Shown piece by piece: positions 1 through 64,000 of a DNA stretch of 64,000 nt. The notes under the pieces are model-generated. The model saw only the letters and a list, made by a program, of their open reading frames with translations. It had not been told where the DNA came from and searched no databases. Made by a program: the position numbers and the translations under genes. The DNA comes from Gammaproteobacteria bacterium (GTDB lineage Bacteria > Gemmatimonadota > Gemmatimonadetes > Longimicrobiales > Gaopeijiaceae). The stretch spans positions 8,308 to 72,307 of the forward strand of contig JAPPHB010000082.1 in the NCBI GenBank assembly GCA_028821195.1, read 5' to 3'. Numbering within the stretch: the first letter of the stretch is position 1; each line of letters opens with the position of its first letter.

Positions 1-269
1 CGAGGGAACCGGGGTGGGCGTCGAGATGACCGCCGCGCCAGCCGGTACGAGAGACAACGGGGTAAGGGCGCAGGTGCTGAGGGGCCGGGGCGAGTTCGGG
101 TTTCTGCTCATACCGGCACCGAGGCCTGATACCGAGGCGACTGCCATCCTTCGATATCAGATTTGCAACGACGTGACGCAGCGGTGCTATCCGCCCGCCA
201 GGCTGCCCATCCCGATTGGATGGAGCGGACCGTCGACCGGACCCGGAGGACGCTGAAGCCGGCTCCGTC
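1..269. other. Left-edge intergenic or truncated stretch
   Basis: I see no gene, RNA or clear regulatory motif that I can support here. A short plus-strand frame (14-256) lacks a ribosome binding site and any family resemblance. The stretch is probably the 3' flank of the minus-strand beta-propeller gene that ends at 270. Confidence 0.4.
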
Positions 270-1412
270 TCAGGGAGCCCGCACGTACTTCGTGAGCCCT
301 CCGCCCGCGAACGGACGAGAGATCGGGCCTTCCGCGGCATAGACGTTGCCGTCCGCGTCCACGGCGACACCCTCTCCCGCGGCACCGTGGGGCCTGTCTT
401 CCACCGGGTGGGGCGGAATGAAGGCGGTGACCCGGTCTTCGCTGACGTGGCCGACGCGGATCCCGGTCATCCAGCCCGAATGGTTGTTCGGGTTCGACTC
501 CGAGTCGATGGCGTACAGCATGTCGTTGTCGTCGATGAAGAGCCCGCTGATCCGGCTGAACTGGTAGTAGGTGTCGAGAAGGTTGCCTTCCTGGTCGAAT
601 ATCTGGATGCGGTGGTTGCCGCGGTCCGCCACGAAGAGGCGTCCCTGGGAGTCCAGCTCCAACGCGTGCGGCGTCCTGAATTCCCCGGGTCCCGTACCGA
701 TCTGGCCCCACTCCATCATGTACTCGCCCTCGGGGCTGAACTTGATGATGCGCCCGGTTGCGCCGGGAGGAACGTTCGCGTTCTGGCCGCTGTGGCCGTC
801 GGAGACGAAGATGTAGCCTTCGGGCGTGGTGATGACATCGCAGGGCTGGTTGAAATGATCCGGACCGCTCCCGGCGACGCCGCGCGTCCCGAGCGTCATG
901 AGGATCTCGCCCTCGGGGCTGAACTTGAAGACCTGATGGCCCTTGGTCTGCTCCGCGTCACCCGATGAGTCGGTGACCCAGACGTTCCCGTCCTGATCCA
1001 CGTGCAGCCCGTGCGGGAGGATGAACAGCCCCGCCCCGAAGCTGGTGAGCACCTCTCCGGTTTCGCGGTCGAACTTGAGGATGGGATCCACGTCGGAGGT
1101 GCCGCAGCCGTCCGTGAGCGCGTTCCCGCCACAGCGGTCGTAGGCCCACAGCTGGCCGTCGGGCCCTATGTCCACACCCGCCGTGGACCCCCATTCCCGC
1201 TGATCCGGCAGCGGCCCGAAGCCGATGACGACCTCGGACGTGGGGTTGGGCAGATCGCCGGCCATGGCTGGATCGGGCACATCGGTCGGATCGGCCATCT
1301 CGGCCCCACCGGATTCGTCCCCTCCGCTGTCGGCTGGCGCGCATGCCCCGGCGGCCAGGGCGAGGGCCAGGGCGAGGCTGATGGCGAGCTTGGAGTCGTC
1401 GGTCGCGAACAT
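270..1412 (-). CDS. NHL-type six-bladed beta-propeller lipoprotein
   Basis: A 380-residue exported protein. The N-terminus is a lipoprotein signal (hydrophobic run, then the lipobox-like LAAGAC), so it is probably anchored at the cell envelope. The body shows repeated NHL blades of the pattern 'G.....P.gi..D..G..yV.D..n.Ri..f...G', for example FRTPHALELDSQGRLFVADR. This resembles the propeller of peptidylglycine alpha-amidating lyase and bacterial NHL proteins. No catalytic assignment is possible; a sensor or scaffold role is equally likely. The ATG at 1412 is preceded by GGGAGGTG at good spacing, which supports this start. Confidence 0.75.
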   Translation of the reverse strand: MFATDDSKLAISLALALALAAGACAPADSGGDESGGAEMADPTDVPDPAMAGDLPNPTSEVVIGFGPLPDQREWGSTAGVDIGPDGQLWAYDRCGGNALTDGCGTSDVDPILKFDRETGEVLTSFGAGLFILPHGLHVDQDGNVWVTDSSGDAEQTKGHQVFKFSPEGEILMTLGTRGVAGSGPDHFNQPCDVITTPEGYIFVSDGHSGQNANVPPGATGRIIKFSPEGEYMMEWGQIGTGPGEFRTPHALELDSQGRLFVADRGNHRIQIFDQEGNLLDTYYQFSRISGLFIDDNDMLYAIDSESNPNNHSGWMTGIRVGHVSEDRVTAFIPPHPVEDRPHGAAGEGVAVDADGNVYAAEGPISRPFAGGGLTKYVRAP

Positions 1413-1584
1413 GAGGCACCTCCCGGTAACGAATTGACCCGAACACGCAACTTATGCCACGAGCAGGGGCGGGGCGAACGAAGGCGTGCCGGGCGGGTGT
1501 GGGGCGCTATGCAGGCCGACGACGAGGTCAGGGGGTCGGCTTTCCGCCTACGCTGATCGGCGGGCGGGGGCCGCCGCCTTGAAG

Positions 1585-2442
1585 TTAATCCGCGATCTTC
1601 GCCCCGTCCCTCCGGGGGAACGGGATCAGCGCGGGCACGGCCGCCTGGTACTCGCGGTAGCCGGGATACTTCGCGGCGGATATTTCCTCGGTCATGCGCA
1701 GGGACGGAACGAACAGAAGCGTGAGCCCGATGCAGCCGAGAACCGTCCAATGCACCCATTCACCGGATGCGGCGACCGCGAACAGGTAGAACACCCACCA
1801 CATGGCGATCTCGCAGAAGTAGTTGGGATGCCGGCTGTAGCGATAGAGCCCGCGGGTCATGAACGGCCGCCGGATTTCCTCGCTGCCGGCCATCCGACGC
1901 TTCTTGTCCTGCTGGAAGTCCCACATCTGCCGATCGGCGATGGTCTCGCCGGCCAGCAGGGTGAGGAACACAGCGGCGGCCAGTAAGTCGAGCCAGCCGA
2001 GCGGCGTGTCCGGGAATTGCCACGCCCGGTGGATCGGGGAGGTGAACAGCCAGATGAGCAGCATCTGGCCGGGGTGGACGAAGGTGATGTTGAGCACCTG
2101 GAAGCCCACCGGGCCGTACTGCTTGCGGACGTGCGCCCAGCGATAGTCCTCGCCGCCCGGCCGGTACCCGCCCTTGCGGGCGAAGTTGTACGTCAGGCGG
2201 CTGCCCCATGCGACCACGAGCGCTGCCATCAGCATCACGCGGGGGGCAGCGAAACCCACCGAGGCGGCGACGATCAGGCAATAGACCGGGGGACAGATGG
2301 ACCAGAGCCGGTCAATCCAGGAGACCTCGCGGGTGATCACGGACAGAAGCCAGGCCACCAGCGCGAGCACCAGGCACAACTCGAGCGCGGTTCCGAACGG
2401 CGCGCCCGCCAGGGGGAGGTTGAGGAAGTGGACCCCGAGCAT
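1585..2442 (-). CDS. DUF1295 / steroid 5-alpha-reductase-like membrane protein
   Basis: A 285-residue integral membrane protein with about six hydrophobic segments. The C-terminal half has the DUF1295 signature: an RRMAGSEEIRRPFMTRGLYRYSRHPNYFCE stretch in which GLYRYSRHPNYFCE is the NADPH-binding-like motif shared with 5-alpha-reductases and isoprenylcysteine methyltransferases. It probably modifies a lipid, but the substrate is unknown. The ATG at 2442 has GGGAGG upstream. It lies downstream of the tRNA cluster on the same strand with 128 bases between, so read-through from tRNA transcription is possible. Confidence 0.75.
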   Translation of the reverse strand: MLGVHFLNLPLAGAPFGTALELCLVLALVAWLLSVITREVSWIDRLWSICPPVYCLIVAASVGFAAPRVMLMAALVVAWGSRLTYNFARKGGYRPGGEDYRWAHVRKQYGPVGFQVLNITFVHPGQMLLIWLFTSPIHRAWQFPDTPLGWLDLLAAAVFLTLLAGETIADRQMWDFQQDKKRRMAGSEEIRRPFMTRGLYRYSRHPNYFCEIAMWWVFYLFAVAASGEWVHWTVLGCIGLTLLFVPSLRMTEEISAAKYPGYREYQAAVPALIPFPRRDGAKIAD

Positions 2443-2570
2443 GGTGAGCCTCCCGTCGATCAGATTTCCGCTAGCGAACGGCGACCGGTATGAGCGCCAC
2501 CCAGGAACACGAGATCAACGATAGTGCCGGACCCGGCCGGGGGCTCGGGGATCGGACACCGGAATGGGAG

Positions 2571-2653
2571 CGGAGGCGGGGGGACTCGAACCCCCAAGGG
2601 CTTTCGCCCGCCGCATTTCGAGTGCGGTGCCTTACCAATTAGACTACGCCTCC
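2571..2653 (-). tRNA. tRNA-Ser(CGA)
   Basis: Cloverleaf with 7-bp acceptor GGAGGCG/CGCCTCC, discriminator G, anticodon loop CTCGAAA and the long variable arm typical of serine tRNAs. It is the last gene of the cluster. CCA is not encoded. Confidence 0.95.
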
Positions 2654-2709
2654 GGACGAAACCGGGCCGATCGGCTTGAGGACGGAAACCTCCCAACCTG
2701 CTGTCAAAA

Positions 2710-2783
2710 TCGGGGCGCCCGGATTTGAACCGGGGACCTCTGCGACCCGAACGCAGCGCTCTACCGGACTGAGCCACGCCCCG
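2710..2783 (-). tRNA. tRNA-Pro(CGG)
   Basis: Acceptor CGGGGCG/CGCCCCG, discriminator A, anticodon loop TTCGGGT giving CGG. CCA is not encoded. Confidence 0.95.
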
Positions 2784-3056
2784 AAAGTCGTTGCCGCCAA
2801 CAGGCGGCGATGCACACAATTGGCGGCCCTTCCCGCTCCCAGCAAGGTGCCCGCCCCCGAGACGGCCCCGCCGCCACGACCGGACGGGATTCGCAACCGA
2901 GGCCCGCGTCAGGCTTCGCCCGTGAGCGGACGGGGTGGGATTCGCAACCGAGGCGCCGCGACAGCGGCGCCGAAGGTGAGCCGAGGATGCAAAGCACCGG
3001 AGGCTCAACCCTGGGTTCGAAGCCCACGCCGTCCGATGGCGGGCTTCGCCCGCGAG
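2784..3056 (-). repeat. tRNA-Ser-derived spacer element, copy B
   Basis: The spacer between tRNA-Ser(GGA) and tRNA-Pro is repeat-rich. Reading away from the tRNA-Ser 3' end it holds: a perfect hairpin (3039-3053), a 23-nt inverted copy of the tRNA-Ser T-arm and acceptor (3013-3035, 21 of 23 matching), a GC hairpin with an 8-bp stem (2952-2971), and a direct copy of the tRNA 3' end (2928-2949, TTCGAA changed to TTGCGAA). A second decayed direct copy lies near 2882-2900. The same layout recurs at 3263-3387. Confidence 0.8.
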
Positions 3057-3140
3057 CGGACGGGGTGGGATTCGAACCCACGTGGGCGTTAGCCCACACG
3101 ATTTCCAATCGTGCGCCTTAAGCCACTCGGCCACCCGTCC
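3057..3140 (-). tRNA. tRNA-Ser(GGA)
   Basis: Acceptor GGACGGG/CCCGTCC, discriminator G, anticodon loop TTGGAAA, long variable arm. Its 3' end is mirrored by the inverted copy at 3013-3035. Confidence 0.95.
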
Positions 3141-3262
3141 GAACATACATGGCCGCAATCCGTCGACCGTTTGCGAAACCACCTCAGGAGAAAAGCGTGC
3201 CAGCGCGACGGTGCGATGCCGCCCAAGCTGGACGAGCGGCCGCCCCCGCGCCCGTTGTGACC

Positions 3263-3387
3263 CACGGGGTGGGATTCGCAACCGAGGCGCCGCGACAGCG
3301 GCGCCGAAGGTGAGGCGAGGGCGAGGCCCGCAGCCTCAACCCTGGCTTCGAACGCCCACCCCCTCCGGCGCGAGCCCTGCTCGCGAG
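3263..3387 (-). repeat. tRNA-Ser-derived spacer element, copy A
   Basis: Downstream of tRNA-Ser(GCT), with the same order as copy B: a perfect 7-bp hairpin (3369-3385), an inverted copy of the tRNA-Ser(GCT) 3' end (3341-3367), the same 8-bp GC hairpin (3286-3305), and a direct copy of a tRNA-Ser 3' end (3263-3283). The inverted copy carries CCCCCTCC, matching its own neighbour tRNA rather than the CCGTCC of the other serine tRNA. The hairpins next to the tRNAs differ in sequence between copies but are perfect stems in both. Confidence 0.8.
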
Positions 3388-3473
3388 CGGAGGGGGTGGG
3401 ATTCGAACCCACGAGACCCTCTCGGGTCAACGCCTTAGCAGGGCGCCGCCTTAAGCCACTCGGCCACCCCTCC
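3388..3473 (-). tRNA. tRNA-Ser(GCT)
   Basis: Acceptor GGAGGGG/CCCCTCC, discriminator G, anticodon loop CTGCTAA, long variable arm. Confidence 0.95.
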
Positions 3474-3479
3474 GAAAAT

Positions 3480-3550
3480 TGCCCCGCCTGGGATCGAACC
3501 AGGACTCTTCTGATCCAGAGTCAGACGTGTTGCCAGTTACACCACGGGGC
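3480..3550 (-). tRNA. tRNA-Gln(CTG)
   Basis: Acceptor GCCCCGT paired with GCGGGGC, discriminator A, anticodon stem TCTGA/TCAGA with loop CTCTGGA giving CTG. It lies only 6 nt from tRNA-Ser(GCT). Confidence 0.93.
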
Positions 3551-3597
3551 ATTCAACCACCAATTTGAGCACTCACCGCCCAGGCTGGCAAGCCGCA

Positions 3598-3670
3598 AGC
3601 CACCAGTCGGATTCGAACCGACGACCCCGTCATTACGAGTGACGTGCTCTACCAGCTGAGCTATGGTGGC
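3598..3670 (-). tRNA. tRNA-Thr(CGT)
   Basis: Acceptor GCCACCA/TGGTGGC, anticodon loop CTCGTAA giving CGT; discriminator T. Confidence 0.94.
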
Positions 3671-3702
3671 GGCCATGCCGACCGTCGCCGGCCAACCAGG
3701 AA

Positions 3703-3775
3703 TGGAGCCGAGGGGAATCGAACCCCTGACCTCAGCGTTGCGAACGCTGCGCTCTCCCAACTGAGCTACGGCCCC
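3703..3775 (-). tRNA. tRNA-Ala(CGC)
   Basis: Acceptor GGGGCCG/CGGCTCC with one G-T wobble, discriminator A, anticodon loop TTCGCAA giving CGC. The body is nearly identical to the tRNA-Ala(GGC) at 4321. Confidence 0.94.
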
Positions 3776-3811
3776 CCTGCGCAATCGCTTTCACGGAATC
3801 GTATCAACCGA

Positions 3812-3885
3812 TGGGCGCGAGAGGACTCGAACCTCTGACCTCTACGATGTCAACGTAGCGCTCTAACCAGCTGAGCTACGCGCCC
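3812..3885 (-). tRNA. tRNA-Val(GAC)
   Basis: Acceptor GGGCGCG/CGCGCCC, discriminator A, anticodon loop TTGACAT giving GAC. Confidence 0.95.
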
Positions 3886-3927
3886 CCAGGCCGGAACCAT
3901 CCTGGCCTTGACATCCCCGAAGGGAAA

Positions 3928-4001
3928 TACGCCCGGGAGGACTCGAACCCCCAACCTCTTGATCCGTAGTCAAGCGCTCTGTCCAATTGAGCTACGGGCG
4001 C
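3928..4001 (-). tRNA. tRNA-Arg(ACG)
   Basis: Acceptor GCGCCCG/CGGGCGT with a G-T first pair, discriminator A, anticodon loop CTACGGA giving ACG. Its A34 would need TadA deamination to read CGN codons. Confidence 0.94.
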
Positions 4002-4054
4002 TGGTTTCCTGCCGCCTTCCACCGAAGCGGCCAGCCGTTGTGGCCACCTCCGAA

Positions 4055-4138
4055 TGCCCACGACAGGACTCGAACCTGTACGCCGTTTCCGACACTGGTC
4101 CCTCAAACCAGCCTGTCTACCAATTCCAGCACGTGGGC
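4055..4138 (-). tRNA. tRNA-Leu(GAG)
   Basis: Acceptor GCCCACG/CGTGGGC, discriminator A, anticodon loop TTGAGGG, long variable arm. Confidence 0.95.
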
Positions 4139-4205
4139 AAATGTCCTGCACCAAACCACGGTGGGCGCCGGCATCCGACGACGGTACCCGCACCGGGACC
4201 TGCCA

Positions 4206-4290
4206 TGCTCGGAGAGGGACTCGAACCCTCACGGGGTTAACCCCCACAGGATCCTGAATCCTGCGCGTCTACCAATTCCGCCATCCGAGC
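4206..4290 (-). tRNA. tRNA-Leu(CAG)
   Basis: Acceptor GCTCGGA/TCCGAGC, discriminator A, anticodon loop TTCAGGA, long variable arm. Confidence 0.95.
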
Positions 4291-4320
4291 GTGCTCGCCT
4301 TCACGGACAAGGCGGCCCGA

Positions 4321-4393
4321 TGGAGCCGAGGGGAATCGAACCCCTGACCTCCTGAATGCCATTCAGGCGCTCTCCCAACTGAGCTACGGCCCC
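4321..4393 (-). tRNA. tRNA-Ala(GGC)
   Basis: Anticodon loop ATGGCAT, giving GGC with the A32-U38 pair typical of alanine GGC isoacceptors; discriminator A. Confidence 0.95.
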
Positions 4394-4433
4394 GATCCTT
4401 CGCCGATGACCCGATTTGTCAAGAAACAAGCAG

Positions 4434-4507
4434 CGGGGCTGACGGGACTCGAACCCGCGGCCTCCGGTGTGACAGACCGGCACTCTAACCAACTGAGCTA
4501 CAGCCCC
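4434..4507 (-). tRNA. tRNA-Asp(GTC)
   Basis: Acceptor GGGGCTG/CAGCCCC, discriminator G, anticodon loop CTGTCAC. Confidence 0.95.
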
Positions 4508-4537
4508 TGCTCCGCGCTCTTCGCGCGTCCTTCCAAA

Positions 4538-4609
4538 CGCCCTCACGGGGAATCGAACCCCGACCGCCACCTTGAAAGAGTGGTGTCCTAGCCGTTAGAC
4601 GATGAGGGC
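4538..4609 (-). tRNA. tRNA-Glu(TTC)
   Basis: Acceptor GCCCTCA/TGAGGGC, discriminator G, anticodon loop CTTTCAA giving TTC. Confidence 0.95.
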
Positions 4610-4625
4610 TCTCCCCCCAGTTGTA

Positions 4626-4698
4626 CAGGCCCGGAGGGACTCGAACCCCCAACCCCCGGTTTTGGAGACCGGTGCTCTACCAGTTGAGCTACGGACCC
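4626..4698 (-). tRNA. tRNA-Trp(CCA)
   Basis: Acceptor GGGTCCG/CGGGCCT with two wobble pairs, discriminator G, anticodon loop CTCCAAA giving CCA. Confidence 0.94.
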
Positions 4699-4741
4699 CC
4701 GCGCACACGACCGGCCATCCTCCGGCCGGTGAGCCGGTAGA

Positions 4742-4814
4742 TGGCCAGGGGCGGAATCGAACCGCCGACACCGCGATTTTCAGTCGCGTGCTCTACCAAC
4801 TGAGCTACCTGGCC
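4742..4814 (-). tRNA. tRNA-Phe(GAA)
   Basis: Acceptor GGCCAGG/CCTGGCC, discriminator A, anticodon loop CTGAAAA giving GAA. Its 5' end directly abuts the T-run of a terminator-like hairpin (4815-4843). Confidence 0.95.
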
Positions 4815-4843
4815 AAAAAAACGCCCGAACCTTTCGGTGCGGG
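4815..4843 (-). terminator. Rho-independent terminator abutting tRNA-Phe
   Basis: On the minus strand a hairpin with a 5-bp GCCCG/CGGGC stem, one mismatch, an ACC/GGT extension and a GAAA tetraloop is followed by seven T residues (4821-4815). The tRNA-Phe 5' nucleotide is the next base. A promoter for tRNA-Phe cannot fit between, so transcription of the downstream 16 tRNAs must pass through this signal. It may therefore act as an attenuator. Confidence 0.7.
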
Positions 4844-4869
4844 CGGCTGGGTCGGGAGTTCGCCGGGGG

Positions 4870-4998
4870 CTACCGGCGAGTCCCGCCTCCCCGCCCGCGC
4901 GGGCTCGACCACGTATCGGACGCAAACCAGCGAAGCGCCCGCACGCGGCCCGACCTCCGGAAAGGCCACGGTCGTCGGGTTTCGGTCGCTTGCGGCAT
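4870..4998 (-). CDS. Possible 42-codon leader peptide, speculative
   Basis: An ATG frame lies upstream of the terminator at 4815 and encodes 42 residues including three Trp and two Phe codons (segments RRPWPF, LRWFAS, SDTWSS). GGCGGG precedes the ATG at plausible spacing. The downstream transcript begins with tRNA-Phe, then tRNA-Trp, so a Trp/Phe-sensing attenuation peptide is conceivable. TGG is common in chance frames of GC-rich DNA, so this may not be a gene. Confidence 0.25.
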   Translation of the reverse strand: MPQATETRRPWPFRRSGRVRALRWFASDTWSSPRGRGGGTRR

Positions 4999-5052
4999 GA
5001 TTCCCGCCTCGGTTTCCTGTGTTGTGTCTCGTCAAACTGTCCTGCTACGTGG

Positions 5053-5076
5053 AAAAACGCCGCCATTTTGGCGGCG
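5053..5076 (-). terminator. Rho-independent terminator after tRNA-fMet
   Basis: On the minus strand a GCCGCC/GGCGGC hairpin with an AAAA-containing loop is followed by TTTTT (5057-5053), 9 nt beyond the tRNA-fMet 3' end. The initiator tRNA therefore appears to be a monocistronic unit separate from the rest of the cluster. Confidence 0.85.
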
Positions 5077-5084
5077 CTTCCAAG

Positions 5085-5158
<74 letters not shown>

Positions 5159-5201
5159 ACAAGAAGCGAAAGGTAAAGCGATCCCGCGAAGCGTGTCAAC
5201 C

Positions 5202-6602
5202 TTACCGCCGTGCCAGCGCCGCCAGGGCGCCGGGATCACCTTCGATCCCCTCGGCAGGCTCGAGCTCCAGCACGCGCGCGATGAAGGGATAGATGTCCAC
5301 GCTCTCGATTCCGGGAAGCCGGGTAGCCGGCTCGATTCCCGGTCCCTTCACGAGAAAGATGCCGTGCATGGACGAATACGAGGGGTCCCATCCGTGCATA
5401 CCCCGACTGCTTCCCCGGCGCGGGCCGATGCCGATCGTGTACCCCTCCTGCGGCACCACGACCAGATCGCCGAAGCGGGGATGGCCGTTCAGATGAAGTC
5501 GCGCTGGAGCCTCATGGCTGCGGTAGACCTCTGCGTTCGGCATCCCCTCGTCGAGTTGTGTGCGCAGCTCCTCGATGCGCTCCTCGCCTCCCTCCACGAA
5601 GAGGATGCCCACGGTCCCGCCGGACGTCAGTCGAGCCCCGGACAGGTCGGCGATTTCCTCGAGCGCGTAGTGCCCTTCGGGCCGAACGTCGCTCATCCCG
5701 TGGTCGGAGACCAGAATGACGAAGACCTGGTCGCCGTGCGGGAGCTCATCCAGGCCGTCCAAAAGGCGTCCGAGGGCCTGGTCGACCTGCGCGACCGCCT
5801 GGGCCAGTTCCGGCCCCTCGCCGGGACCGAATCGGTGTCCGGCATAGTCGGTTTCGGCAAAATACAGGGAAACGAGGTGGGGTCGCTCCTCGTCGGGGAG
5901 ACTCAGCCAGGTCAGGACGGTGTCGACGCGCACTTCGTTGGGCACGATGGGATCGAACCGCTTCCAGCGGCTGGGCCGGATGCCCTGGACGTCGGCCTCG
6001 GTGCCCACGAAGTAGAACGCGGCGCTCACCATCCCCTGTTTCTCGGCGGTCACCCAGATGGGCTCGCCCCCGTACCACTGGCCGTCCTCCACGGTCTCGC
6101 GGTCGGAGAGGGAGTAGAAGCGGTCGAACTCCCGGTCGTAGAAGGTGTTCGCTACGAGCCCGTGAGTTCCCGGGTAGAGCCCAGTCGCGATGGAGTAGTG
6201 CGCGGGGAAGGTCAGCGACGGGAAGACCGGGATGAGCCCATCGGCGCGCGCGCCCTGGGCCGCCATGCGGTCGAAGTTGGGCGTGTCGAACCTCTCCATG
6301 TAGTCATGCCGAAAACCGTCGAACGAGACCACGACGACGTAGGGCTTGTCGAGATGGCGGGGGTGGTTCCGGCCAGCTCCGGGGCTGGATGCGGCGGTCG
6401 CGGTTGCCCCAATGGTTCCGCCGCCACCCGGGGCCTGCGGCTCACTGGCGCAGCCAACCAGCCAGAGCGCCAGAACGACGATGCTCGCCGAGGTCGGGCC
6501 CGGCGCGCGCCGCCGCCATTGGCGGATCCACAATCCTCCCCGCCTGCGAATGCCCTTGTAGCGCTGACGGCCTGCGGTCATTTTCACGGCTTCCGGCAGC
6601 AC
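5202..6602 (-). CDS. NPP-type alkaline phosphatase superfamily lipoprotein
   Basis: About 466 residues, homologous to ectonucleotide pyrophosphatase/phosphodiesterases. Visible metal and nucleophile motifs are VSFDGFRHDY (first Asp), FPSLTFPAHYSIATGLYPGTHG (Thr nucleophile in SLTFP), ETDYAGHRFGP and VSDHGMSD. It probably hydrolyses phosphodiester or pyrophosphate bonds outside the cytoplasmic membrane. A hydrophobic segment ending in LVGC is a lipobox, though the basic n-region is unusually long. The GTG at 6602 has AGGAG upstream; an ATG at 6581 is an alternative. It is divergent from msrA. Confidence 0.85.
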   Translation of the reverse strand: MLPEAVKMTAGRQRYKGIRRRGGLWIRQWRRRAPGPTSASIVVLALWLVGCASEPQAPGGGGTIGATATAASSPGAGRNHPRHLDKPYVVVVSFDGFRHDYMERFDTPNFDRMAAQGARADGLIPVFPSLTFPAHYSIATGLYPGTHGLVANTFYDREFDRFYSLSDRETVEDGQWYGGEPIWVTAEKQGMVSAAFYFVGTEADVQGIRPSRWKRFDPIVPNEVRVDTVLTWLSLPDEERPHLVSLYFAETDYAGHRFGPGEGPELAQAVAQVDQALGRLLDGLDELPHGDQVFVILVSDHGMSDVRPEGHYALEEIADLSGARLTSGGTVGILFVEGGEERIEELRTQLDEGMPNAEVYRSHEAPARLHLNGHPRFGDLVVVPQEGYTIGIGPRRGSSRGMHGWDPSYSSMHGIFLVKGPGIEPATRLPGIESVDIYPFIARVLELEPAEGIEGDPGALAALARR

Positions 6603-6712
6603 GGCAACCTCTCCTGGAGGGATCCGTCCGCGATCACGCGGCCGGGGAGGGGAACGAGTGCCGCGAATAATAGCTGCATGCGGGCGGCTCTTGAAGGAGG
6701 AGACGGGTCGAG

Positions 6713-7261
6713 ATGAGCGAGAAAGGTCTTGAGACCGCCACCCTGGGCGGGGGATGTTTCTGGTGCCTGGAGGCGGTGTACCTGGAGTTGCGCGGCGTGC
6801 AGCGGGTGGACTCGGGATACGCCGGCGGTCATGTGCAGGACCCGACCTACCAACAGGTCTGCACCGGCGCCACCGGGCATGCCGAAGTGGTCCGCGTCGT
6901 GTTTTCCCCGGATGAGATCACGTTCCGGGAGCTGCTCGAGGTCTTCTTTACGATTCACGACCCGACGACCCTGAACCGCCAGGGAGCCGACGTGGGCACC
7001 CAGTACCGCTCGGCCATCTTCCATCATTCGCCGGAGCAGGAGGCCATGGCGCGGGAGGTGATCGCAGAGCTCGAGGATCAGGGACTGTGGCGTTCTCCGA
7101 TCGTGACCGAACTGGTTCCGACGGGCCGGTTCTTCCCCGCCGAGGCCTATCACCGCAACTACTTTGCGCGCAATCCGAGCCAGGGATATTGTCGCGCCGT
7201 GGTGGCGCCCAAGGTCGCGAAGGCGCGGGCGAAGTTCTTCGACAGGCTGAGGAGGACCTAG
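6713..7261 (+). CDS. msrA: Peptide-methionine (S)-S-oxide reductase MsrA
   Basis: 182 residues, the usual length. It reduces methionine-S-sulfoxide in proteins. The catalytic [12 protein letters not shown] motif places the active cysteine at residue 15; family blocks GYAGGH, YRSAIF and the C-terminal [11 protein letters not shown] are present. The start has AAGGAGGAG upstream. Its TAG stop and the TAG of the convergent pdhC share a single CTAG at 7258-7261, so the two coding sequences overlap by four bases. Confidence 0.97.
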
Positions 7262-8586
7262 AGCAGTACGCTCAGCGGCTTCTCCAGGATGTCCTTCAGC
7301 GTCGCCAGGAAGCGAGCTCCCTGGGCCCCGTCGATGATGCGGTGGTCGCAGCTCATGGTCATGCGCATGCGGGGCCGGACGGTGACCCGGCCATCGAGCG
7401 CCACCGGCCGCTCCTCGACCGCGCCCACCGCCAGGATTCCGGCCTCGGGCGGGTTGATGACCCCGGTGAACTGTTCGATGCCGAACATCCCCAGGTTCGA
7501 GATCGAGAAGGTGGAGCCCGTATACTGATCGGGCTTCAGGCGCTTCGCCCGGGCCAGCGACGCCAGCTCCTTCACCTCGTTGGAGATATCCGCGATCGGG
7601 CGCGCGTGCGCATCGCGCACCACCGGAGTAATGAGCCCGTCGTCGATGGCCACCGCGACGCCGATGTGGACGCGGTTGTGCCGGCGCACATGGTCGCCGC
7701 CCCACCAGGCGTTGCACTCGGGATGGCGGGCCAGCCCGAGCGCCGTCGCCTTGATGACGATGTCGTTGAAGGAGATGCGCGCGCCCAGTTCGAGCTCGTT
7801 GAACTGCTGGCGCAGCTCGGTCGCCCGGGCCATGTCGGCATCGGCCGTGAGGAAGAAGTGCGGTACCGGCCCCAGGGACTCGACCAGCCGGCGCGCGATC
7901 GTCTTGCGGATCTGGGTGAGCGGAACGTCCACGAAGTCCTCGCCCGGGACATCCGGCATGGGCGCGGAAACCGTCGCCGTTGCGGCGGCCAGGGCGGCCT
8001 CGATGTCGCGCTTGACGATTCTGCCTCGCGGCCCGGATCCCACGACTGTTTCCAGACGGAGGCCTGCCTCGCGCGCCAGGCGGCGGGCGACGGGTGACGC
8101 CCTCAGTCGCCCGCCGTCCTGGCGGACCTCCGCGGCAGGGGCGGCCGAGGTGTCCGGCCGGACGGCGGGAGGTGTGGGCTGCGGCGCGGGGGGCGGAGTG
8201 ATCGGAGGAGGCGTTGTGGCAGGCACCGCGGGGGAGGGAGGCGTCGCCGTTGGCGCTGCCGTCCGAGCCGGCTCTTCCTCCACCTCGGTGGCCAGCGATG
8301 CGGTCGAGGCCGGCGCAGCGGCCGCCACCAGCGCCGACACGTCTTCGTCCGTGGCCGCGATCACCGCGATCACGTCTCCCACGGGCGCCGCCTGTCCCTC
8401 GCTCAGCAGGATGGCGCGCAACACGCCGTCGCCGCGCGCGACGAGCTCCATGGTCGCCTTGTCGGTCTCGATTTCGGCCAGCAGGTCGCCGGCCTCGACC
8501 TGGTCGCCCTCCGCCTTGAGCCACTTGACGACCTGCCCCTCCTCCATGGTGGGCGAGAGGGCTTCCATGTGCACTTTGGTGGCCAT
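7258..8586 (-). CDS. pdhC: Pyruvate dehydrogenase E2, dihydrolipoamide acetyltransferase
   Basis: 442 residues. N-terminal lipoyl domain with the lipoyl lysine in [11 protein letters not shown] (Lys43); an Ala/Pro/Thr-rich linker; a peripheral subunit-binding domain ([14 protein letters not shown]...[12 protein letters not shown]); then the catalytic acyltransferase domain ending in [16 protein letters not shown], with the active-site His and Asp. It transfers the acetyl group to CoA. It is the last gene of lipA-pdhA-pdhB-pdhC, 58 bases after pdhB. A 2-oxoacid complex other than pyruvate is possible but less likely. Confidence 0.93.
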
Positions 8587-8644
8587 CGACTAGCCTCGGG
8601 TGGTCGGATCGACGGTTACGTCGCGTCGGATGGCGCGGCCAGGG

Positions 8645-9625
8645 TCAGTTGCGGTAGAGAACCTTCCTGCACGCATCCACGACTCGAGCCGCGTCGGGTT
8701 TCGACTGCTTCTCCAGATTCCTGGCGTAGGGCATGGGCACGTCCGCCTGGGTGATTCGCTGCACCGGCGCGTCCAGATCGTCGAAGCCCTCCTCCTGAAT
8801 CAGCGCGACGATCTGCGCGCCGATGCCCGTGAACGGCCAGCATTCCTCCACGTAGACGGCGCGATTGGTCTTGTGCACGGAGCCGAGAATCGCCTCCATG
8901 TCGAGGGGACGGAGGGAGCGCAGGTCGAGCACCTCGGCCGAGACGTCCTCCTTCTCCAGCGTGCGCGCCGCCTGAAGCGCCACATGGACCATCTGTCCGT
9001 GCGAGATGATGGTGACGTCCGTACCCTCCGCCTTCACATCGGCTACGCCCAGCGGCACGACGTGCTCGCCTTCGGGAACGTCGCCGCGCGCGTTGTAGAG
9101 CAGCTCGGATTCCATCACCACCACCGGATCGTCGTCGCGAATCGCGGCCTTGAGCAGCCCCTTCGCATCCGCCGGCGTAGCGGGATTCACCAGCTTGACC
9201 CCGGGGGCGTGGACATAGTACGTCTCGCACGCCTGCGAGTGCTGCGCCGCGAGCTGCAGGGCCGACCCGTTCGGTCCGCGAAAGACGATGGGCACGTGCA
9301 GTTGCCCGTTCGTCATGTAGTGGGTTTTGGCGGCGTTGTTGATGACCTGGTCGAGAGCGAGGAACGCGAAGTTGAAGGTCATGAACTCGATGACCGGCCG
9401 GAGCCCGGCCATCGCCGCGCCCACGCCCAGCCCGGCGAAGCCGAGTTCGCTGATCGGCGTGTCCACCACCCGCGCGTCGCCGAAGCGATCGAGCAGGCCC
9501 CGGGACACCTTGTAGGCGCCATCGTACTCCGCCACTTCCTCACCCATGAGAAAAACCGAGTCGTCGCGTTCCATCTCTTCCGCGAGCGCCTCGTTGAGGG
9601 CGTCCCGGTAGGTCATGACCGCCAT
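8645..9625 (-). CDS. pdhB: Pyruvate dehydrogenase E1 beta subunit
   Basis: 326 residues from the ATG at 9625. The family opening MAVMTYRDALNEALAEEMERD and the blocks FLMGEEVAEYDGAYKVSRGL, PISELGFAGLGVGAAMAGLRPV and YVEECWPFTGIGAQI are typical. With E1 alpha it forms the thiamine-diphosphate decarboxylase. The start lies one base after the pdhA stop, with GGGGAGG upstream, so this ATG is preferred over one six codons earlier. Confidence 0.95.
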   Translation of the reverse strand: MAVMTYRDALNEALAEEMERDDSVFLMGEEVAEYDGAYKVSRGLLDRFGDARVVDTPISELGFAGLGVGAAMAGLRPVIEFMTFNFAFLALDQVINNAAKTHYMTNGQLHVPIVFRGPNGSALQLAAQHSQACETYYVHAPGVKLVNPATPADAKGLLKAAIRDDDPVVVMESELLYNARGDVPEGEHVVPLGVADVKAEGTDVTIISHGQMVHVALQAARTLEKEDVSAEVLDLRSLRPLDMEAILGSVHKTNRAVYVEECWPFTGIGAQIVALIQEEGFDDLDAPVQRITQADVPMPYARNLEKQSKPDAARVVDACRKVLYRN

Positions 9626-9626
9626 C

Positions 9627-10691
9627 TCAGCCTCCCCGCCCATCGAAGAAGAGCCTACCGTGCACGTCCATGTCGCTGTAGACGAATTCGTGGAGGCTGT
9701 CCTCGGGGGGGAGCGGCGAGCGGTCGGCGAAGTCGGCGGCGTCCTCGACCAGCTCGCGCACCTCTTCGTCCATCCGCTCCAGGCTCTCCCGGGTGAGATG
9801 CCCGCTCTGGATCAGCAGGTCGCGCAGATGGGCGATGGGGTCGTCTTCGCGAACCCGCGACTCGACCTCTTCCTTGCTGCGGTAGGTTCCCGAGACCGGA
9901 TCGGACATCGAATGGCCCTTGAAGCGATACGTCTCGGCATCCACGAACTGGGGTCCGGCACCGTCGCGCACGCGGTCCAGCAGATCTTCCATCAGTCGCC
10001 AGACCGCAAGCACGTCCTGGCCATCCACGTAGTGCGCGGGAATCCCGTGCGCCCGCGATTTCTCGACCATGGGCGTCGTGGTCACGCGGTTGAAGGCCGT
10101 CCCCATGCCGTACCCGTTGTTCTCGACGACGTAAATGACCGGCAGCTTCCAGATGGCCGCCATGTTGAGCGACTCGTGGAATGAGCCCTGGTTGACGGCC
10201 GCGTCCCCCAGGAAGCAGACGCAGACGCGGTCTTCGCCGCGGTAGCGGCTCGCCCAGGCGAAGCCGGTCGCCAGGGGGATCTGGCCACCTACGATGCCCC
10301 ATCCACCCATGAAGTTGTGCTTCGCGGAGAACAGGTGCATCGAGCCGCCCTTGCCGCCGGAGCACCCGCCGGCCCGCCCATAGAGTTCGGCCATGGCCGC
10401 GCGCGCGGAGATGCCCTTGGCAAGCGCCAACGTGTGTTCGCGGTAGGCGGAGATGGCGTAGTCGTCGGGGCGAAGCGGTCCGACGAAGCCCAGGGCAACC
10501 CCTTCCTGGCCGGTATGCAGGTGGCAGAAGCCGCCGATCTTGCCGATCGCGTAGGCTTCCTCCGCCTTCTGCTCGAACCGCCGGTATACAAGCATCTCCC
10601 GCAGGAAGCCCAGCACCTGTTCGGCCGGAAAGCCTTCAATGACGGCTGGAGCGGCGGATGTGGATGCGTCCCGCACGGCGCTGTCAGGCAT
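9627..10691 (-). CDS. pdhA: Pyruvate dehydrogenase E1 alpha subunit
   Basis: 354 residues. The ThDP-binding motif is clear: GDAAVNQGSFHESLNMAAIWKLPVIYVVENN. The regulatory-loop region KGHSMSDPVSGTYRSKEEV, around the family's phosphorylatable serine, is also present. The frame extends upstream, but the ATG at 10691 is the true start: it has GGAAGGGGGG at proper spacing, overlaps the lipA stop in ATGCCTGA, and upstream residues are non-family. It feeds acetyl-CoA into the TCA cycle with pdhB and pdhC. Confidence 0.95.
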   Translation of the reverse strand: MPDSAVRDASTSAAPAVIEGFPAEQVLGFLREMLVYRRFEQKAEEAYAIGKIGGFCHLHTGQEGVALGFVGPLRPDDYAISAYREHTLALAKGISARAAMAELYGRAGGCSGGKGGSMHLFSAKHNFMGGWGIVGGQIPLATGFAWASRYRGEDRVCVCFLGDAAVNQGSFHESLNMAAIWKLPVIYVVENNGYGMGTAFNRVTTTPMVEKSRAHGIPAHYVDGQDVLAVWRLMEDLLDRVRDGAGPQFVDAETYRFKGHSMSDPVSGTYRSKEEVESRVREDDPIAHLRDLLIQSGHLTRESLERMDEEVRELVEDAADFADRSPLPPEDSLHEFVYSDMDVHGRLFFDGRGG

Positions 10692-11802
10692 GTGCCACCC
10701 CCCTTCCATCCGCTTCCGCTGTCGAAGTACGGCGCGCCTCGATCTGGACGAGCCGGAGCCCGGGCACCTCCGCGGGCGCGGGCAGGTCGGTCTCCAGCAC
10801 GTGCCGAATCGAACCCGCCGCGCCGGCGGATACCTGGCGGGCCTGATCCTTCGCATGATAGCTGGAGCGGACCAGCGGACCCGACTCCACGTGGCGGAAG
10901 CCGAATTCCTCCTCGCCGATCCGCTTCCAGTCATCGAATTCCCCGGGCGTCACCCAGCGGGCCACGGGAATGTGCTGCAGGGACGGACGGAGATACTGGC
11001 CCAGGGTGAGAATGTCGACGCCGGCCTTGCGAAGGTCGCTCATCGCCTGCCGGATCTCGGATGCGCGCTCCCCCATCCCCAGGATGATGCCCGTCTTGGT
11101 CAGGATGCGCGGCGCCAGGCGCTTGGAGGCTCCGAGAAAGGAGATCGAGCGCCAGTAGCGGCCTCCCGGGCGTACCTCGGGGTGGAGCCGCTCGACCGTC
11201 TCGAGGTTGTGCCCGAGAATCGCCGGCCCGGCGCCCAGGACCGTCGCCAGGGCGTCTTCGTCGCCCTTGAAGTCCGGAATCAGCACCTCGACCGAGCATT
11301 CCGGCAGCCGGTCGGTAATTCTGCGTACGGTCTCGGCATAGATCGCGGCGCCGCCGTCCGGCAGCTCGTCGCGATTCACGCTGGTGATCACGACGTGCTC
11401 GAGGTCCATGGCGGCCACGGTATCCGCGACGCGCCGGGGTTCGTCCCGGTCCAGCACGGTCGGCAGTCCGTGGGCGACCGCGCAGTACTTGCACGCGCGC
11501 GTGCAGACATCGCCGAGGATCATGAAGGTGGCGGTACCGGCCTCCCAGCACTCGCCGATGTTGGGGCAGCCCGCCTCTTCGCACACGGTGTGAAGCGCCC
11601 GGCTGCGCATGAGGCGCTTCAGCCGCAGATAGTTCGGGCCCCCGGGAGAACGCACCTTGAGCCAGGACGGCTTGCGCTCGTTCGGGGATATGGTGGCGAG
11701 GCCCTCGTGGGCGCGTATGCGTGAAGTGCCCTTGGGCGTGACGGTGCCCGTGTCCTTCCGCGCCGGCGCGTATCCCTTCCAGGCTTTGAGGGGCTGGCTC
11801 AA
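10684..11802 (-). CDS. lipA: Lipoyl synthase LipA, radical SAM
   Basis: It inserts two sulfurs into protein-bound octanoyl groups to make lipoate, the cofactor of the E2 encoded downstream. The auxiliary cluster cysteines are in CEEAGCPNIGEC, the radical SAM CxxxCxxC is CTRACKYC, and the C-terminal RSSYHA ligand motif is present. The family core begins at KPSWLKVRSPGGPNYLRLK. The start is uncertain: I chose a TTG at 11802 with GGAG upstream; an ATG at 11916 would add 38 residues of atypical sequence. It heads the pdh operon, tying lipoylation to its main client. Confidence 0.93.
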   Translation of the reverse strand: MSQPLKAWKGYAPARKDTGTVTPKGTSRIRAHEGLATISPNERKPSWLKVRSPGGPNYLRLKRLMRSRALHTVCEEAGCPNIGECWEAGTATFMILGDVCTRACKYCAVAHGLPTVLDRDEPRRVADTVAAMDLEHVVITSVNRDELPDGGAAIYAETVRRITDRLPECSVEVLIPDFKGDEDALATVLGAGPAILGHNLETVERLHPEVRPGGRYWRSISFLGASKRLAPRILTKTGIILGMGERASEIRQAMSDLRKAGVDILTLGQYLRPSLQHIPVARWVTPGEFDDWKRIGEEEFGFRHVESGPLVRSSYHAKDQARQVSAGAAGSIRHVLETDLPAPAEVPGLRLVQIEARRTSTAEADGRGVAHA

Positions 11803-11960
11803 CCTCGAGTTCTCCGTCGCTCGTTCCCTTGAGCCGGACCCGGATCGGCCCCCCGGGGATCGCAATTCTGGCTGGTCAGGGCCCGCCGGCAAATGCGGGC
11901 CGCGAAGGGTCTCCATCCCGGGTTTCGGCACGATTTGCGCGTCCCGGTGCGTAGCTTGGA

Positions 11961-11990
11961 ATGATAAAACCCCGACGCTTTCTACGGCAA
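11961..11990 (-). promoter_or_regulatory. Candidate sigma70-type promoter for lipA-pdhABC
   Basis: On the minus strand TTGCCG (11990-11985) and TATCAT (11966-11961) are separated by 18 bases. They lie in the 257-base gap after the DUF819 gene, so the lipA-pdh operon probably has its own start near 11953. Confidence 0.5.
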
Positions 11991-12059
11991 CGGAGCACGC
12001 CGGTGCGGGGCATGCTCCGGCACCCGTCGACAGACTCCCCCCCGGCATTCGATCGGCCG

Positions 12060-13235
12060 TTAGAAGCCGAATCCCCGTAGCGCCCCCGCGATGCCCATCC
12101 CTGCGTACGTACCCAGCGCGTAGCCGAGGAGACCCACCAGAATGCCCGGCAGAATGAGGGATCGCCATCCCCCCGCCACCGCTACCGCGAGTGCGCTACC
12201 GGGTCCTCCCACGGATGCCTGGGAAGCTACGCACAGCGTGCCGATGTCCACGCGCAGGAAGCGGCCCGCCAGGAAGAGCAGCACTCCGTGGACGGCGACG
12301 ACGAAGAAGGCGTAGAAGAGCACCTGGACGCCCACCGCGAGCACTTCCGCGATCCGCGAGTAGATGCCGATCACCACAAAAAAGAACAGCAGCGCGAGGT
12401 TGCCGAGCTGGAGCGCGCCCCGTTTCGCTCCGGATGGCATGACGTGGCCCGCAACAAGGGCCAGCGTCGTGAGCCAGAGTACCGGATTGATTCCGGGAGT
12501 GATGGCCGCGACGGCCCGGGACGCGATCACGATCGCGAATCCTGCCGCGACCAGGATGGCCACCTGATGGGTGGACACCGATGCGTCGGCGAAGAGCGGA
12601 TGCGCGGATTCGTCGTCGTCGGGGCTCGAGTCCTGCGAGGAATGGTCTGTCGCCGAACCCGGTGTGACCGCTTCCGATGAAGCCGGTGCCGGGTAGTAGC
12701 GCCCGATCCATCGGGGCAGCACCACGCATGCCGCCAGCCAGAGACCGGTGACGACGTTGTCCGCGGCGGTGGCGCCCACGAAGAGCGCGTCGGACATGTC
12801 GACCGCCCGGCTGACCGCGGTGAAGTTCAGCGATCCTCCCGAATAGGTCCCCGTGAGCGCTCCCGCCAGCTTCCACGTCTCGTCGCCGACGGCATTCCCG
12901 AACAGGAACGCCCCCGCGAACGCCCCGAGGGCCGTGCCCGCCACCGCGATGCCGAACGCGACCAGCATGGCCCCGCCGGCCTTCCGCAGGTCGGCCAGGT
13001 TGACCGCCAGAAGCAGCCACACGATGGCCAGATCGGTTACGGCGCCGGTGATCGCCTGGTAGATGGGCGACGCCGCAGGCACGAGCCCCGTGTTGGAGAG
13101 AACCCCGCCAATGGCGATGGCGAGCAGGGTGGCTCCCAGCTTCCAGAGCCCGGGCACCCGGCGCCGCTCCAGCCAGAGCGCCAGCACCACGACGCCCGCA
13201 ATGGTGGCGACGAGCGCAAGAGGGGACTCGATCAC
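12060..13235 (-). CDS. DUF819 family integral membrane protein
   Basis: 391 residues with about ten to twelve hydrophobic segments and a charged cytoplasmic loop in the middle (about 190-210). The DUF819 signature LTGTYSGGSLNFTAVSRAVDMSD, followed by GATAADNVVTGLWLAACVVLPRWIG, is clear. Family members resemble glutamate or keto-acid permeases, but no substrate is established. The start is a GTG at 13235 with no strong ribosome site. It lies upstream of lipA on the same strand but is separated by a gap with its own promoter. Confidence 0.85.
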   Translation of the reverse strand: MIESPLALVATIAGVVVLALWLERRRVPGLWKLGATLLAIAIGGVLSNTGLVPAASPIYQAITGAVTDLAIVWLLLAVNLADLRKAGGAMLVAFGIAVAGTALGAFAGAFLFGNAVGDETWKLAGALTGTYSGGSLNFTAVSRAVDMSDALFVGATAADNVVTGLWLAACVVLPRWIGRYYPAPASSEAVTPGSATDHSSQDSSPDDDESAHPLFADASVSTHQVAILVAAGFAIVIASRAVAAITPGINPVLWLTTLALVAGHVMPSGAKRGALQLGNLALLFFFVVIGIYSRIAEVLAVGVQVLFYAFFVVAVHGVLLFLAGRFLRVDIGTLCVASQASVGGPGSALAVAVAGGWRSLILPGILVGLLGYALGTYAGMGIAGALRGFGF

Positions 13236-13286
13236 GGGGGGCTGACGCCCCTGGCCGGCTGCGGTGCCGGCCGACGTCCTTCGGAA

Positions 13287-14045
13287 CTATCCACCGGCCC
13301 GAGCCTCTGCCGCCTCCCTCATCTCCGCGAGTGGGATGGCGTGCATGGAGTACTCCTCGAGCCCGCGCGCCCGTTCGCTTTCCCACGCCTCCATGAATCG
13401 GGCGTAATAGGCGTTGGCTCCGTCACTATCGCCGAGTTCGGAGGCCGCCCGCGCCGCCGCGCCGAGGAGGAGCAGGTGGCTGGGTGCGTCGGCCAGCGCC
13501 CTTTCGGCCACGTCCCGGGCGATCTGGTAGTCCCCGTCCAGAGAATGCAGCAGGGACACGTGGTAGTGGCCGTCCTCATCCAGGGGAACTACCAGGCCGT
13601 AGGCGTCAAGCGCCATCGGCAGAAACGCCAGCGCCTCGGCGGTGTCCCCGGCTGACGCCGCCCGCATGATTCGATCGTACAGCCGATCGGCCGCCTCTCG
13701 CGGCGTCATGGAGCTCAGATCCGGAGGCGTCCCGGCAGCGGGCATCAAGCCCGCCGCGGGGTTGGGGCGCGGCGCCTCCTCCGGCTCATCCCGTGCCAGC
13801 GCCCAGTACCCGGCGCCGATGATCAGCACGCCGGCGAACACGCCGGTGGCCCAAAGCACCCTCCTGCCGCCCGCGGCCGCGGCTTTCGGCCGCCGGCGCC
13901 GGAGGGGTGTGCCGCATAGGATGCAGAACGACGCTCCAGCCTGGGCGGCCTCACCGCAGGAAGGGCATTCCGGCGGTCGGATCGCCGCGCCGCATTCCGC
14001 ACAGAACCTGCCGGCGGCATCCGAGCCGCACTGCGGGCATTTCAT
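13287..14045 (-). CDS. Double zinc-ribbon, single-TM, TPR-type protein
   Basis: 252 residues. The N-terminus carries two zinc ribbons, CPQCGSDAAGRFCAECG and CPSCGEAAQAGASFCILCG; then a basic stretch, one transmembrane helix (VLWATGVFAGVLIIGAGYWAL), a Pro-rich linker and a helical TPR-like C-terminal domain. The topology suggests a cytoplasmic zinc ribbon with an exported helical domain. Function is unknown. The ATG at 14045 follows GGGGAGGATC; sequence upstream in the same frame overlaps the Nif3-like gene and is not coding. Confidence 0.75.
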   Translation of the reverse strand: MKCPQCGSDAAGRFCAECGAAIRPPECPSCGEAAQAGASFCILCGTPLRRRRPKAAAAGGRRVLWATGVFAGVLIIGAGYWALARDEPEEAPRPNPAAGLMPAAGTPPDLSSMTPREAADRLYDRIMRAASAGDTAEALAFLPMALDAYGLVVPLDEDGHYHVSLLHSLDGDYQIARDVAERALADAPSHLLLLGAAARAASELGDSDGANAYYARFMEAWESERARGLEEYSMHAIPLAEMREAAEARAGG

Positions 14046-14142
14046 GATCCTCCCCGCTTCTCCGTCATCGGTTTCTCGGCTCCTGGTCCAGGGTGACTCG
14101 CCGGCATGGCCTGGCCGGCGCAGAACGGCTTCAGACGGTTGT

Positions 14143-14895
14143 CTACAATCCTGTGGGAAAGTCGAGAAACTCCCAAGGAATGCCGAAGCGGGCCTCCAGA
14201 TGGGCGGCGAGGGCGCGCACCCCGAGGGTCTCGGTGGCGTAGTGGCCCGCATAGTACACGTTGATCCCGCATTCCATCGCATCGAAGTACGTATGATGAG
14301 CGCCTTCACCCGTGACGAGCGCATCGGCGCCCGACGCCGCCGCTTCGGCGATCATGGATCCGCCCGCTCCCGTCACTACCGCGACGCGGTGGATGTGATC
14401 AGATCCTCCATCTATAAGTCGGACTGGGGCTTCCAGAGATTCTGCCACCCGATCCCGCAGGGATTGACGGGTCTCCGAGGTCGTCCCGATCCACCCCACA
14501 TCAACGCCCTGGTAAGAGCCGAATCCCTTCTCGACTTCGATGCTCAGCGCGCGTGCGAGCAAGGCACAGTTGCCGACCTCGGGATGTGCGTCCAGGGGCA
14601 GATGAGCCGAGTAGAGACCCACCTCGTTGCGCAGCAGGGCGGACAGCTTCCGGAAACGCCTGCCGGTAACGGGAGCCGCCCCATCCCAGAAGAGCCCGTG
14701 ATGCACGAGCAGGAGGTCGCTTCCGCGCACGGCAGCGGCGTTTATGGCGGCTTCACTGGCATCCACCGCGGCACAGATGCTGCGTACTTCCGCCGTCCCT
14801 TCGACCTGAAGGCCATTGTAGGCGTTGGGATAGTCGGGGAAACCCGGCACCTGCAGGTAGCCGTCGACATACTCGACGAGCGATTCCAGCTTCAT
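14143..14895 (-). CDS. Nif3-like dinuclear metal center protein
   Basis: 250 residues of the Nif3/YbgI/YqfO family, hexameric toroids with a dinuclear metal site. Metal-ligand motifs are LLVHHGLFWDG near residue 63 and GEGAHHTYFDAMECGINVYYAGHYATE near the C-terminus. The role is not settled in any organism (annotated as GTP cyclohydrolase I type 2 homolog). The start has AGGAAGGGGG upstream. It is on the same strand as the zinc-ribbon gene, with about 97 bases between. Confidence 0.88.
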   Translation of the reverse strand: MKLESLVEYVDGYLQVPGFPDYPNAYNGLQVEGTAEVRSICAAVDASEAAINAAAVRGSDLLLVHHGLFWDGAAPVTGRRFRKLSALLRNEVGLYSAHLPLDAHPEVGNCALLARALSIEVEKGFGSYQGVDVGWIGTTSETRQSLRDRVAESLEAPVRLIDGGSDHIHRVAVVTGAGGSMIAEAAASGADALVTGEGAHHTYFDAMECGINVYYAGHYATETLGVRALAAHLEARFGIPWEFLDFPTGL

Positions 14896-15066
14896 GTCCC
14901 GGCCCCCTTCCTGATGGGGTCATGCGCACGAACGCCCGCGACGAGCAGGTGCGGTTTCAACGGGTCCCCGCAGGATCGTGGAAAAACAGCAGTCGCGTGG
15001 ACAACACGCTCCGAGTGGAGATCAGAGGGAACCGCAAAACTATGGCTTGTATGGACTTGAGAGATT

Positions 15067-15093
15067 GTCCACACTCTGTGGCAAAGTGTGGAC
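15067..15093. promoter_or_regulatory. Perfect inverted repeat built on DnaA-box-like half sites
   Basis: GTCCACACT (15067-15075) and AGTGTGGAC (15085-15093) form a perfect 9-bp palindrome around a 9-nt spacer that itself contains TGTGG. TTGTCCACA at 15065-15073 is one mismatch from TTATCCACA. It lies in the 244-base gap between bactofilin and the Nif3-like gene and could be an operator or a DnaA-binding cluster. Confidence 0.45.
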
Positions 15094-15139
15094 ACTACCC
15101 GACGGATACCGAAGTCATCGGCATCCCGCCGCCCAATGG

Positions 15140-15526
15140 CTACTTCCGGGGAGAGGGTGGTTTGGCTCCTCGGCTCCCCATCTTGACGGTCCCGTTGACG
15201 GTGGCGCCCTCCTCGAGCACGATCCGGCGGGTGTCGATATCGCCGTCGACATCACAGGACGATTGGAGCTCGAGCCGCGAAGCAATCTTCAGGCTCCCCT
15301 TGAGTCGCCCCGAGATCACCGCGTCCTGGGTGGAGATGTCGCCGACAACCGTTCCGTTCCTGCCGACGACAACGGCTTTTCCGGCCTCCACTCCCCCCTC
15401 GATCCTGCCTTCGATGCGAATCGTCCCCTCGGTCTTGCAGTTTCCGACTACGGTCATCCCGGGTCCGATGATCGAAATCGTGTTGTCCGGGGACGCGGGG
15501 GGTGACGTCGGGCGCTGTTTGCTCAT
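15140..15526 (-). CDS. Bactofilin (polymer-forming cytoskeletal protein)
   Basis: 128 residues from the ATG at 15526 (a TTG at 15583, directly after the upstream stop, is an alternative). Short Pro/Ser-rich tails flank a central bactofilin beta-helix of repeating hydrophobic turns, for example GMTVVGNCKTEGTIRIEGRIEGGV and GTVVGDISTQDAVISGRLKG. Bactofilins polymerise without nucleotide at the membrane and localise cell-wall enzymes. It directly follows an M23 endopeptidase gene, the common genomic partner, which suggests local peptidoglycan remodelling. Confidence 0.92.
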   Translation of the reverse strand: MSKQRPTSPPASPDNTISIIGPGMTVVGNCKTEGTIRIEGRIEGGVEAGKAVVVGRNGTVVGDISTQDAVISGRLKGSLKIASRLELQSSCDVDGDIDTRRIVLEEGATVNGTVKMGSRGAKPPSPRK

Positions 15527-15586
15527 CCTGGTGTTTCCCTTACTGGAAGTTTGGGTGGAGTCAATGGAAGCGGGTTCCGGCAACCA

Positions 15587-16339
15587 TCAAGGTCGCACAA
15601 GGATCGTCAACGGATCGACGGGTTCGTTGTTTCGAAGGACTTCGAAGTGAAGGTGCGGAGCCGTCGACCGGCCCGTTGATCCACTCAATGCAATGACCTC
15701 GTTCTGGCGCACCAGGTCTCCGCCTTCCACAAACGTCATGGAAGCATGGGCATATAAGCTGGTGTATCCGTCGCCGTGGTCAAGGCGTACAAACCGCCCG
15801 TAGAGCGGATCTTCTCCCGCTTCGGCTACGACGGCTGCGCCCGCCGCGCGGATGTAGGAGCCAGTGGGAACAGCGATGTCCAGGCCTGGATGTTCCCCTA
15901 CCATGCCTTCCATCAGGGTCTGGGTCACAAAGCCTCTTTCCGTGAGCGGCCAGCTGGTGGGCCTGGCTTCGTCCACGAGCGACCGACCGGCGTTTGCCGC
16001 GTTCCTTGTCGGCGGAAGCCACAGGTCCGAGAGCGCGGTTGGGCGGGCTCCAAAGAGTTCCGCAATCCGCCGGTAGCGTGCTTCCACCGTGTCGATGTGC
16101 GCGCCCAGCTCCCGAAGCCCTTCCGCCTGGGCTGCCAGCGAGTCCGACATGATGTCCACGCGATGCGTGGTCACCGCAACGCCGGCCGCGTAGCCCGCGG
16201 AAAGCAGTCCAATCAGCCCGAGCGAAACCAGTACAGCGTGGGTCGCGGTCAATTCATAGCTCTGGGCATCCGCCGAGTCGTCGGCGAGCAACATGACCGT
16301 TAGAGCCCGACGGTTTCGAGACTTTCTATTCCAGAACAT
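15587..16339 (-). CDS. M23 family metallopeptidase (murein endopeptidase)
   Basis: 250 residues from the ATG at 16339. A short basic N-terminus, one transmembrane helix (ATHAVLVSLGLIGLLSAGYAAGVAV), a coiled stretch, then a LytM/M23 domain with GEHPGLDIAVPTGSYIRA (HxxxD zinc ligands) and APHLHFEV (HxH). It probably cleaves peptidoglycan crosslinks while anchored in the inner membrane. The start overlaps the parB stop by 14 bases, and bactofilin follows within 60 bases, so this is one parA-parB-M23-bactofilin transcription unit. Confidence 0.9.
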   Translation of the reverse strand: MFWNRKSRNRRALTVMLLADDSADAQSYELTATHAVLVSLGLIGLLSAGYAAGVAVTTHRVDIMSDSLAAQAEGLRELGAHIDTVEARYRRIAELFGARPTALSDLWLPPTRNAANAGRSLVDEARPTSWPLTERGFVTQTLMEGMVGEHPGLDIAVPTGSYIRAAGAAVVAEAGEDPLYGRFVRLDHGDGYTSLYAHASMTFVEGGDLVRQNEVIALSGSTGRSTAPHLHFEVLRNNEPVDPLTILVRP

Positions 16340-17243
16340 CCGCGGCCTCCCGACCCGACACCAGCGCGAAGACACGTTCGAGATCCCGATCATCGTGAAA
16401 GGGGATCTCAATGCGCCCCTTGCTCCCTCGCTGCCTTCGAACTACGACTCGTGTGCCGAGCGCGGCGCGCAACTCTTCCTGCAACGCGCGCAGCACCGGA
16501 TCCAGTGCTCTCGACTGCCGAGCCCGGCGTTTGCGGTGGTCCGGCGCGTCCTCGTTGCCAGGCGGACGCGTCGGGTTCGTGCGCACGGTCTCCTCCAGCC
16601 TGCGGACGGACCAACCGCCTTCGACCACCATTCGAGCCAACTCGGCGGCCCATTCCTGGTCGTCGACGGCGAGGAGCGCTCGCCCGTGTCCCGGCGTGAG
16701 CTTCTCTTCCCCCAGCAACTGCCGGACTTCGACGGGGAGCTTCAGAAGGCGGAGGATGTTGGTTACCGTGGCCCGGCTCTTCCCGACAGCCAGCGCAATG
16801 TCCTCCTGTGTGCGCTTGAACTTCTCCACAAGCACCTTGTAGCCCTCGGCCTCCTCCAGCGCGCCGAGATTGCGGCGCTGGAGGTTCTCTACAAGCGCCA
16901 GCACAAGCATGGTTTCATCATCCACCTCGCGGACGATTGCCGGCACGTCGCTCCAGCCGAGCCTCGTGACGGCTCGCAGTCGGCGCTCTCCCGCCACCAG
17001 TTCCCAATGCTCCGGTTCCGGCGCGGATCTGACGAGAACGGGCTGAAGCAGTCCGTTGGCGCTGATGGACGCCGCGAGTTCCCGGATTTCCTCCTCCTTG
17101 AACTCACGACGAGGCTGGAAGGGATTGGGACCCACGGAATCCAGGAGCAGGCGTGCGACTTCGCCTTCCACGGGCCGATCGAGATGATCGCCTAGCAGGG
17201 CGCCCAGGCCCCGCCCGAGTCGAGTGTTCGGAGCGACGCTCAT
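16326..17243 (-). CDS. parB: Chromosome partitioning protein ParB
   Basis: 305 residues from the ATG at 17243, which overlaps the parA stop in ATGA. The N-terminal ParB/Sulfiredoxin domain carries the CTP-binding motifs NPFQPRREF and LVAGERRLRAV, plus ALVENLQRRNLGALEEAEGY; the HTH is QEDIALAVGKSRATVTNILRLL; a C-terminal dimerisation domain follows. It loads on parS, and two candidate sites lie 1.4 kb upstream. The frame is open far upstream into parA, but those residues are not ParB-like. Confidence 0.96.
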   Translation of the reverse strand: MSVAPNTRLGRGLGALLGDHLDRPVEGEVARLLLDSVGPNPFQPRREFKEEEIRELAASISANGLLQPVLVRSAPEPEHWELVAGERRLRAVTRLGWSDVPAIVREVDDETMLVLALVENLQRRNLGALEEAEGYKVLVEKFKRTQEDIALAVGKSRATVTNILRLLKLPVEVRQLLGEEKLTPGHGRALLAVDDQEWAAELARMVVEGGWSVRRLEETVRTNPTRPPGNEDAPDHRKRRARQSRALDPVLRALQEELRAALGTRVVVRRQRGSKGRIEIPFHDDRDLERVFALVSGREAADVLE

Positions 17244-18043
17244 GAAGCTGCTCGGGCCCTCGACCTGGTAATCCTGTGCTGCGTTCGCTGAATTACTTCC
17301 CTCGCAAGGCGGAGGTAGTAGCGAGCCCCCGCCGACAGGACGTCGTATACGATGATGGGCTTGCCGAAGCTCGGTGCCTCGGCAAGCCGAACGTTCCTGG
17401 GAATCGCGTTGGTGAAGACCTTGTCCCCAAAGTACTCGCGGGCTTCCCGCGCGACCTGTTTCGAGAGGTTGAGCCGCTTGTCGAACATCGTCAGGAGTAC
17501 GCCCTCGATCTCCAGGCCCGTGTTCAGTCCCCGCTGTACGATCCGCACCGTGTTGAGAAGCTGGCTGAGACCTTCCAGCGCGTAGAACTCGCACTGAATC
17601 GGGATGAGCACGGAGTCGGCCGCCGTGAGCGTGTTGAGCGTCAGGAGTCCCAGCGAGGGGGGACAGTCCACGAGAATGTAGTCGTAATCCTCGCGAATGG
17701 GCTCAAGTGCCGCACGCAGAACGGATTCGCGGGCCTCTAAACCTACCAGTTCGATCTCCGCGCCGGCGAGGTCGCGCGTGGTGCCTACCATGTCCAGATA
17801 GGGGAAGTGAAGCTGACGAACCCTTGATTCCTCGATCGAGCGCCCCCCGATCATGACGTCGTACATGCCGGAGACCTGATCATGGCCCCAGAGGCCCAAT
17901 CCGCTGCTCGCATTGGCCTGTGGATCCATGTCGATGACCAGCGTGCGCTGTTCAGCCACTGCCAACGCAGCTCCCAGGTTGATCGCAGTCGTGGTCTTGC
18001 CTACGCCCCCCTTCTGGTTGGCGATGGTAATGACTCTGGACAT
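17240..18043 (-). CDS. parA: Chromosome partitioning ATPase ParA (Soj)
   Basis: 267 residues, typical for chromosomal ParA. The deviant Walker A is NQKGGVGKTTTAINLGAAL at residues 9-27; Walker A' VIDMDPQANASSGLG; Walker B YILVDCPPSLG. There is no N-terminal HTH, as in chromosomal rather than plasmid type Ia proteins. It forms nucleoid-bound ATP dimers that move ParB-parS. It is four-base coupled to parB. Confidence 0.97.
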   Translation of the reverse strand: MSRVITIANQKGGVGKTTTAINLGAALAVAEQRTLVIDMDPQANASSGLGLWGHDQVSGMYDVMIGGRSIEESRVRQLHFPYLDMVGTTRDLAGAEIELVGLEARESVLRAALEPIREDYDYILVDCPPSLGLLTLNTLTAADSVLIPIQCEFYALEGLSQLLNTVRIVQRGLNTGLEIEGVLLTMFDKRLNLSKQVAREAREYFGDKVFTNAIPRNVRLAEAPSFGKPIIVYDVLSAGARYYLRLAREVIQRTQHRITRSRARAAS

Positions 18044-18077
18044 GGCTAGCCGTGGTCAGCTCTTTCCGGGGCGAGGT

Positions 18078-18086
18078 TTTTCCACA
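18078..18086 (+). promoter_or_regulatory. DnaA box upstream of parA
   Basis: TTTTCCACA, an exact match to the TTWTNCACA consensus, in the 228-base gap between the LAGLIDADG gene and parA. It may place parAB under DnaA influence. A single 9-mer can occur by chance. Confidence 0.4.
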
Positions 18087-18271
18087 ACAAGGGCAGGATT
18101 CCTGGGTCGGACTCGGGATTCGGGGGAAGAGGTCGCACTCGAAAGCTACCTGACCCCCGGTTTGCGGAAAAGGTGGATGTGCGTCGCCGGCATGGGAGTT
18201 TTGCGCCCGATTGCGGGTCATCCTGACATGGCTTGCTGCCCGCTGTCCCCGGTCCGCGCCGGGCAGTGCTC

Positions 18272-18634
18272 CTAGCCCGCGGCGGCATCCGAATCAGGGA
18301 AGTACCGCGCCTTCATCGCCTGGAAGCGGTGGGCGGCCTTTGCATCCAGCTTCTCGTCCAGATACCGGTCCAGCAAGGGAACCAGGTGTTCCCGCAGGAA
18401 GGATCCGCGCGCCATCCACTGGTAGTACTGCCGTCCGCCGTGCCGGTAGGGACCGTACAGCTTCCCACCGGGGAAATGCTCCATGATCCAGTCGAAGAGC
18501 GCCTTGTGGTCGGTGTGCATGCGGAGCGTGACGTGCGGCTGCCGCCCATCTCCACCGAAATGTCCCTCTCCAACGAGGACCCCCACCAGGAACCCGATGT
18601 CGAACTCCCGAGATGCGCCGTGTTTCACCGTCAT
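18272..18634 (-). CDS. Small LAGLIDADG-type domain protein coupled to mnmG
   Basis: 120 residues. The central part reads as a single LAGLIDADG fold: the helix FDIGFLVGVLVGEGHF (GEG replaces the usual DGEG, and the acidic residue is kept), then HVTLRMHTDHKALFDWIM, GGKLYGPYRHGGRQYYQW, and LVPLLDRYLDEKLDAKAAHRFQAM. This matches standalone homing-endonuclease subunits. No intron or intein is visible around it. The ATG at 18634 overlaps the mnmG TGA as ATGA, and the start codon lies at the edge of a parS-like site. It could be a domesticated DNA-binding protein of the origin region; an active nuclease is the alternative. Confidence 0.65.
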   Translation of the reverse strand: MTVKHGASREFDIGFLVGVLVGEGHFGGDGRQPHVTLRMHTDHKALFDWIMEHFPGGKLYGPYRHGGRQYYQWMARGSFLREHLVPLLDRYLDEKLDAKAAHRFQAMKARYFPDSDAAAG

Positions 18635-18695
18635 GTTTCCCGTGAAACACGGTCCGTTCCACGATGTTGTTTCACCGTCATGTTTCCCGTGAAAC
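18622..18695. repeat. 27-nt perfect direct repeat carrying parS-like sites
   Basis: The same 27 bases occur at 18622-18648 and 18669-18695, 47 bases apart. Each begins with GTTTCAC and ends in a parS-like palindrome. Because 47 is not a multiple of three, one copy encodes FTGNMTVK in the mnmG frame and the other encodes the same peptide across the start of the downstream gene. Confidence 0.9.
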
Positions 18696-20571
18696 GTTCT
18701 GGAGCGACGCCCCCCTGCTTCCGGATCTCCATGACGAGGTTCTGAAGGTCTGCCGGCGAGACACCCGAGACCCTCGAGGCCTGCGCCAGTGTGGCCGGTC
18801 GTACCTGATCGAGCTTTTCGCGGGCTTCGTGCGACAGCGTCACCAATCCTTCGTACACGATGTCCTGCGGGATGCGGAATGCCGCACGCGCCCGAAGGGC
18901 GGCCGCTCGATCCCGCTCGCGCTGCACATATCCCGTGTACTTCAGGTCGACCTCGACAGCCAGCAGCGCCTCCTCCCAACCCTCGTCAACAAACGACGCA
19001 TTTGCCGCCCGAATCAGCGCGTCCGAACTCACCTCCGGTCTTCTCAACAACTCCACCGCTCGTGCGGGAGTGCGCAATGGGCTCGATCCCGCTTCCGCCA
19101 AAGCGTCGTTAACCTGCTCGGGCTTCAGGCGCGTCGATCGAAACCACTCGATCAGACGTCCTTCCGTTTCCAGGCGTTCTTCAAGCACCCGGATCTGGCT
19201 GGGCGATAACAGACCCCTTGCGCGCGCGATCGGTCCCAGGCGCGAGAGCGCGTTGTCCTGGCGGAGCAGCAGCCGAAACTCCGCACGCGAGGTGAAGAGT
19301 CGATAGGGTTCATCAACCCCCTTGGTGACAAGGTCGTCGATCAGCACGCCAATGTACGCCTGGTCGCGCTCCAGAATGAAGGGTGCCTCCCCCAGGGCGG
19401 CCAGGCCGGCGTTTGCACCGGCCACCAACCCCTGCCCGGCGGCTTCTTCGTAGCCGGTCGTGCCGTTGATCTGCCCGGCGAAGAAGAGCCCGTCTATCGA
19501 TTTCACCTCCAGCGTGTGTCTCAGCTGATGAGGAAGGAAGTAGTCGTACTCGATCGCGTACCCGCTTCGGGTCATGCGCACCTGCTCCAATCCCGGCAGG
19601 CTCCGCAGGAACCGGAGTTGCACTTCCGGAGGCAAGGAGGTCGACAACCCGTTCACATAGAGTTCGGTCGTGTCCAACCCCTCAGGCTCCAGAAACACCT
19701 GGTGCCCCCGTGCGTCCGGAAACCGGACGATCTTGTCTTCGATAGACGGGCAGTACCGCGGCCCCCGGCCCGCGATGGACCCACCGAACCGCGCGCTCCG
19801 CTCGAGGTTTTCCTGCACGATGTCCCGGAGTTCCTTCCCCGTCCACGTAATCCAGCAGGGACGCTGGCCCGGAAACTCCTCGCGCACAAACGCCGAGAAG
19901 CGAACCCCGGGCTCCGACGGCTGCTCCTCCAGCTTGCCGTAGTCCACGGACCGGCCATCGATGCGGGGCGGCGTACCCGTCTTGAAACGCGCCACCTCCA
20001 ACTGGCGACCCTCGAGCGCACAGGCCAGCTCGACCGAGGCCTCTTCTCCGGCGCGCCCTCCCTCCACCCCGGCCCCCAGGCCGACATGAATGCGGCCCCG
20101 AAGAAATGTCCCTGTCGTGATGACCACGGCCGGGGCACTGAACTCGAGTCCGGTGCGCGTGCGCACGCCGGCAATCCGGTCGCCCCGAAGCACGAGATCG
20201 GAAACCATGTCCTGAAAGAGGTCCAGCGTCGACAGCTCTTCCAGCACCCGCCGCACCGCCAGCGAATACAGGGTCCGATCGCACTGCGCGCGCGGACCCC
20301 ACACGGCCGGCCCCTTGGAGCGGTTGAGCATGCGAAAGTGAATGCGCGCCGCGTCCGTGGCCCGTCCCATGACCCCGCCGAGCGCGTCGACCTCGCGCGC
20401 AACGACGCCCTTCGCAATGCCTCCGATCGCGGGATTGCAGCTCATCTGACCGATGCGCGCAAGGTCCGGGGTGATCAGCAGAACCCGGATTCCGAGGCGT
20501 GCGGCTGCCGCCGCTGCCTCCGCCCCCGCGTGGCCTCCGCCTACAACAATGACGTCGTACGTTCTATCCAC
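18631..20571 (-). CDS. mnmG: tRNA uridine-5-carboxymethylaminomethyl(34) synthesis enzyme MnmG (GidA)
   Basis: 646 residues from a GTG at 20571 giving the family start DRTYDVIVVGGGHAGAEAA (FAD dinucleotide motif). PAIGGIAKGVVAREVDALGG, RIHFRMLNRSKGPAVWGPRAQCDR and the C-terminal helical region YVQRERDRAA are present. With MnmE it modifies the tRNA wobble uridine. The protein ends in an atypical tail of about 20 residues (FTGNMTVK..., VSRET) encoded by two copies of a parS-containing direct repeat, so the normal end has probably been extended. Confidence 0.95.
   Translation of the reverse strand: MDRTYDVIVVGGGHAGAEAAAAAARLGIRVLLITPDLARIGQMSCNPAIGGIAKGVVAREVDALGGVMGRATDAARIHFRMLNRSKGPAVWGPRAQCDRTLYSLAVRRVLEELSTLDLFQDMVSDLVLRGDRIAGVRTRTGLEFSAPAVVITTGTFLRGRIHVGLGAGVEGGRAGEEASVELACALEGRQLEVARFKTGTPPRIDGRSVDYGKLEEQPSEPGVRFSAFVREEFPGQRPCWITWTGKELRDIVQENLERSARFGGSIAGRGPRYCPSIEDKIVRFPDARGHQVFLEPEGLDTTELYVNGLSTSLPPEVQLRFLRSLPGLEQVRMTRSGYAIEYDYFLPHQLRHTLEVKSIDGLFFAGQINGTTGYEEAAGQGLVAGANAGLAALGEAPFILERDQAYIGVLIDDLVTKGVDEPYRLFTSRAEFRLLLRQDNALSRLGPIARARGLLSPSQIRVLEERLETEGRLIEWFRSTRLKPEQVNDALAEAGSSPLRTPARAVELLRRPEVSSDALIRAANASFVDEGWEEALLAVEVDLKYTGYVQRERDRAAALRARAAFRIPQDIVYEGLVTLSHEAREKLDQVRPATLAQASRVSGVSPADLQNLVMEIRKQGGVAPERFTGNMTVKQHRGTDRVSRET
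18634..18649. promoter_or_regulatory. parS-like site 1
   Basis: TGTTTCCCGTGAAACA differs from the common bacterial parS palindrome TGTTTCACGTGAAACA at one position. It lies 600 bases from parA, where parS is usually found. It includes the first base of the LAGLIDADG gene's start codon. Confidence 0.75.
18681..18696. promoter_or_regulatory. parS-like site 2
   Basis: TGTTTCCCGTGAAACG, two mismatches from the parS consensus, within the mnmG 3' end. It shares the same non-consensus C with site 1, so either the local ParB prefers this variant or the pair arose by duplication. Confidence 0.65.
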
Positions 20572-20621
20572 GATCTGCAATCCGCGCTTCCCGCACCGTC
20601 CGCCGGAGCGGCCTGACACGT

Positions 20622-20630
20622 ATTATAACA
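20622..20630 (-). promoter_or_regulatory. Extended -10 promoter for mnmG
   Basis: TGTTATAAT on the minus strand: a perfect TATAAT with the upstream TGN extension, in an unusually AT-rich patch 51 bases before the mnmG GTG. No good -35 is needed for this class. It gives mnmG and the genes after it a start independent of mnmE. Confidence 0.65.
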
Positions 20631-20704
20631 TCAACTATCACAATCACTTACCTAGTTCGCACAAGCCCGTACAGTCGTCTCTCGCCGTGCCTTCCGTGAC
20701 GTCC

Positions 20705-22195
20705 CTACTTGCCGATGCAGAAGTCGCGGAACACCCGGTCGAGTACCTCATCCAGGGTAACGATCCCAAGGATATCCTCCAGGGCCGTCTCCGCCGGCCT
20801 CAGATGGGTTGCGGCCACTTCAGCCGGAATCCCGTTCGCCAGGGCGCGTTCAAACGCACTCAGTTCCTCTACCGCTCGTTCGAGGGCGCGTCGGTGCCGC
20901 CTGCGGGTCACGACCGGCGTGTCTGCGTTTGCCTGGACCAGTCCTCCGAAGACCATCCCCGGCAGGACCCTGCCCAGCTCCTCCAGTCCCTCCCCCGTGA
21001 CCACGGAGGTGGCGATCCGCCGAGGCAGGGCTTCGCTTCGACCGGTAGCGGCCGTGAGGGGGCGACCCCGCTGGCCGGCTTTCGCAATGCCGACCCGGTC
21101 CGATCCGGCTTCCGATCCGGAATACCCGTTCTTGCCGGCGTCCACGTACTTGCGCGTGGCGCCGTTGTCCCGCCGGGCCAGATCGGCCTTGGTTTCCAGA
21201 ACCAGAAACGGGCAATCACATGCCCCCAGAAACTCCGAATCCGCCTCGGACACCCCTTCGCCCTTTTCTGCGCAATACAGCACCAGGTCCGCCCGCGCCA
21301 GATAGCGGCGGGCAACCTCGATCCCCAGTGCTTCGACGCGCTCCCCGGTTTCCCGGAGCCCGGCGGTATCCACAAGCCGGAATGGATACCCACTCAAGGA
21401 CACGGTTGCCTCAAGCGCGTCTCGCGTCGTCCCCGGCACTTCGGTGACGATGGCACGTTCGTATCCCACTAACGCGTTGAAAATACTTGACTTACCGGAG
21501 TTGGGGCGTCCGGCCAGGACGGTCAGCGCGCCCTCCCTTAGCAGCTCCCCCTCCGGTGCCGTGGCCAGCACGCCCTCCAGCCGCAGACGCACCTCCCGCG
21601 CCTCGCGGGCTACTGACTCGAGGCTCGTTGGGGGCTCGTCCTCATCCGGAAAGTCCAGATGGTGGACGAGCAGTGCCTCCAGCGTGACCAGGGACTCGCG
21701 CGCCGCGGTCATCCTGGCCGACAGCCCACGCTCCATCTGATGCACGGCCACCCGGTGCAGCGCCCGGCTGCGCCCGCCCACCAGATCGCACACGGCTTCC
21801 GCCTGTAGCAGATCCATCTTCCCGTTCAGGTAGGCCCGCCGGGTGAATTCTCCGGGTTCCGCCATGCGGGCGCCTGCTTCGAGCGCGTGTTCCACGAGGA
21901 GGCCCGGGATGAGATATCCGCCGTGGCAGGAGATCTCCACCATGTCCTCTCCGGTGTAGCTGGCAGGCGCCGGATAGCTGGTGACGATTCCCCGGTCCAG
22001 GAGCTCTCCGGACTCCGGGTCGTGCAGTCCCGCCAGCATCGCTCGCCGATGCCCGGGGGCACGAAGATCCGGCGCAAGCGCGCTTCTGAGGGAAAAGGCG
22101 CCCGGCCCGGAGATGCGCACCACTGCGAGGGCGCCGGGCCCCGGCGGGGTGGCCGCTGCAACGATGGTGTCCGTCAATCCTGCTCCCTGTACCAC
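20705..22195 (-). CDS. mnmE: tRNA modification GTPase MnmE (TrmE)
   Basis: 496 residues. N-terminal formyl-THF-binding domain (DTIVAAATPPGPGALAVVRISG), helical domain, G domain with GRPNSGKSSIFNALVG (P-loop), DTAGLRE and TKAD, and the C-terminal CIGK that delivers the catalytic cysteine. Between TKAD and the next G motif (SVVTGEGLEEL) there is an insertion of roughly 40 residues rich in Gly, Ser and Arg, not usual in the family. It works with MnmG, encoded next. Confidence 0.95.
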   Translation of the reverse strand: MVQGAGLTDTIVAAATPPGPGALAVVRISGPGAFSLRSALAPDLRAPGHRRAMLAGLHDPESGELLDRGIVTSYPAPASYTGEDMVEISCHGGYLIPGLLVEHALEAGARMAEPGEFTRRAYLNGKMDLLQAEAVCDLVGGRSRALHRVAVHQMERGLSARMTAARESLVTLEALLVHHLDFPDEDEPPTSLESVAREAREVRLRLEGVLATAPEGELLREGALTVLAGRPNSGKSSIFNALVGYERAIVTEVPGTTRDALEATVSLSGYPFRLVDTAGLRETGERVEALGIEVARRYLARADLVLYCAEKGEGVSEADSEFLGACDCPFLVLETKADLARRDNGATRKYVDAGKNGYSGSEAGSDRVGIAKAGQRGRPLTAATGRSEALPRRIATSVVTGEGLEELGRVLPGMVFGGLVQANADTPVVTRRRHRRALERAVEELSAFERALANGIPAEVAATHLRPAETALEDILGIVTLDEVLDRVFRDFCIGK

Positions 22196-22219
22196 GCCTG
22201 GCCGGCAAGCGCCTCCGGC

Positions 22220-23890
22220 CTAGGATGCCTTGTTCTTCGCCTTCTGCCGCTCCCTCGCGATCCAGTACTGCTGGGGCAACGTGGCGATGTTGGCCGTCGC
22301 ATAGTAGAGGTTCAGCCCCGAGGCCAACTGGAAGAAGATGAAGACCATGAAGATCGGCATGAACCACAGCATCATCTTCATCTGGGGGTTCACCTGATCC
22401 ATCGTACGCATGCTCACCCACTGCAGCAGGAACATGGATACGCCCAGGAAGACGGGAAGCAGGTAAAGGGGATCCGGGGCGGAGAGATCGGGGAGCCAGA
22501 GGAAGGAGACGCCGCGAAGCTCGATGGTGTTCTGGAAGACGAAGAAGAGCGTGATGAGCACCGGGAAGGGGATGAGCATGGGAACGCATCCGGCCAGCGG
22601 ATTGAATCCGTGTTCCCTGTACAGCTTCATCATCTCCTTCTGCTGCCGTTCCGGGTCGTTCTTGTACTTGGCCTGGATTTCCTTGACCATGGGCGCGACC
22701 GCGGTGTTCCTCAACTGCGCGCGCATGGCCTTCTGGTTCAGCGGAAAAAGCACCACGCGCATCATGACCCCGAACAGGATCAACACCCATCCATAGCCCC
22801 AGCCCAACTGGTTGTGCAGGTAGATGAGGATGGTGGTGATGATCGCTGCGAACGGCTGGATGACGGGCCGCAGCCACCTCCAGCCGACCGGGTTTACATC
22901 CTCCAGGTCGCCGCCGATCGCCCTCAGCCGGGTGAAGTCCTGCGGCCCCAGGTAGACCCGGTAGGCGAATGAATCGTCGGGCAGGAGGCTCTGCGCCGCG
23001 GTTACCGATACCCGCGGCTCTTCCCCGCCGTACAGGTCGACCGGGCGCCGCGCGAACACCCCGCCCAGGAAACGCTCCGTCTCCCGGTCCTCCCCGGCCA
23101 GCAGGGCCGCCAGGAAATACTTGCTCTTGAGCGCCACCCACAGCAGCGGACCGTCCTCGACCCGATCCTCTTCGAAATTCCTGAGCGGCCGCTGCCGGAT
23201 GCCGTCCTGGGTATGGTTGACCACGTAGGCCAGCGCCTGTTCATCATCCGCGGGGCGCGCTTCGTTGAACGCCAGTCCCTGGCCCAGGTCGGTGAGCAGA
23301 AGACCCCGATCAACCCCGAGCACGCGCCCGCGGACGTCGATCAGGTACGAGTCGGGATCGAAACGGTAGTGAATCTCGAAACCGGTCCGCCCGTCTGGAC
23401 TGCGGAAGGTGAAGCTCAACTCCTGCGGGTCATCTCCCTCGACCAGCGCAAGTCCTTCCGCGGGAGACACTTCGAACGGCACCACGGAGAAGTCGAGGGT
23501 GTCTCCGGCGACCGCGACCCGGCTGCCCAGCGCGCCCGGCCCGTTGCGCAGGAGAAGCTGTACGGGACCGTCGTCGTCCGCGAACGATCTGAATCCCGGC
23601 AGCATCGCGGAATGGAGTTGTGCCCCGTAGTTGCTGAACTCGAATTCGTAGAGCGGCCCCCGGACGCGGATCCGGCGCTCCGGCACTACCGGCGGATCCG
23701 GCGCCGCGGTCGCGGTCCCGCTGCTCGGCGAGACCGCAGGCTCAGTCGGCTCCGCCGGTTCGGGCTCGCCCTCCACGGCTGAGGGAACCGGCGCCTCCGG
23801 GGCGGGGGGAGGCGGAAAAAGCACGTTGGTTCCGAACAGGACGCCGACCATCAGAAAGATGGCGAGGACGAAGCGCAGTTCCGGCCTCAT
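22220..23890 (-). CDS. yidC: Membrane protein insertase YidC
   Basis: 556 residues. N-terminal signal-anchor, Pro/Glu-rich linker, large periplasmic beta domain (about 80-330) as in Gram-negative YidC, and the conserved five-helix core starting at [28 protein letters not shown], with the hydrophilic-groove Arg, and [22 protein letters not shown]. It inserts membrane proteins with or without SecYEG. Its ATG overlaps the yidD stop as ATGA. Confidence 0.96.
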
Positions 23891-24099
23891 CGCAGGTGTC
23901 CCCGAGGCACCGGATCAAACCCCTTCCCGCCAAGGGGATGGCACCGGCAGAGCCGCCGCAGCGTCAGCCAGCAGCCGCGCGGGGTTCCGTGCCGCTCGAG
24001 CGCTTCCAGTGCGTAGGCCGAACAACTGGGCACGAACCGACAGGCAGGCGGCGTCAACGGAGAGATGGCCGCGCGATAGAATCGAATGCCGCTCAGCAA
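23887..24099 (-). CDS. yidD: Membrane protein insertion efficiency factor YidD
   Basis: About 70 residues: [34 protein letters not shown]...[18 protein letters not shown], the full YidD pattern with its cysteines. The start is a TTG at 24099, or a CTG three codons earlier, next to the rnpA stop. It is part of the rpmH-rnpA-yidD-yidC run. Confidence 0.93.
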
Positions 24100-24104
24100 G
24101 AACT

Positions 24105-24434
24105 TCAGAGTAGCTCCTCGGTCAGCTTTACCAGTTGATTCCTGAGCTGCTGGAACGACACGAGGTACGCCTCCCGTCTGGCCCTGACCAGGAAGTCCAG
24201 ATCCCGAGGGTGGGTGTCCAGCCGCGGCAGCACTTCGAGTCGCCCGATCTCACGCAGTCGGCGCCTCAGCCGGTTGCGATCCACGATGGTGTGGCCGTGT
24301 TTTGGCACGATCGCGCCGAAGCGTGCACAAGATGTGGGGGAAGCCGCGAGGAAGACATCGAGTTCGGATGTCCTCCTTCGCTTCCCCCGCCTCAACAGGC
24401 CACGGATTTCGCCCGAACGCCGAATTCGTCTCAC
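24105..24434 (-). CDS. rnpA: Ribonuclease P protein component
   Basis: 109 residues from a GTG at 24434 ([21 protein letters not shown]). The RNR signature [14 protein letters not shown] is clear, followed by [12 protein letters not shown]. It binds RNase P RNA to mature the 5' ends of tRNAs. No ribosome site precedes the GTG. The same frame stays open upstream through the whole of rpmH to an ATG at 24668, so a longer 187-residue form enclosing rpmH, as known in Thermus, is possible. Confidence 0.88.
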
Positions 24435-24487
24435 GGGAGGGAAGCATACTTCGGTTGGAGGCCCCGGCTCGGCGGCGGCTGCGCCGT

Positions 24488-24637
24488 CTACTTCGAGCCG
24501 ACCTCCACGACCAGCCGGCGGCGCCCCTTCCTCCTCCGCCTCGACAGCGTCTTGCGCCCTGCCCGAGTGCTCATTCGGGCGCGGAATCCGTGGGTGTTCT
24601 TTCTCTTTCGGTTCCGTGGTCTGTATGTCGGTTTCAT
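24488..24637 (-). CDS. rpmH: 50S ribosomal protein L34
   Basis: 49 residues, beginning [19 protein letters not shown] and continuing with [19 protein letters not shown], an unmistakable L34. It lies between rnpA and dnaA as in most bacteria. No Shine-Dalgarno is seen before the ATG. Confidence 0.97.
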
Positions 24638-24814
24638 GAGGAACGGTCGTGAAGGGAACCACCCGCATCCTGTCGACCCCTGGGTACGGGCCGGCAGACG
24701 AACGCGGGACGGGCGAGGAACCTACCGGAAATCGGCGGGGGCCGTCAACCCCGCCGCGCCGTGCCATGCGCGCTCGGGCACCGTCGCCCTGGGGCGCAGG
24801 CCCGTCATCGGCGA

Positions 24815-24828
24815 TTGACTTTTCCACA
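24815..24828 (+). promoter_or_regulatory. DnaA box overlapping a -35 element before dnaA
   Basis: TTGACT (24815-24820) runs into TTTTCCACA (24820-24828), a consensus DnaA box, about 90 bases before the dnaA ATG. The arrangement suggests autoregulation of dnaA. A weak -10 (GATACC, 24836-24841) follows at short spacing. Confidence 0.55.
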
Positions 24829-24916
24829 CCCCCGGGATACCGTTGCATCCTTCGCTGCCCCGGGGGCTCTCCGCGCAAGCCCCGGCCCTTGATTCTCCTC
24901 CCCCAGTCCTTCCTCG

Positions 24917-26305
24917 ATGGAACTCTCTGCTTCCGAGATCTGGGCTCACGCCCTGGCGGCCGCGCGGACCTACCTGCCGGAGCAGAGTTTTCAGACCTGG
25001 CTCTCCGGCACCGAAGCGGTCGGCTTCTCGGACGACGAGTTGCTGGTCGAGGCCCCCAGCCAGTTCCACGTGGAGTGGATCGAGGACAAGTACGGCGCGC
25101 TTCTCCGCAGGAGCATCGAGCAGAGGCTGGGACGCCCCCTGTCGGTCTCCTACCGTTCGTCCGCTTCACACGCCTCGCCCGCGGCCTTCGCTCTGCCCGC
25201 GGATGGCCCCACCTATTCCTCGCCCCCATATCGGTCCAGGATCTCCGAGTCAAAGCCGACGGTCCCCTCCGACAAACTGAACGAACGGTACACCTTCGAC
25301 CGCTTCGTCGTGGGCAACAACAACCAGCTTGCGGTCGCTGCCTGCCGCGCCGTCGCCGAGAAACCGGCCCGCATGTACAACCCCCTCTTCGTCTACGGAG
25401 GGGTGGGACTGGGAAAGACCCATCTCATGCACGCGATCGGTAACTACCTGCAACAGCACGCTCCGCAGACGCACATCGCATACGTCCCGACCGAGCAATT
25501 CACCAACGAGCTGGTCACATCCATCCAGGAGGGCGCCACCCCCGGTTTCCGCCGGCGCTATCGGCATATCGACCTCCTGCTCGTCGACGACATTCACTTT
25601 CTCGAGGGCAAGGAACGCACACAGGAAGAGTTTTTTCATACCTTCAACGCCCTGTACGACGCGCAGAAGCAGATTGTTCTCACCAGCGACCGCGCGCCCA
25701 GCAGCCTGTCCGGGCTCGAGGAACGCCTGGTGTCGAGGTTCGCATGGGGTCTGGTGGCAGACATCAAGCCCCCCGACTACGAAACCCGGATCGCCATCGT
25801 CCGCAAGAAGTCCGCCGCCGACGGGCTCTTCCTGGAGGATGACGTGATCGACCTTGTAGCCCGTTCGTGCACCTCTTCGGTCCGCGAGATGGAAGGCGCA
25901 ATCATCAAGTTGCTCGCCTTCTCGTCCCTGACGAATCAGGAGATCACGATCACGCTCGCGCACGAGGCCCTGCAGGAATCGCGAATCCCGACCCTCGTCC
26001 CGTCCCCGTCCACATCGGCAACCGACATCCTGAATGCCTCCGCGGCGGCATGGGGGGTGGAACCCCGAGGCCTCGTCTCGAAGCGGCGTACCCGCGACGT
26101 GACCGTGCCCCGCCAGGTCGCCATGTTCCTCATCAAGGAGATCCTCGACCTGCCTCTTACCAGGATTGGCGCGGCCTTCGGGGGACGGGATCACTCCACG
26201 GTGATCCACTCGATCAGAAAGGTGGATCGGGATCTGCAGACGGACGAGGAGTTCGCCAGCCGCGTCTCCCGTCTGCGGGAGCAGATTCTCACGGGAGGAG
26301 TCTGA
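24917..26305 (+). CDS. dnaA: Chromosomal replication initiator DnaA
   Basis: 462 residues with all four domains. Domain I starts LSASEIWAHALAAARTYLPEQSFQTWL; a short linker; AAA+ domain III with TFDRFVVGNNNQLAVAACRAVAE, GGVGLGKTHLMHAIG (Walker A) and LLLVDDIHFLEGK (Walker B); domain IV with the DnaA signature GAAFGGRDHSTVIHSIRKV. It initiates replication by opening oriC. No Shine-Dalgarno precedes the ATG. It diverges from rpmH. Confidence 0.98.
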   Translation: MELSASEIWAHALAAARTYLPEQSFQTWLSGTEAVGFSDDELLVEAPSQFHVEWIEDKYGALLRRSIEQRLGRPLSVSYRSSASHASPAAFALPADGPTYSSPPYRSRISESKPTVPSDKLNERYTFDRFVVGNNNQLAVAACRAVAEKPARMYNPLFVYGGVGLGKTHLMHAIGNYLQQHAPQTHIAYVPTEQFTNELVTSIQEGATPGFRRRYRHIDLLLVDDIHFLEGKERTQEEFFHTFNALYDAQKQIVLTSDRAPSSLSGLEERLVSRFAWGLVADIKPPDYETRIAIVRKKSAADGLFLEDDVIDLVARSCTSSVREMEGAIIKLLAFSSLTNQEITITLAHEALQESRIPTLVPSPSTSATDILNASAAAWGVEPRGLVSKRRTRDVTVPRQVAMFLIKEILDLPLTRIGAAFGGRDHSTVIHSIRKVDRDLQTDEEFASRVSRLREQILTGGV

Positions 26306-26601
26306 GAAAACATGTTCAAACCGCTGTGGAGAACCGGGGAAACCGCGTGGCTTGCTTCCCTCCCGAAGCCCCCGTTGTGGATTCATGGAAAGCCGGATGA
26401 TCTTTTGCATCCGCAATCCACGGCATCCCTCCATTCCCGAGACCGTTGGGAAGAACCAGGTTACCCAGGCGGACGCGAGGCGTTGTCTACAACTCCACAG
26501 CCTCTACTACTACTACTTTCTTGCAGTACAAGGGTAGAACTCGAACTTCCTCTCGTGGATTCCCTCAAGATCGCAACTCCATCTCCCAGGATCCGAACCA
26601 G
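26306..26601. other. Candidate oriC between dnaA and dnaN
   Basis: 296 bases without a gene. It holds DnaA-box-like sites TGTGGAGAA (26325-26333, complement TTCTCCACA, one mismatch), TGTGGATTC (26376-26384), and tandem TTGTCTACA (26483-26491) and AACTCCACA (26491-26499). The last is followed by GCCT and then CTA repeated four times plus CTT (26504-26518). The complementary 3'-GAT repeats correspond to the DnaA-trio that lies beside a box and a GC step in known basal unwinding elements. Confidence 0.75.
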
Positions 26602-27717
26602 ATGAAACTTGCCCTGACTCGGCAGAACCTGTACCAGGGACTCACGGCAGTCTCCCAATCCGTTCCAGCCCGCACCACGCTGCCGGTTCTCTCCAACATC
26701 CTCTTCGATGCAACCGAAGACGGCCTCTGGATCACGGCCACGGATCTGGATGTCACCGTTCGGACCCGCGTAGCCGCGGAGGTTCAGGAGACAGGTTCGT
26801 TGACGGTCCCGGGCAAGAAGATCCAGGAAATCGTGCGGGCGCTGCCCGACCGCCCGGTGCTGGCCGGCACTCTGGGGAGCCAGATGGAGTTGGTCTGCGG
26901 CAAGAGCCGCTTCAAGCTCAACGGTCTGCCGGCGGATGATTTCCCGTCGTCGCCCCACCTGGACTTCGATCAGGCGTGGACTACCTCCGGGACCGATCTC
27001 CTGTCGCTCATCCGCAACACGTCCTTCGCGGTATCGAGCGAAGAGAGCAGACCGATTCTGAGCGGAGTGCTCTGGGAGTTGCGCGGCAACGAGATGCGAA
27101 TGGTGGCGACCAACGGCCACAGGCTTGCGAGGATGTCGGTGAAGACCGAGACGTCCGGGCCGGCGGCGTCGAACCTCATCGTTCCCCCCTCGGCACTGAG
27201 GCTGGTTCAGCGGCTCTTCGGTGAAGGGGATGAACTCGAGTTGGGCCGCGACGGCAACTTCCTCGGGTTCCGCTCGGGGCCAACTGAGGTCTATACCCGG
27301 CTGATCGACGGCACCTACCCGAACTACAAGCAGGTAATCCCCCGGGCTAACGACAAGTTCGCGGTAGTCGACAAGAACAGCCTGCTTGCCGCCGTAAAGC
27401 GGATGGATGTCGTCGCCAGTGACCAGACGCACCGCATCAAGCTCAGTTTTTCCGGTAGCCGGATGAACCTGAGCGTGAGTACTCCCGATCTGGGCGAGGG
27501 CTACGATGAGGTGGATCTCGGATATGAGGGCGACGACCTCGATATCGGGTTCAACGCCAGCTATCTGATCGAGGTGCTCCAGCACATGCCCACGGACGAC
27601 GTTCGGCTGGCGTTCAAGGCGCCGGAGCGTGCGGCAACTGTCGAGCCGGTGCCCGCAGAGGACGGCGACGTGATCGACTACCTCTGCCTGGTGATGCCCC
27701 TCCGACTGCTCGACTGA
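26602..27717 (+). CDS. dnaN: DNA polymerase III beta sliding clamp
   Basis: 371 residues from the ATG at 26602 (MKLALTRQNLYQGLTAVSQ), the usual clamp length. Three repeated clamp domains are visible, with ATDLDVTVRT in the first, NTSFAVSSEESRPILSGVL in the second and DVRLAFKAPERA in the third; the end is CLVMPLRLLD. It tethers the replicase to DNA. The frame is open upstream through the origin, but that part is not clamp-like. Confidence 0.97.
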   Translation: MKLALTRQNLYQGLTAVSQSVPARTTLPVLSNILFDATEDGLWITATDLDVTVRTRVAAEVQETGSLTVPGKKIQEIVRALPDRPVLAGTLGSQMELVCGKSRFKLNGLPADDFPSSPHLDFDQAWTTSGTDLLSLIRNTSFAVSSEESRPILSGVLWELRGNEMRMVATNGHRLARMSVKTETSGPAASNLIVPPSALRLVQRLFGEGDELELGRDGNFLGFRSGPTEVYTRLIDGTYPNYKQVIPRANDKFAVVDKNSLLAAVKRMDVVASDQTHRIKLSFSGSRMNLSVSTPDLGEGYDEVDLGYEGDDLDIGFNASYLIEVLQHMPTDDVRLAFKAPERAATVEPVPAEDGDVIDYLCLVMPLRLLD

Positions 27718-27753
27718 CCGGTCGGCAATGGGCCAGCGTCGGGTTGGGTGGGA

Positions 27754-28344
27754 CTAGTCCGGCGCCCCTGGAATCTCTGCGCCGGCCTGCTCCTCGCGGG
27801 CGGCGAGGAGTTCGCTCGCGGGGAACACGGTTGTCGCGGCATGCCCTTCGCGCGCGATGCGCTCGCGGGCTCCTTCCTCACGGTCGACGAGTGCGAGGAC
27901 GGCGAGAACCCGGGCGCCGTGGTCCTCGACCGCCCGGATAGCCTTGAGGGTGCTCCGGCCGGTCGTCATGGCGTCCTCGATGACCACCACGCGCGCATCC
28001 CCCGGGAGCCCGCCCTCGACCCTGCGCCGGGTGCCGTACTCCTTCGCGTCCTTGCGGACGGAAAACGCGTCGATGGGCCGGCCCTCCTCCCAGCTCTGGC
28101 GCGCGATGGCGTAGGCGATCGGATCGGCGCCCATCGTAAGGCCGCCGACGTGTGTGGGATCCAGACCGGCGCACCGGAGGTAACTCAGGCATACCCGGCC
28201 GACGAGCGCCTGCCCCTCGGCGGTCATCGTCGTCGCTCGCGCGTCTACGTAGTACGTCGAGCGGGCGCCGCTGGCGAGCGTGAAGCGGCCAACCCGGAGA
28301 GACCGCTCGATCAACAGGGCAAGCAGGCGGTCGCGGGTGTCCAT
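27754..28344 (-). CDS. pyrE: Orotate phosphoribosyltransferase
   Basis: 196 residues. The PRPP-binding loop is VVVIEDAMTTGRSTLKAI; the N-terminal FTLASGARSTYYVDAR block is typical of PyrE. It makes OMP in pyrimidine synthesis. It converges on dnaN with 36 bases between and stands alone, away from other pyr genes. Confidence 0.93.
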   Translation of the reverse strand: MDTRDRLLALLIERSLRVGRFTLASGARSTYYVDARATTMTAEGQALVGRVCLSYLRCAGLDPTHVGGLTMGADPIAYAIARQSWEEGRPIDAFSVRKDAKEYGTRRRVEGGLPGDARVVVIEDAMTTGRSTLKAIRAVEDHGARVLAVLALVDREEGARERIAREGHAATTVFPASELLAAREEQAGAEIPGAPD

Positions 28345-28493
28345 GTGACTCCTTTGCGCGGAGGCCCGAGGAACGATCGTGCGCCTCCGCCCGCAGCGGC
28401 GAGGCAGCAGGACGGACGGCGGGAAGCGCCGTATATTGATGCCGCCAGTTCGGCATCGTCAAACCAGCGAAGGGGCTGACGAAGGGTATCGGT

Positions 28494-29495
28494 GTGACGA
28501 GCAAGTTCGGGGTTCCGTGGATCCGGTTGGCCATGTTGGCGGCCGCCGCGTCCGCGTGCGACGAAAACGGAGTGGGGCCACCCATGCTGCGCTTTGGCCA
28601 GTCCGGTCAACTGGTCGTGGAGGTCGTGACCCCGCGACAGTCTCCACCGTCGCGGGGCATGGGAGAGCTGCGTCAGACACTCACCTGGCGGTCGACCGGC
28701 GCCTGGCAGTTGTTCGAGTCGATCGCCTATCGAGGCGTGGTGGGAAGCGAGACCACCACGCGGAGCCCCGGGCTAGCGGGCGCGTTCACCGCATCCTACG
28801 CCACCCTGGTCACTCAGATCCACGGGGCGGCCGGCTTGGATCTCTTCATCGACGACCTTGATCCGAACCTGAACCCGCAATGTGACGGCGAGGCCCGCGT
28901 AACTCTCCGAATCCAGGATGAGATCAGGAGCGAGGAAAAGAGTTGGATCCGGTGTGCCAGGGGCCCCCTCGGATCGCTGAACCCCGCCGGGTCCGGGCCC
29001 GACATTCACGCCAGCCGGGTGATCCAGGTGTCCAGGCTCGTGCACGACCGCACCCTTGGCGACTCCGCCACCAGCGTCTACCATCTGAGCGTACCGTTCG
29101 CGACCCTCGACCAGGGCGCGCAGCCCGGTGAACCGGACCTCGCATCCCGGGTGTTCTTCGGAGGGCCCGAAGCGGGCGACGCACCCGCCGGATGGGGGGA
29201 CTTCTGGGGGCGGCACGCGGGTAGCGCTTTCCCTCCCGACATCGACTGGGCGGCGGATATGGTGGTGGTCGCGGCAGACGGCGCTCGACAGGAGGCGGGG
29301 AGCGTTCTGGAGATCAGGGAAATCCAGGCCATACGCGACGGCGCGATCGTAAGACTCGTGGAACTCGCCCCGGGCGACTTCTGCTCACCCGCGGCGGTGG
29401 TGGAGACCCCTTTCCACCTCGTCATCGCGCCACGGACGGGATCGGCGATTCAATTCAGCGAAGTTGCCCTGGAGCGGGTGCCCTGTGGTTTGTGA
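28494..29495 (+). CDS. Putative lipoprotein, possible PrcB-like C-terminal domain
   Basis: 333 residues from a GTG at 28494. The N-terminus has a short signal ending AAAASACDENG, a likely lipobox. The middle has no recognised family. The last 90 residues (DWAADMVVVAADGARQEAGS...LVELAPGDFCSP...TPFHLVIAPR) resemble the PrcB-type protease-complex domain in rhythm, which is inference only. It lies 76 bases before a histidine kinase gene on the same strand. Confidence 0.55.
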   Translation: MTSKFGVPWIRLAMLAAAASACDENGVGPPMLRFGQSGQLVVEVVTPRQSPPSRGMGELRQTLTWRSTGAWQLFESIAYRGVVGSETTTRSPGLAGAFTASYATLVTQIHGAAGLDLFIDDLDPNLNPQCDGEARVTLRIQDEIRSEEKSWIRCARGPLGSLNPAGSGPDIHASRVIQVSRLVHDRTLGDSATSVYHLSVPFATLDQGAQPGEPDLASRVFFGGPEAGDAPAGWGDFWGRHAGSAFPPDIDWAADMVVVAADGARQEAGSVLEIREIQAIRDGAIVRLVELAPGDFCSPAAVVETPFHLVIAPRTGSAIQFSEVALERVPCGL

Positions 29496-29571
29496 TCCGG
29501 GGCCGCGGGCCGGGCGAAACCGGGCAGCGTGCTCCTGAGCCGGAGCCAAAGCGGAAACGGAGAACGCGAGA

Positions 29572-31080
29572 GTGCCTCTTCGACGCCTGTACGTGCTGGT
29601 CCTGGTCGCCTTCGCGGTCATCTTCACGGCGGCGAGCAGCTGGATGGCGTTCTCGGTCACCGATCGGGCGCTCGAGGACGAGCTGGACGACAAGCTCCAG
29701 GTCACCGCGGGCGTGGCGGCGGAGACCGGGCTGGACGCGGCCAATCTGCTTCATCTCGGCCGCGGAGACGAAGAGAATTTCTTCTGGAGGGAGGCGTACG
29801 ACCGCCTGCGCAGTCTGGTCGATCGCGGCTATGTGGACGCTGCCTGGATCATTCGTCGGGACAGCCCGGACTCTGCCGGAGAGGGTACGGTGCCCGGCGG
29901 CGGCGGAACCATCGATCAGCCCTATACGGCCATCGTTTCGACCGAGTCGGCCGACTCGGTTCCGATCATCGGGACCGACGTCTTCATCTTCTCGGCCTAC
30001 GATCTGAGCGGCCTCTGGGAGAACGGATCGGCAACCTCGACGCGCTTCGAGGGCACCGACGGCCGCTTCTACAAGTACGGCTTCGCGCGGCTGGAGGAAT
30101 CCGACGAGGAGTCCGACCTCGCCCTGGCCGTGCTTATGCCGGCCGACTACCTCGATCCCCTGGCCAGGCTGCGGAGGTCGGTCCTCCTCGCTTCAGCGAT
30201 CACGGTCATGCTCTCGGTTCTCGTCGCCATCGGCCTGGCCGCCCGCATCGCGAAGCCTCTGGAGCGGCTCAGCAGGGTGGCGCTTCGCATCCAGCGGGGC
30301 CGCATCACGCGGTCGGTCGAAGTGGAGGCGGGTGTCGAGATCGGCCGTCTCTCGCGGGCGATGGAACGCATGCGCCTGGGCATCATCCAGCGGGACGAGC
30401 AACTCCGGCTCATGCTCGCGCAGGTGGCTCACGAGATCCGGAATCCTCTGGGCGGGCTGAAGCTCTTCTCGGCCATTGCGGCAGACAGCGCCGATCCACA
30501 GGAACGGGCCCAGCTCTTCCGCAAGATCCAGGCGGAAGTGGATGCCCTCAACGGCATCATCACCGACTTTCTGGTGTACGCCCGTCCCCGGGCGCCGCAG
30601 CCGACACTGCACGACATCCGGGGTCCGCTCAGGGAGGCGGCCGAGCTGGTTGCGACGGAACTCGAGTCGCGGGGAGGCAGCCTCGAGATCGATCTGCCGG
30701 ACGCGCAGCTGGAGGTGGTGGCGGATTCGGGGCAGGTCAAGCGCATGGTGCTGAACCTGCTGCGCAACGCCGCCGAAGCCGGTGACCGGGTGTGGCTCAA
30801 GGGTACGTTCAGCAACGGCGAAGTCATCGTGTCAGTGCGCGACAACGGGCCCGGCGTGCCGGAACCGTTGCGGGGACGAATCTTCCAGCCCTTCGTCACC
30901 AGCAAGGAACGGGGCGCGGGCCTGGGGCTCGCGATCGTGGCGGGCGTGGCACGGGCCCACGACGGCAGGGTCGAGTTGGTCTTGGGCGACGGCGCTGCTG
31001 GGAATGGCGCCGAGTTCCGCCTATATTTGCCGGGCTCGGAGGTGTTCCCGGTCGCGCGAAGCGAAGCGAATGCGCGCTAG
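29572..31080 (+). CDS. Sensor histidine kinase, HAMP type
   Basis: 502 residues from a GTG with GGAG upstream. Transmembrane helix 1 lies near residues 6-26, then an extracytoplasmic sensor region of about 180 residues, helix 2 near 204-224, HAMP (ARIAKPLERLSRVALRIQRGRI), HisKA with the phospho-acceptor His287 in QVAHEIRNPLGG, and HATPase motifs LLRNAAEAG, DNGPGVPE and GAGLGLAIV. It probably phosphorylates the NtrC-type regulator encoded 148 bases downstream. Confidence 0.92.
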   Translation: MPLRRLYVLVLVAFAVIFTAASSWMAFSVTDRALEDELDDKLQVTAGVAAETGLDAANLLHLGRGDEENFFWREAYDRLRSLVDRGYVDAAWIIRRDSPDSAGEGTVPGGGGTIDQPYTAIVSTESADSVPIIGTDVFIFSAYDLSGLWENGSATSTRFEGTDGRFYKYGFARLEESDEESDLALAVLMPADYLDPLARLRRSVLLASAITVMLSVLVAIGLAARIAKPLERLSRVALRIQRGRITRSVEVEAGVEIGRLSRAMERMRLGIIQRDEQLRLMLAQVAHEIRNPLGGLKLFSAIAADSADPQERAQLFRKIQAEVDALNGIITDFLVYARPRAPQPTLHDIRGPLREAAELVATELESRGGSLEIDLPDAQLEVVADSGQVKRMVLNLLRNAAEAGDRVWLKGTFSNGEVIVSVRDNGPGVPEPLRGRIFQPFVTSKERGAGLGLAIVAGVARAHDGRVELVLGDGAAGNGAEFRLYLPGSEVFPVARSEANAR

Positions 31081-31227
31081 CTCCTGCGCCGGTCAGGAGC
31101 TTGTCGCCGGCTCGCCGGGGGATCGAGCAGCACGCGCATCCCGGGCTCCGGGCCATGCGCGCCTCCGGCCTCCGTCCCGTTTTGGCCATCCTACCACCGC
31201 CCCCAGCGGGCCCGTCCATCTGGTGCC

Positions 31228-32616
31228 ATGGCGCGAGTGCTGATTATCGACGATCACGATGCCATCCGTGAAGGCCTTGAGCTGTTGCTGCGCAAGCACG
31301 GCCACCGCACCTATTCGGCCGAGAACGGCAGGCAAGGTCTGGATCTGCTCAGCGAGCATGGCGCCGAGCTGGTCGTCACCGACCTCAGGATGGCGGGCAT
31401 GGACGGCATCGAAGTGCTCCGCCAGATACGGGCGCAGGCCCCGGAGACGGACGTGTTGATGATCACGGCCTTCGGCACCGTCGACAGGGCTGTCGAGGCG
31501 ATGAAGCTGGGGGCGGTCGACTTCATCACCAAGCCGTTTTCTCCCGAGGAGTTCGCGGTCAAGGTGGGCCGCCTGCTGCGCGAGCGGGAAGAGCGTGACG
31601 AACTGCGGCGGGAGAACGTGGCGCTGCGGATCGAGAACACGTCGCTGAAGGAGCAGACCGAGGCGCGCTACGGACAGATCATCGGCGAAGCGCCCGCGAT
31701 GAAGCGGGTGTACGACTGGATCAGCCGGGTGGCTCCGAGCGAGTCGACAGTCATGATCTACGGAGAGTCCGGCACGGGCAAGGAGCTCGTAGCCCGCGCC
31801 ATTCACGCCAGTTCAACGCGCAGGGACGGCCCCTTCGTGCGCGTCAACTGCGGAGCCCTCGCCGAGAGCCTGCTCGACTCCGAGCTGTTCGGGCACGAGA
31901 AGGGTGCCTTTACGGGTGCGGACCGGCGGCGGCGGGGGCGCTTCGAGCTCGCCCACGGCGGCACCATCTTTCTCGACGAGATCTCAACCATCTCCACCAT
32001 GACGCAGGTCAGGCTCCTGCGGGTGATCCAGGAACGCGAACTCGAGCGGGTGGGGGGAGAAAAGACGATTCCCGTGGATGTGCGCATCATCGCGGCAACC
32101 AACACTCCCGCGGACGAACTCCTGGCCAGCGAGGACTTTCGCAAGGATCTCTTCTACCGCCTTCATGTGGTCCCGATCGTACTGCCGCCCCTGAGGAACC
32201 GCGTCGAGGACATCCCTCTCCTGGTGGACCACTTCATCGCAAAGTTGCGCAAACGCACCAACTCGCGGGTCGGCGGCGTCGAGGCGAAGACCATGGACAA
32301 GCTGACGGGCTACGCTTGGCCGGGAAACGTTCGCGAGCTCGAGAACGTGATCGAGCGGGCGCTCCTGCTTGCAGACGGTCCCACAATCGACGCCGGGGAT
32401 CTGCCTGCGATGAACGCCGGGGACGTCGTGCCCCGGACGGATGAGCTGCCCGAGAACGGAAAGAACCTGAACGAGGTGCTCGAGGGTATTGAGGAGAGGC
32501 TCCTGAGGCAGGCTCTCGAGCGGGCGGGCGGAGTCAAGGCGAAGGCCGCCAGAGACCTGGGATTGAAGTCGAGCGCCTTCTACTACAAGCTCGAGAAATA
32601 CGGCATCGACGCCTGA
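31228..32616 (+). CDS. Sigma54-dependent NtrC-family response regulator
   Basis: 462 residues. Receiver with VLIIDDHDA and the phospho-acceptor Asp in VVTDLRMAGMDG (about residue 52); AAA+ domain with GESGTGKELVARAIH (Walker A), the sigma54-contact GAFTGA loop and LDEIS; C-terminal Fis-type HTH (LERAGGVKAKAARDLGLKSSAFYYKL). It activates sigma54 promoters, and its partner is the kinase just upstream. The targets may include the two exported proteins encoded next. Confidence 0.95.
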   Translation: MARVLIIDDHDAIREGLELLLRKHGHRTYSAENGRQGLDLLSEHGAELVVTDLRMAGMDGIEVLRQIRAQAPETDVLMITAFGTVDRAVEAMKLGAVDFITKPFSPEEFAVKVGRLLREREERDELRRENVALRIENTSLKEQTEARYGQIIGEAPAMKRVYDWISRVAPSESTVMIYGESGTGKELVARAIHASSTRRDGPFVRVNCGALAESLLDSELFGHEKGAFTGADRRRRGRFELAHGGTIFLDEISTISTMTQVRLLRVIQERELERVGGEKTIPVDVRIIAATNTPADELLASEDFRKDLFYRLHVVPIVLPPLRNRVEDIPLLVDHFIAKLRKRTNSRVGGVEAKTMDKLTGYAWPGNVRELENVIERALLLADGPTIDAGDLPAMNAGDVVPRTDELPENGKNLNEVLEGIEERLLRQALERAGGVKAKAARDLGLKSSAFYYKLEKYGIDA

Positions 32617-32629
32617 ACCGAGGCGGGTC

Positions 32630-33523
32630 ATGGCCCCATCGGCCGCACAGGGCAAAGGACGGAAGCCGGCGGGCCTGCTCCGCCTGGTGGCCCTGGCCGC
32701 GGGTCTGTGCGCAGTCCTTCCCTCCGCCGCGACATCGCAGGATGTGGAGCAGTCCGAGTATCGCGCGGCCGAGACTGCGTACAACGCCGCCCTCAGCGCC
32801 CGCGATCTCGAGCGCGACCTGCTCGACGACGCTCTCGACGAAGTGACCGAGGCCCGGCAGTCCGGCGATCAGGCCCGGTACGAGCGTGCCCTGGCGATCT
32901 ATCAGGATCAGGCGCGGGAGCTGGAGCAGAGCGACAGGGAGCTGGCCGACGCCGCGGGCCGGCTGGACCAGGTTCGGCGGTCCTACCTGTTGAGCGTGCT
33001 CGACGAGCTGGACGAGTTGTACGAGGAACTACCCCAGGCCCCGGATGCCCGCGGCCGAGACCTCATCGGTCGCCGGATCAACATCCTGCTTGCCGACGCC
33101 AACCAGCTTGAACGTCCCATCGAGATCGACGACGATCCGTTCCCGGCAATCAACATCGAGCCCGGAGACACCCCGGACGAAATCCGGGCCAAGGCGGACC
33201 TGCTGGAGCGGTATGCGGCGGGTTACGACCTGCTGGTGCTCGACATCGATGCCCAGATCGAGTTGGTCGAACAACGGCAGCGTCATGCGCGCATGGTGCG
33301 GGATTTCGGAGCGGATCTCTCCCGCTTCGGCGACCTGCGCGTGCCCATGGGACGTCCGGACGCGACATCCGACAATGCGGAGGACCTGATCGGCGGCGAG
33401 GAGTTGTCGCAGCGGCTCGAGGAACTGCAACAATCCAGGGAATTCGTGATCGAAAGACGAGACGTCGCCAGGGCGCGAGCGGAGGAGTTTCGCCAGCGCA
33501 TCGGGGGCGAGCACACCGCATGA
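32630..33523 (+). CDS. Exported coiled-coil protein of unknown function
   Basis: 297 residues. Signal peptide (LLRLVALAAGLCAVLPSAATSQ), then a long, highly charged helical region rich in Glu, Asp, Arg and Gln with heptad-like spacing. It is probably periplasmic. It starts 13 bases after the response-regulator stop and overlaps the next gene by four bases, so the three are co-transcribed. It may partner the barrel encoded next. Confidence 0.7.
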   Translation: MAPSAAQGKGRKPAGLLRLVALAAGLCAVLPSAATSQDVEQSEYRAAETAYNAALSARDLERDLLDDALDEVTEARQSGDQARYERALAIYQDQARELEQSDRELADAAGRLDQVRRSYLLSVLDELDELYEELPQAPDARGRDLIGRRINILLADANQLERPIEIDDDPFPAINIEPGDTPDEIRAKADLLERYAAGYDLLVLDIDAQIELVEQRQRHARMVRDFGADLSRFGDLRVPMGRPDATSDNAEDLIGGEELSQRLEELQQSREFVIERRDVARARAEEFRQRIGGEHTA

Positions 33524-34674
33524 GCCGCTCCACCCGGGTCGCGACGCTCGTCGTCCTCATGGGTACCGGATGGGGTACGACGCTCTCCGCCCAGGCGCGC
33601 GTGACGGACCTGGTCTTTACCGGCGGGACGCATGTGGAACGGTATGGCGGCGGAATACCGTCCGTGACGCTTGCCGTGGTCGACAGCGTCGATCGGGCCT
33701 GGGCGACGAGCGCCGAACTGGGGGTCCGAGCCGTTCTGAGCTCGAACGCCAACGGGTTCGACGGCCTCACCGTCACGGTGGATGGCGGCGTCCGGCAGTT
33801 CGACGCGTACGGCTTCAAGCTGCGCGACTATGCGCCCCGGGTTTCGAGCGGCGTCCTCGACGCCGTGTTCCGCACAACGACCAACCGCGGCGTCCTGCAG
33901 TTCAGCGGGCGTGCGGGCGGCCGCGATGTGGCGGACCGAACGCCCACGCCCCTGTTCCTCGAGCCGGGTTACACGAACTACGAAGGCTCGGCCCTCTTCC
34001 AGACGCGGGAAATAGGCGGGACCTACTGGGACGTGAGCGTCGAGGGCGGCCGGGCCGACTACAACGCCCAGGAAATCGTGCCGCAACTCGATCTGCTCGA
34101 CCGCAACAAGATCGGGTTCGAACTGGGTGCCGCTCAGGCACGGATGTGGAACGCGGCGAGGATGACGATGCGTTTCTACGGATCGCTCACCGAATTCCGG
34201 TATCCGAGACAGGGTACTGCCTATGAACCCGATCCCTTCCGCCGGGACCAGGCCTATCAGTTGGGTGCGCTGTGGCGGTATGACGGGATCGAGTCTTCGG
34301 ATGGGTTCGAGTCGCCGGGGGTCACCGCGGAGGTGGGCATCCAGGGCACGATCAACAGATCGAACGCGAGCCGGACCGAATACAATGCCGTCTCGGTGAA
34401 CACCGAGGTGACGATTCCCCTGCCGGCGGACATGAGGTTCTATTTCACGGCCGTGCTTACCGCGAAGGACTACCTCACCGAAACGGAGTTCATCCGCCTG
34501 ATTCCCGGCGAAGAGGCCGACAATGCGTCGCGGGTGTACGTGGGCGTCGGCCGGCAACTCACCGACGCCGTCGACGGCCGCTTCCGAATTGGCTGGACAC
34601 GCGCGGAGACGGAGATCGGCGACGCCTATTTCGAGCGTTACAGCGGATCGCTGTTCTTCAGCTACCGGCCCTGA
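33520..34674 (+). CDS. Probable outer-membrane beta-barrel protein
   Basis: 384 residues. The signal peptide ends near LSAQA. Alternating hydrophobic/polar strands follow throughout, with many aromatic residues, and the chain ends in YSGSLFFSYRP; a terminal strand with aromatic residues is typical of outer-membrane barrels. I do not recognise a family. Its ATG overlaps the upstream stop as ATGA. Confidence 0.65.
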   Translation: MSRSTRVATLVVLMGTGWGTTLSAQARVTDLVFTGGTHVERYGGGIPSVTLAVVDSVDRAWATSAELGVRAVLSSNANGFDGLTVTVDGGVRQFDAYGFKLRDYAPRVSSGVLDAVFRTTTNRGVLQFSGRAGGRDVADRTPTPLFLEPGYTNYEGSALFQTREIGGTYWDVSVEGGRADYNAQEIVPQLDLLDRNKIGFELGAAQARMWNAARMTMRFYGSLTEFRYPRQGTAYEPDPFRRDQAYQLGALWRYDGIESSDGFESPGVTAEVGIQGTINRSNASRTEYNAVSVNTEVTIPLPADMRFYFTAVLTAKDYLTETEFIRLIPGEEADNASRVYVGVGRQLTDAVDGRFRIGWTRAETEIGDAYFERYSGSLFFSYRP

Positions 34675-34710
34675 GGGCCGCGCAGGCCTGGGTCGCTCTG
34701 GAGACTCCAA

Positions 34711-34783
<73 letters not shown>

Positions 34784-34830
34784 AGACCGCCTGCAGTAGC
34801 CAGCAACCGTACCCCAAGCCTGTCAGCGTG

Positions 34831-35379
34831 TCAAGTTGCGCGCTCGGCCGCCTCGAAGACGCCGCGCAGTGCCGGACCGATGTCGTGCGCCAGGTCCCAC
34901 ATCTCCTGAAACCGCGCTCGCACCCCGTCGGCCTGCCCACCCCTGTACACCACGGCGAGCGCCGGACCGCGCGAGGGATAGGGAATCTGGAACCAGTGGA
35001 CCCCCAGGAGCAGATCGCAGCGGCCCTGCCCGTCGACGAAGACGGAAAAATTGGGCGCCCAGTCGAGGAGGGGCGCGCAGCGAACCCGAAGGCGCTCTTC
35101 GGCGAGCAGGCGCATGACGACGCGCAGATTGTGGCTGCGCTCGGGATCGGCCAGCATCGCCTCGGCTTCGAACTTGAGCGTCGCCGCATTGATCTCGGTG
35201 ATGAGCACGCGCAGCTCTTCCACGGACGCCAGCTCTTCGTAGGCGAGATCGATGCCGGAGAGCCGGATCCGATCTACCGCTGCATCGATGTGCCGGGCCT
35301 CGCGCGCGAGGTCGCTGTAGACCGACCGGAAGCCCCCGCGGGACCGGTCGTGGATCAGTTTGCTGTGTGTCGGCGGCAT
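34831..35379 (-). CDS. Conserved-looking cytoplasmic protein, family not recognised
   Basis: 182 residues from the ATG at 35379 (MPPTHSKLIHDRSRGGF). Mixed alpha/beta composition with a block like APLLDWAPNFSVFVDGQGRCDLLLGVHWFQIPYPSRGP. I cannot name the family. It has no signal peptide or membrane segment. The ATG was preferred over in-frame upstream starts because those residues are Arg/Pro-rich and unlike protein. It is divergent from the PafA-type phosphatase. Confidence 0.6.
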   Translation of the reverse strand: MPPTHSKLIHDRSRGGFRSVYSDLAREARHIDAAVDRIRLSGIDLAYEELASVEELRVLITEINAATLKFEAEAMLADPERSHNLRVVMRLLAEERLRVRCAPLLDWAPNFSVFVDGQGRCDLLLGVHWFQIPYPSRGPALAVVYRGGQADGVRARFQEMWDLAHDIGPALRGVFEAAERAT

Positions 35380-35575
35380 GGTACAAGCAAGCGGAACACC
35401 TCGGGCGACGGAATGGCGGGATGGGGCGTCGGGGGATCCTCGCCGGCGACGGTTGCCTCGGGGCACGGAATGGGCGATCTCACTAGCAGTCCGAGGAGGA
35501 ATCCGCGCGTGCCCCGGACGGCGAATTCAGCGGACTGCCAGATCACCACAACACGCTGACGGAGGCCGGTTTTCG

Positions 35576-37171
35576 ATGTTGCGTCCCACCCAGCACCCGC
35601 TCGTGGCCCTCCTCCTTCTCCTTCTGGCGAGTGGTTGCGCCGATCCCGCGCCGCAGGACGGCCCGCGCCTGATGGTGATGCTCGTGGTGGATCAGCTCAT
35701 CCCGGAACAGCTCGAGCGCTACGGCGAGCACTACTCCGGCGGGCTGCGCAAGCTGCTGGACGAAGGCTTCCGTTTCGGCAACGCGGCTCACGACCACGGC
35801 GTGACCGAGACTGCTGCGGGACATGCGACGCTTTCGACGGGCGTCTACCCGAGGACGCACGGGATCGTCGCCAACGACTGGTACGAGTTCGACGCAGCCG
35901 GAGAAGCGAGATTCGTCTACGCGGTCGCGGACAGCCTTTCCTCCATCGTCGGTATTCCCGAGCGCGCGGGACGCTCGCCCCGCAACCTGGTGCGCGGCGG
36001 CATGGCCGACTGGGCCCTGGACGCCGATTCCGGAGCCCACGTGGTCTCGGTCTCCAAGAAGGACCGGGCGGCGATCACGATGGCGGGAACGGCGCCGGGG
36101 CACGTCTACTGGCTCGATGCCGAACAGGGGCGCTACGTGACCTCGGCGTGGTACCGGCAATCAACGCCCGCGTGGATCGAAAATTTCAACCGGGACGCCC
36201 GCACACGCCTGCTGTCCGATTCGGTCTGGCAGAGCACCATCCCCCCGGGTCTGGAGCGCGTCGTGCCGCGCGGGGATGAGGCTCCCTACGAAGCCGACGG
36301 AATCCACACGACCTTTCCACATCGATTCGACCAGGAGGGTGACGCATCCTCTCCTGCCGGCTTCAACGAGTGGATCGCGGAGCGGCCCATGGTGGACGCG
36401 GCGACCCTGGCGTTGGCGATGGCCGCGGTGGGCGAGCTGGGCATGGGAGAGGACGACATCGTGGACTATCTGGGCGTGTCGCTCTCCCAGGTGGACTACG
36501 TGGGCCACCGCTACGGACCGCTCAGCGTAGAGCAGTTTGACACGCTGCTGCGCCTCGACCGGCTGCTCGGCGAGTTCTTCGCGTTCCTCGACGACGCGGT
36601 CGGTTCAGGTGGATGGGTGCTGGGGTTCAGTTCGGACCATGGAGTGCAGCCGGTGCCCGAATACCTGCAGGAACTGGGGCAACCGGGGGGCCGCGTCGGA
36701 GGCAGGGACTTCCGGGCCGCCGCCCGGCTCGTGCGGGAAGCGCTTCCGGATGTGGCCGGCGCCGTGTCGGGCCCGGAGCAGGAGCGCATCGCGGAGGTGC
36801 TGGAAGAACTGGATTTCGTCGCCGACGCCGTCACCCAGGCGGAGCTCGCCGGCCCACCCTCCGCCGATTCGCTGATCCGGCTGCAGCAGAACTCCCATTT
36901 CGCCGGGCGCATGCCCGGGCCCCTGCACCGCTACGGTGTCCACCTGGAAATCCGGCTCCCTCACGGCACGGTGGAATACACCGGGGGCGGGACCAACCAC
37001 GGATCGCCGTACTGGCACGACCGTCACGTGCCGCTGATCTTCCTGGGGGCGGGCGTGCAGCCGGGCCGTTCGGAGGGGCGCGTGCACACCGTGGACGTGG
37101 CGCCCACCCTGGCCGCGCTCGCGGGGATCCCGGCGCCGGCGGACCTGGCGGGGCGGGATCTTTTTCGCTAG
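35576..37171 (+). CDS. PafA-type alkaline phosphatase superfamily lipoprotein
   Basis: 531 residues from the ATG at 35576 with GGAGG upstream. The signal ends in LLASGC, a lipobox. Superfamily motifs are MLVVDQLIPEQLERY (metal Asp), HGVTETAAGHATLSTGVYPRTHGIVAN (Thr nucleophile), SLSQVDYVGHRYGP, FSSDHGV and GTNHGSPYWHDRHVPLIFLG. This matches phosphate-irrepressible PafA-like monoesterases. It is the second phosphatase-superfamily lipoprotein in the window, after the NPP-type enzyme at 5202. Confidence 0.88.
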   Translation: MLRPTQHPLVALLLLLLASGCADPAPQDGPRLMVMLVVDQLIPEQLERYGEHYSGGLRKLLDEGFRFGNAAHDHGVTETAAGHATLSTGVYPRTHGIVANDWYEFDAAGEARFVYAVADSLSSIVGIPERAGRSPRNLVRGGMADWALDADSGAHVVSVSKKDRAAITMAGTAPGHVYWLDAEQGRYVTSAWYRQSTPAWIENFNRDARTRLLSDSVWQSTIPPGLERVVPRGDEAPYEADGIHTTFPHRFDQEGDASSPAGFNEWIAERPMVDAATLALAMAAVGELGMGEDDIVDYLGVSLSQVDYVGHRYGPLSVEQFDTLLRLDRLLGEFFAFLDDAVGSGGWVLGFSSDHGVQPVPEYLQELGQPGGRVGGRDFRAAARLVREALPDVAGAVSGPEQERIAEVLEELDFVADAVTQAELAGPPSADSLIRLQQNSHFAGRMPGPLHRYGVHLEIRLPHGTVEYTGGGTNHGSPYWHDRHVPLIFLGAGVQPGRSEGRVHTVDVAPTLAALAGIPAPADLAGRDLFR

Positions 37172-37251
37172 CACCGGGGCGCGCGACCCGTCGCGACGGC
37201 TTAGCCGGCGCACCCCGGTACCGGGCCACCGGCTCAACCCGCCATCCCCGG

Positions 37252-40200
37252 CTATCGCGCTCGTTGTAGCGCCGCCTTCAGGAGCCTGACCCGGCGATCG
37301 ATCCCCAGGCTGGCCGCCGCTGCCGCAGCCGTCTCCGCGACCTCGTATCGCTGCGGGAGCGAATGCCGCAACCGCAGGAGCGCCTCCTCGAACTTGAGCC
37401 GAGCCCAATGGGCGGGCTGAGATGCTTCGATGAGCGACGCGATGCTGCTGACGGTGTCCACACCCTCGCTGATGTCGCCCCTCCACTCGCACAGGCGCGC
37501 CGTGCACAGAGCGAACACCCATGGATCTTCGAACCAGCTTGCCGGCGGCTCGGGGATGTCGCCCGCCATCTCGCGGGCAACCGACATCTCCCCCATTCGC
37601 AGCGCGGTCAGGCTGACGCCTGAATGGCTGATGATGCCCAGATGGCGCCCCATACCGGGTGTCACGAACTGCCGGGCGCGGTCAAAATGCGCGGCGGCCA
37701 GGTCCAACTCCCTCGCCTCCAGCGCCAGCTCCCCCATCTTGCATTCCAGGGCAACATGGGCTTCGCAGACATTCACTCCGGCAAGCAGCGGGCCGGCCTT
37801 GGCAAACCAGTTCCTTGCCTCGTCGAGGCGTCCGAGCGCGCGGTATCCTGTACCGGCACTGATCAACAGGTCGTAGTGATCGACGAAATCGTCGCGGTTC
37901 CCGCCCAGCGTCTCCCCTTGCTCCACAGCCGATGTGACCTCCGGGTCGGTAATGAGTCCCTTGGCGCCCTGAATCGCAACGAGGCGCACCAGTGCCCGAA
38001 GCAGTTCATCCGGGGCGCGCTTGCGGCGCGCGATGGCGATGGCTTCGCGGGCATGCCCCAGCCCGGCATCCAGGTCACCCTGATGATGGAGTGCGAGGAT
38101 GGCATGCAGGGGGCCCCGCGACTTTGGCGCAACGCGATCGAGCAGCGCTCTGGCGCGACCGGCGACCTGGTCCGCCTCGGGGCCGTGTCCTTCCCTTCTG
38201 TGGATGTGGAGCTCGAGTTCGATAGCTTTGGCGCCCGCCTTCCAGTGCCCCTGCTCCCAGGCGGCCCGTCCGAGTTCACGGATGCCGGCTGCTGCCTCTC
38301 GCGGAGAACGGGAGCCCTTGCTCGCGAGCAGATCGACGCGCAGGATGTCGGCAACCAGGGCGCTCTCCCGGCGTTGGACGTTTCGAAGCTGAATCGCCGC
38401 CTCGGTCAAACACGCCGGCCCCTCCACGATGTCTCTGCGAACGTAGTGAAGACGAGCGATGCGGGCGGTGATCCGGGCGAGGATCCGCGGATCGTCGGTG
38501 TCTTTTCTGGCGACGGCGAACAGCCTGGCGGCTTCCGCGAACCCACCCGCCTTCTCGGCGATCCTGGCTCCGGCGAGGGCGTGCCGGAGCGCGTGGGCCC
38601 GCATTCGGGCATGGTGATAGTGCGTCGCCAGTTCCCCCGATTTCCCCGGATTGTTCAAACCATCCAGATGCGCGGCAACGCGACCGTGGGTCCATGCCCT
38701 GCGCGCGTCGTTCATTCGATCGTAGACCGTATGGAGGATGAGGTCGTAGCGGGCAACAAACCCCCGCGAGTCCCATTCGATGAGCCGGGACTCCTGCAGC
38801 TGGTCGAGCGCCTGCAGACACGAGTCGTGCGAGCTGCCGGTCAATTCGGCCAACGTGTCGACGTCCATGGGATGCCCAAGGACGGTGAGGAGCTGCAATG
38901 CACGCTCGGCGTCGTCATTCAACTCTGCCAGGCGGCCCGCAAAGACACTCGCGATGGACTGCGGGGCCGGCACGAAGTCGCCGGGATCGAGGTTCGGCAG
39001 ACGCCGGCCCGAGCTTGCGTGATTGGTGAGTTGCACAATGAAGAACGGGTTCCGACCGCTCAGTTCAAAGATCCGGTCCCGCATCCCCCCTTCGACCCGG
39101 CCCTCCGAAATGGTGTCCACCAATTCCGAGGCAGCCTTCCTGCTGAGTTCGCCGAGAAAGAACTCGCTCGGCTCGTATCGCATCAGGGAACCGCCAAGCA
39201 GCCGGCTGACGGCGTCCTTCTCACGCAGGCTATCCGTCCGGGTCGCCAGCACGACGGCCAATGGGAGGGAAGGCCATCGCTCCAGAACGTATTGCAGACC
39301 TGCTATCGAATCCGAATCAGCCCACTGGAAATCATCGATGAAGAGAACGGTGGGCTTGTTGCGGGTAACCTCCATGAGCAACCGCCAGACTGCTTCAAGG
39401 CATCGCCGGTTGGATCGACCGGCCGCAGCCGTAGCCGGTTCGGCGGATGACTCCGTACCGCTGGTGGCCCTTGGCAACAGTCTCAGGATGATGCCCCGCC
39501 ACGGTTCCGCAAGCTGGGTGGTTTCCGCGTCGAGACTGGAGGATCCAAGCGCATCCAGCAGGGTGTCCAGGAAGGAGACCTGCGCAGGGCTCGTCACGTG
39601 ACTGCGAATGACCCGGATACCGGTCAGCAGGCCCCGGGCCAGGGCTTCTTCTGCGAGCCGCGTCTTCCCGATGCCGCGCTCGCCGCGCAATACGACCACG
39701 CGCAACCCGTCGCCGGGCCGAGGGAGCATCGCGCCCAGCAGCGCGGTCAGTTCCTCGGAGCGCCCGATCAGGGGGTGGCCGATGATCGGTCGGGCGGCGC
39801 TCTCGCTGCTGGCCTGCGCGGGCATGTCATGGAGATGGCCGACCAGCGACAGCGTTTCCGCATGTGGAGACCAGTCGGCGTCACCCATCTCGGACCTTTC
39901 AACGAAACTGTTGAAGGCCGCCTCCGCCTCGCCCACCCTTCCGGACATGGCCTCGGCTCGAATCAGCATCCGAAGCGCTCGTTCGTCATACGGATTGAAC
40001 GAGATCAGGACTCGAGCCGGTTCTGTGGCGCGATGCCAGCGGCCCTGGCCGGTCAGGAGAGTCCACTGTTCCACGGCAGCCTGTCGGATTCGGGACCGGA
40101 GCTGGAGGCTCATTTCGTCCAGCCATTCCGAAAACGCATCCGAGGGGGACTTGGTCAGCTCCGAGAGAAACCCTCGTTTGCACAGTTCCGCGGCTTCAAC

Positions 40201-40578
40201 CAGGCGTTGGTCCGAGATCGCCGCCAGCAGGACACTGTAGTCCGTGGCAATCGCCTCACTCAGCCATTGGCGGTCATGTTTCCTTACGACCAGCCGCTCG
40301 GGAAACTCGCGGTTCAGCGAATAGATGAGCTGACTGATCCGGTGTCTGAGCCGACTGGAAGGCGCAGGCTGCCAGAGCAGTCTGATGGCGCGCGCGGTAG
40401 ACACGCCGTCCGGCGCGGCCGCGAGCATGCCGAGTAGTGCCGCTTTGAGGGGAGACAACGCAAGATGCCTGGTGCCGGCGTACAACGCGGGGCCGCCGAA
40501 GGTGACCAAACGAAACGTGGGGCGGGGATTGCCTTGATGGGCTTCTGTGTGTCCCGGCCCTAAAGGCCTTTCTGACAT
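37252..40578 (-). CDS. SARP-type regulator with AAA ATPase and TPR domains
   Basis: 1108 residues. An N-terminal OmpR-like winged helix (about 20-110, FRLVTFGGPALYAG...LSPLKAALLGMLA), then the bacterial transcriptional activator (BTAD) helical domain to about 250; an AAA/STAND ATPase with LRGERGIGKTRLAEEA (Walker A, about 297) and VLFIDDFQWAD (Walker B); and a long TPR-like C-terminal half. Large SARPs of this build sense a ligand through the TPR region and activate a pathway. It starts 19 bases after the AraC-type gene, so the two are co-transcribed. Confidence 0.88.
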   Translation of the reverse strand: MSERPLGPGHTEAHQGNPRPTFRLVTFGGPALYAGTRHLALSPLKAALLGMLAAAPDGVSTARAIRLLWQPAPSSRLRHRISQLIYSLNREFPERLVVRKHDRQWLSEAIATDYSVLLAAISDQRLVEAAELCKRGFLSELTKSPSDAFSEWLDEMSLQLRSRIRQAAVEQWTLLTGQGRWHRATEPARVLISFNPYDERALRMLIRAEAMSGRVGEAEAAFNSFVERSEMGDADWSPHAETLSLVGHLHDMPAQASSESAARPIIGHPLIGRSEELTALLGAMLPRPGDGLRVVVLRGERGIGKTRLAEEALARGLLTGIRVIRSHVTSPAQVSFLDTLLDALGSSSLDAETTQLAEPWRGIILRLLPRATSGTESSAEPATAAAGRSNRRCLEAVWRLLMEVTRNKPTVLFIDDFQWADSDSIAGLQYVLERWPSLPLAVVLATRTDSLREKDAVSRLLGGSLMRYEPSEFFLGELSRKAASELVDTISEGRVEGGMRDRIFELSGRNPFFIVQLTNHASSGRRLPNLDPGDFVPAPQSIASVFAGRLAELNDDAERALQLLTVLGHPMDVDTLAELTGSSHDSCLQALDQLQESRLIEWDSRGFVARYDLILHTVYDRMNDARRAWTHGRVAAHLDGLNNPGKSGELATHYHHARMRAHALRHALAGARIAEKAGGFAEAARLFAVARKDTDDPRILARITARIARLHYVRRDIVEGPACLTEAAIQLRNVQRRESALVADILRVDLLASKGSRSPREAAAGIRELGRAAWEQGHWKAGAKAIELELHIHRREGHGPEADQVAGRARALLDRVAPKSRGPLHAILALHHQGDLDAGLGHAREAIAIARRKRAPDELLRALVRLVAIQGAKGLITDPEVTSAVEQGETLGGNRDDFVDHYDLLISAGTGYRALGRLDEARNWFAKAGPLLAGVNVCEAHVALECKMGELALEARELDLAAAHFDRARQFVTPGMGRHLGIISHSGVSLTALRMGEMSVAREMAGDIPEPPASWFEDPWVFALCTARLCEWRGDISEGVDTVSSIASLIEASQPAHWARLKFEEALLRLRHSLPQRYEVAETAAAAAASLGIDRRVRLLKAALQRAR

Positions 40579-40597
40579 TGTTTCGATGCGGCTGGAG

Positions 40598-41482
40598 TCA
40601 CTTCGAGACCGACCTTCGAGCGGCCAGCTTCCTGGCTCTTCGGGCCGGATCTCGATGGGCTTGGAACACGCGGGAAGATCGGGTCACGGAGCCGCCCCTG
40701 CGCAAGTCGTGGGCCAACGCGCCGGTCGCCCGCTCCTTCTGCAACCAGCACTCGATCAGCCACTCCCATCCCAGACAACGTCGGGCTGTCGAGGGCCGAA
40801 CTCCGATGAGCCGGTTCATCTGATTGCTCAGCGCGAAGCCGTCGGGATAACCCAGGCCACAGGCGACCGAGTGCAGGCTCTGCGACGAGTTCTGCAGCCG
40901 GAGGACCGCATGAAGAATCCGGCAGAACTGCAGCCAGTGCGAAGGCACCGGCAGCCCTCTCGACACGAAGCGGCGTCCCAGTGCGCGGCGCGACAGGTAG
41001 ATCGTCCGGGACAGGCTGGCGATGGTGGTGAGGTGTCTCGCCAGCCTCACCGTGCGGCGAATGATGTCGCATGTGCCGCGGTCGACCCGCAATCCTCTCC
41101 ACGCGAGATACTCGGTGAACTCAACCGGGAGGTCGGTGGGAGGTCGGCGGATGAGCGACTTCATGTCGCCCGGATCGATGTCGTCGTGATGAGGAACGAT
41201 GGCTGTCGGCCTACATCGCCCGATGACGTGGAGGAGATCCGTCTCCGCCGTCAGCGACGACGCGGGCGGAAGAATGAGAATCAGGACGACGCCCGCCGGC
41301 CGCCGGCGCGCGACCCTCAGGTCGTCGGCCAGCTCCCCCGTCCCCAGACGCCAGATGAGAGCCGCGCCCCTGAGTCCCCTTTCACGCTCAATGAATTCGG
41401 CCGTAGCCGTGAGCGGAACAAGCTTCCGGTACGGGACGGAAAAGAGCAGAAACGGCGGCTGGGGGCGCTTTGAGCGGGGCAT
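40598..41482 (-). CDS. AraC-type DNA-binding regulator
   Basis: 294 residues from the ATG at 41482 (AAGGAA upstream). The C-terminal region contains an AraC double HTH: ARHLTTIASLSRTIYLSRRALGRRF, then LQNSSQSLHSVACGLGYPDGFALSNQMNRLIGVRPSTARR. The N-terminal 140 residues are alpha/beta and not a cupin; residues about 75-110 look receiver-like, but I cannot assign them. It heads an operon with the SARP regulator. The frame continues upstream antisense to cyanophycinase, which is not coding. Confidence 0.82.
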   Translation of the reverse strand: MPRSKRPQPPFLLFSVPYRKLVPLTATAEFIERERGLRGAALIWRLGTGELADDLRVARRRPAGVVLILILPPASSLTAETDLLHVIGRCRPTAIVPHHDDIDPGDMKSLIRRPPTDLPVEFTEYLAWRGLRVDRGTCDIIRRTVRLARHLTTIASLSRTIYLSRRALGRRFVSRGLPVPSHWLQFCRILHAVLRLQNSSQSLHSVACGLGYPDGFALSNQMNRLIGVRPSTARRCLGWEWLIECWLQKERATGALAHDLRRGGSVTRSSRVFQAHRDPARRARKLAARRSVSK

Positions 41483-41782
41483 GGGCGGTTCCTTTGCAAA
41501 ATGAGGCGACGGACAACAGTAGTCCCCCACTATCAGCGACCTATCAGCAAACGACGAACGCAACCGCCGGAGGGTTCCGGGGTTGACCGTATCCTGTCGG
41601 GGTGCTGCGCCCCGGTGACGGGCTGACGGCCGCCGTGGACGACGGCTGAACGAGCCCTTCGCCACACCTGCTCGCGGCTGGCGCAACCGGGCCCGAGGCC
41701 GAATGATTCCAGTCCGGGTTGCCCGCCAACCCGGCCACGATCGGGAACCCACACACGCGGACGAACGTCCAGGAGGCCGCAG
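41483..41782. other. Divergent intergenic region between AraC/SARP and cyanophycinase
   Basis: 300 bases without a gene. It holds the SARP-like operator (41516-41548) reading left. TTGACC at 41583-41588 reads right, but without a matching -10. Nothing else is recognised. Confidence 0.6.
41516..41548 (-). promoter_or_regulatory. SARP-type operator and -10 for the araC-like/SARP operon
   Basis: On the minus strand two perfect GCTGATAG repeats (41548-41541 and 41537-41530) have an 11-base period. Eight bases later comes TACTGT (41521-41516), a TANNNT -10. Direct repeats at 11-base period ending 8 bases before -10 are the established geometry for SARP binding. The predicted start is near 41509, leaving a 27-base leader before the ATG at 41482. 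Autoregulation is inferred. Confidence 0.6.
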
Positions 41783-42670
41783 ATGAACCGGAGCACAACC
41801 GCGATCGCCATCGGGATCGCCCTCGCCTTCGGCACCGCCGGAGACGGCACGGCGACACCTCTCGCGGCCCAGGAGGTGGGCCCCGCAAACGGCTCGCTGG
41901 TCGTTGTGGGGGGCGCGATGCAGGATCTGGGCATCGTGCGCCGCTTCATCGACCTGGCGGGCGGCCCCGACGCCGCCATCGTCGTGATCCCGACCGCGGG
42001 CGGCGCGGCGGAATACGACCAGTTCTACCCCGGCCTGCGCCAGTTCCGGGCGGCGGGCGCCACCAACCTGACGGTGATCCACACCAACGACCGCGACGAG
42101 GCCGACAGCGATGCCTTCGTCAGGCCGATCCGGGAGGCCGGAGGGGTCTGGTTCCCGGGCGGCCGGCAGTGGCGCATCGCGGATTCCTACCTGGACACGC
42201 GCACCGAGGAGGAACTCCACCGCCTGCTCGAGCGCGGCGGCGTCATCGGCGGCTCCTCGGCCGGCGCGTCCATACAAGGGTCGTACCTCATCCGCGGCGA
42301 CACCCAGACCAACACCATCATGATGGGCGACCACGAGGAGGGGTTCGGCTTCCTGCGCAACGTGGGCGTCGACCAGCACCTGCTCCGCCGCAATCGCCAG
42401 TTCGACATGCTCGAGGTGATGGAGGCGATGCCCGATCTGCTCGGCATCGGCATCGACGAGAACACGGCGATCGTGGTCCAGGGCGACGAGTTCGAGGTGA
42501 TCGGCGAAAGCTACGTCGTCATCTACGACACCTCGGTGCAGATCGACACCGGAGGCGACTTCTACTTCCTGGCCCCCGGAGACCGGTTCAACATGGCCAC
42601 CCGGGAAGCCCGGCGCCCGGCGAACACGGCGCGCCCGCTCGACCGCGTGCAGCGGCGGCCGGGGGGGTAA
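41783..42670 (+). CDS. Cyanophycinase / S51 family peptidase, exported
   Basis: 295 residues. Signal peptide ending near ATPLAAQE. The S51 nucleophile-elbow GGVIGGSSAGASIQG holds the catalytic serine; GGAMQDLGIVRRFIDLAGG, VVIPTAGGA and GIGIDENTAIVV are family blocks. Cyanophycinases cleave beta-Asp-Arg dipeptides from cyanophycin; exported forms degrade extracellular polymer or act as other dipeptidases. GGAGG precedes the ATG. An arginase gene lies 6 kb away, which would fit arginine use, but the link is speculative. Confidence 0.88.
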   Translation: MNRSTTAIAIGIALAFGTAGDGTATPLAAQEVGPANGSLVVVGGAMQDLGIVRRFIDLAGGPDAAIVVIPTAGGAAEYDQFYPGLRQFRAAGATNLTVIHTNDRDEADSDAFVRPIREAGGVWFPGGRQWRIADSYLDTRTEEELHRLLERGGVIGGSSAGASIQGSYLIRGDTQTNTIMMGDHEEGFGFLRNVGVDQHLLRRNRQFDMLEVMEAMPDLLGIGIDENTAIVVQGDEFEVIGESYVVIYDTSVQIDTGGDFYFLAPGDRFNMATREARRPANTARPLDRVQRRPGG

Positions 42671-42679
42671 CGGCCCGGG

Positions 42680-43447
42680 CTAGCCCCCCGACCCTGCGGC
42701 CTCTGCAAGCGCCTCCAGCTCGTTGTCCAGGATGTCGCGGAAGAGCTGGGTGGGAAGGGCGCCCTGAACGGGGAAGCCGTTGATCAGGAAGCTCGGGGTT
42801 CCGCGCAGGCCGAGCGCGCGGGCGGCCCGTCCGCCGTCGGCGATGCGGCGTCCGGGCCGTTCCTCGGCGACGCAGGACGCGAACTGCTCCGAGTTCAGGC
42901 CCAGCTCGGCGGCGTAGCCGAGGAAGTGGGGCATGGGATCGCCGCTGTCCTTCCAGGTGCGCTGATCCTCGTACAGCCGCACCATCATTCCCTCGAAGCC
43001 GTCCTGTTCCCCCGCGCACTCGCCCGCGAGCGCCGGCAGATCTCCGTGGGGAAACATCCCGCTCACGATCGGGATGTACTTCCACAGCACGGTCCCGGCG
43101 TCGATGTACTCCTCCTGGAGCACGGGGAAGGTCTGCTGGTGGAACTGGCGGCAGAAGCCGCAGCCGAAGTCGCTCAGCTCGGCGATGCGCAGCGTCGCTT
43201 CCGGGTCTCCGAAATCGTAGCCCAGGCCCGGGAAGTCGATCTGCTCGCCGGGGAGCGTTTCGGGAGGGGTGGTGACGAGGCTCCGGGTGAGGGATTGCGT
43301 GGATTCGTCGTCCGCGGGAGGATTCGCGTCGCCCTCTCCGCCCGCGCAGCCGGTTGCCAGCGCGAGAGCGAGCGCGGCCAGGGCCCGGCGGCGAAGCCTG
43401 GCGGCGAGCCGACTCCCGCCGGGTGGCATGGGGTGCTGTAGCTTCAT
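42680..43447 (-). CDS. DsbA-like thiol oxidoreductase lipoprotein
   Basis: 255 residues. The lipoprotein signal ends in LALATGCAGG. The thioredoxin-like domain has the active site LSDFGCGFCRQFHQQTFP (CxxC as CGFC), a helical insertion, and the cis-Pro loop GLRGTPSFLING. It probably oxidises or isomerises disulfides on the outer face of a membrane. It is convergent with cyanophycinase. Confidence 0.88.
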   Translation of the reverse strand: MKLQHPMPPGGSRLAARLRRRALAALALALATGCAGGEGDANPPADDESTQSLTRSLVTTPPETLPGEQIDFPGLGYDFGDPEATLRIAELSDFGCGFCRQFHQQTFPVLQEEYIDAGTVLWKYIPIVSGMFPHGDLPALAGECAGEQDGFEGMMVRLYEDQRTWKDSGDPMPHFLGYAAELGLNSEQFASCVAEERPGRRIADGGRAARALGLRGTPSFLINGFPVQGALPTQLFRDILDNELEALAEAAGSGG

Positions 43448-43490
43448 CGACAGTTCCCGATCTTTGGCTGAAGTGTGCGTAGGGGCCGCG

Positions 43491-43889
43491 TCACCGGCGG
43501 CGCAGGAGGCGGGAGATCAGCACGCCCGCGACCACTCCGAGAACCAGGGAACCGGCCAGCGCCCGCCCGCTCCATACCCGGGGTTCGCGGATTGGAGCCG
43601 GTTCCGGGACGTGTGGGGCAGGTGCGGTGGATGGTACCGGGTCCGTCGGTTCGCCGACAAGGGCGCAGGCGGCGCATTCGGCAAGCCCGCGGTCGCGGGC
43701 CGTTCGGTTTCCGAAGCTCAGCCGCGAACCGCAATCGAGGCAGGTGCCGTCGGCGGGCGCCGGTTCGATCATGCCGTAGAGGGCGCCCTTGGAGAGATCG
43801 AGTCGGTCGGCGATCCGGTTGACGCTCTCGTCGGAATCCCAGTACATGCGGTTTACAACCTTCGCCAACTCGGTCGGTCCGACGGTCAT
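43491..43889 (-). CDS. Small HTH, zinc-ribbon and C-terminal TM protein
   Basis: 132 residues from the ATG at 43889 (MTVGPTELAKVVNRMYWDSD). An HTH-like stretch (ESVNRIADRLDLSKGALYGMI), four cysteines in two CxxC pairs (CLDCGSR, ECAAC), a Pro-rich linker and a C-terminal helix LAGSLVLGVVAGVLISRLLRRR. It could be a tail-anchored DNA- or RNA-binding protein. The family is not recognised. It lies 43 bases upstream of the DsbA-like gene on the same strand. Confidence 0.65.
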   Translation of the reverse strand: MTVGPTELAKVVNRMYWDSDESVNRIADRLDLSKGALYGMIEPAPADGTCLDCGSRLSFGNRTARDRGLAECAACALVGEPTDPVPSTAPAPHVPEPAPIREPRVWSGRALAGSLVLGVVAGVLISRLLRRR

Positions 43890-43960
43890 CGATCCTGGTC
43901 CTCCGGCTGCCCTTGACCCGGTTCGCGGCAGGCGGACAGAATAGCCCCGCCCCGAACGAC

Positions 43961-44659
43961 ATGCGAACAAACCGGATCCCCATGCCCCCTGCATCGACGG
44001 GAGGCCATCTCCCGATACCCGTCTCGCACGGCCTGCTGGACGCTGTGCTGCGCCAACCGCGGGAGGCTCCGCGCGGGGCCGCGGTCATGTGCCACCCGCA
44101 TCCCCTGCACGGGGGCACGATGCACACCAAGGCCGTGTACCGCGCCGCCCAGGCCATGACCGAGGCCGGGCTGGCGGCGCTCCGCTTCAACTTTCGCGGC
44201 GTGGGGCGCAGCACCGGCTCCTACGACGGAGGACTCGGCGAGACCGAGGACGCGCGCGCCGCGCTGCGGCACGTGGAGCGGCTCTTTCCGGGGCTGCCGC
44301 TGGTGGCCGGCGGATTCTCGTTCGGGTCGCTGGTCGCGCTGAGGGCGGGCGCGGGCCATGCGCGCGTCGCGGCCATGGTCGGCGTGGGGCTCGCCTTCGA
44401 CCGCCATGACTACGGGTTCCTGGCGGCGGCGCGCTGCCCCGTGCTCATCGTTCAGGGCGAACGCGACGAGTTCGGTTCGGGAGCCCGGGCCGTGGAATTC
44501 GCCCGCCAACTGGGCGAGCCGGTGGAGGCGGTCGTCATCCCGGGAGCGGACCACTACTTTCACGGGCACTTCGACGAACTGCGCCGCGGCATACGGGACT
44601 TCCTCACCCGGCCGGCGGTCGCCCGGGCGCTGGAACGGAAGCGGATCGAAACAGGATGA
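43961..44659 (+). CDS. Alpha/beta hydrolase, dienelactone-hydrolase-like
   Basis: 232 residues from the ATG at 43961 (an ATG at 43982 is also possible; neither has a clear ribosome site). The oxyanion region is HPHPLHGGTMHTKAVYRAA, with LRFNFRGVGRSTGSYDGG; the nucleophile elbow is GGFSFGS; the acid is in GERDEFG and the His in GADHYFHGHF. This is the pattern of the family often annotated as CocE/YpfH-like hydrolases. The substrate is unknown. Confidence 0.85.
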   Translation: MRTNRIPMPPASTGGHLPIPVSHGLLDAVLRQPREAPRGAAVMCHPHPLHGGTMHTKAVYRAAQAMTEAGLAALRFNFRGVGRSTGSYDGGLGETEDARAALRHVERLFPGLPLVAGGFSFGSLVALRAGAGHARVAAMVGVGLAFDRHDYGFLAAARCPVLIVQGERDEFGSGARAVEFARQLGEPVEAVVIPGADHYFHGHFDELRRGIRDFLTRPAVARALERKRIETG

Positions 44660-44907
44660 GAGATCGCAGCCGCATCGTCGGCAACTTGGAGGCCATCTAC
44701 ACGAGCGCCTTCAGCAAAGCCGAACGCGAGAACGACCGTGCCGAGATGGACCGGCTGGACTTCGCCTTCCAACGCGACCAGCTCTACCTGGAAACGCTGC
44801 TCGACATCCGCGACCTCCTCCTCCCCGAAGCGGAAGGCGCCGTGGACAAGGCCACGAGCCTGATCGACAAGGCGAAGGTCATCAGGAGGGCCGTCAAGCT
44901 GCGGTAG
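44656..44907 (+). CDS. Small helical hypothetical protein
   Basis: 83 residues, almost wholly helical and charged (RIVGNLEAIYTSAFSKAERENDRAEMDRLDFAFQRDQLYLETLLDIRDLLL), ending in basic residues. Its ATG overlaps the hydrolase stop as ATGA, which argues for translation. The family is not recognised. Confidence 0.7.
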   Translation: MRDRSRIVGNLEAIYTSAFSKAERENDRAEMDRLDFAFQRDQLYLETLLDIRDLLLPEAEGAVDKATSLIDKAKVIRRAVKLR

Positions 44908-44918
44908 CGGACGCCGCC

Positions 44919-45476
44919 TCAGGCCCGCTCCCGGTTGGCGGGTTTGGACATGTAGATGTCCGGCCGGCCCCGGCCGTTGGCGTCCGGCATGCACCCGGTG
45001 ACCACGTAGCCCAGCCGGCGATAGAAGAGAAACGGGTGCCGGTCGCCCAGGTCCCGCAGGGCGGCGATGTGACGCGGGACATCCTCGTAGAGGTCCACGC
45101 CGGCGAGCGAGGTCTGCCCGCCGTCGTCATCGGTACCGAGCGTGAACGTCAGCGCGCCGCGGCGGCGCGCCTCATCCTCGAATGCGGCCACCAGCGTCCT
45201 TCCCACCCCGCGAAGCCGGTGCTCGCGCCGCACGACGAGCGGGTGCAGTTCCCACACCCGGCCCTCGTATTGCGGCAGACCGCCGATCCACCCCAGGAGC
45301 CGGACACCGTCGAGGGCGGCGAAGGCGAAGCCCTGGCGAAGGACTTGCGACACCTCCTCCGCGGCGGCCTCCAGATCCGGCCACCCCCGCGGATGATCGT
45401 CGAAGCCCTCAACCAGCAGCGCCGCGGCCTGCCCGTGCACGGCGTCGGGCTGGCCGCCCAGCTCGGTGATCGTCAC
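44919..45476 (-). CDS. AAC(6')-Ii-like GNAT acetyltransferase
   Basis: 185 residues from a GTG at 45476 with GGGAGAG upstream. The sequence follows chromosomal aminoglycoside 6'-N-acetyltransferase AAC(6')-Ii closely in pattern: GWIGGLPQYEGRVWELHPLVV, R/Q-x-x-G-x-G/A-type RGVGRTLV (acetyl-CoA loop), TLGTDDD, DLYEDV, HPFLFYRRLGYVVTG and PDIYMSKP. It may acetylate aminoglycosides or a native small molecule or protein. The resistance phenotype is not shown by sequence alone. Confidence 0.82.
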   Translation of the reverse strand: MTITELGGQPDAVHGQAAALLVEGFDDHPRGWPDLEAAAEEVSQVLRQGFAFAALDGVRLLGWIGGLPQYEGRVWELHPLVVRREHRLRGVGRTLVAAFEDEARRRGALTFTLGTDDDGGQTSLAGVDLYEDVPRHIAALRDLGDRHPFLFYRRLGYVVTGCMPDANGRGRPDIYMSKPANRERA

Positions 45477-45582
45477 ATCGCTCTCCCTGATTGCGGCGGA
45501 CGGCGCTCCGCCCCGGAGCAGGGGTCGCGCACGGGTATTATACTCTGCCCTGGATGCGGGTGGCGTCGTGCACGGACCTGCG

Positions 45583-46143
45583 ATGACGCGGATGAAGATC
45601 TATACCAGACGAGGGGACGAGGGAGAAACCGGCCTGCTGGGGGGCGGGCGGGTGGCCAAGGACCATCCGCGCCTGCACGCGTACGGCACGGTGGACGAAC
45701 TCAGTTCGTGCCTCGGGCTCGCCCGCGGGCAGACCGGAGTTCCGGCCACCGCCGCCCGCCTGGTACGGATCCAGCGCGACCTCTTCGCCATCGGCGCCTC
45801 CCTCGCCTGTCCGCCGGCCGCGGAGGGACGCAAGCGGCCGCCGGTGCCCGAGGTGCCGGTCGAGCGGGTCGCCGAGATGGAGGCGTGGATGGACGAAGCG
45901 GACGCCGGGCTGCCCGCGCTCCGCAACTTCATCCTGCCGGGCGGTGCGCCGGCCGCCGCGACGCTGCACCTCGCTCGCTCCGTGTGCCGCCGCGCGGAGC
46001 GGGTCACCGTGGCCCTCGCCGTGCGCGAAGCGGTCGACGAGGGCATCCTCCGCTACCTCAACCGGTTGTCGGACCTGCTCTTCGTGCTGGCCCGGGTCGA
46101 GAACCACGCGGCGGGAACCGCCGACCAGACCTGGGAGAAATAG
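45583..46143 (+). CDS. PduO-type cob(I)alamin adenosyltransferase
   Basis: 186 residues from the ATG at 45583 (an ATG three codons on is possible). [39 protein letters not shown] is the ATP-binding signature; [25 protein letters not shown] and [14 protein letters not shown] are the cobalamin-pocket motifs. It makes adenosylcobalamin. A TATACT -10-like element (45539-45544) lies just upstream. No B12 riboswitch is recognisable. Confidence 0.93.
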
Positions 46144-46339
46144 GCCGCCTCGCCGGCGAGGTTACAGGGGAACCGCACGACGCGAGCCTGGCCCTTCCCG
46201 GGGGCGTGGTCCTTGCAACCGCTATGGGCTTCCTCCATCATTCAGCGCGGTATGGAGCCGGAATAACGCTCGGTGGGCCCGCGGGGAGCAGGTCGGCAAT
46301 GCGCCAGGCCCCGGGCCACTTCGAGTCTCAGGAGGGGCC

Positions 46340-46573
46340 ATGACATACATCATCACGGAGCCGTGCATCGGGACCAAGGACGCGAGCTGCGTCGAGGTCT
46401 GTCCGGTGGACTGCATCTACGAAACCGAGGATCAGTATCTCATCCATCCGGATGAATGCATCGACTGCGGAGCGTGCGAGCCGGAGTGTCCCGTGCAGGC
46501 CATCTTCCCGGACACGGATGTCCCCGACGAGTGGACGAACTACATCGAGAAGAACAAGGACTACTTCGAATGA
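46340..46573 (+). CDS. fdxA: 7Fe ferredoxin (3Fe-4S / 4Fe-4S)
   Basis: 77 residues with GGAGGGG before the [23 protein letters not shown] binds the 3Fe-4S cluster and [16 protein letters not shown] the 4Fe-4S cluster, the FdxA arrangement; the tail ...[15 protein letters not shown] is usual. A low-potential electron carrier; the partner is unknown. Confidence 0.93.
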
Positions 46574-46665
46574 TCCCCGGCGGACGGCCGGTATTTGCCT
46601 GAGGGTCACCCCTTCCCGGCAGGGGCGCGAGCGGGTCGCGCCGGGGAATCGGGGCGTCAGATGAT

Positions 46666-46869
46666 CTAGATGCCCAGTTCCCGCAACTGCTCCGGGGTGA
46701 GCGCTCGCCGGTAGGCGTCCCGAGCCCGCGTGCGGTGGCGGGACCGGGTGCCGACGAGGATGAGGGTAGCCACGGCAGCGGCACCCAGCAGGCCAACGGT
46801 AAAGACTCGGATGATCCCTCCCCATTTTTGCAGATCCCGTATTCCAACCAGCCTTCGCCGCCCCTTCAT
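46666..46869 (-). CDS. Small single-TM hypothetical protein
   Basis: 67 residues: basic N-terminus, one transmembrane helix (VFTVGLLGAAAVATLILVG), then an Arg-rich cytoplasmic tail ending LTPEQLRELGI. The composition looks like a real membrane protein. The family is not recognised. Confidence 0.5.
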   Translation of the reverse strand: MKGRRRLVGIRDLQKWGGIIRVFTVGLLGAAAVATLILVGTRSRHRTRARDAYRRALTPEQLRELGI

Positions 46870-47057
46870 AGCATGAACCGTGCCTCGCGCAATTCGGGCG
46901 CCAAACCTGCCCTGAGGGCGCCAATCTCCGCACTTCGGGCGCGCTTGCCCGAGTCATGGCGGATGCGTGCAATCGGAAAACCGGAAACCAACTTTCCGGA
47001 GCCACTGAAAACTGATGCCCGGCCGGGTCGTGAGCCGCCCCTCAGCGGGACTCCGCG

Positions 47058-48233
47058 ATGACCCCGCGGGAGAGCGTGGAGGGCCGCGCGAGGGAGGGCG
47101 ACGCCCTGGCGCTGGCGCGCCTCCTGGTGGCCGTGCCGTCCGTCAATCCTCGCATCGAGGCCTCCGGCAGCGGAGAAGCGGAGATCGCCGCCTGCGCGGC
47201 CGGGTTGCTCGAAGGCTGGGGATTCGATGTCTCGCTGACGGAGCCCGAGCCGGGCCGCCCCAACGTGGTCGGACGCACGGGCGATGGGCCCCGAAGCCTG
47301 ATGTTCAACGGTCACCTGGACACCGTCGGTGTCGAGGGGATGACCATCGCCCCCTTCGACGCGCAGGTTCGGGACGGACGCCTGTGGGGCCGCGGGTCGT
47401 GCGACATGAAGGGCGGGGTGGCGGCCCTCTTGAGCGCCGCGGCCGCCCTGGCGCGCCAAGGTCCGCCAGGTGAACTCATCGTCGCGCTGACCGCCGACGA
47501 GGAGCACGCCAGCACCGGAATGGCCGGGCTCACCGATGCCGGCGTGGGCGCCGATGCCGCCGTAGTGTGCGAGCCCACCGGGCTCGCGGTCATGCCCGCC
47601 CACAAGGGGTTCGTGTGGGTCGAGGCCGGCTTCGCGGGACGTGCCGCCCACGGTTCCCGGCCCGACCAGGGGGTGGACGCGATTCTGCACGCCGCCGAAT
47701 TCCTCGTCGCCATGGCCGAGTACGAGCAGAGCCTGTTCGAGCGGGCGCCGCATCCCCTGCTGGGCTGGGGGTCGATTCACGCGGGGACCATCTCCGGGGG
47801 GGCCGCCCCATCGGTCTATCCGGAGCACTGCGAGGTCGTGGTGGAGCGCCGAACCCTGCCCCACGAGTCGCCCGAGGCCGTCATGCAGGAGCTCGCGGCC
47901 GTGGTGGCGGGGCTCGGAGAGGAGGCACGGTCCGGCGCCGCGCTGCGCATGACGCTGGAGCGTCCGGGGACGGAGGTGCCGGAGGCGTCACCACTGGTGC
48001 AGGGCCTGCTCGGGGCGGTCGCCGCCAGCGGACGGGATCCGACCATCGAGGGCATGACCGCCTGGGTCGACGCCGCCTTCCTGAACCGGTCCGGGACTCC
48101 GGCCGTATGTTTCGGTCCGGGGTCGATCGCGCAGGCACACTCCGCCGACGAATGGATCGCGGTCGACGAGATCGAGGCCTGCGCGCGCATCCTGGAGGAT
48201 TTCGGCCGGGAGTTTCTGTTCAGAGGAAGGTAG
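47058..48233 (+). CDS. M20 family metallopeptidase (ArgE/DapE/CPG2-like)
   Basis: 391 residues. Metal ligands and catalytic residues: FNGHLDTVG, GRGSCDMKGGVAALL, LTADEEHASTG and the C-terminal FGPGSIAQAHSADEWIAV; a dimerisation domain lies between (about 190-295). It deacylates an N-acyl amino acid or cleaves a dipeptide. It runs directly into the DUF1707 gene and an arginase gene, so an arginine or ornithine derivative is a reasonable guess. Confidence 0.88.
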   Translation: MTPRESVEGRAREGDALALARLLVAVPSVNPRIEASGSGEAEIAACAAGLLEGWGFDVSLTEPEPGRPNVVGRTGDGPRSLMFNGHLDTVGVEGMTIAPFDAQVRDGRLWGRGSCDMKGGVAALLSAAAALARQGPPGELIVALTADEEHASTGMAGLTDAGVGADAAVVCEPTGLAVMPAHKGFVWVEAGFAGRAAHGSRPDQGVDAILHAAEFLVAMAEYEQSLFERAPHPLLGWGSIHAGTISGGAAPSVYPEHCEVVVERRTLPHESPEAVMQELAAVVAGLGEEARSGAALRMTLERPGTEVPEASPLVQGLLGAVAASGRDPTIEGMTAWVDAAFLNRSGTPAVCFGPGSIAQAHSADEWIAVDEIEACARILEDFGREFLFRGR

Positions 48234-48947
48234 ATGAAGAACGATCCGCAGGCGGGCGGCACCGGGCTCGACAAGGTTCGCCAGGCCACCATCGACCGGT
48301 TGTGCGAGCGGTTCGCCGAGGATCGCCTGTCCATGCCCGACTTCGAGCGCCGCCTTGATCTCGCGCATCGGGCGACCTCGACCCGTCAGCTCGCGGCACT
48401 CGTGGCCGGTTTCCCTGCCACGACACAGGAGCCCGGCGCCGGCGGCCTCGTCCCGGCGACTCGCGCGCACCAGACCCTCCCCGCGGATGTGGTGCCCCCG
48501 GAGAGGGTGCCGGCCCGGCAGTTCATGGCGGGTGTCCTGGGAGCGAGCACGCGGGGTGGGGCGTGGATCGCGCCCCGCGAGATGTACGCCGTCGCGCTCA
48601 TGGGGGGCGTCGAGCTCGATTTTCGGGAAGCCGGTTTCGGCCCGGGTGTGACCGAGGTCACCGTCTTCGCCCTCTGGGGAGGCGTGGACATCATCGTTCC
48701 TCCGGGTCTCCAGGTCGAATGCAGCGGCGCGGGCATCATGGGAGCGTTCGAAAGGACGCCCGACGAGCTCGCGGACGCGTCCGCGGGCTCCCTGGATCCG
48801 GGATCTCCGGTGTTGCGGGTCAACGGGGTGGCCATGATGGGTGGCGTTGACGTGACCACGCGGCTGCCGGGCGAAAGGGAGAAGGACGCGGTCCGCCGCC
48901 GCAAGCTGGCGCGGAAGGCGCGCCGCAAGGAGCTCCGCGGATGGTGA
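48234..48947 (+). CDS. DUF1707 and LiaF-like domain protein
   Basis: 237 residues. The N-terminal DUF1707 domain is VRQATIDRLCERFAEDRLSMPDFERRLDLAHRATST. The C-terminal beta domain (VALMGGVELDFREAG...VFALWGGVDIIVPPG...VNGVAMMGGVDV) is the repeated-turn LiaF-type domain. There is no membrane segment, so the protein is probably cytoplasmic. The ATG follows the M20 stop with no gap, and the end overlaps the arginase start. Confidence 0.88.
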   Translation: MKNDPQAGGTGLDKVRQATIDRLCERFAEDRLSMPDFERRLDLAHRATSTRQLAALVAGFPATTQEPGAGGLVPATRAHQTLPADVVPPERVPARQFMAGVLGASTRGGAWIAPREMYAVALMGGVELDFREAGFGPGVTEVTVFALWGGVDIIVPPGLQVECSGAGIMGAFERTPDELADASAGSLDPGSPVLRVNGVAMMGGVDVTTRLPGEREKDAVRRRKLARKARRKELRGW

Positions 48948-49852
48948 AGGAGCTGGCGCTGGTGTCGGTGCAGATGGATCTCGGCGCCGGGCGGCGCGGC
49001 GTGGACATGGGGCCGTCCGCGATGCGCATCGCCGGCCTCCGCGACGCGCTGGAGCGACTCGGCTATCGTGTCCGCGAGATGGGAACGGTGGTGGCGACCG
49101 ATCCCGAGCGCACCGAGCAGCGGGACCTGCAGGCGCGCTACCTGCCCGAAGTCGAATCCGTGTGCCGCCGCGCCCGCGACATGGTCGAGGACGCGCTGGT
49201 GCGGGGATGGATGCCGCTCGTGCTGGGCGGCGACCACAGCATCGCCATCGGATCCGTTGCCGGCGTCAGCCGCTTCTACGCGCGCACCAGGGAGAGGGTT
49301 GGCCTGATCTGGGTGGATGCGCATTCCGACATGAACACGCCCGAGTCCAGCCCGTCCGGCAACGTGCACGGGATGCCGCTCGCGGTGCTGACCGGCCACG
49401 GGCCGCAGGTGCTGAGATCGCTGGCGGACAGGCACCCGGCAGTGCGGCCGCAGAACGTGAGCATGATCGGCGTGCGCGAAATCGACCGGGCCGAGCGGGA
49501 GGTGGTCAGGTCATCCGGCGTGCGCGTGTTCACGATGTCGGAGGTGGACGAGCGCGGGATCGCCTCCTGCGTGGACGAGGCGATCGCCAGAGCGAGCGCC
49601 GGCACCGCGGGGTTCCACCTCTCCTACGACCTCGACAGCCTCGATCCCATGATCGCACCGGGGGTCGGCACACCCGTGGCCGGCGGGCTGACCTTCCGCG
49701 AAGGGCACCTGATCTGCGAGAAGGTGGCGCGGTCGGGAGGGCTCGTCGGCCTGGAAATGGTGGAGCTCAACCCGGTCCTGGACGCACGCAACCGCACAGC
49801 CAAGATGGCGGTGGGGCTGATCGCCTCCGCGCTGGGGCAGACGATCCTCTGA
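48941..49852 (+). CDS. rocF: Arginase
   Basis: 303 residues, the usual arginase length. Manganese ligands in LGGDHSIAIG, WVDAHSDMNTPESSPSGNVHGMP and SYDLDSLDPMIAPGVGTPVAGGL. It hydrolyses arginine to ornithine and urea. The start overlaps the upstream gene by seven bases (ATGGTGA). Agmatinase is less likely given the SGNVHGMP loop. Confidence 0.95.
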   Translation: MVKELALVSVQMDLGAGRRGVDMGPSAMRIAGLRDALERLGYRVREMGTVVATDPERTEQRDLQARYLPEVESVCRRARDMVEDALVRGWMPLVLGGDHSIAIGSVAGVSRFYARTRERVGLIWVDAHSDMNTPESSPSGNVHGMPLAVLTGHGPQVLRSLADRHPAVRPQNVSMIGVREIDRAEREVVRSSGVRVFTMSEVDERGIASCVDEAIARASAGTAGFHLSYDLDSLDPMIAPGVGTPVAGGLTFREGHLICEKVARSGGLVGLEMVELNPVLDARNRTAKMAVGLIASALGQTIL

Positions 49853-49861
49853 GGGCCCTGC

Positions 49862-50281
49862 CTACGCGCAGTGCTCGTCGAAGGCGCTGCCCAGGTCGGC
49901 GGCGATCTGGTAGGCCGAATGCCCCTCGATCTGGTGGCGTTCCATCATGTACACGAGTTCGCCGTCCTTGAACAGCGCGACCGAGGGGGACGACGGCGGG
50001 TAGCCGGCGATGTACTCGCGGGCCTTGGCCGTGGCATCCATGTCCTGACCGGCGAAAACGGTGGTCAGGATCTCGGGGCGGTTCTCGTGCTCCAGCGCCA
50101 GGGCGACGCCGGGACGCATGGCGCCGGCCGCGCAACCGCAGATGGAGTTGACCACCAGCAGCAGCGGGCGGTCCTCACCGTCCACGACCGCTTCCACCTG
50201 GTCGGACGTGCGCAGTTCCTGAAAGCCCAGGCGGACGAGTTCCGCGCGCATGGGGGCGACAATCATCTCCGGGTATGGCAT
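49862..50281 (-). CDS. BrxA/BrxB-type bacilliredoxin
   Basis: 139 residues from the ATG at 50281 with GGAG upstream. Thioredoxin-like fold with the CGC active site in VVNSICGCAAG and SPSVALFKDGELVYMMERHQIEGHS, as in YphP/YqiW. It removes bacillithiol from proteins in organisms that make it, or acts as another disulfide reductase. No bacillithiol synthesis gene lies in the window. Confidence 0.9.
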   Translation of the reverse strand: MPYPEMIVAPMRAELVRLGFQELRTSDQVEAVVDGEDRPLLLVVNSICGCAAGAMRPGVALALEHENRPEILTTVFAGQDMDATAKAREYIAGYPPSSPSVALFKDGELVYMMERHQIEGHSAYQIAADLGSAFDEHCA

Positions 50282-50466
50282 CGGGAAATCACTCCGCTCG
50301 CTGGGGACGACAGGGAACGGGATGCGCAGCCGGCGATGGTACCTCACCGGATCGCTGCTTCGGACATCCCGGTCGGCGGAAAGTAACGGGGAGCGAACTG
50401 TCGCCTCAAGTCCTGGTACTATTGGTTTCAGGAATCTCACACGAAGCGGGAGGCTGCCGGACTCGC

Positions 50467-50979
50467 ATGGCGAAGGCCACGACCTGCATCGTACATCTGC
50501 GCGTCAACGGAGACGACTACGAACCGGGCGTGCCCTCGCACTACACGCTGCTGGAGACCCTCCGGTACGTGATCGGGCTCACGGGCTCCAAGCAGGGCTG
50601 CGACAAGGGCGATTGCGGGGCATGCACGGTCATCCTCGATGGAGAGCCGCACCTGTCGTGCATCACCCCGGTGCTGGCGGCGGAGGGGCGCGAGATCCGC
50701 ACCGTCGAAGGGCTGGCAGGCGCGGGGCGGCCGCACCCGCTGCAGGACGCCTTCGACCTCAACGGGGCGGCGCAGTGCGGGTTCTGCACGCCCGGGATCC
50801 TGTGCTCGGCGGCCGCCCTTCTGGAGCGCAACGATGCGCCGAGCCGGACGGAAATCCGGGAGGCGCTCGCCGGCAACCTCTGCCGCTGCACCGGTTACAC
50901 CAAGATCTACGACGCCGTCGAGTCGGCCGCCGCAGTGTTGCGCGGGCAGGGCGGCGGCGGAACGGGGAACGGCGAATGA
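50467..50979 (+). CDS. 4-hydroxybenzoyl-CoA reductase-like gamma subunit (2Fe-2S)
   Basis: 170 residues from the ATG at 50467. Plant-type cluster GSKQGCDKGDCGACTV, and the second 2Fe-2S in AAQCGFCTPG...NLCRCTGYTKI. This small subunit passes electrons between the molybdenum site and the flavin subunit. Four-base ATGA overlap with the large subunit. I assign it to the HcrABC type because of the 4Fe-4S loop in the flavin subunit at 54542; other xanthine dehydrogenase family members cannot be told apart from this subunit alone. Confidence 0.88.
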   Translation: MAKATTCIVHLRVNGDDYEPGVPSHYTLLETLRYVIGLTGSKQGCDKGDCGACTVILDGEPHLSCITPVLAAEGREIRTVEGLAGAGRPHPLQDAFDLNGAAQCGFCTPGILCSAAALLERNDAPSRTEIREALAGNLCRCTGYTKIYDAVESAAAVLRGQGGGGTGNGE

Positions 50980-53510
50980 GCGATCTCCCGAGGCGTGACC
51001 CGGCCCTGGGGGATCTTCCGCTTTGGGCCGAGACGGGCGACGGGTCCCGGCCGGATTCGGGGGCGGCGTCCGGCGACGCGGCTCATCCGGCACCCGGGGT
51101 GGGGTCCGGCTTCACGCTCATAGGCAAGCCCCAGCGCAAGGTGGACGGGCTGGCCAAGGCGACCGGCAAGGCGGCGTACACCGACGACATCTCGCTTCCC
51201 GGGATGCTGCACGGGAAGATCCTGCGCAGCCCACACCCCCACGCCCGCATCCTCTCCATCGACGCCTCCCGGGCGCTTGCGCTCGAGGGCGTGCACGCTG
51301 TCGTCACGGGCCGCGACATGGCGGTCCGATACGGAATCATTCCGTGGACGCCCGACGAGTACCCGCTTTGCGTGGAGCGGGTGCGCTACATCGGGGACGG
51401 CGTGGCGGCGGTGGCGGCCGTGGACGAGGACACCGCGATCCGGGCCCTCGCGCTGATCCGCGTCGAGTACGAGGAGCTGCCCGCCTGTCTCGATCCCGCG
51501 GAGGCGCTCGCCGCCGATGGGAGCGAGGAGCGTCCCTTCATCCACGAGCCGCGCCGGGAGGGACGGAACGGCAACGTCACCAAGCGGGTGCAGCTCAGCT
51601 TCGGCGAGGTGGACGAGCGCATGGCGGGCGCCGATGTGGTGGTGGAGGGCGAGTACTTCTTCGAGGGCACCACCCACACCCCCATCGAACCGCACTGCGC
51701 CATCGGCCGCTACGACGAGAACGGGCGCCTGACGGTGTGGTCGGCGACCCAGGTGCCGCACTACCTGCACCGCGAGCTGGCCTCGGTGCTGGGGCTGGAC
51801 CCGGCGACCATCCGGGTCGTGCAGCCGCCGGTGGGCGGGGCCTTCGGCGGCAAGTCCGAGCCCTTCGACCTGGAGTTCTGCGTCGCCCGCCTGTCCATGG
51901 TGACGGGGCGCCCGGTCAAGATCCTGTACACCCGCGAGGAGGTGTTCTACGCTCACCGCGGACGCCATCCTTTCCACATGAAGTACCGCACCGGCGCCGA
52001 CGGCGAGGGCCGGCTGCAGGCGGTGGACGCGGAGGTCGTTCTGGACGGGGGCGCCTACGCGTCCTTCGGGCTCGTGACCACGTACTACGCGGGCCAGTTG
52101 CTCACCGCGCCCTACGCCATGCCCGCGTACCGCTTCGACTCGACGCGTGTCTACACCAACAAGCCCGCCTGCGGCCCGAAACGCGGCCACGGCTCGGTGC
52201 AGCCGCGCTTCGCCTTCGAGGTGCAGTTGGACAAGCTCGCCGAGAAGCTGGCGATGGACCCCATCGAGCTCCGGCGCGTCAACTTCATGGGCGGCAACAC
52301 GCGCACGGTGAACGAGCTGCGCGTCACCTCGAACGGCTTCTTGGAGTGCCTGGATGCCGTGGAAAAGGCGAGCGGATGGCGGGAGCGCCATCGACGGCTG
52401 CCGCCGGGGCGGGGACTCGGCGTCGCCGGTTCGTGCTACATCTCCGGAACCAACTACCCGGTCTATCCCAACGAGATGCCGCAGTCGGCGATCCAGTTGC
52501 AGGTGGACAGGTCGGGGCGGGTGGCGGTGCTGAGCGGAGCATCGGAGATCGGGCAGGGGTGCGATTCCATGGTGGCCTACATCACCGCGGAGGAGCTGGG
52601 CGTGCCGCTCGAGTACGTGCGCGTGCTGGCCGGCGACACCGACTTCACCCCGGTGGACCTGGGCGCCTACTCGTCGCGCATCACCTTCATGCTCGGCAAC
52701 GCCTGCATCGATGCCGCCCGCAAGCTGCGGCGGAAGGTGCAGGAGGCCGTGGCGGAGGACTGGGAATGCCGGCCGGGCCAGGTTCAACTGGCGGGAGGGT
52801 GGGCGTATTACACGCCGGACACCGGGCGGCGGATGCCCATCGCCCAGGCGTTCAACCTCGCCGAGGCGCGTTATGGCACGCTGGGGGCCACAGGCTGGTA
52901 CAACACCCCGCGCGACAACCACGGCGATTACCGCGGCGGGACCATCGGCGCCTCGCCCGCGTACTCGTTCACCGCGCACGTGGCCGAGGTAGACGTGGAT
53001 GTCGAGACCGGCGTCGTGGCCGTGGTCCGGATCTGGGTGGCGCACGACTGCGGTCGCGCCCTCAACCCGCTGCTCGTGGAAGGCCAGATGGAGGGGTCCG
53101 TCTACATGGGCTTCGCCGAGGCGCTCATGGAGGAGCAGATCTTCAAGTCCGCCGCGCAGGGACGCGCGGGGCTCCACAACGCGCCTTCGCTCCTCGACTA
53201 CCGCATTCCCACCAGCCTGGACACGCCGGAAATCGAATCGCTGATCGTCGAGTCGATCGACCCGGAGGGCCCCTACGGCGCCAAGGAGGCGGGAGAGGGG
53301 CCGCTCCACTCGTCGATCCCGGCGATCGCCAACGCCATCCATGACGCCACGGGAGTTCGCATGGACCGTCTGCCCTTTTCCGCCCCGAACGTGTGGAGAG
53401 CCATCCAGGAGGCGGGGGGTCCGAAGGCGCTGGAGCCGCCAGGGCGCGCGGCCGCTGCGCCACGGGAGCCCGCGAGGGTCGACAGGGCGGCGGTGGGGGT
53501 GGCGCGATGA
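50976..53510 (+). CDS. 4-hydroxybenzoyl-CoA reductase-like alpha subunit (Mo cofactor)
   Basis: 844 residues. Molybdopterin motifs: PVGGAFGGKSEPFD, NKPACGPKRGHGSVQPRFAFE, SGASEIGQGCDSMVAYITAEELG, DCGRALNPLLVEGQMEGS and YGAKEAGEGPLHSSIPAIANA, the last with the catalytic Glu. The CGPKRGHG block and the DLGAYSSRITFMLGNAC stretch are closer to benzoyl-CoA-type reductases than to xanthine dehydrogenase. It presumably removes a phenolic hydroxyl from an aromatic acyl-CoA; the true substrate is not shown. Confidence 0.88.
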   Translation: MSDLPRRDPALGDLPLWAETGDGSRPDSGAASGDAAHPAPGVGSGFTLIGKPQRKVDGLAKATGKAAYTDDISLPGMLHGKILRSPHPHARILSIDASRALALEGVHAVVTGRDMAVRYGIIPWTPDEYPLCVERVRYIGDGVAAVAAVDEDTAIRALALIRVEYEELPACLDPAEALAADGSEERPFIHEPRREGRNGNVTKRVQLSFGEVDERMAGADVVVEGEYFFEGTTHTPIEPHCAIGRYDENGRLTVWSATQVPHYLHRELASVLGLDPATIRVVQPPVGGAFGGKSEPFDLEFCVARLSMVTGRPVKILYTREEVFYAHRGRHPFHMKYRTGADGEGRLQAVDAEVVLDGGAYASFGLVTTYYAGQLLTAPYAMPAYRFDSTRVYTNKPACGPKRGHGSVQPRFAFEVQLDKLAEKLAMDPIELRRVNFMGGNTRTVNELRVTSNGFLECLDAVEKASGWRERHRRLPPGRGLGVAGSCYISGTNYPVYPNEMPQSAIQLQVDRSGRVAVLSGASEIGQGCDSMVAYITAEELGVPLEYVRVLAGDTDFTPVDLGAYSSRITFMLGNACIDAARKLRRKVQEAVAEDWECRPGQVQLAGGWAYYTPDTGRRMPIAQAFNLAEARYGTLGATGWYNTPRDNHGDYRGGTIGASPAYSFTAHVAEVDVDVETGVVAVVRIWVAHDCGRALNPLLVEGQMEGSVYMGFAEALMEEQIFKSAAQGRAGLHNAPSLLDYRIPTSLDTPEIESLIVESIDPEGPYGAKEAGEGPLHSSIPAIANAIHDATGVRMDRLPFSAPNVWRAIQEAGGPKALEPPGRAAAAPREPARVDRAAVGVAR

Positions 53511-54541
53511 GTGCCAATGCAGCGGCTCACCGTCGCGGGGACGCACCTGCGCGACGGAGCGCGTTCAGGCACGTAATACACGCGTATTACAAGCGGGCGA
53601 TGCGTCCCGCCGCCGCCATCGCCGCGCTTCTGGCCATACCAGTCTTTCTCGCCCTTGCGTCGTGTGATTCCGGGTCTTCGGCCGAGGAGGCCCGCCTGCT
53701 GGCGCTGTCCGAGGGGACGTCGGAGGACTGGGGCATCGTGCGCTCGACGCTTGCCTGGGCCTGGGACGAAGAACTGCACGGTCTGCCGCTGGGCGAGACC
53801 ATGGCGCGCATCGGCGTGACCTTCGTGGGTACCGCGTACGTGCCGCAGACCCTGGAGGTCGAGGGTCCCGAGCGCCTGGTCGTCAACCTGCGTGAGCTCG
53901 ACTGCGTCACCTTCGTCGAGAACGTGCTGGCGCTGGGCCGCTTCGTTCATCTTCACGACCCGTCGGTGCTCGACGACGACGAGCGGCTGCGCGCCGAGTA
54001 CCGGCGGCTGCTCACCGAGATCCGGTACCGGGGCGGCGAGCTGGAGGGCTATCCGAGCCGGCTGCACTACTTCTCCGAGTGGATCGCCGACAACGAGGCG
54101 CGGGGGCTGATGCGCGACATCTCACGGGAGTTGGGCGGGATGGCCGACGACACTCCGATCGACTTCATGTCGACGCACCCGGATGCCTACCGGCAGCTCT
54201 CCGAGCCCGGCATCGTCGACGAGATCGCGCGCGCGGAGGCCCGGCTGAGCGCGCGGCCCCGCTACTTCATCGGCGAGGCGCACATCGAGGACGCGGCTCC
54301 GGGTATCGCCAACGGCGACATCATCGCCGCCACCTCCACGGTGGACGGTCTGGACATCGCGCACACCGGGCTGGCGCTGGTGCGCGACGGCGGCGTGTTT
54401 CTGCTCCACGCTCCCCTGGTCGGGTCCGAAGTCCAGATCAGCGAGTTTCCGCTCTCGGCGCGTGTCCAGCGCATCGGAGGCCAGGACGGCATCATGGTGG
54501 CGCGACCCCTGGAGCCGGGCGCCGCCGCCGGAGATCGCTGA
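53507..54541 (+). CDS. DUF1460 amidase-like lipoprotein embedded in the hcr-like operon
   Basis: 344 residues from the ATG at 53507, overlapping the alpha-subunit stop as ATGA; an ATG at 53600 would give a more usual signal (AAIAALLAIPVFLALASC, lipobox). The DUF1460 (N-acetylmuramoyl-L-alanine amidase-like, NlpC/P60-related) core has the catalytic Cys in VNLRELDCVTFVENVLALGR and the His in DIAHTGLALVRDGGVFLLHAP. A cell-wall hydrolase within a molybdoenzyme operon is odd. Its stop is directly followed by the next gene's ATG. Confidence 0.85.
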   Translation: MSANAAAHRRGDAPARRSAFRHVIHAYYKRAMRPAAAIAALLAIPVFLALASCDSGSSAEEARLLALSEGTSEDWGIVRSTLAWAWDEELHGLPLGETMARIGVTFVGTAYVPQTLEVEGPERLVVNLRELDCVTFVENVLALGRFVHLHDPSVLDDDERLRAEYRRLLTEIRYRGGELEGYPSRLHYFSEWIADNEARGLMRDISRELGGMADDTPIDFMSTHPDAYRQLSEPGIVDEIARAEARLSARPRYFIGEAHIEDAAPGIANGDIIAATSTVDGLDIAHTGLALVRDGGVFLLHAPLVGSEVQISEFPLSARVQRIGGQDGIMVARPLEPGAAAGDR

Positions 54542-55543
54542 ATGCTGCGCCTGCCCCCGTTCCGCTACCACCGGCCCCGAACCATCGACGAAGCCGTGGG
54601 GCTGCTGGACCGTTGGGGAAGCCGGGCGCTCCCGGTCTCGGGGGGTACGGACCTCATCCCCAACATGAAGCATCGGCTCTTCACCCCGGACCACCTGGTC
54701 GCGCTAAAGCAGATCCCGGGCATGAGTGGATTCCGGCGCGACGGCAGCGCGCTCGTGATCGGCGGGGCGGAGACGCTCGCCGCGGTGGCGCGCCATCCCG
54801 AGGTGCGGCGCCGGTTCCCGTCGCTGGCCGCGGCCGCAGGGCAGGTGGCGGGACCGCAGTTGCGCAACATGGGCACACTCGGAGGCAACATCTGCCTGGA
54901 CACCCGCTGCACGTATTACAACCAGACGGAGTTCTGGCGCGACGCCCTCGGGTACTGCCTCAAGAAGGATGGGAATGTGTGCCACGTCACCCGCGTCGGG
55001 AAGAAGTGCGTGGCCGCCCATTCGGCCGATACCCCGCCCGTGCTCATGACGCTGGGAGCGACCATCGAACTGGCCGGGCCGGAGGGGCGCCGGCAGGTGG
55101 GCCTGAACGACTTCTTCCTGGCGGACGGCATCCGAAACAGCCGCAGGAAGCCGGGGGAAATCGTGACCCGGGTGCGCATTCCCTTCCCCTCGCGTGACAG
55201 CCACGCCGCGTACACGAAGCTGCGCCAGCGCCATTCCATCGACTTTCCGCTGCTGTCGGTGGCCGTGTCCGCCGACTTTCAGCGCTCCGGGCGAGTCTGC
55301 CAGATCATGGGCGTGGTGACCGCGCTCGGCGCCCGGCCGCGGCTGCTGACCGGATGGGCCCGCATCGCGCTGGGCCGCCCGCTCTCGAACGACGTGATCG
55401 AGGCGCTCGCGGAGCGGGCCCACCGCCAGTGCCATCCGCTGGAAAACGCGATCGTCGATGCGGACTGGCGCCGGGCGATGGTGCCGGTGCAGGTTCGTCT
55501 GGCGCTGGAGGCGTTGCGGCCCTCAGCCGCGAGTGCTTCGTAG
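54542..55543 (+). CDS. 4-hydroxybenzoyl-CoA reductase-like beta subunit (FAD, 4Fe-4S)
   Basis: 333 residues. FAD motifs PVSGGTDLIPNMK and QLRNMGTLGGNICLDTRC. Between about residues 118 and 160 an inserted loop carries cysteines at CLDTRC, YCLKKDGNVC and GKKC, the four-cysteine [4Fe-4S] insertion that distinguishes HcrB from other xanthine dehydrogenase family flavoproteins. It feeds electrons, probably from ferredoxin, to the molybdenum subunit. It begins immediately after the DUF1460 stop. Confidence 0.9.
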   Translation: MLRLPPFRYHRPRTIDEAVGLLDRWGSRALPVSGGTDLIPNMKHRLFTPDHLVALKQIPGMSGFRRDGSALVIGGAETLAAVARHPEVRRRFPSLAAAAGQVAGPQLRNMGTLGGNICLDTRCTYYNQTEFWRDALGYCLKKDGNVCHVTRVGKKCVAAHSADTPPVLMTLGATIELAGPEGRRQVGLNDFFLADGIRNSRRKPGEIVTRVRIPFPSRDSHAAYTKLRQRHSIDFPLLSVAVSADFQRSGRVCQIMGVVTALGARPRLLTGWARIALGRPLSNDVIEALAERAHRQCHPLENAIVDADWRRAMVPVQVRLALEALRPSAASAS

Positions 55544-55591
55544 GGCCGGCCACACACCCCCAACCCGCATCCGACCAACCTCGAGCCAGCC

Positions 55592-56836
55592 ATGCGCGCC
55601 GTCCGCTTCCACGTTTCCATCCCCGGGTACCTGATCGCCAAATCGCTCGGCCGGGTGACCGACTGGGCGCTCTTCGGAGCCGCCGGTGGCGTCAAGCTGG
55701 AGGATCTCCCCGTCCCCGCGCTGCCGGGTCCGTCGTGGGTGGGGCTTGAGGTGCTGCAGAGCGGCATCTGCGGCTCCGACATCAGCAACGTGACCTACGC
55801 CGCCAGCCCCTCCATGGAGCCCTTCGGCTCGTTCCCGGCGGTGCTCGGGCACGAGATTCTCGCACGGGTGGTGGAGACCGGGCCGCAAGTGCGCGCGGTG
55901 GAGGTGGGGCAGCGGGTGGTGGTGGACCCGATGATCTCGTGCACCACGCGCGGATTTGGGGCTCGGGACCACTGCCGGTCGTGCGACGAGGGCCTCCATT
56001 CCACGTGCGAGCGGGCCGGGGAGGAGGGTCCTCCGCGCGAAGATGGCAGCTGCCTGGGGCGCGGCCTGACCATCGGCTACCACGGCGACCTGCCGGGGGG
56101 CTGGGGGGAGCGCATGGTGGCGCATGAGAGCCAGTTGTTTCCGGTTCCGGACGCCGTCCCCGACCGCCGCGCGGTCCTGACCGAACCGGTCTCCATCGGG
56201 GTGCACGGCGCGCTCCGCAGCCCTCCGCACCCGGACGAGCCGGTGCTGGTGATCGGCAGCGGTCCCATCGCGCTGGGCACCATCTGGGCGCTGCGCGCGC
56301 TGGGCTTCGACGGATTCCTGCTGGGCCAGACCAAGCGTGCGCACGAAGCGGAGCTGGCGCGGGCGTTCGGCGCCTCCGACGTGGTGTCGCCGGGCTTCGA
56401 GGCCCGCAGCGCGCTGGTCGATACCGGGGCGGTGGCCTATCAGCCCATCGTGGGCCCGGAAGTCTTCGAGCGCGGGGGATTTCCGCTGATCTTCGACTGC
56501 GTGGGCAGCGCGGGAAGCCTGGCCCAGGCGTTGAGTTTCGCCTCGCCGCGGGGCCGGGTGGTGATGCTCGGGTGCGCGGGCCAGACCCGACTCGACCTCA
56601 CCTGGATGTGGGCCCGGGAGCTCGAGCTGAAGGGATACGTGGGCTACGGGCGGGAAAGCTGGCGGGGCGAGACCCGCCACACCATGGCGATCGCGCACGA
56701 ACTGATGGAGGAGACAGGCACGCCCCTGGAGAAGATGGTGACCCACGTCTTCCCGCTGGGGCAGTTCCGCACCGCGCTGGGTGCAGCCGCCAACCATCGC
56801 GCGAGCGGGGCGGTGAAGGTGTTGCTGGAGCCCTGA
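55592..56836 (+). CDS. Zinc-dependent alcohol dehydrogenase (MDR family)
   Basis: 414 residues. Catalytic zinc ligands in SGICGSDIS and LGHEI; the structural-zinc lobe has DHCRSCDEGLHSTC; a Rossmann motif is VLVIGSGPIALGTIWALRALG. It resembles threonine/sorbitol dehydrogenase-type MDR proteins. It is 48 bases after the HcrB-like gene on the same strand and may belong to the same pathway. Confidence 0.88.
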   Translation: MRAVRFHVSIPGYLIAKSLGRVTDWALFGAAGGVKLEDLPVPALPGPSWVGLEVLQSGICGSDISNVTYAASPSMEPFGSFPAVLGHEILARVVETGPQVRAVEVGQRVVVDPMISCTTRGFGARDHCRSCDEGLHSTCERAGEEGPPREDGSCLGRGLTIGYHGDLPGGWGERMVAHESQLFPVPDAVPDRRAVLTEPVSIGVHGALRSPPHPDEPVLVIGSGPIALGTIWALRALGFDGFLLGQTKRAHEAELARAFGASDVVSPGFEARSALVDTGAVAYQPIVGPEVFERGGFPLIFDCVGSAGSLAQALSFASPRGRVVMLGCAGQTRLDLTWMWARELELKGYVGYGRESWRGETRHTMAIAHELMEETGTPLEKMVTHVFPLGQFRTALGAAANHRASGAVKVLLEP

Positions 56837-56879
56837 GGCCCGGCGAAAGGGGCCCCGGAAGATCGGGGCGGTGTCCCTC

Positions 56880-57347
56880 TCAGCCGCCGGCCGGGCCGTC
56901 TGCCTCGTCCCGGACGCGCTTCGCGGCCTCCTGCAGCGCGTCGAAGCCGAGCAGCGCGCACTTGATGCGCACCGGGAACTTGCTCACCCCCTGAAGCGCC
57001 CGCAGTTCGCCCAGCTTCCTGTCGCGCGCGGCTTCCCTGCTTCCGTGCATCATCTCGGTGAAGCGTTCGGCGAGCGCGAGGGCCTCGTCGAGGGTCTTCC
57101 CCTTCAGGCGCACGGTCATCATCGAGACCGAGGCCTGGGAGATGGAGCAGCCCTGGCCGATGAAGGTGGCGGCCTGTACGCGCTCCTCGCCGTCCAGCTT
57201 CAGGTGCAGCCGGATTTCGTCGCCGCAGACGGGGTTGGCCATGTGCACTTCGACCGTGGCTCCCGGGAGCACGCCCTTGTTCCGTGGCTTGCGGTAGTGT
57301 TCGAGGATGAGCTGCTGGTAGAGCGAACTCAGGGCGATCTCGGTCAT
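56880..57347 (-). CDS. sufU: Iron-sulfur cluster scaffold / zinc-dependent sulfurtransferase SufU
   Basis: 155 residues. Cysteines in MANPVCGDEI, FIGQGCSISQASVSMM and RIKCALLGFDALQ, with the SufU-type insertion HGSREAARDRKLGELRALQGV between. It accepts sulfur from SufS and passes it to SufBCD. It is the last gene of the suf operon, 25 bases after sufS. Confidence 0.94.
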   Translation of the reverse strand: MTEIALSSLYQQLILEHYRKPRNKGVLPGATVEVHMANPVCGDEIRLHLKLDGEERVQAATFIGQGCSISQASVSMMTVRLKGKTLDEALALAERFTEMMHGSREAARDRKLGELRALQGVSKFPVRIKCALLGFDALQEAAKRVRDEADGPAGG

Positions 57348-57372
57348 GGTGCGCGGTCTGCGATGTGTCGCG

Positions 57373-58650
57373 TCATCCGAAGATGGCCTTCACCCGATCC
57401 AGTCCCTCGATGAGCCGGTCCACGTCTTCGGTGTCGTTGTACAGGTAGAACGATGCGCGCGAGGTGGCGGGCACGCCGAAGTGCTTCATGACCAGTTGCG
57501 CGCAGTGGTGACCCGCCCGCACGGCTACCCCGTCCGCGTCCAGGATGGTCGCGACATCGTGGGCGTGGGCATGGTCGAGCAGGAACGAGACCACCCCGCA
57601 GCGCTCGGCGGCGGGCGGCCCGAAGAGGCGAATGCCGTCGATGGCCGCCAGGCGGTCGAGCGCGTACTCGAGCACGGTGCGCTCGTGCTCGGCGAGCGCG
57701 GCGTGCCCGATGCCGGTTAGGTAGTCGGCGGCCGCCCCCATCCCCACCGCGCCGGCCACGTTGGGGGTGCCGGCCTCGAACTTGTGGGGCACCTCGGCCC
57801 AGGTGCTGTATTCGCGCTCGACCACCGAGATCATCTCGCCGCCGCCCTGGTAGGGCTCCATCTGCTCGAGCAGCTCGCGACGCCCCCACAGCGCGCCGAT
57901 CCCGGTGGGCCCGCACATCTTGTGGCCCGAGGCGGCGTAGAAGTCGCACCCGAGCGTCGCCACGTCGATGGGGAGGTGAGGGGCTCCCTGGGCGCCGTCC
58001 ACCAGCAGGAGGGCGCCGGCGGCGTGAACCTGCTTGGCGATCTCCGCGACCGGGTTGACCGTGCCCAGCGCGTTGGACACGTGGGAGAGCGCCACCATGC
58101 GGGTGCGCGGCGAGAGCAGTTCCGGCAGCCGGTCGAGCAGGAGCCGGCCCTCGTCGTCGAGCTCCAGATAGCGCAGGCGGGCTCCGGCGCGGGCGGCGGC
58201 GAGCTGCCAGGGCACCAGGTTGGAGTGGTGCTCCTGGGTGGAGAGCACGATCTCATCGCCCTCGCCGAGGAAGGTGTGGCTCCAGGCGCTCGCCACCAGG
58301 TTGATCGCCTCGGTAGTGCCGCGCGTCCAGACCACCTCGGCGGGATCGGCGGCGCCCAGGAAGCGGGCCACCTTGCGGCGCGCGCCCTCGTAGGCTTCGG
58401 TCGCCCGGCGCGCGAGCTCGTGCATGCCCCGGTGGACGTTGGCGTGGTCGTGCCGGTAGTAGTGCGCGATCGCGTCGATGACCGCGTCGGGCTTCTGGGT
58501 GGAGGCGGCGTTGTCCAGGTAAACCAGCGGCTTGCCGCCCACCTCCTGCTGCAGGGCCGGGAAGTCGCGCCGGACCCGGGCGGCGAAGGCGTTCGCGCGC
58601 GAACGCCGGTCGCTGGCGCGGGCCCCGGCCGGCGCCGCCGGGGCGTTCAT
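57373..58650 (-). CDS. sufS: Cysteine desulfurase SufS
   Basis: 425 residues from the ATG at 58650, which overlaps the Rieske stop as ATGA. PLP lysine in YAASGHKMCGPTGIGALWG; the catalytic cysteine in AVRAGHHCAQLVMKHFGV; QEHHSNLVPWQ is typical of group II. The N-terminus is Ala/Arg-rich and longer than usual by about 15 residues. Confidence 0.96.
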   Translation of the reverse strand: MNAPAAPAGARASDRRSRANAFAARVRRDFPALQQEVGGKPLVYLDNAASTQKPDAVIDAIAHYYRHDHANVHRGMHELARRATEAYEGARRKVARFLGAADPAEVVWTRGTTEAINLVASAWSHTFLGEGDEIVLSTQEHHSNLVPWQLAAARAGARLRYLELDDEGRLLLDRLPELLSPRTRMVALSHVSNALGTVNPVAEIAKQVHAAGALLLVDGAQGAPHLPIDVATLGCDFYAASGHKMCGPTGIGALWGRRELLEQMEPYQGGGEMISVVEREYSTWAEVPHKFEAGTPNVAGAVGMGAAADYLTGIGHAALAEHERTVLEYALDRLAAIDGIRLFGPPAAERCGVVSFLLDHAHAHDVATILDADGVAVRAGHHCAQLVMKHFGVPATSRASFYLYNDTEDVDRLIEGLDRVKAIFG

Positions 58651-58973
58651 TTTCCCACCAGCACGAACACCGCTGCGTCCCTCACCTCGGTCGGGTAGGA
58701 GCGCACCGGCCGGATCGCGGGCAGGCATTTGGCACGCCCACTGGCGAGGTCGAAGCGGGCCCCGTGGTACATGCACTCGACCTGATCGCCCTCCAGCGTC
58801 CCGTCGGAGAGCGGATAGTCGGCGTGGGAGCAACGGTCGCGCAGGGCGTAGAAGGTGCCGTCCACGTTGGCGAGCACCACCGGGGTATCGCCGGCCATCA
58901 CGGCGAGCAACGACCCCGGAGGGCACGATTCCGCATCCGCCACGCAATGCCACTCGGGCTTCTTCCTAAACAC
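58647..58973 (-). CDS. Rieske-type ferredoxin in the suf operon
   Basis: 108 residues from a GTG at 58973. Rieske ligands RCSHADYPL (CxH) and CMYHGARFDLASG (CxxH). It resembles non-heme dioxygenase ferredoxins often found between sufD and sufS or sufU in actinobacteria and Gemmatimonadota-like genomes. It may supply electrons for cluster assembly; its role is not proven. Confidence 0.92.
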   Translation of the reverse strand: MFRKKPEWHCVADAESCPPGSLLAVMAGDTPVVLANVDGTFYALRDRCSHADYPLSDGTLEGDQVECMYHGARFDLASGRAKCLPAIRPVRSYPTEVRDAAVFVLVGK

Positions 58974-59158
58974 CAGCCTTCGTCCTGGCAGCCCGTGGAC
59001 GAACTCCCCCCGGCATTCGAACGGCGATGCATCCGCGCTGGATCGCTTCGCTCTGCGTTGCTTTTCGGCCCAATAGCCCTGCTATTCGGCCTTCAAAGCG
59101 CCTTGCCAGCCCGGCGCCTCGCCGCTCTCGGTGCGCGGGCGGATTCATCCACGGACCG
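58974..59158. other. sufD-Rieske gap with palindrome
   Basis: 185 bases. A near-perfect palindrome at 59067-59091 (GGCC-C-AATAGC, loop CCT, GCTATT-C-GGCC) and a motif near 58994-59026, ACTCCCCCCGGCATTCGAAC, that recurs before lipA at 12026-12058. No gene is evident. The palindrome could be a processing or mRNA-stability hairpin within the operon. Confidence 0.5.
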
Positions 59159-60523
59159 CTAGTGGGCACGGAGCTTTTCCTCGATGGCGCGCGTCACCTT
59201 TTCGGTAACGCTTCCCGGCGGACGCCGCTGCAGCACGTCCTGCAGGAAGCCACGCACCACCAGGCGCTCCGCCCGCCGCCGCGACAGCCCCCGGCTCTGC
59301 AGGTAGAAGAGGGCCTCCTCCTCCAGTTGGCCCACCGTGGCCCCGTGCGAGCAGCGGACGTCATCCGCTTCGATCTCGAGGTTGGGCAGCGCATGCGCCG
59401 AAGCCTCTTCCGAGAGCAGGAGGTTGCGGTTGGTCTGATAGGCGTCGGTGCGCTGGGCGCCGGGCGAGACCCGGATGATGCCGCGGAACACCGACCCCGA
59501 CGCGTCGTCGAGCGCCCCCTTGTAGAGCAGATCGCTGGTGGCGTGGGGAGCCGCGTGGTTCTGGCTGGTGCAGTGGTCGAAATGCTGGTCCTCGCTGCCG
59601 AAATAGAGGCCGAGGATGTGGCTGTGGGCGCCGGGCGCGGCCAACTCGGAGTTCAGGTCCAGGCGCGCGGAGCTCGCCCCCAGGGTCACGTGCAGCGAAT
59701 CCGTGCGCGCGTCGCGGCCGACCAGCGAGCGGTAGAGCGCCATGTGGAAGGCGCCGAGTCCCATTCTCTGCACGGACGCGTAGTGGGTGGTGCTGTTGTC
59801 CCCGGCCAGAACCTCCGTCGCGGACAGGAAGAAGGCCTGCTCGTCGAAGTGCGGCGAGAGGATCTCCTCCACGACGGACAGCGTGGACCAGTCCTCTCCA
59901 ATCACGAGGGTGCGGGTGAAGTAGGCGGTGGCCGGATCGGAAACCCAGCGCGTGATCCGCACGGGCAGGGGGAGAGTCACGTTGCGCGGCACGAAGAGCA
60001 CCGTGCCGTCGGTCCAGAGTGCCGCGTTGAGCGCCGAGAACTTGCCCTGGTCCGGTGGAATGGCCCGGGCGGCCAAGTGCTCGCGCAGCAGATCCGGGTG
60101 AGCGTGCACCGCCTCCCGCAGCGACGCCAGCACCACTCCCTGGGCCCGGGCCTCCGAGGTGAGGTCGGCGTGCACCACCCGGCCATCGATCTCGACGATG
60201 TGCCCCGCGGCGTCCCAGTCCTCGCGCATCGCCTGGTGCAGCTCGGGGGGCCAAGCCTCGGGGGAGATCCCGCGGCGGCCGCGGGCCGCGGGGCTCAGGG
60301 CGTCGAGATCGAGCCTGCGCGACAGGTCGGTGTAGCGCCACTCCTCGAGCCGGGTCGTGGGAAGGGGGGTCCGCTCGTAGGCCTCCCAGGCCCGCCAGCG
60401 CCGCTCGGCCAGCCAGTCCGGCTCGCCGGCGGCCAGGCGCTCCACGACCGCCGCGTTGAAGGTCGCCGTCACTCCCTCCAGCGGCCGCGCGGCTGGAGCC
60501 TGCAATGTCGATGTCCGGGACAT
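59159..60523 (-). CDS. sufD: Fe-S cluster assembly protein SufD
   Basis: 454 residues. The SufBD beta-helix core with LPVRITRWVS, GAFHMALYRSLVGRDARTDSLHVTLG, HFDHCTSQNHAAPHATSDLLYKGALDDASGSVFRGII and ADDVRCSHGATVGQLEEEALFYLQSRGLSRRRAERLVVRGF. It partners SufB and SufC. Confidence 0.96.
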   Translation of the reverse strand: MSRTSTLQAPAARPLEGVTATFNAAVVERLAAGEPDWLAERRWRAWEAYERTPLPTTRLEEWRYTDLSRRLDLDALSPAARGRRGISPEAWPPELHQAMREDWDAAGHIVEIDGRVVHADLTSEARAQGVVLASLREAVHAHPDLLREHLAARAIPPDQGKFSALNAALWTDGTVLFVPRNVTLPLPVRITRWVSDPATAYFTRTLVIGEDWSTLSVVEEILSPHFDEQAFFLSATEVLAGDNSTTHYASVQRMGLGAFHMALYRSLVGRDARTDSLHVTLGASSARLDLNSELAAPGAHSHILGLYFGSEDQHFDHCTSQNHAAPHATSDLLYKGALDDASGSVFRGIIRVSPGAQRTDAYQTNRNLLLSEEASAHALPNLEIEADDVRCSHGATVGQLEEEALFYLQSRGLSRRRAERLVVRGFLQDVLQRRPPGSVTEKVTRAIEEKLRAH

Positions 60524-60589
60524 GCCGTTGCTTCTATGCTCAACGCCCGCGGGCGGGCGCGGATGTGCGTGTGATGGTGCCGTTCCTCG

Positions 60590-62005
60590 TTATCCTACCG
60601 ACCCTTCCATCTCCAGCTCGATCAGCCGGTTCAGCTCCACGGCGTATTCCAACGGCAACTGCCGGGCGATGGGCTCGATGAAGCCGCGCACGATCAGCGC
60701 CATGGCTTCCTCTTCCGGCATTCCCCGGCTCATCAGGTAGAAGATCTGTTCCTCTCCCACCTTGGAGACGCGGGCCTCGTGCCCGACCGTGGACTGGTTC
60801 TCGTCGATCTCGATGTAGGGATAGGTGTCGGTGCGCGCCGCCTCGTCGATGAGCAGGGCGTCGCACTCCACGTTCGACTTGGCGTCCGTGGATCCCTCGT
60901 AGACCTTGCACAGGCCCCGGTAGCTCGCCCGTCCGCTCCCCTTGGAGATGGACTTCGAGACGATGGAGGAGCTGGTGCGGGGCGCGGCGTGGATGACCTT
61001 GCCGCCGGTGTCCTGATGCTGGCCGTTGCCGGCGTACGCGATCGACAGAATCGAGCCGTGCGCCCTCTCTCCTACGAGGAAGCACGACGGGTATTTCATG
61101 GTGAGCTTGGAGCCCAGGTTTCCGTCCAGCCACTCCATGGTCGCGTTCTCGTGCACCAGCGAACGCTGGGTCACGAGGTTGTACATGTTGTTGGACCAGT
61201 TCTGAATGGTGGTGTAGCGGAAGTGCGCGCCCGGCTTGACCACGATCTCGATCACGCCGGAATGGAACGACTCGGTCGAGTAGACCGGGGCGGTGCATCC
61301 CTCGATGTAATGCGCGCGAGAGCCCTCGTCGGCGATAATGAGGGTGCGCTCGAACTGCCCCATCTGCTCCTGGTTCACCCGGAAGTACGCCTGCAACGGG
61401 GTCTCGAGTTCGACGCCGGGCGGGATGTAAACGAAGGATCCCCCCGACCACACCGCCGAGTTCATGGCCGCGAACTTGTTGTCGCCGGGCGGCACCACGG
61501 TGGCGAAGTGCTCGCGGAAGAGCTCCGGGTGGTTGCGCAGGCCGTCCTCGATGGAGTCGAAGATGACCCCCTGGGCTTCCCACTCCTCCTTCAGGGAATG
61601 GTAGACCATCTCCGACTCGTACTGGGCGCCGACCCCGGCCAGGATCTCGCGCTCGGCCTCGGGGATCCCCAGGCGGTCGAAGGTTTCCTTGATGTTCGCG
61701 GGGACATCGTCCCACGAGCGCTCCATGCGCTCCTGCGGGCGAACGTAGAAGAAGATGTCGCCCAGCACCGATTCCAGTTGGGAGAGGTCGCCGCCCCAGG
61801 TGGGCATCGGCTTGGCGTTGTAGATGTCGAGCGACTTGAGACGGAAGTCGAGCATCCACTCCGGCTCGCCCTTCTGCGCCGATATCTCGCGCACGACCTT
61901 CTCGTTCAGGCCGCGTCCGCTGCGGAAGACGGGTTCGTCCTCCGTGATGAAATGGTACTTGTAGTCGTCGAGCCCGATGTCTTGTACGGCTTCGTTGGTG
62001 GGCAT
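60590..62005 (-). CDS. sufB: Fe-S cluster assembly scaffold SufB
   Basis: 471 residues. [92 protein letters not shown] and [38 protein letters not shown] are hallmark blocks. It assembles the nascent cluster with SufC and SufD. Confidence 0.97.
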
Positions 62006-62037
62006 GTTGAACCTCGCGGGTTGGCCGTTCGCCGCGC

Positions 62038-62823
<786 letters not shown>

Positions 62824-62887
62824 TGCTATCGATCAAGAGGGATTCCGGCCCGCGCAGATGCGGAGGCCGAGGGTGGGAGATGACTGA

Positions 62888-62966
62888 GGGCTCCGTCGGG
62901 GAGCCCCTGCAATCAAGAATGATTCTCCGTTTCAAAGAATCTAGAATTGGGCGTCCCAAGGGTCAA
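62888..62966 (-). promoter_or_regulatory. suf operon promoter, operator-like palindrome and leader hairpin
   Basis: On the minus strand TTGACC (62966-62961) and TAGATT (62943-62938) are 17 bases apart, a good sigma70 pair with a predicted start near 62931. Just downstream is the palindrome AGAATGATTCT (62916-62926), placed to block elongation if bound. A 7-bp GGGCTCC/GGAGCCC hairpin (62888-62906) follows in the leader. Iron or cluster-responsive control is expected for suf, but the binding protein is not identifiable here. Confidence 0.6.
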
Positions 62967-62981
62967 GCAATCGATGCCTGA

Positions 62982-63980
62982 TCAGCCGGCCTCCAGGCGC
63001 GCGATCTCGGCTTCCGCGGCGATGTAGCCGAATCCGGCCCAGCCCGAGCCCTCGAGGATGCGCCGGTACATCTCCCGCGCCTGCTCTTCGCGTCCGTTGT
63101 AGAGGTGCCAGGTCGCCACGCCGTACGCGATGGCCACGCCGGACGGGTCCTCCTGCTCGGGGTTCCACAGCTCGTCGGCTTCGATCTCGCCCTTGTACAT
63201 CAGCAGGAGCTGGTGGTAGGAGGTGTTCTCGATGACGTCGAGGTCGGCGGTGACGGGTGCGAGGACGGCGGTCGCCTCCTCGTCGCGGCCCAGACGGCGG
63301 AGCGCCATGTACCACCAGTGCGAGATCGCGACCAGCTGGTCGGGGTTGCTGGTGACGGCGATGTAGTTCTCGTACGCCGGGACAGCGGCTTCGAAGTCGC
63401 CTTTCAGGTAGTGCGCCAGCGCCAGATGGTAGTGGATGTTGGACTGGAGGGTGCTGGTGGGGATGCCGCGTTCGTTTGGCTGGCCGTCCGGTTCCACCTC
63501 GTCGGGCTCGCCTTCTTCCAGGGAGGCCGCATGCGAGAGGTCGTCGATGGCGCGGTCGAATTCGCGCACGCTGATCCAGCGATGGCCCCGGTGCCGGTAC
63601 ATGCGGGCGTCCCCGGCATGCTTCTCGACCCCCTCGCTGAAGACGTCGATGGCCTCGCGATAGAGCCCCGTGTAGCCGATGCGGCGGCCCAGCCAGATGA
63701 TTGCGTCGGCACCATCGGGATCGGCGTCGTAGTCGGCGCGGGCGGCGTCGATATCCTCCGCCTGCTGCGCTGCGATGTCGGACGGAGCCGGGTTGGGGTG
63801 CAGGGGTTCGCCGAGGAGGGAGAAGGCCTGGGCGCCTTCGGGGAGCGGGCGGGCCGCTACGCTCGCTGCCGGCTCGTCCGCGGGGCTGTTTCCAGGGGCC
63901 GGTGCGTCTCTGGTGCAGGCGGCGAGGACGAGCGCCGGGAAGAAGATGGTGAACGCGGCCAGGGGTCGATGATGCTTCAT
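62982..63980 (-). CDS. TPR-repeat lipoprotein
   Basis: 332 residues. The lipoprotein signal ends in PALVLAACTRD. TPR-like helix pairs follow, for example WLGRRIGYTGLYREAIDVFSEGVEKHAGDARMYRHRGHRWISVREFDRAIDDLSHA and NIHYHLALAHYLKGDFEAAVPAYENYIA. A scaffold or binding protein of the envelope. Function is unknown. It ends just upstream of the suf promoter, on the same strand. Confidence 0.85.
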   Translation of the reverse strand: MKHHRPLAAFTIFFPALVLAACTRDAPAPGNSPADEPAASVAARPLPEGAQAFSLLGEPLHPNPAPSDIAAQQAEDIDAARADYDADPDGADAIIWLGRRIGYTGLYREAIDVFSEGVEKHAGDARMYRHRGHRWISVREFDRAIDDLSHAASLEEGEPDEVEPDGQPNERGIPTSTLQSNIHYHLALAHYLKGDFEAAVPAYENYIAVTSNPDQLVAISHWWYMALRRLGRDEEATAVLAPVTADLDVIENTSYHQLLLMYKGEIEADELWNPEQEDPSGVAIAYGVATWHLYNGREEQAREMYRRILEGSGWAGFGYIAAEAEIARLEAG

Positions 63981-64000
63981 CGTGCTCTCCCGAGGATCAA

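Follow-up and report, generated by a model that had tools for sequence, protein, structure and literature searches.

A LAGLIDADG-fold gene linked to a rebuilt parS site in bacteria suggests takeover of a chromosome-segregation signal

We have found that a gene for a small protein of LAGLIDADG fold is linked, in bacteria of 11 phyla (counted by record title), to a composite DNA site standing in the place of parS. In the family of the analysed genome, the composite has replaced canonical parS at the syntenic position. Canonical parS appears to be absent from carriers of the gene, and across phyla the gene tree conflicts with the ParA tree. These findings point to the capture of a core signal for chromosome segregation by a mobile gene. 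We read the pair as a parS-targeting homing-endonuclease gene and a cleavage-resistant centromere that would travel together, or as the domesticated descendant of such a pair.

The signal parS is regarded as near-universal and very stable in bacteria, and the present case is a large and recurrent exception to this stability, where the signal has been rebuilt alongside the same endonuclease-fold protein. No description of a LAGLIDADG protein linked to parS was found in the literature, judging by the titles and abstract openings of the matches listed, with few subscription journals covered. If the mechanism holds, no selfish element aimed at a bacterial centromere would, to our knowledge, have been described before this one.

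The locus and its LAGLIDADG-fold protein

The window, i.e., the whole stretch of DNA analysed, comprises 64,000 nt of assembly GCA_028821195.1 (contig JAPPHB010000082.1, 8,308-72,307, forward strand; Gemmatimonadota, Longimicrobiales, Gaopeijiaceae). Its relevant features are collected in Table 1. A sequence-only reading of this DNA had pointed to the open reading frame (ORF) and the repeat, and both are confirmed. The ORF lies between mnmG and parA and overlaps mnmG as ATGA, with its start codon at 18634-18632 and the mnmG stop at 18633-18631 on the minus strand.

Table 1 Features of the mnmG-parAB region, in window coordinates
Feature	Position	Strand	Basis or remark
LAGLIDADG-fold ORF, 120 aa	18272..18634	-	ORF call, AlphaFold2 model, dN/dS
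Composite parS copy 1 (27-bp core 18622-18648)	18621..18649	-	Contains mnmG stop and start codon of the LAGLIDADG ORF
Composite parS copy 2 (27-bp core 18669-18695)	18668..18696	-	Within extended mnmG 3' end
parS-like 16-mer TGTTTCCCGTGAAACA	18634..18649	+	1 mismatch; piece of copy 1
parS-like 16-mer TGTTTCCCGTGAAACG	18681..18696	+	2 mismatches; piece of copy 2
parA (Soj), 267 aa	17240..18043	-	Pfam AAA_31 1.3e-61, CbiA 7.3e-29
parB (Spo0J), start codon uncertain	16326..17264	-	Pfam ParB_N, HTH_ParB; alignment to 6t1f
mnmG (gidA), extended by ~15-20 residues across both composite sites	18631..20619	-	Pfam GIDA 5.9e-152; C-termini compared

The overlap had also been taken as translational coupling to mnmG. 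The overlap itself stands, but the mnmG stop and the ORF start both lie within composite copy 1, and comparison of C-termini shows that mnmG in the window's genus is ~15-20 residues longer than in gene-free relatives, running through both composites. The coupling may therefore simply follow from the position of the site. The short mnmG-parA interval also raised the idea that the LAGLIDADG gene had replaced rsmG, which was dropped after six loci were inspected: frames of at least 150 aa lie between parS and parA in three of the six, none rsmG-like by eye, and in Calidithermus rsmG (a GidB match) sits in the mnmG-parA interval.

The AlphaFold2 model of the 120-aa protein has a mean pLDDT of 92.5, and all 50 matches listed in a Foldseek search against the PDB are LAGLIDADG homing endonucleases (best E 2.7e-5). 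No Pfam family, including any HTH family, matches the protein at E<=1, and no NCBIfam family at E<=10. Across 63 homologues, the curated profiles LAGLIDADG_3 (PF14528) and LAGLIDADG_2 (PF03161) match only 3 and 1 proteins, respectively, at E<=0.1 (best E 0.0084). The LAGLIDADG assignment made from sequence is thus correct, but on the strength of the fold and not of any curated profile; the negative profile search for the window protein is overridden by the predicted structure. In this structure the fold fills nearly the whole chain. As only a single LAGLIDADG motif is present, the protein is expected to act as a homodimer.

Residue E23 of the motif GEGHFGGDG occupies the catalytic-acid position and is invariant in 63/63 homologues, though this owes something to the way they were found, GEGHFGGD being among the search patterns. 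The GEGHFG of I-OnuI aligns with the motif end of the protein (E 0.19), and in the distant f5 homologue of locus L179 the motif reads GEGSF.

Within the window's genus, dN/dS is ~0.10, which indicates purifying selection on an endonuclease fold physically linked to parS. The gene is kept at the locus in all 9 genus members whose parA region was found (the sample holds 11 genomes, two of which, G003 and G007, have no ParA match at E<=1e-60). No stop codon occurs within the matched domain among 80 loci, the best 80 of 148. Among these 80 loci, the frame of L043 offers no usual start codon, and contig ends cut L039 and L075 short.

The intact frames argue against homing, since homing genes usually decay once fixed, and the low dN/dS together with vertical descent in the genus fits a host function equally well. 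Both the selection and the intact frames favour a second explanation, that the protein is a domesticated centromere co-factor. Having lost or ceased to use cleavage, it would form a fourth part of ParABS that binds the composite and aids ParB loading or orients the array, while the unit spreads from phylum to phylum as a functional replacement centromere. On the other hand, WhiA, the known domesticated case, has lost its catalytic residues (PMC3781837, in part), while the Glu in the catalytic position does not vary here. We regard the co-factor explanation as a serious contender, though a less probable one than homing on parS.

The composite site in the place of canonical parS

The repeat is a 27-bp composite, GTTTCAC-N13-GTGAAAC, which occurs twice at the 3' end of mnmG; the longer unit in plus-strand reading is TGTTTCAC-N13-GTGAAAC(A/G). 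Its ParB half-site GTT(T/C)CAC is accompanied by an inner half-site that is degenerate, by T-N-ACG and by another half-site, GTGAAACA, and the composite thereby keeps half-sites identical to the ParB half-sites of canonical parS. In the whole 4.2-Mb genome, nothing but the two composite copies (1 and 2 mismatches) comes within two mismatches of parS, and in the window 0.02 chance matches are expected at up to three mismatches. The "near-consensus parS" that had been described at the ORF start is therefore a true parS-like match, but the wording understates a distinct composite.

The architecture of the composite is rigid. The spacer is 13 in 111/112 half-site pairs upstream of the gene, by a regular-expression count permitting spacers of 0-30, which was used because the weight matrix for the composite has a fixed length. 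Among 128 composites, an intact parS GTTYCACGTGRAAC is found in none, and the inner half-site is broken in 26 combinations of positions, giving 40 different heptamers. Such diversity matches the expectation for repeated escape from cutting. The right-hand box T-N-ACGGTGAAACA, however, is strongly conserved, which argues against a composite that needs to be nothing but cut-resistant; this conservation speaks for the co-factor, and the constant spacer for the co-factor and for homing on parS alike.

Once ParA and ParB have been corrected for, site similarity still tracks protein similarity (partial r 0.24, p 0.001), which again speaks both for homing on parS and for the co-factor. Without correction, the site correlates more with ParA (0.43) and ParB (0.42) than with the LAGLIDADG protein (0.34), which counts against the homing reading.

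Of the 128 composites, 124 are located no more than 350 nt upstream of the gene, and likewise 124 have the same orientation relative to it. The orientation adds to the case for the co-factor, and both counts would also suit a plain autoregulator, in which the composite is the gene's operator overlapping parS half-sites by chance, with partitioning using other, unrecognised sites. Yet the arms of the composite are ParB half-sites, the window's genome has no other site close to parS, and canonical parS holds the same place in close relatives: in the gene-free locus L151 a canonical pair lies 48 bp apart, against 47-50 bp for the pairs in carriers. We therefore consider the operator-only explanation improbable.

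The replacement was followed through 59 relatives. Canonical parS, taken as the 16-bp palindrome TGTTTCACGTGAAACA or its TGTTYCACGTGRAACA forms, occurs in 23/23 gene-free genomes of the family, 17 within one mismatch and the other 6 as TGTTCCACGTGGAACA. In the gene-free loci inspected it lies upstream of parA, mostly directly after mnmG. Of the 25 gene-free loci that were read, 19 had been fetched on account of their canonical parS, so that the 23/23 family genomes give the unbiased count. The composite is present in 10/10 carriers, which represent just two lineages (one genus and G020), and in 0/49 gene-free relatives. A match in G003 (28% identity, E 0.005) was judged spurious as a homologue, which reduced the carrier tally from 11/59 to 10. 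Composite itself aside, parS within one mismatch was not found in the 10 family carriers; the genome-wide TGTTCCACGTGGAACA search covered these ten except G005, G006 and G020. Canonical parS has been replaced at the same locus and not split by the gene, which adjoins the composite.

The same tendency holds in 50 further carrier genomes chosen from 73 loci. The composite is found in 47 of them (reversed-pattern control, 0) and the exact 16-mer parS in 0/50. GTTYCACGTGRAAC away from the gene occurs in 3/50, where ~3 would be expected by an estimate assuming uniform base composition. One-mismatch parS is seen in 5/50: in G062 and G073 it is the composite's own sequence, in G102 it overlaps the composite, in G060 it precedes the gene by 137 nt, and in G101 it is on a small contig. 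A phylum-wide pattern search matched 321/395 genomes, a figure that mixes canonical, composite and chance spacers. A distant subfamily, represented by 4 genomes of family f5, shows no composite, and canonical parS is also missing from gene-free members of two genera of this subfamily; both observations weigh against the homing reading. In genus g79 of family f7, the sample has 3 carriers beside 13 genomes in which the gene was not detected.

ParA and ParB adjoin the composite in the window, as their Pfam matches show. The window ParB retains the residues aligned to R173, N178, G201 and R204 of C. crescentus ParB (alignment to 6t1f), and these contact positions are kept in 62-63 of 64 carrier ParBs. 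Judging by these retained contacts, ParB loading at the composite is plausible. Canonical parS should then stay readable as well, so that its absence hints at counter-selection; the co-factor explanation alone leaves this genome-wide absence unaccounted for. A possible ParB adaptation that would favour the co-factor is T/S in place of A beside N178, in 5/6 carrier rows versus 1/25 gene-free rows of the Gemmatimonadota group; this comparison is exploratory and serves as a lead only, as the change was spotted by eye, in one column among eight that stood out in the alignment stretches inspected.

Spread across phyla and the homing reading

After removal of 17 of the 91 tblastn loci (14 near-copies from the window's genus, L063 as a duplicate of L013, and L015 and L039 as truncated loci), 74 non-redundant loci remain. 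The composite lies upstream of the gene in 73 of them; the sole exception, L067, was kept with only 67 nt of upstream sequence. Either parA or parB lies within the fetched flanks in 65/74. Identity across phyla is inflated, since the set of 80 loci comprises the best of 148 and GEGHFGGD served as one of the search patterns.

The mnmG-parAB region is syntenic across many bacteria, and one may ask if the gene is an ordinary conserved protein that stays near parAB through shared gene order, the composite being co-inherited with it and the parS change coincidental. However, the gene is found on either strand with differing neighbours, and at four full-flank loci gene and composite are kept with no parAB nearby. 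The constancy of the gene-site link is likewise at odds with shared order. In addition, for the same 58 rows the ParA tree needs 8 changes of phylum label (minimum 7) and the gene tree 17. Taken together, we find shared gene order very hard to credit as the cause. The conflict between the two trees also gives indirect support for transfer of the gene between phyla. Some phylum signal does remain in the gene tree (17 changes versus 28 in shuffles), and the Mantel r between gene and ParA is 0.28, both of which count against the homing reading.

Homologues were not found in plasmid, phage and IMG/VR collections, and spread on phages or plasmids was set aside on this ground; this negative result also counts against the homing reading. 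Four IMG/VR contigs show the composite without the gene.

Overall, a free-standing gene that homes on parS could produce the tree conflict, the steady association with the site, the absence of canonical parS and the unvarying Glu. The four full-flank loci that keep gene and composite away from parAB point the same way. According to this homing reading, the ORF is half of a two-part unit, made of the small protein and the rebuilt centromere site just upstream. The protein would be a free-standing homing endonuclease with the canonical parS palindrome as its target, a motif conserved widely enough that a single enzyme could work in many phyla. Resident parS would be cut, repair would copy in the gene together with the composite sites, and leftover canonical sites would then be lost. 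With its broken inner half-site, the composite should resist cutting, and with its retained ParB half-sites it could still load ParB and serve as the carrier's own centromere. Binding by the enzyme probably persists, with the composite as the operator of its own gene. After fixation, the unit would be inherited vertically under selection, as ParABS would by then rely on the composite.

For this account, in which the endonuclease targets parS, the unit replaces canonical sites and the composite becomes the centromere, we estimate a probability slightly above one half. The fuller scenario, that the gene homes on the centromere across ~11 phyla with a cleavage-proof parS, erases canonical parS and joins the segregation machinery, we would call an even bet. 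The sequence-only reading had argued that a simple homing role was not apparent because no intron or intein is nearby. This argument finds no support, and its interpretation of the locus as a whole is borne out in part.

If the homing reading is true, carriers would offer a natural experiment in the response of ParB to a changed site. For annotation, genomes with ParAB that apparently have no parS may carry the composite.

Comparison with known systems

The best structural and sequence matches of the protein are LAGLIDADG homing endonucleases, with which it shares the acid-ending LAGLIDADG helix. The alpha-beta-beta-alpha-beta-beta-alpha fold is common to it, the single-motif homodimers I-CreI, I-CvuI and I-Vdi141I, and I-OnuI. 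Unlike these enzymes, it is free-standing (no intron or intein was seen), shorter and linked to parS, and unlike at homing endonuclease insertions, the target-like site next to the ORF stays uninterrupted.

WhiA (DUF199) is likewise a LAGLIDADG-fold protein of bacterial chromosomes that is vertically kept. It has a C-terminal HTH and has lost the catalytic residues (PMC3781837, in part), whereas the present protein is the LAGLIDADG domain alone, with no HTH family match and with the Glu kept.

Compared with ParABS at canonical parS, the carriers have parA, parB and a site in the usual place with identical half-sites. They differ in a site that is lengthened to 27-29 bp and whose inner half is broken, in an additional linked protein, and in that canonical sites were not found. 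Noc and its site NBS form a diverged ParB-site pair, which illustrates that ParB-family sites can drift with the protein following (PMC7383237, in part). Noc is a ParB relative with altered specificity residues (same source, in part), while carrier ParB keeps the equivalents of R173 and G201. In contrast to Noc-NBS, the site of the carriers travels with a second protein that is unrelated to ParB.

Fold and neighbourhood of the gene

The open reading frame behind mnmG in the window had been called LAGLIDADG by the sequence-only reading. This call stands by fold but not by profile, as Pfam and NCBIfam searches with the protein matched no model; a weak PHROG match (E 9e-5) is labelled HNH endonuclease. 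The fold itself is established: the AlphaFold2 model, built with 63 relatives, has a mean pLDDT of 92.5 and shows its structural elements in LAGLIDADG order, and Foldseek against PDB gave 78 matches at E<=0.001, of which the 50 listed are all LAGLIDADG endonucleases or engineered forms, among them I-OnuI (2.7e-5), I-CvuI, I-CreI, I-Vdi141I and I-CeuI. The top PDB match by sequence is I-OnuI, with GEGHFG on GEGHFG, at an E of 0.19 that alone is not significant. E23 takes the catalytic-acid position and is invariant in 63/63 relatives, an invariance biased by the use of GEGHFGGD as a search pattern.

The claimed overlap with the mnmG stop is indeed present in the window sequence. mnmG, mnmE and a yidC-like gene lie upstream, and parA and parB downstream. 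At the start of the frame there are two parS-like 16-mers with 1 and 2 mismatches (chance expectation within 3 mismatches, whole window: 0.02 matches), both being parts of a direct repeat of 28 bp spaced at 47 bp. At 18631-18700 the mnmG frame is ~15-20 residues longer than in gene-free relatives and runs through both composite sites described below, so the repeat of the presumed centromere is translated as a protein tail.

Positions of the LAGLIDADG-fold frame and of composite-type sites on viral contigs
Feature	Sequence	Positions	Strand	Remarks
LAGLIDADG-fold ORF	window	18272-18634	minus	120 residues; start within mnmG stop (ATGA)
Composite-type site	L182, IMG/VR contig	1262-1288
Composite-type site	L183, IMG/VR contig	6720-6746
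Composite-type site	L184, IMG/VR contig	3504-3530
Composite-type site	L185, IMG/VR contig	5003-5029

The composite site

Upstream of the gene in relatives, the motif GTT(T/C)CAC, 13 bp, GTGAAAC recurs, a rebuilt parS hereafter called the composite. Among half-site pairs <=400 nt upstream with spacers of 0 to 30, 111/112 have a spacer of 13 and one has 26. With a weight matrix seeded from exact sites, the composite is found in 73/74 non-redundant loci, the exception having 67 nt of upstream sequence; the linkage of gene and site is established. The 73 loci hold two copies (53), one (19) or three (1); 126/128 sites are upstream of the gene, 124/128 share one direction, and the distance within upstream pairs is 31-145 bp. 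The right-hand box, T-N-ACGGTGAAACA, hardly varies. Read in the register of parS, the left half is for the most part preserved, but the inner right half completes the canonical parS in 0/128 sites, with 26 position combinations of breakage.

Over 58 loci, the similarity of sites correlates with that of ParA (0.43), ParB (0.42) and the LAGLIDADG protein (0.34). With ParA and ParB held constant, the LAGLIDADG protein keeps a partial r of 0.24 (p 0.001); the corresponding values, with the other two held constant, are 0.10 for ParA (p 0.055) and 0.06 for ParB (p 0.16). The protein presumably binds or cuts parS. In carrier ParBs, the residues aligned to R173, N178, G201 and R204, parS contacts in Caulobacter ParB according to excerpts of PMC7383237, are retained in 62-63/64. 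In an exploratory comparison within the Gemmatimonadota group, the position next to N178 holds T or S in 5/6 carrier rows and A in 24/25 gene-free ones. The composite is probably the working centromere.

The four viral contigs of the table might use a host's ParB; no relative of the LAGLIDADG protein was found in the IMG/VR collection. The sites of L184 and L185 are unlike any of the 128 chromosomal composites. That of L184 (5-kb contig, 33% GC) has an intact parS in its left part, and that of L185 is a canonical hybrid.

Canonical parS in carriers and gene-free genomes

In the genome holding the window (4.2 Mb, completeness 99.6%, contamination 5.9%), the two composite-associated sites are the only ones within 2 mismatches of parS, and there is no further exact composite beyond the window pair. 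Together with 58 relatives, 10/59 genomes carry the gene; an eleventh match, at 28% identity, was spurious. The composite occurs in precisely these 10, two copies each, and in 0/49 others, so it substitutes for the canonical site: the carriers have no parS within one mismatch save the composite itself, whereas canonical parS is present in 23/23 gene-free genomes of the window's family (17 within one mismatch of TGTTTCACGTGAAACA, 6 as TGTTCCACGTGGAACA) and a match within one mismatch in 30/49 gene-free genomes overall. The TGTTCCACGTGGAACA form is absent genome-wide from the window's own genome and, by counts that composites account for, from six further carriers (all but G005, G006 and G020 were covered). 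In gene-free relatives parS is upstream of parA, frequently right behind the mnmG stop; one such locus (L151) has a parS pair 48 bp apart at the position that the composite pair, spaced 47-50 bp, takes in carriers of the window's genus. In six gene-free family members (L139-L141, L143-L145), no site other than the perfect palindrome TGTTCCACGTGGAACA comes within 2 mismatches of parS over the stretches examined.

In a further sample of carriers, 50 genomes out of 73 reached via other loci, the exact parS 16-mer is found in 0/50, a one-mismatch form in 5/50, and the composite in 47/50 (control 0). GTTYCACGTGRAAC occurs beyond the stretch read around the gene in 3/50, approximately the chance level by our estimate. 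The parS avoidance in carriers and the many ways of breakage are best explained by a parS-cutting mobile gene with a cleavage-resistant centromere, where cleavage would have driven canonical sites out. A domesticated co-factor, a fourth part of ParABS, is on the other hand the best explanation for the conservation of the right-hand box and for the absence of broken gene copies.

A distant subfamily in family f5 (L178-L181), 35-45% identical to the window protein, also adjoins parA. The composite is found in 0/4 of these loci. In three, a 3-kb stretch is free of sites within 3 mismatches of parS but contains a pair of altered CACGTG sites at a distance of 36-46 bp, which may be another means of altering the centromere; L180, the fourth, has TGTTTCACGTGACACT, 2 mismatches from parS. 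Because members of genera g69 and g107 without a detected gene also show no canonical parS (0 matches in 4/6, other spacers in 2/6), we draw no firm link in this case.

Spread and history of the gene

In one-per-species genomes 148 relatives were confirmed, and comparisons across phyla rest on the best 80. By record labels, some of which cannot be trusted (Gammaproteobacteria is given for three near-copies of the window), these 80 come from Acidobacteriota, Actinomycetota, Armatimonadota, Binatota, Chloroflexota, Deinococcota, Dormiibacterota, Elusimicrobiota, Gemmatimonadota, Myxococcota and Planctomycetota, besides unlabelled records and one truncated Rhodothermales locus. Within the window's phylum the gene is in 15/395 genomes, four of them being those of family f5; in genus g79 of family f7, G183, G386 and G399 have it and 13 genomes have no detected copy.

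ParA or ParB is in the flanks of 65/74 non-redundant loci. Five of the other nine end at contig ends; four have full flanks (three Armatimonadota, adjoining a valyl-tRNA-synthetase-like gene, by Pfam in L077 and L093, and one Elusimicrobiota). All four retain the composite, so it is the site that the gene follows and not parAB. The gene order of Calidithermus roseus is dnaA, mnmG, the LAGLIDADG gene, rsmG, parA, parB.

The gene tree strongly conflicts with the ParA tree across phyla, with some phylum signal left. For 58 rows of named phylum, used for both trees, labels change 8 times (least 7) on the ParA tree and 17 times on the gene tree, against ~28 on either with shuffled labels, and a supported branch of the gene tree puts Calidithermus with Myxococcota and Binatota. 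For ParA, identity averages 0.71 inside phyla and 0.51 across them; for the gene the averages are 0.62 and 0.60, the figure across phyla being inflated by the choice of the best 80 of 148 relatives. A correlation between gene and ParA persists (Mantel r 0.28, p 0.001). Among members of the window's genus, the gene and its neighbours have evolved together, dN/dS being ~0.10 for the gene (mnmG 0.115, parB 0.145, parA 0.044).

Among the papers listed in literature searches, none deals, by its title or the opening of its abstract, with a LAGLIDADG protein linked to parS. Overall, a combined history is likely, in which the gene arrived as an invader and later came to be needed.
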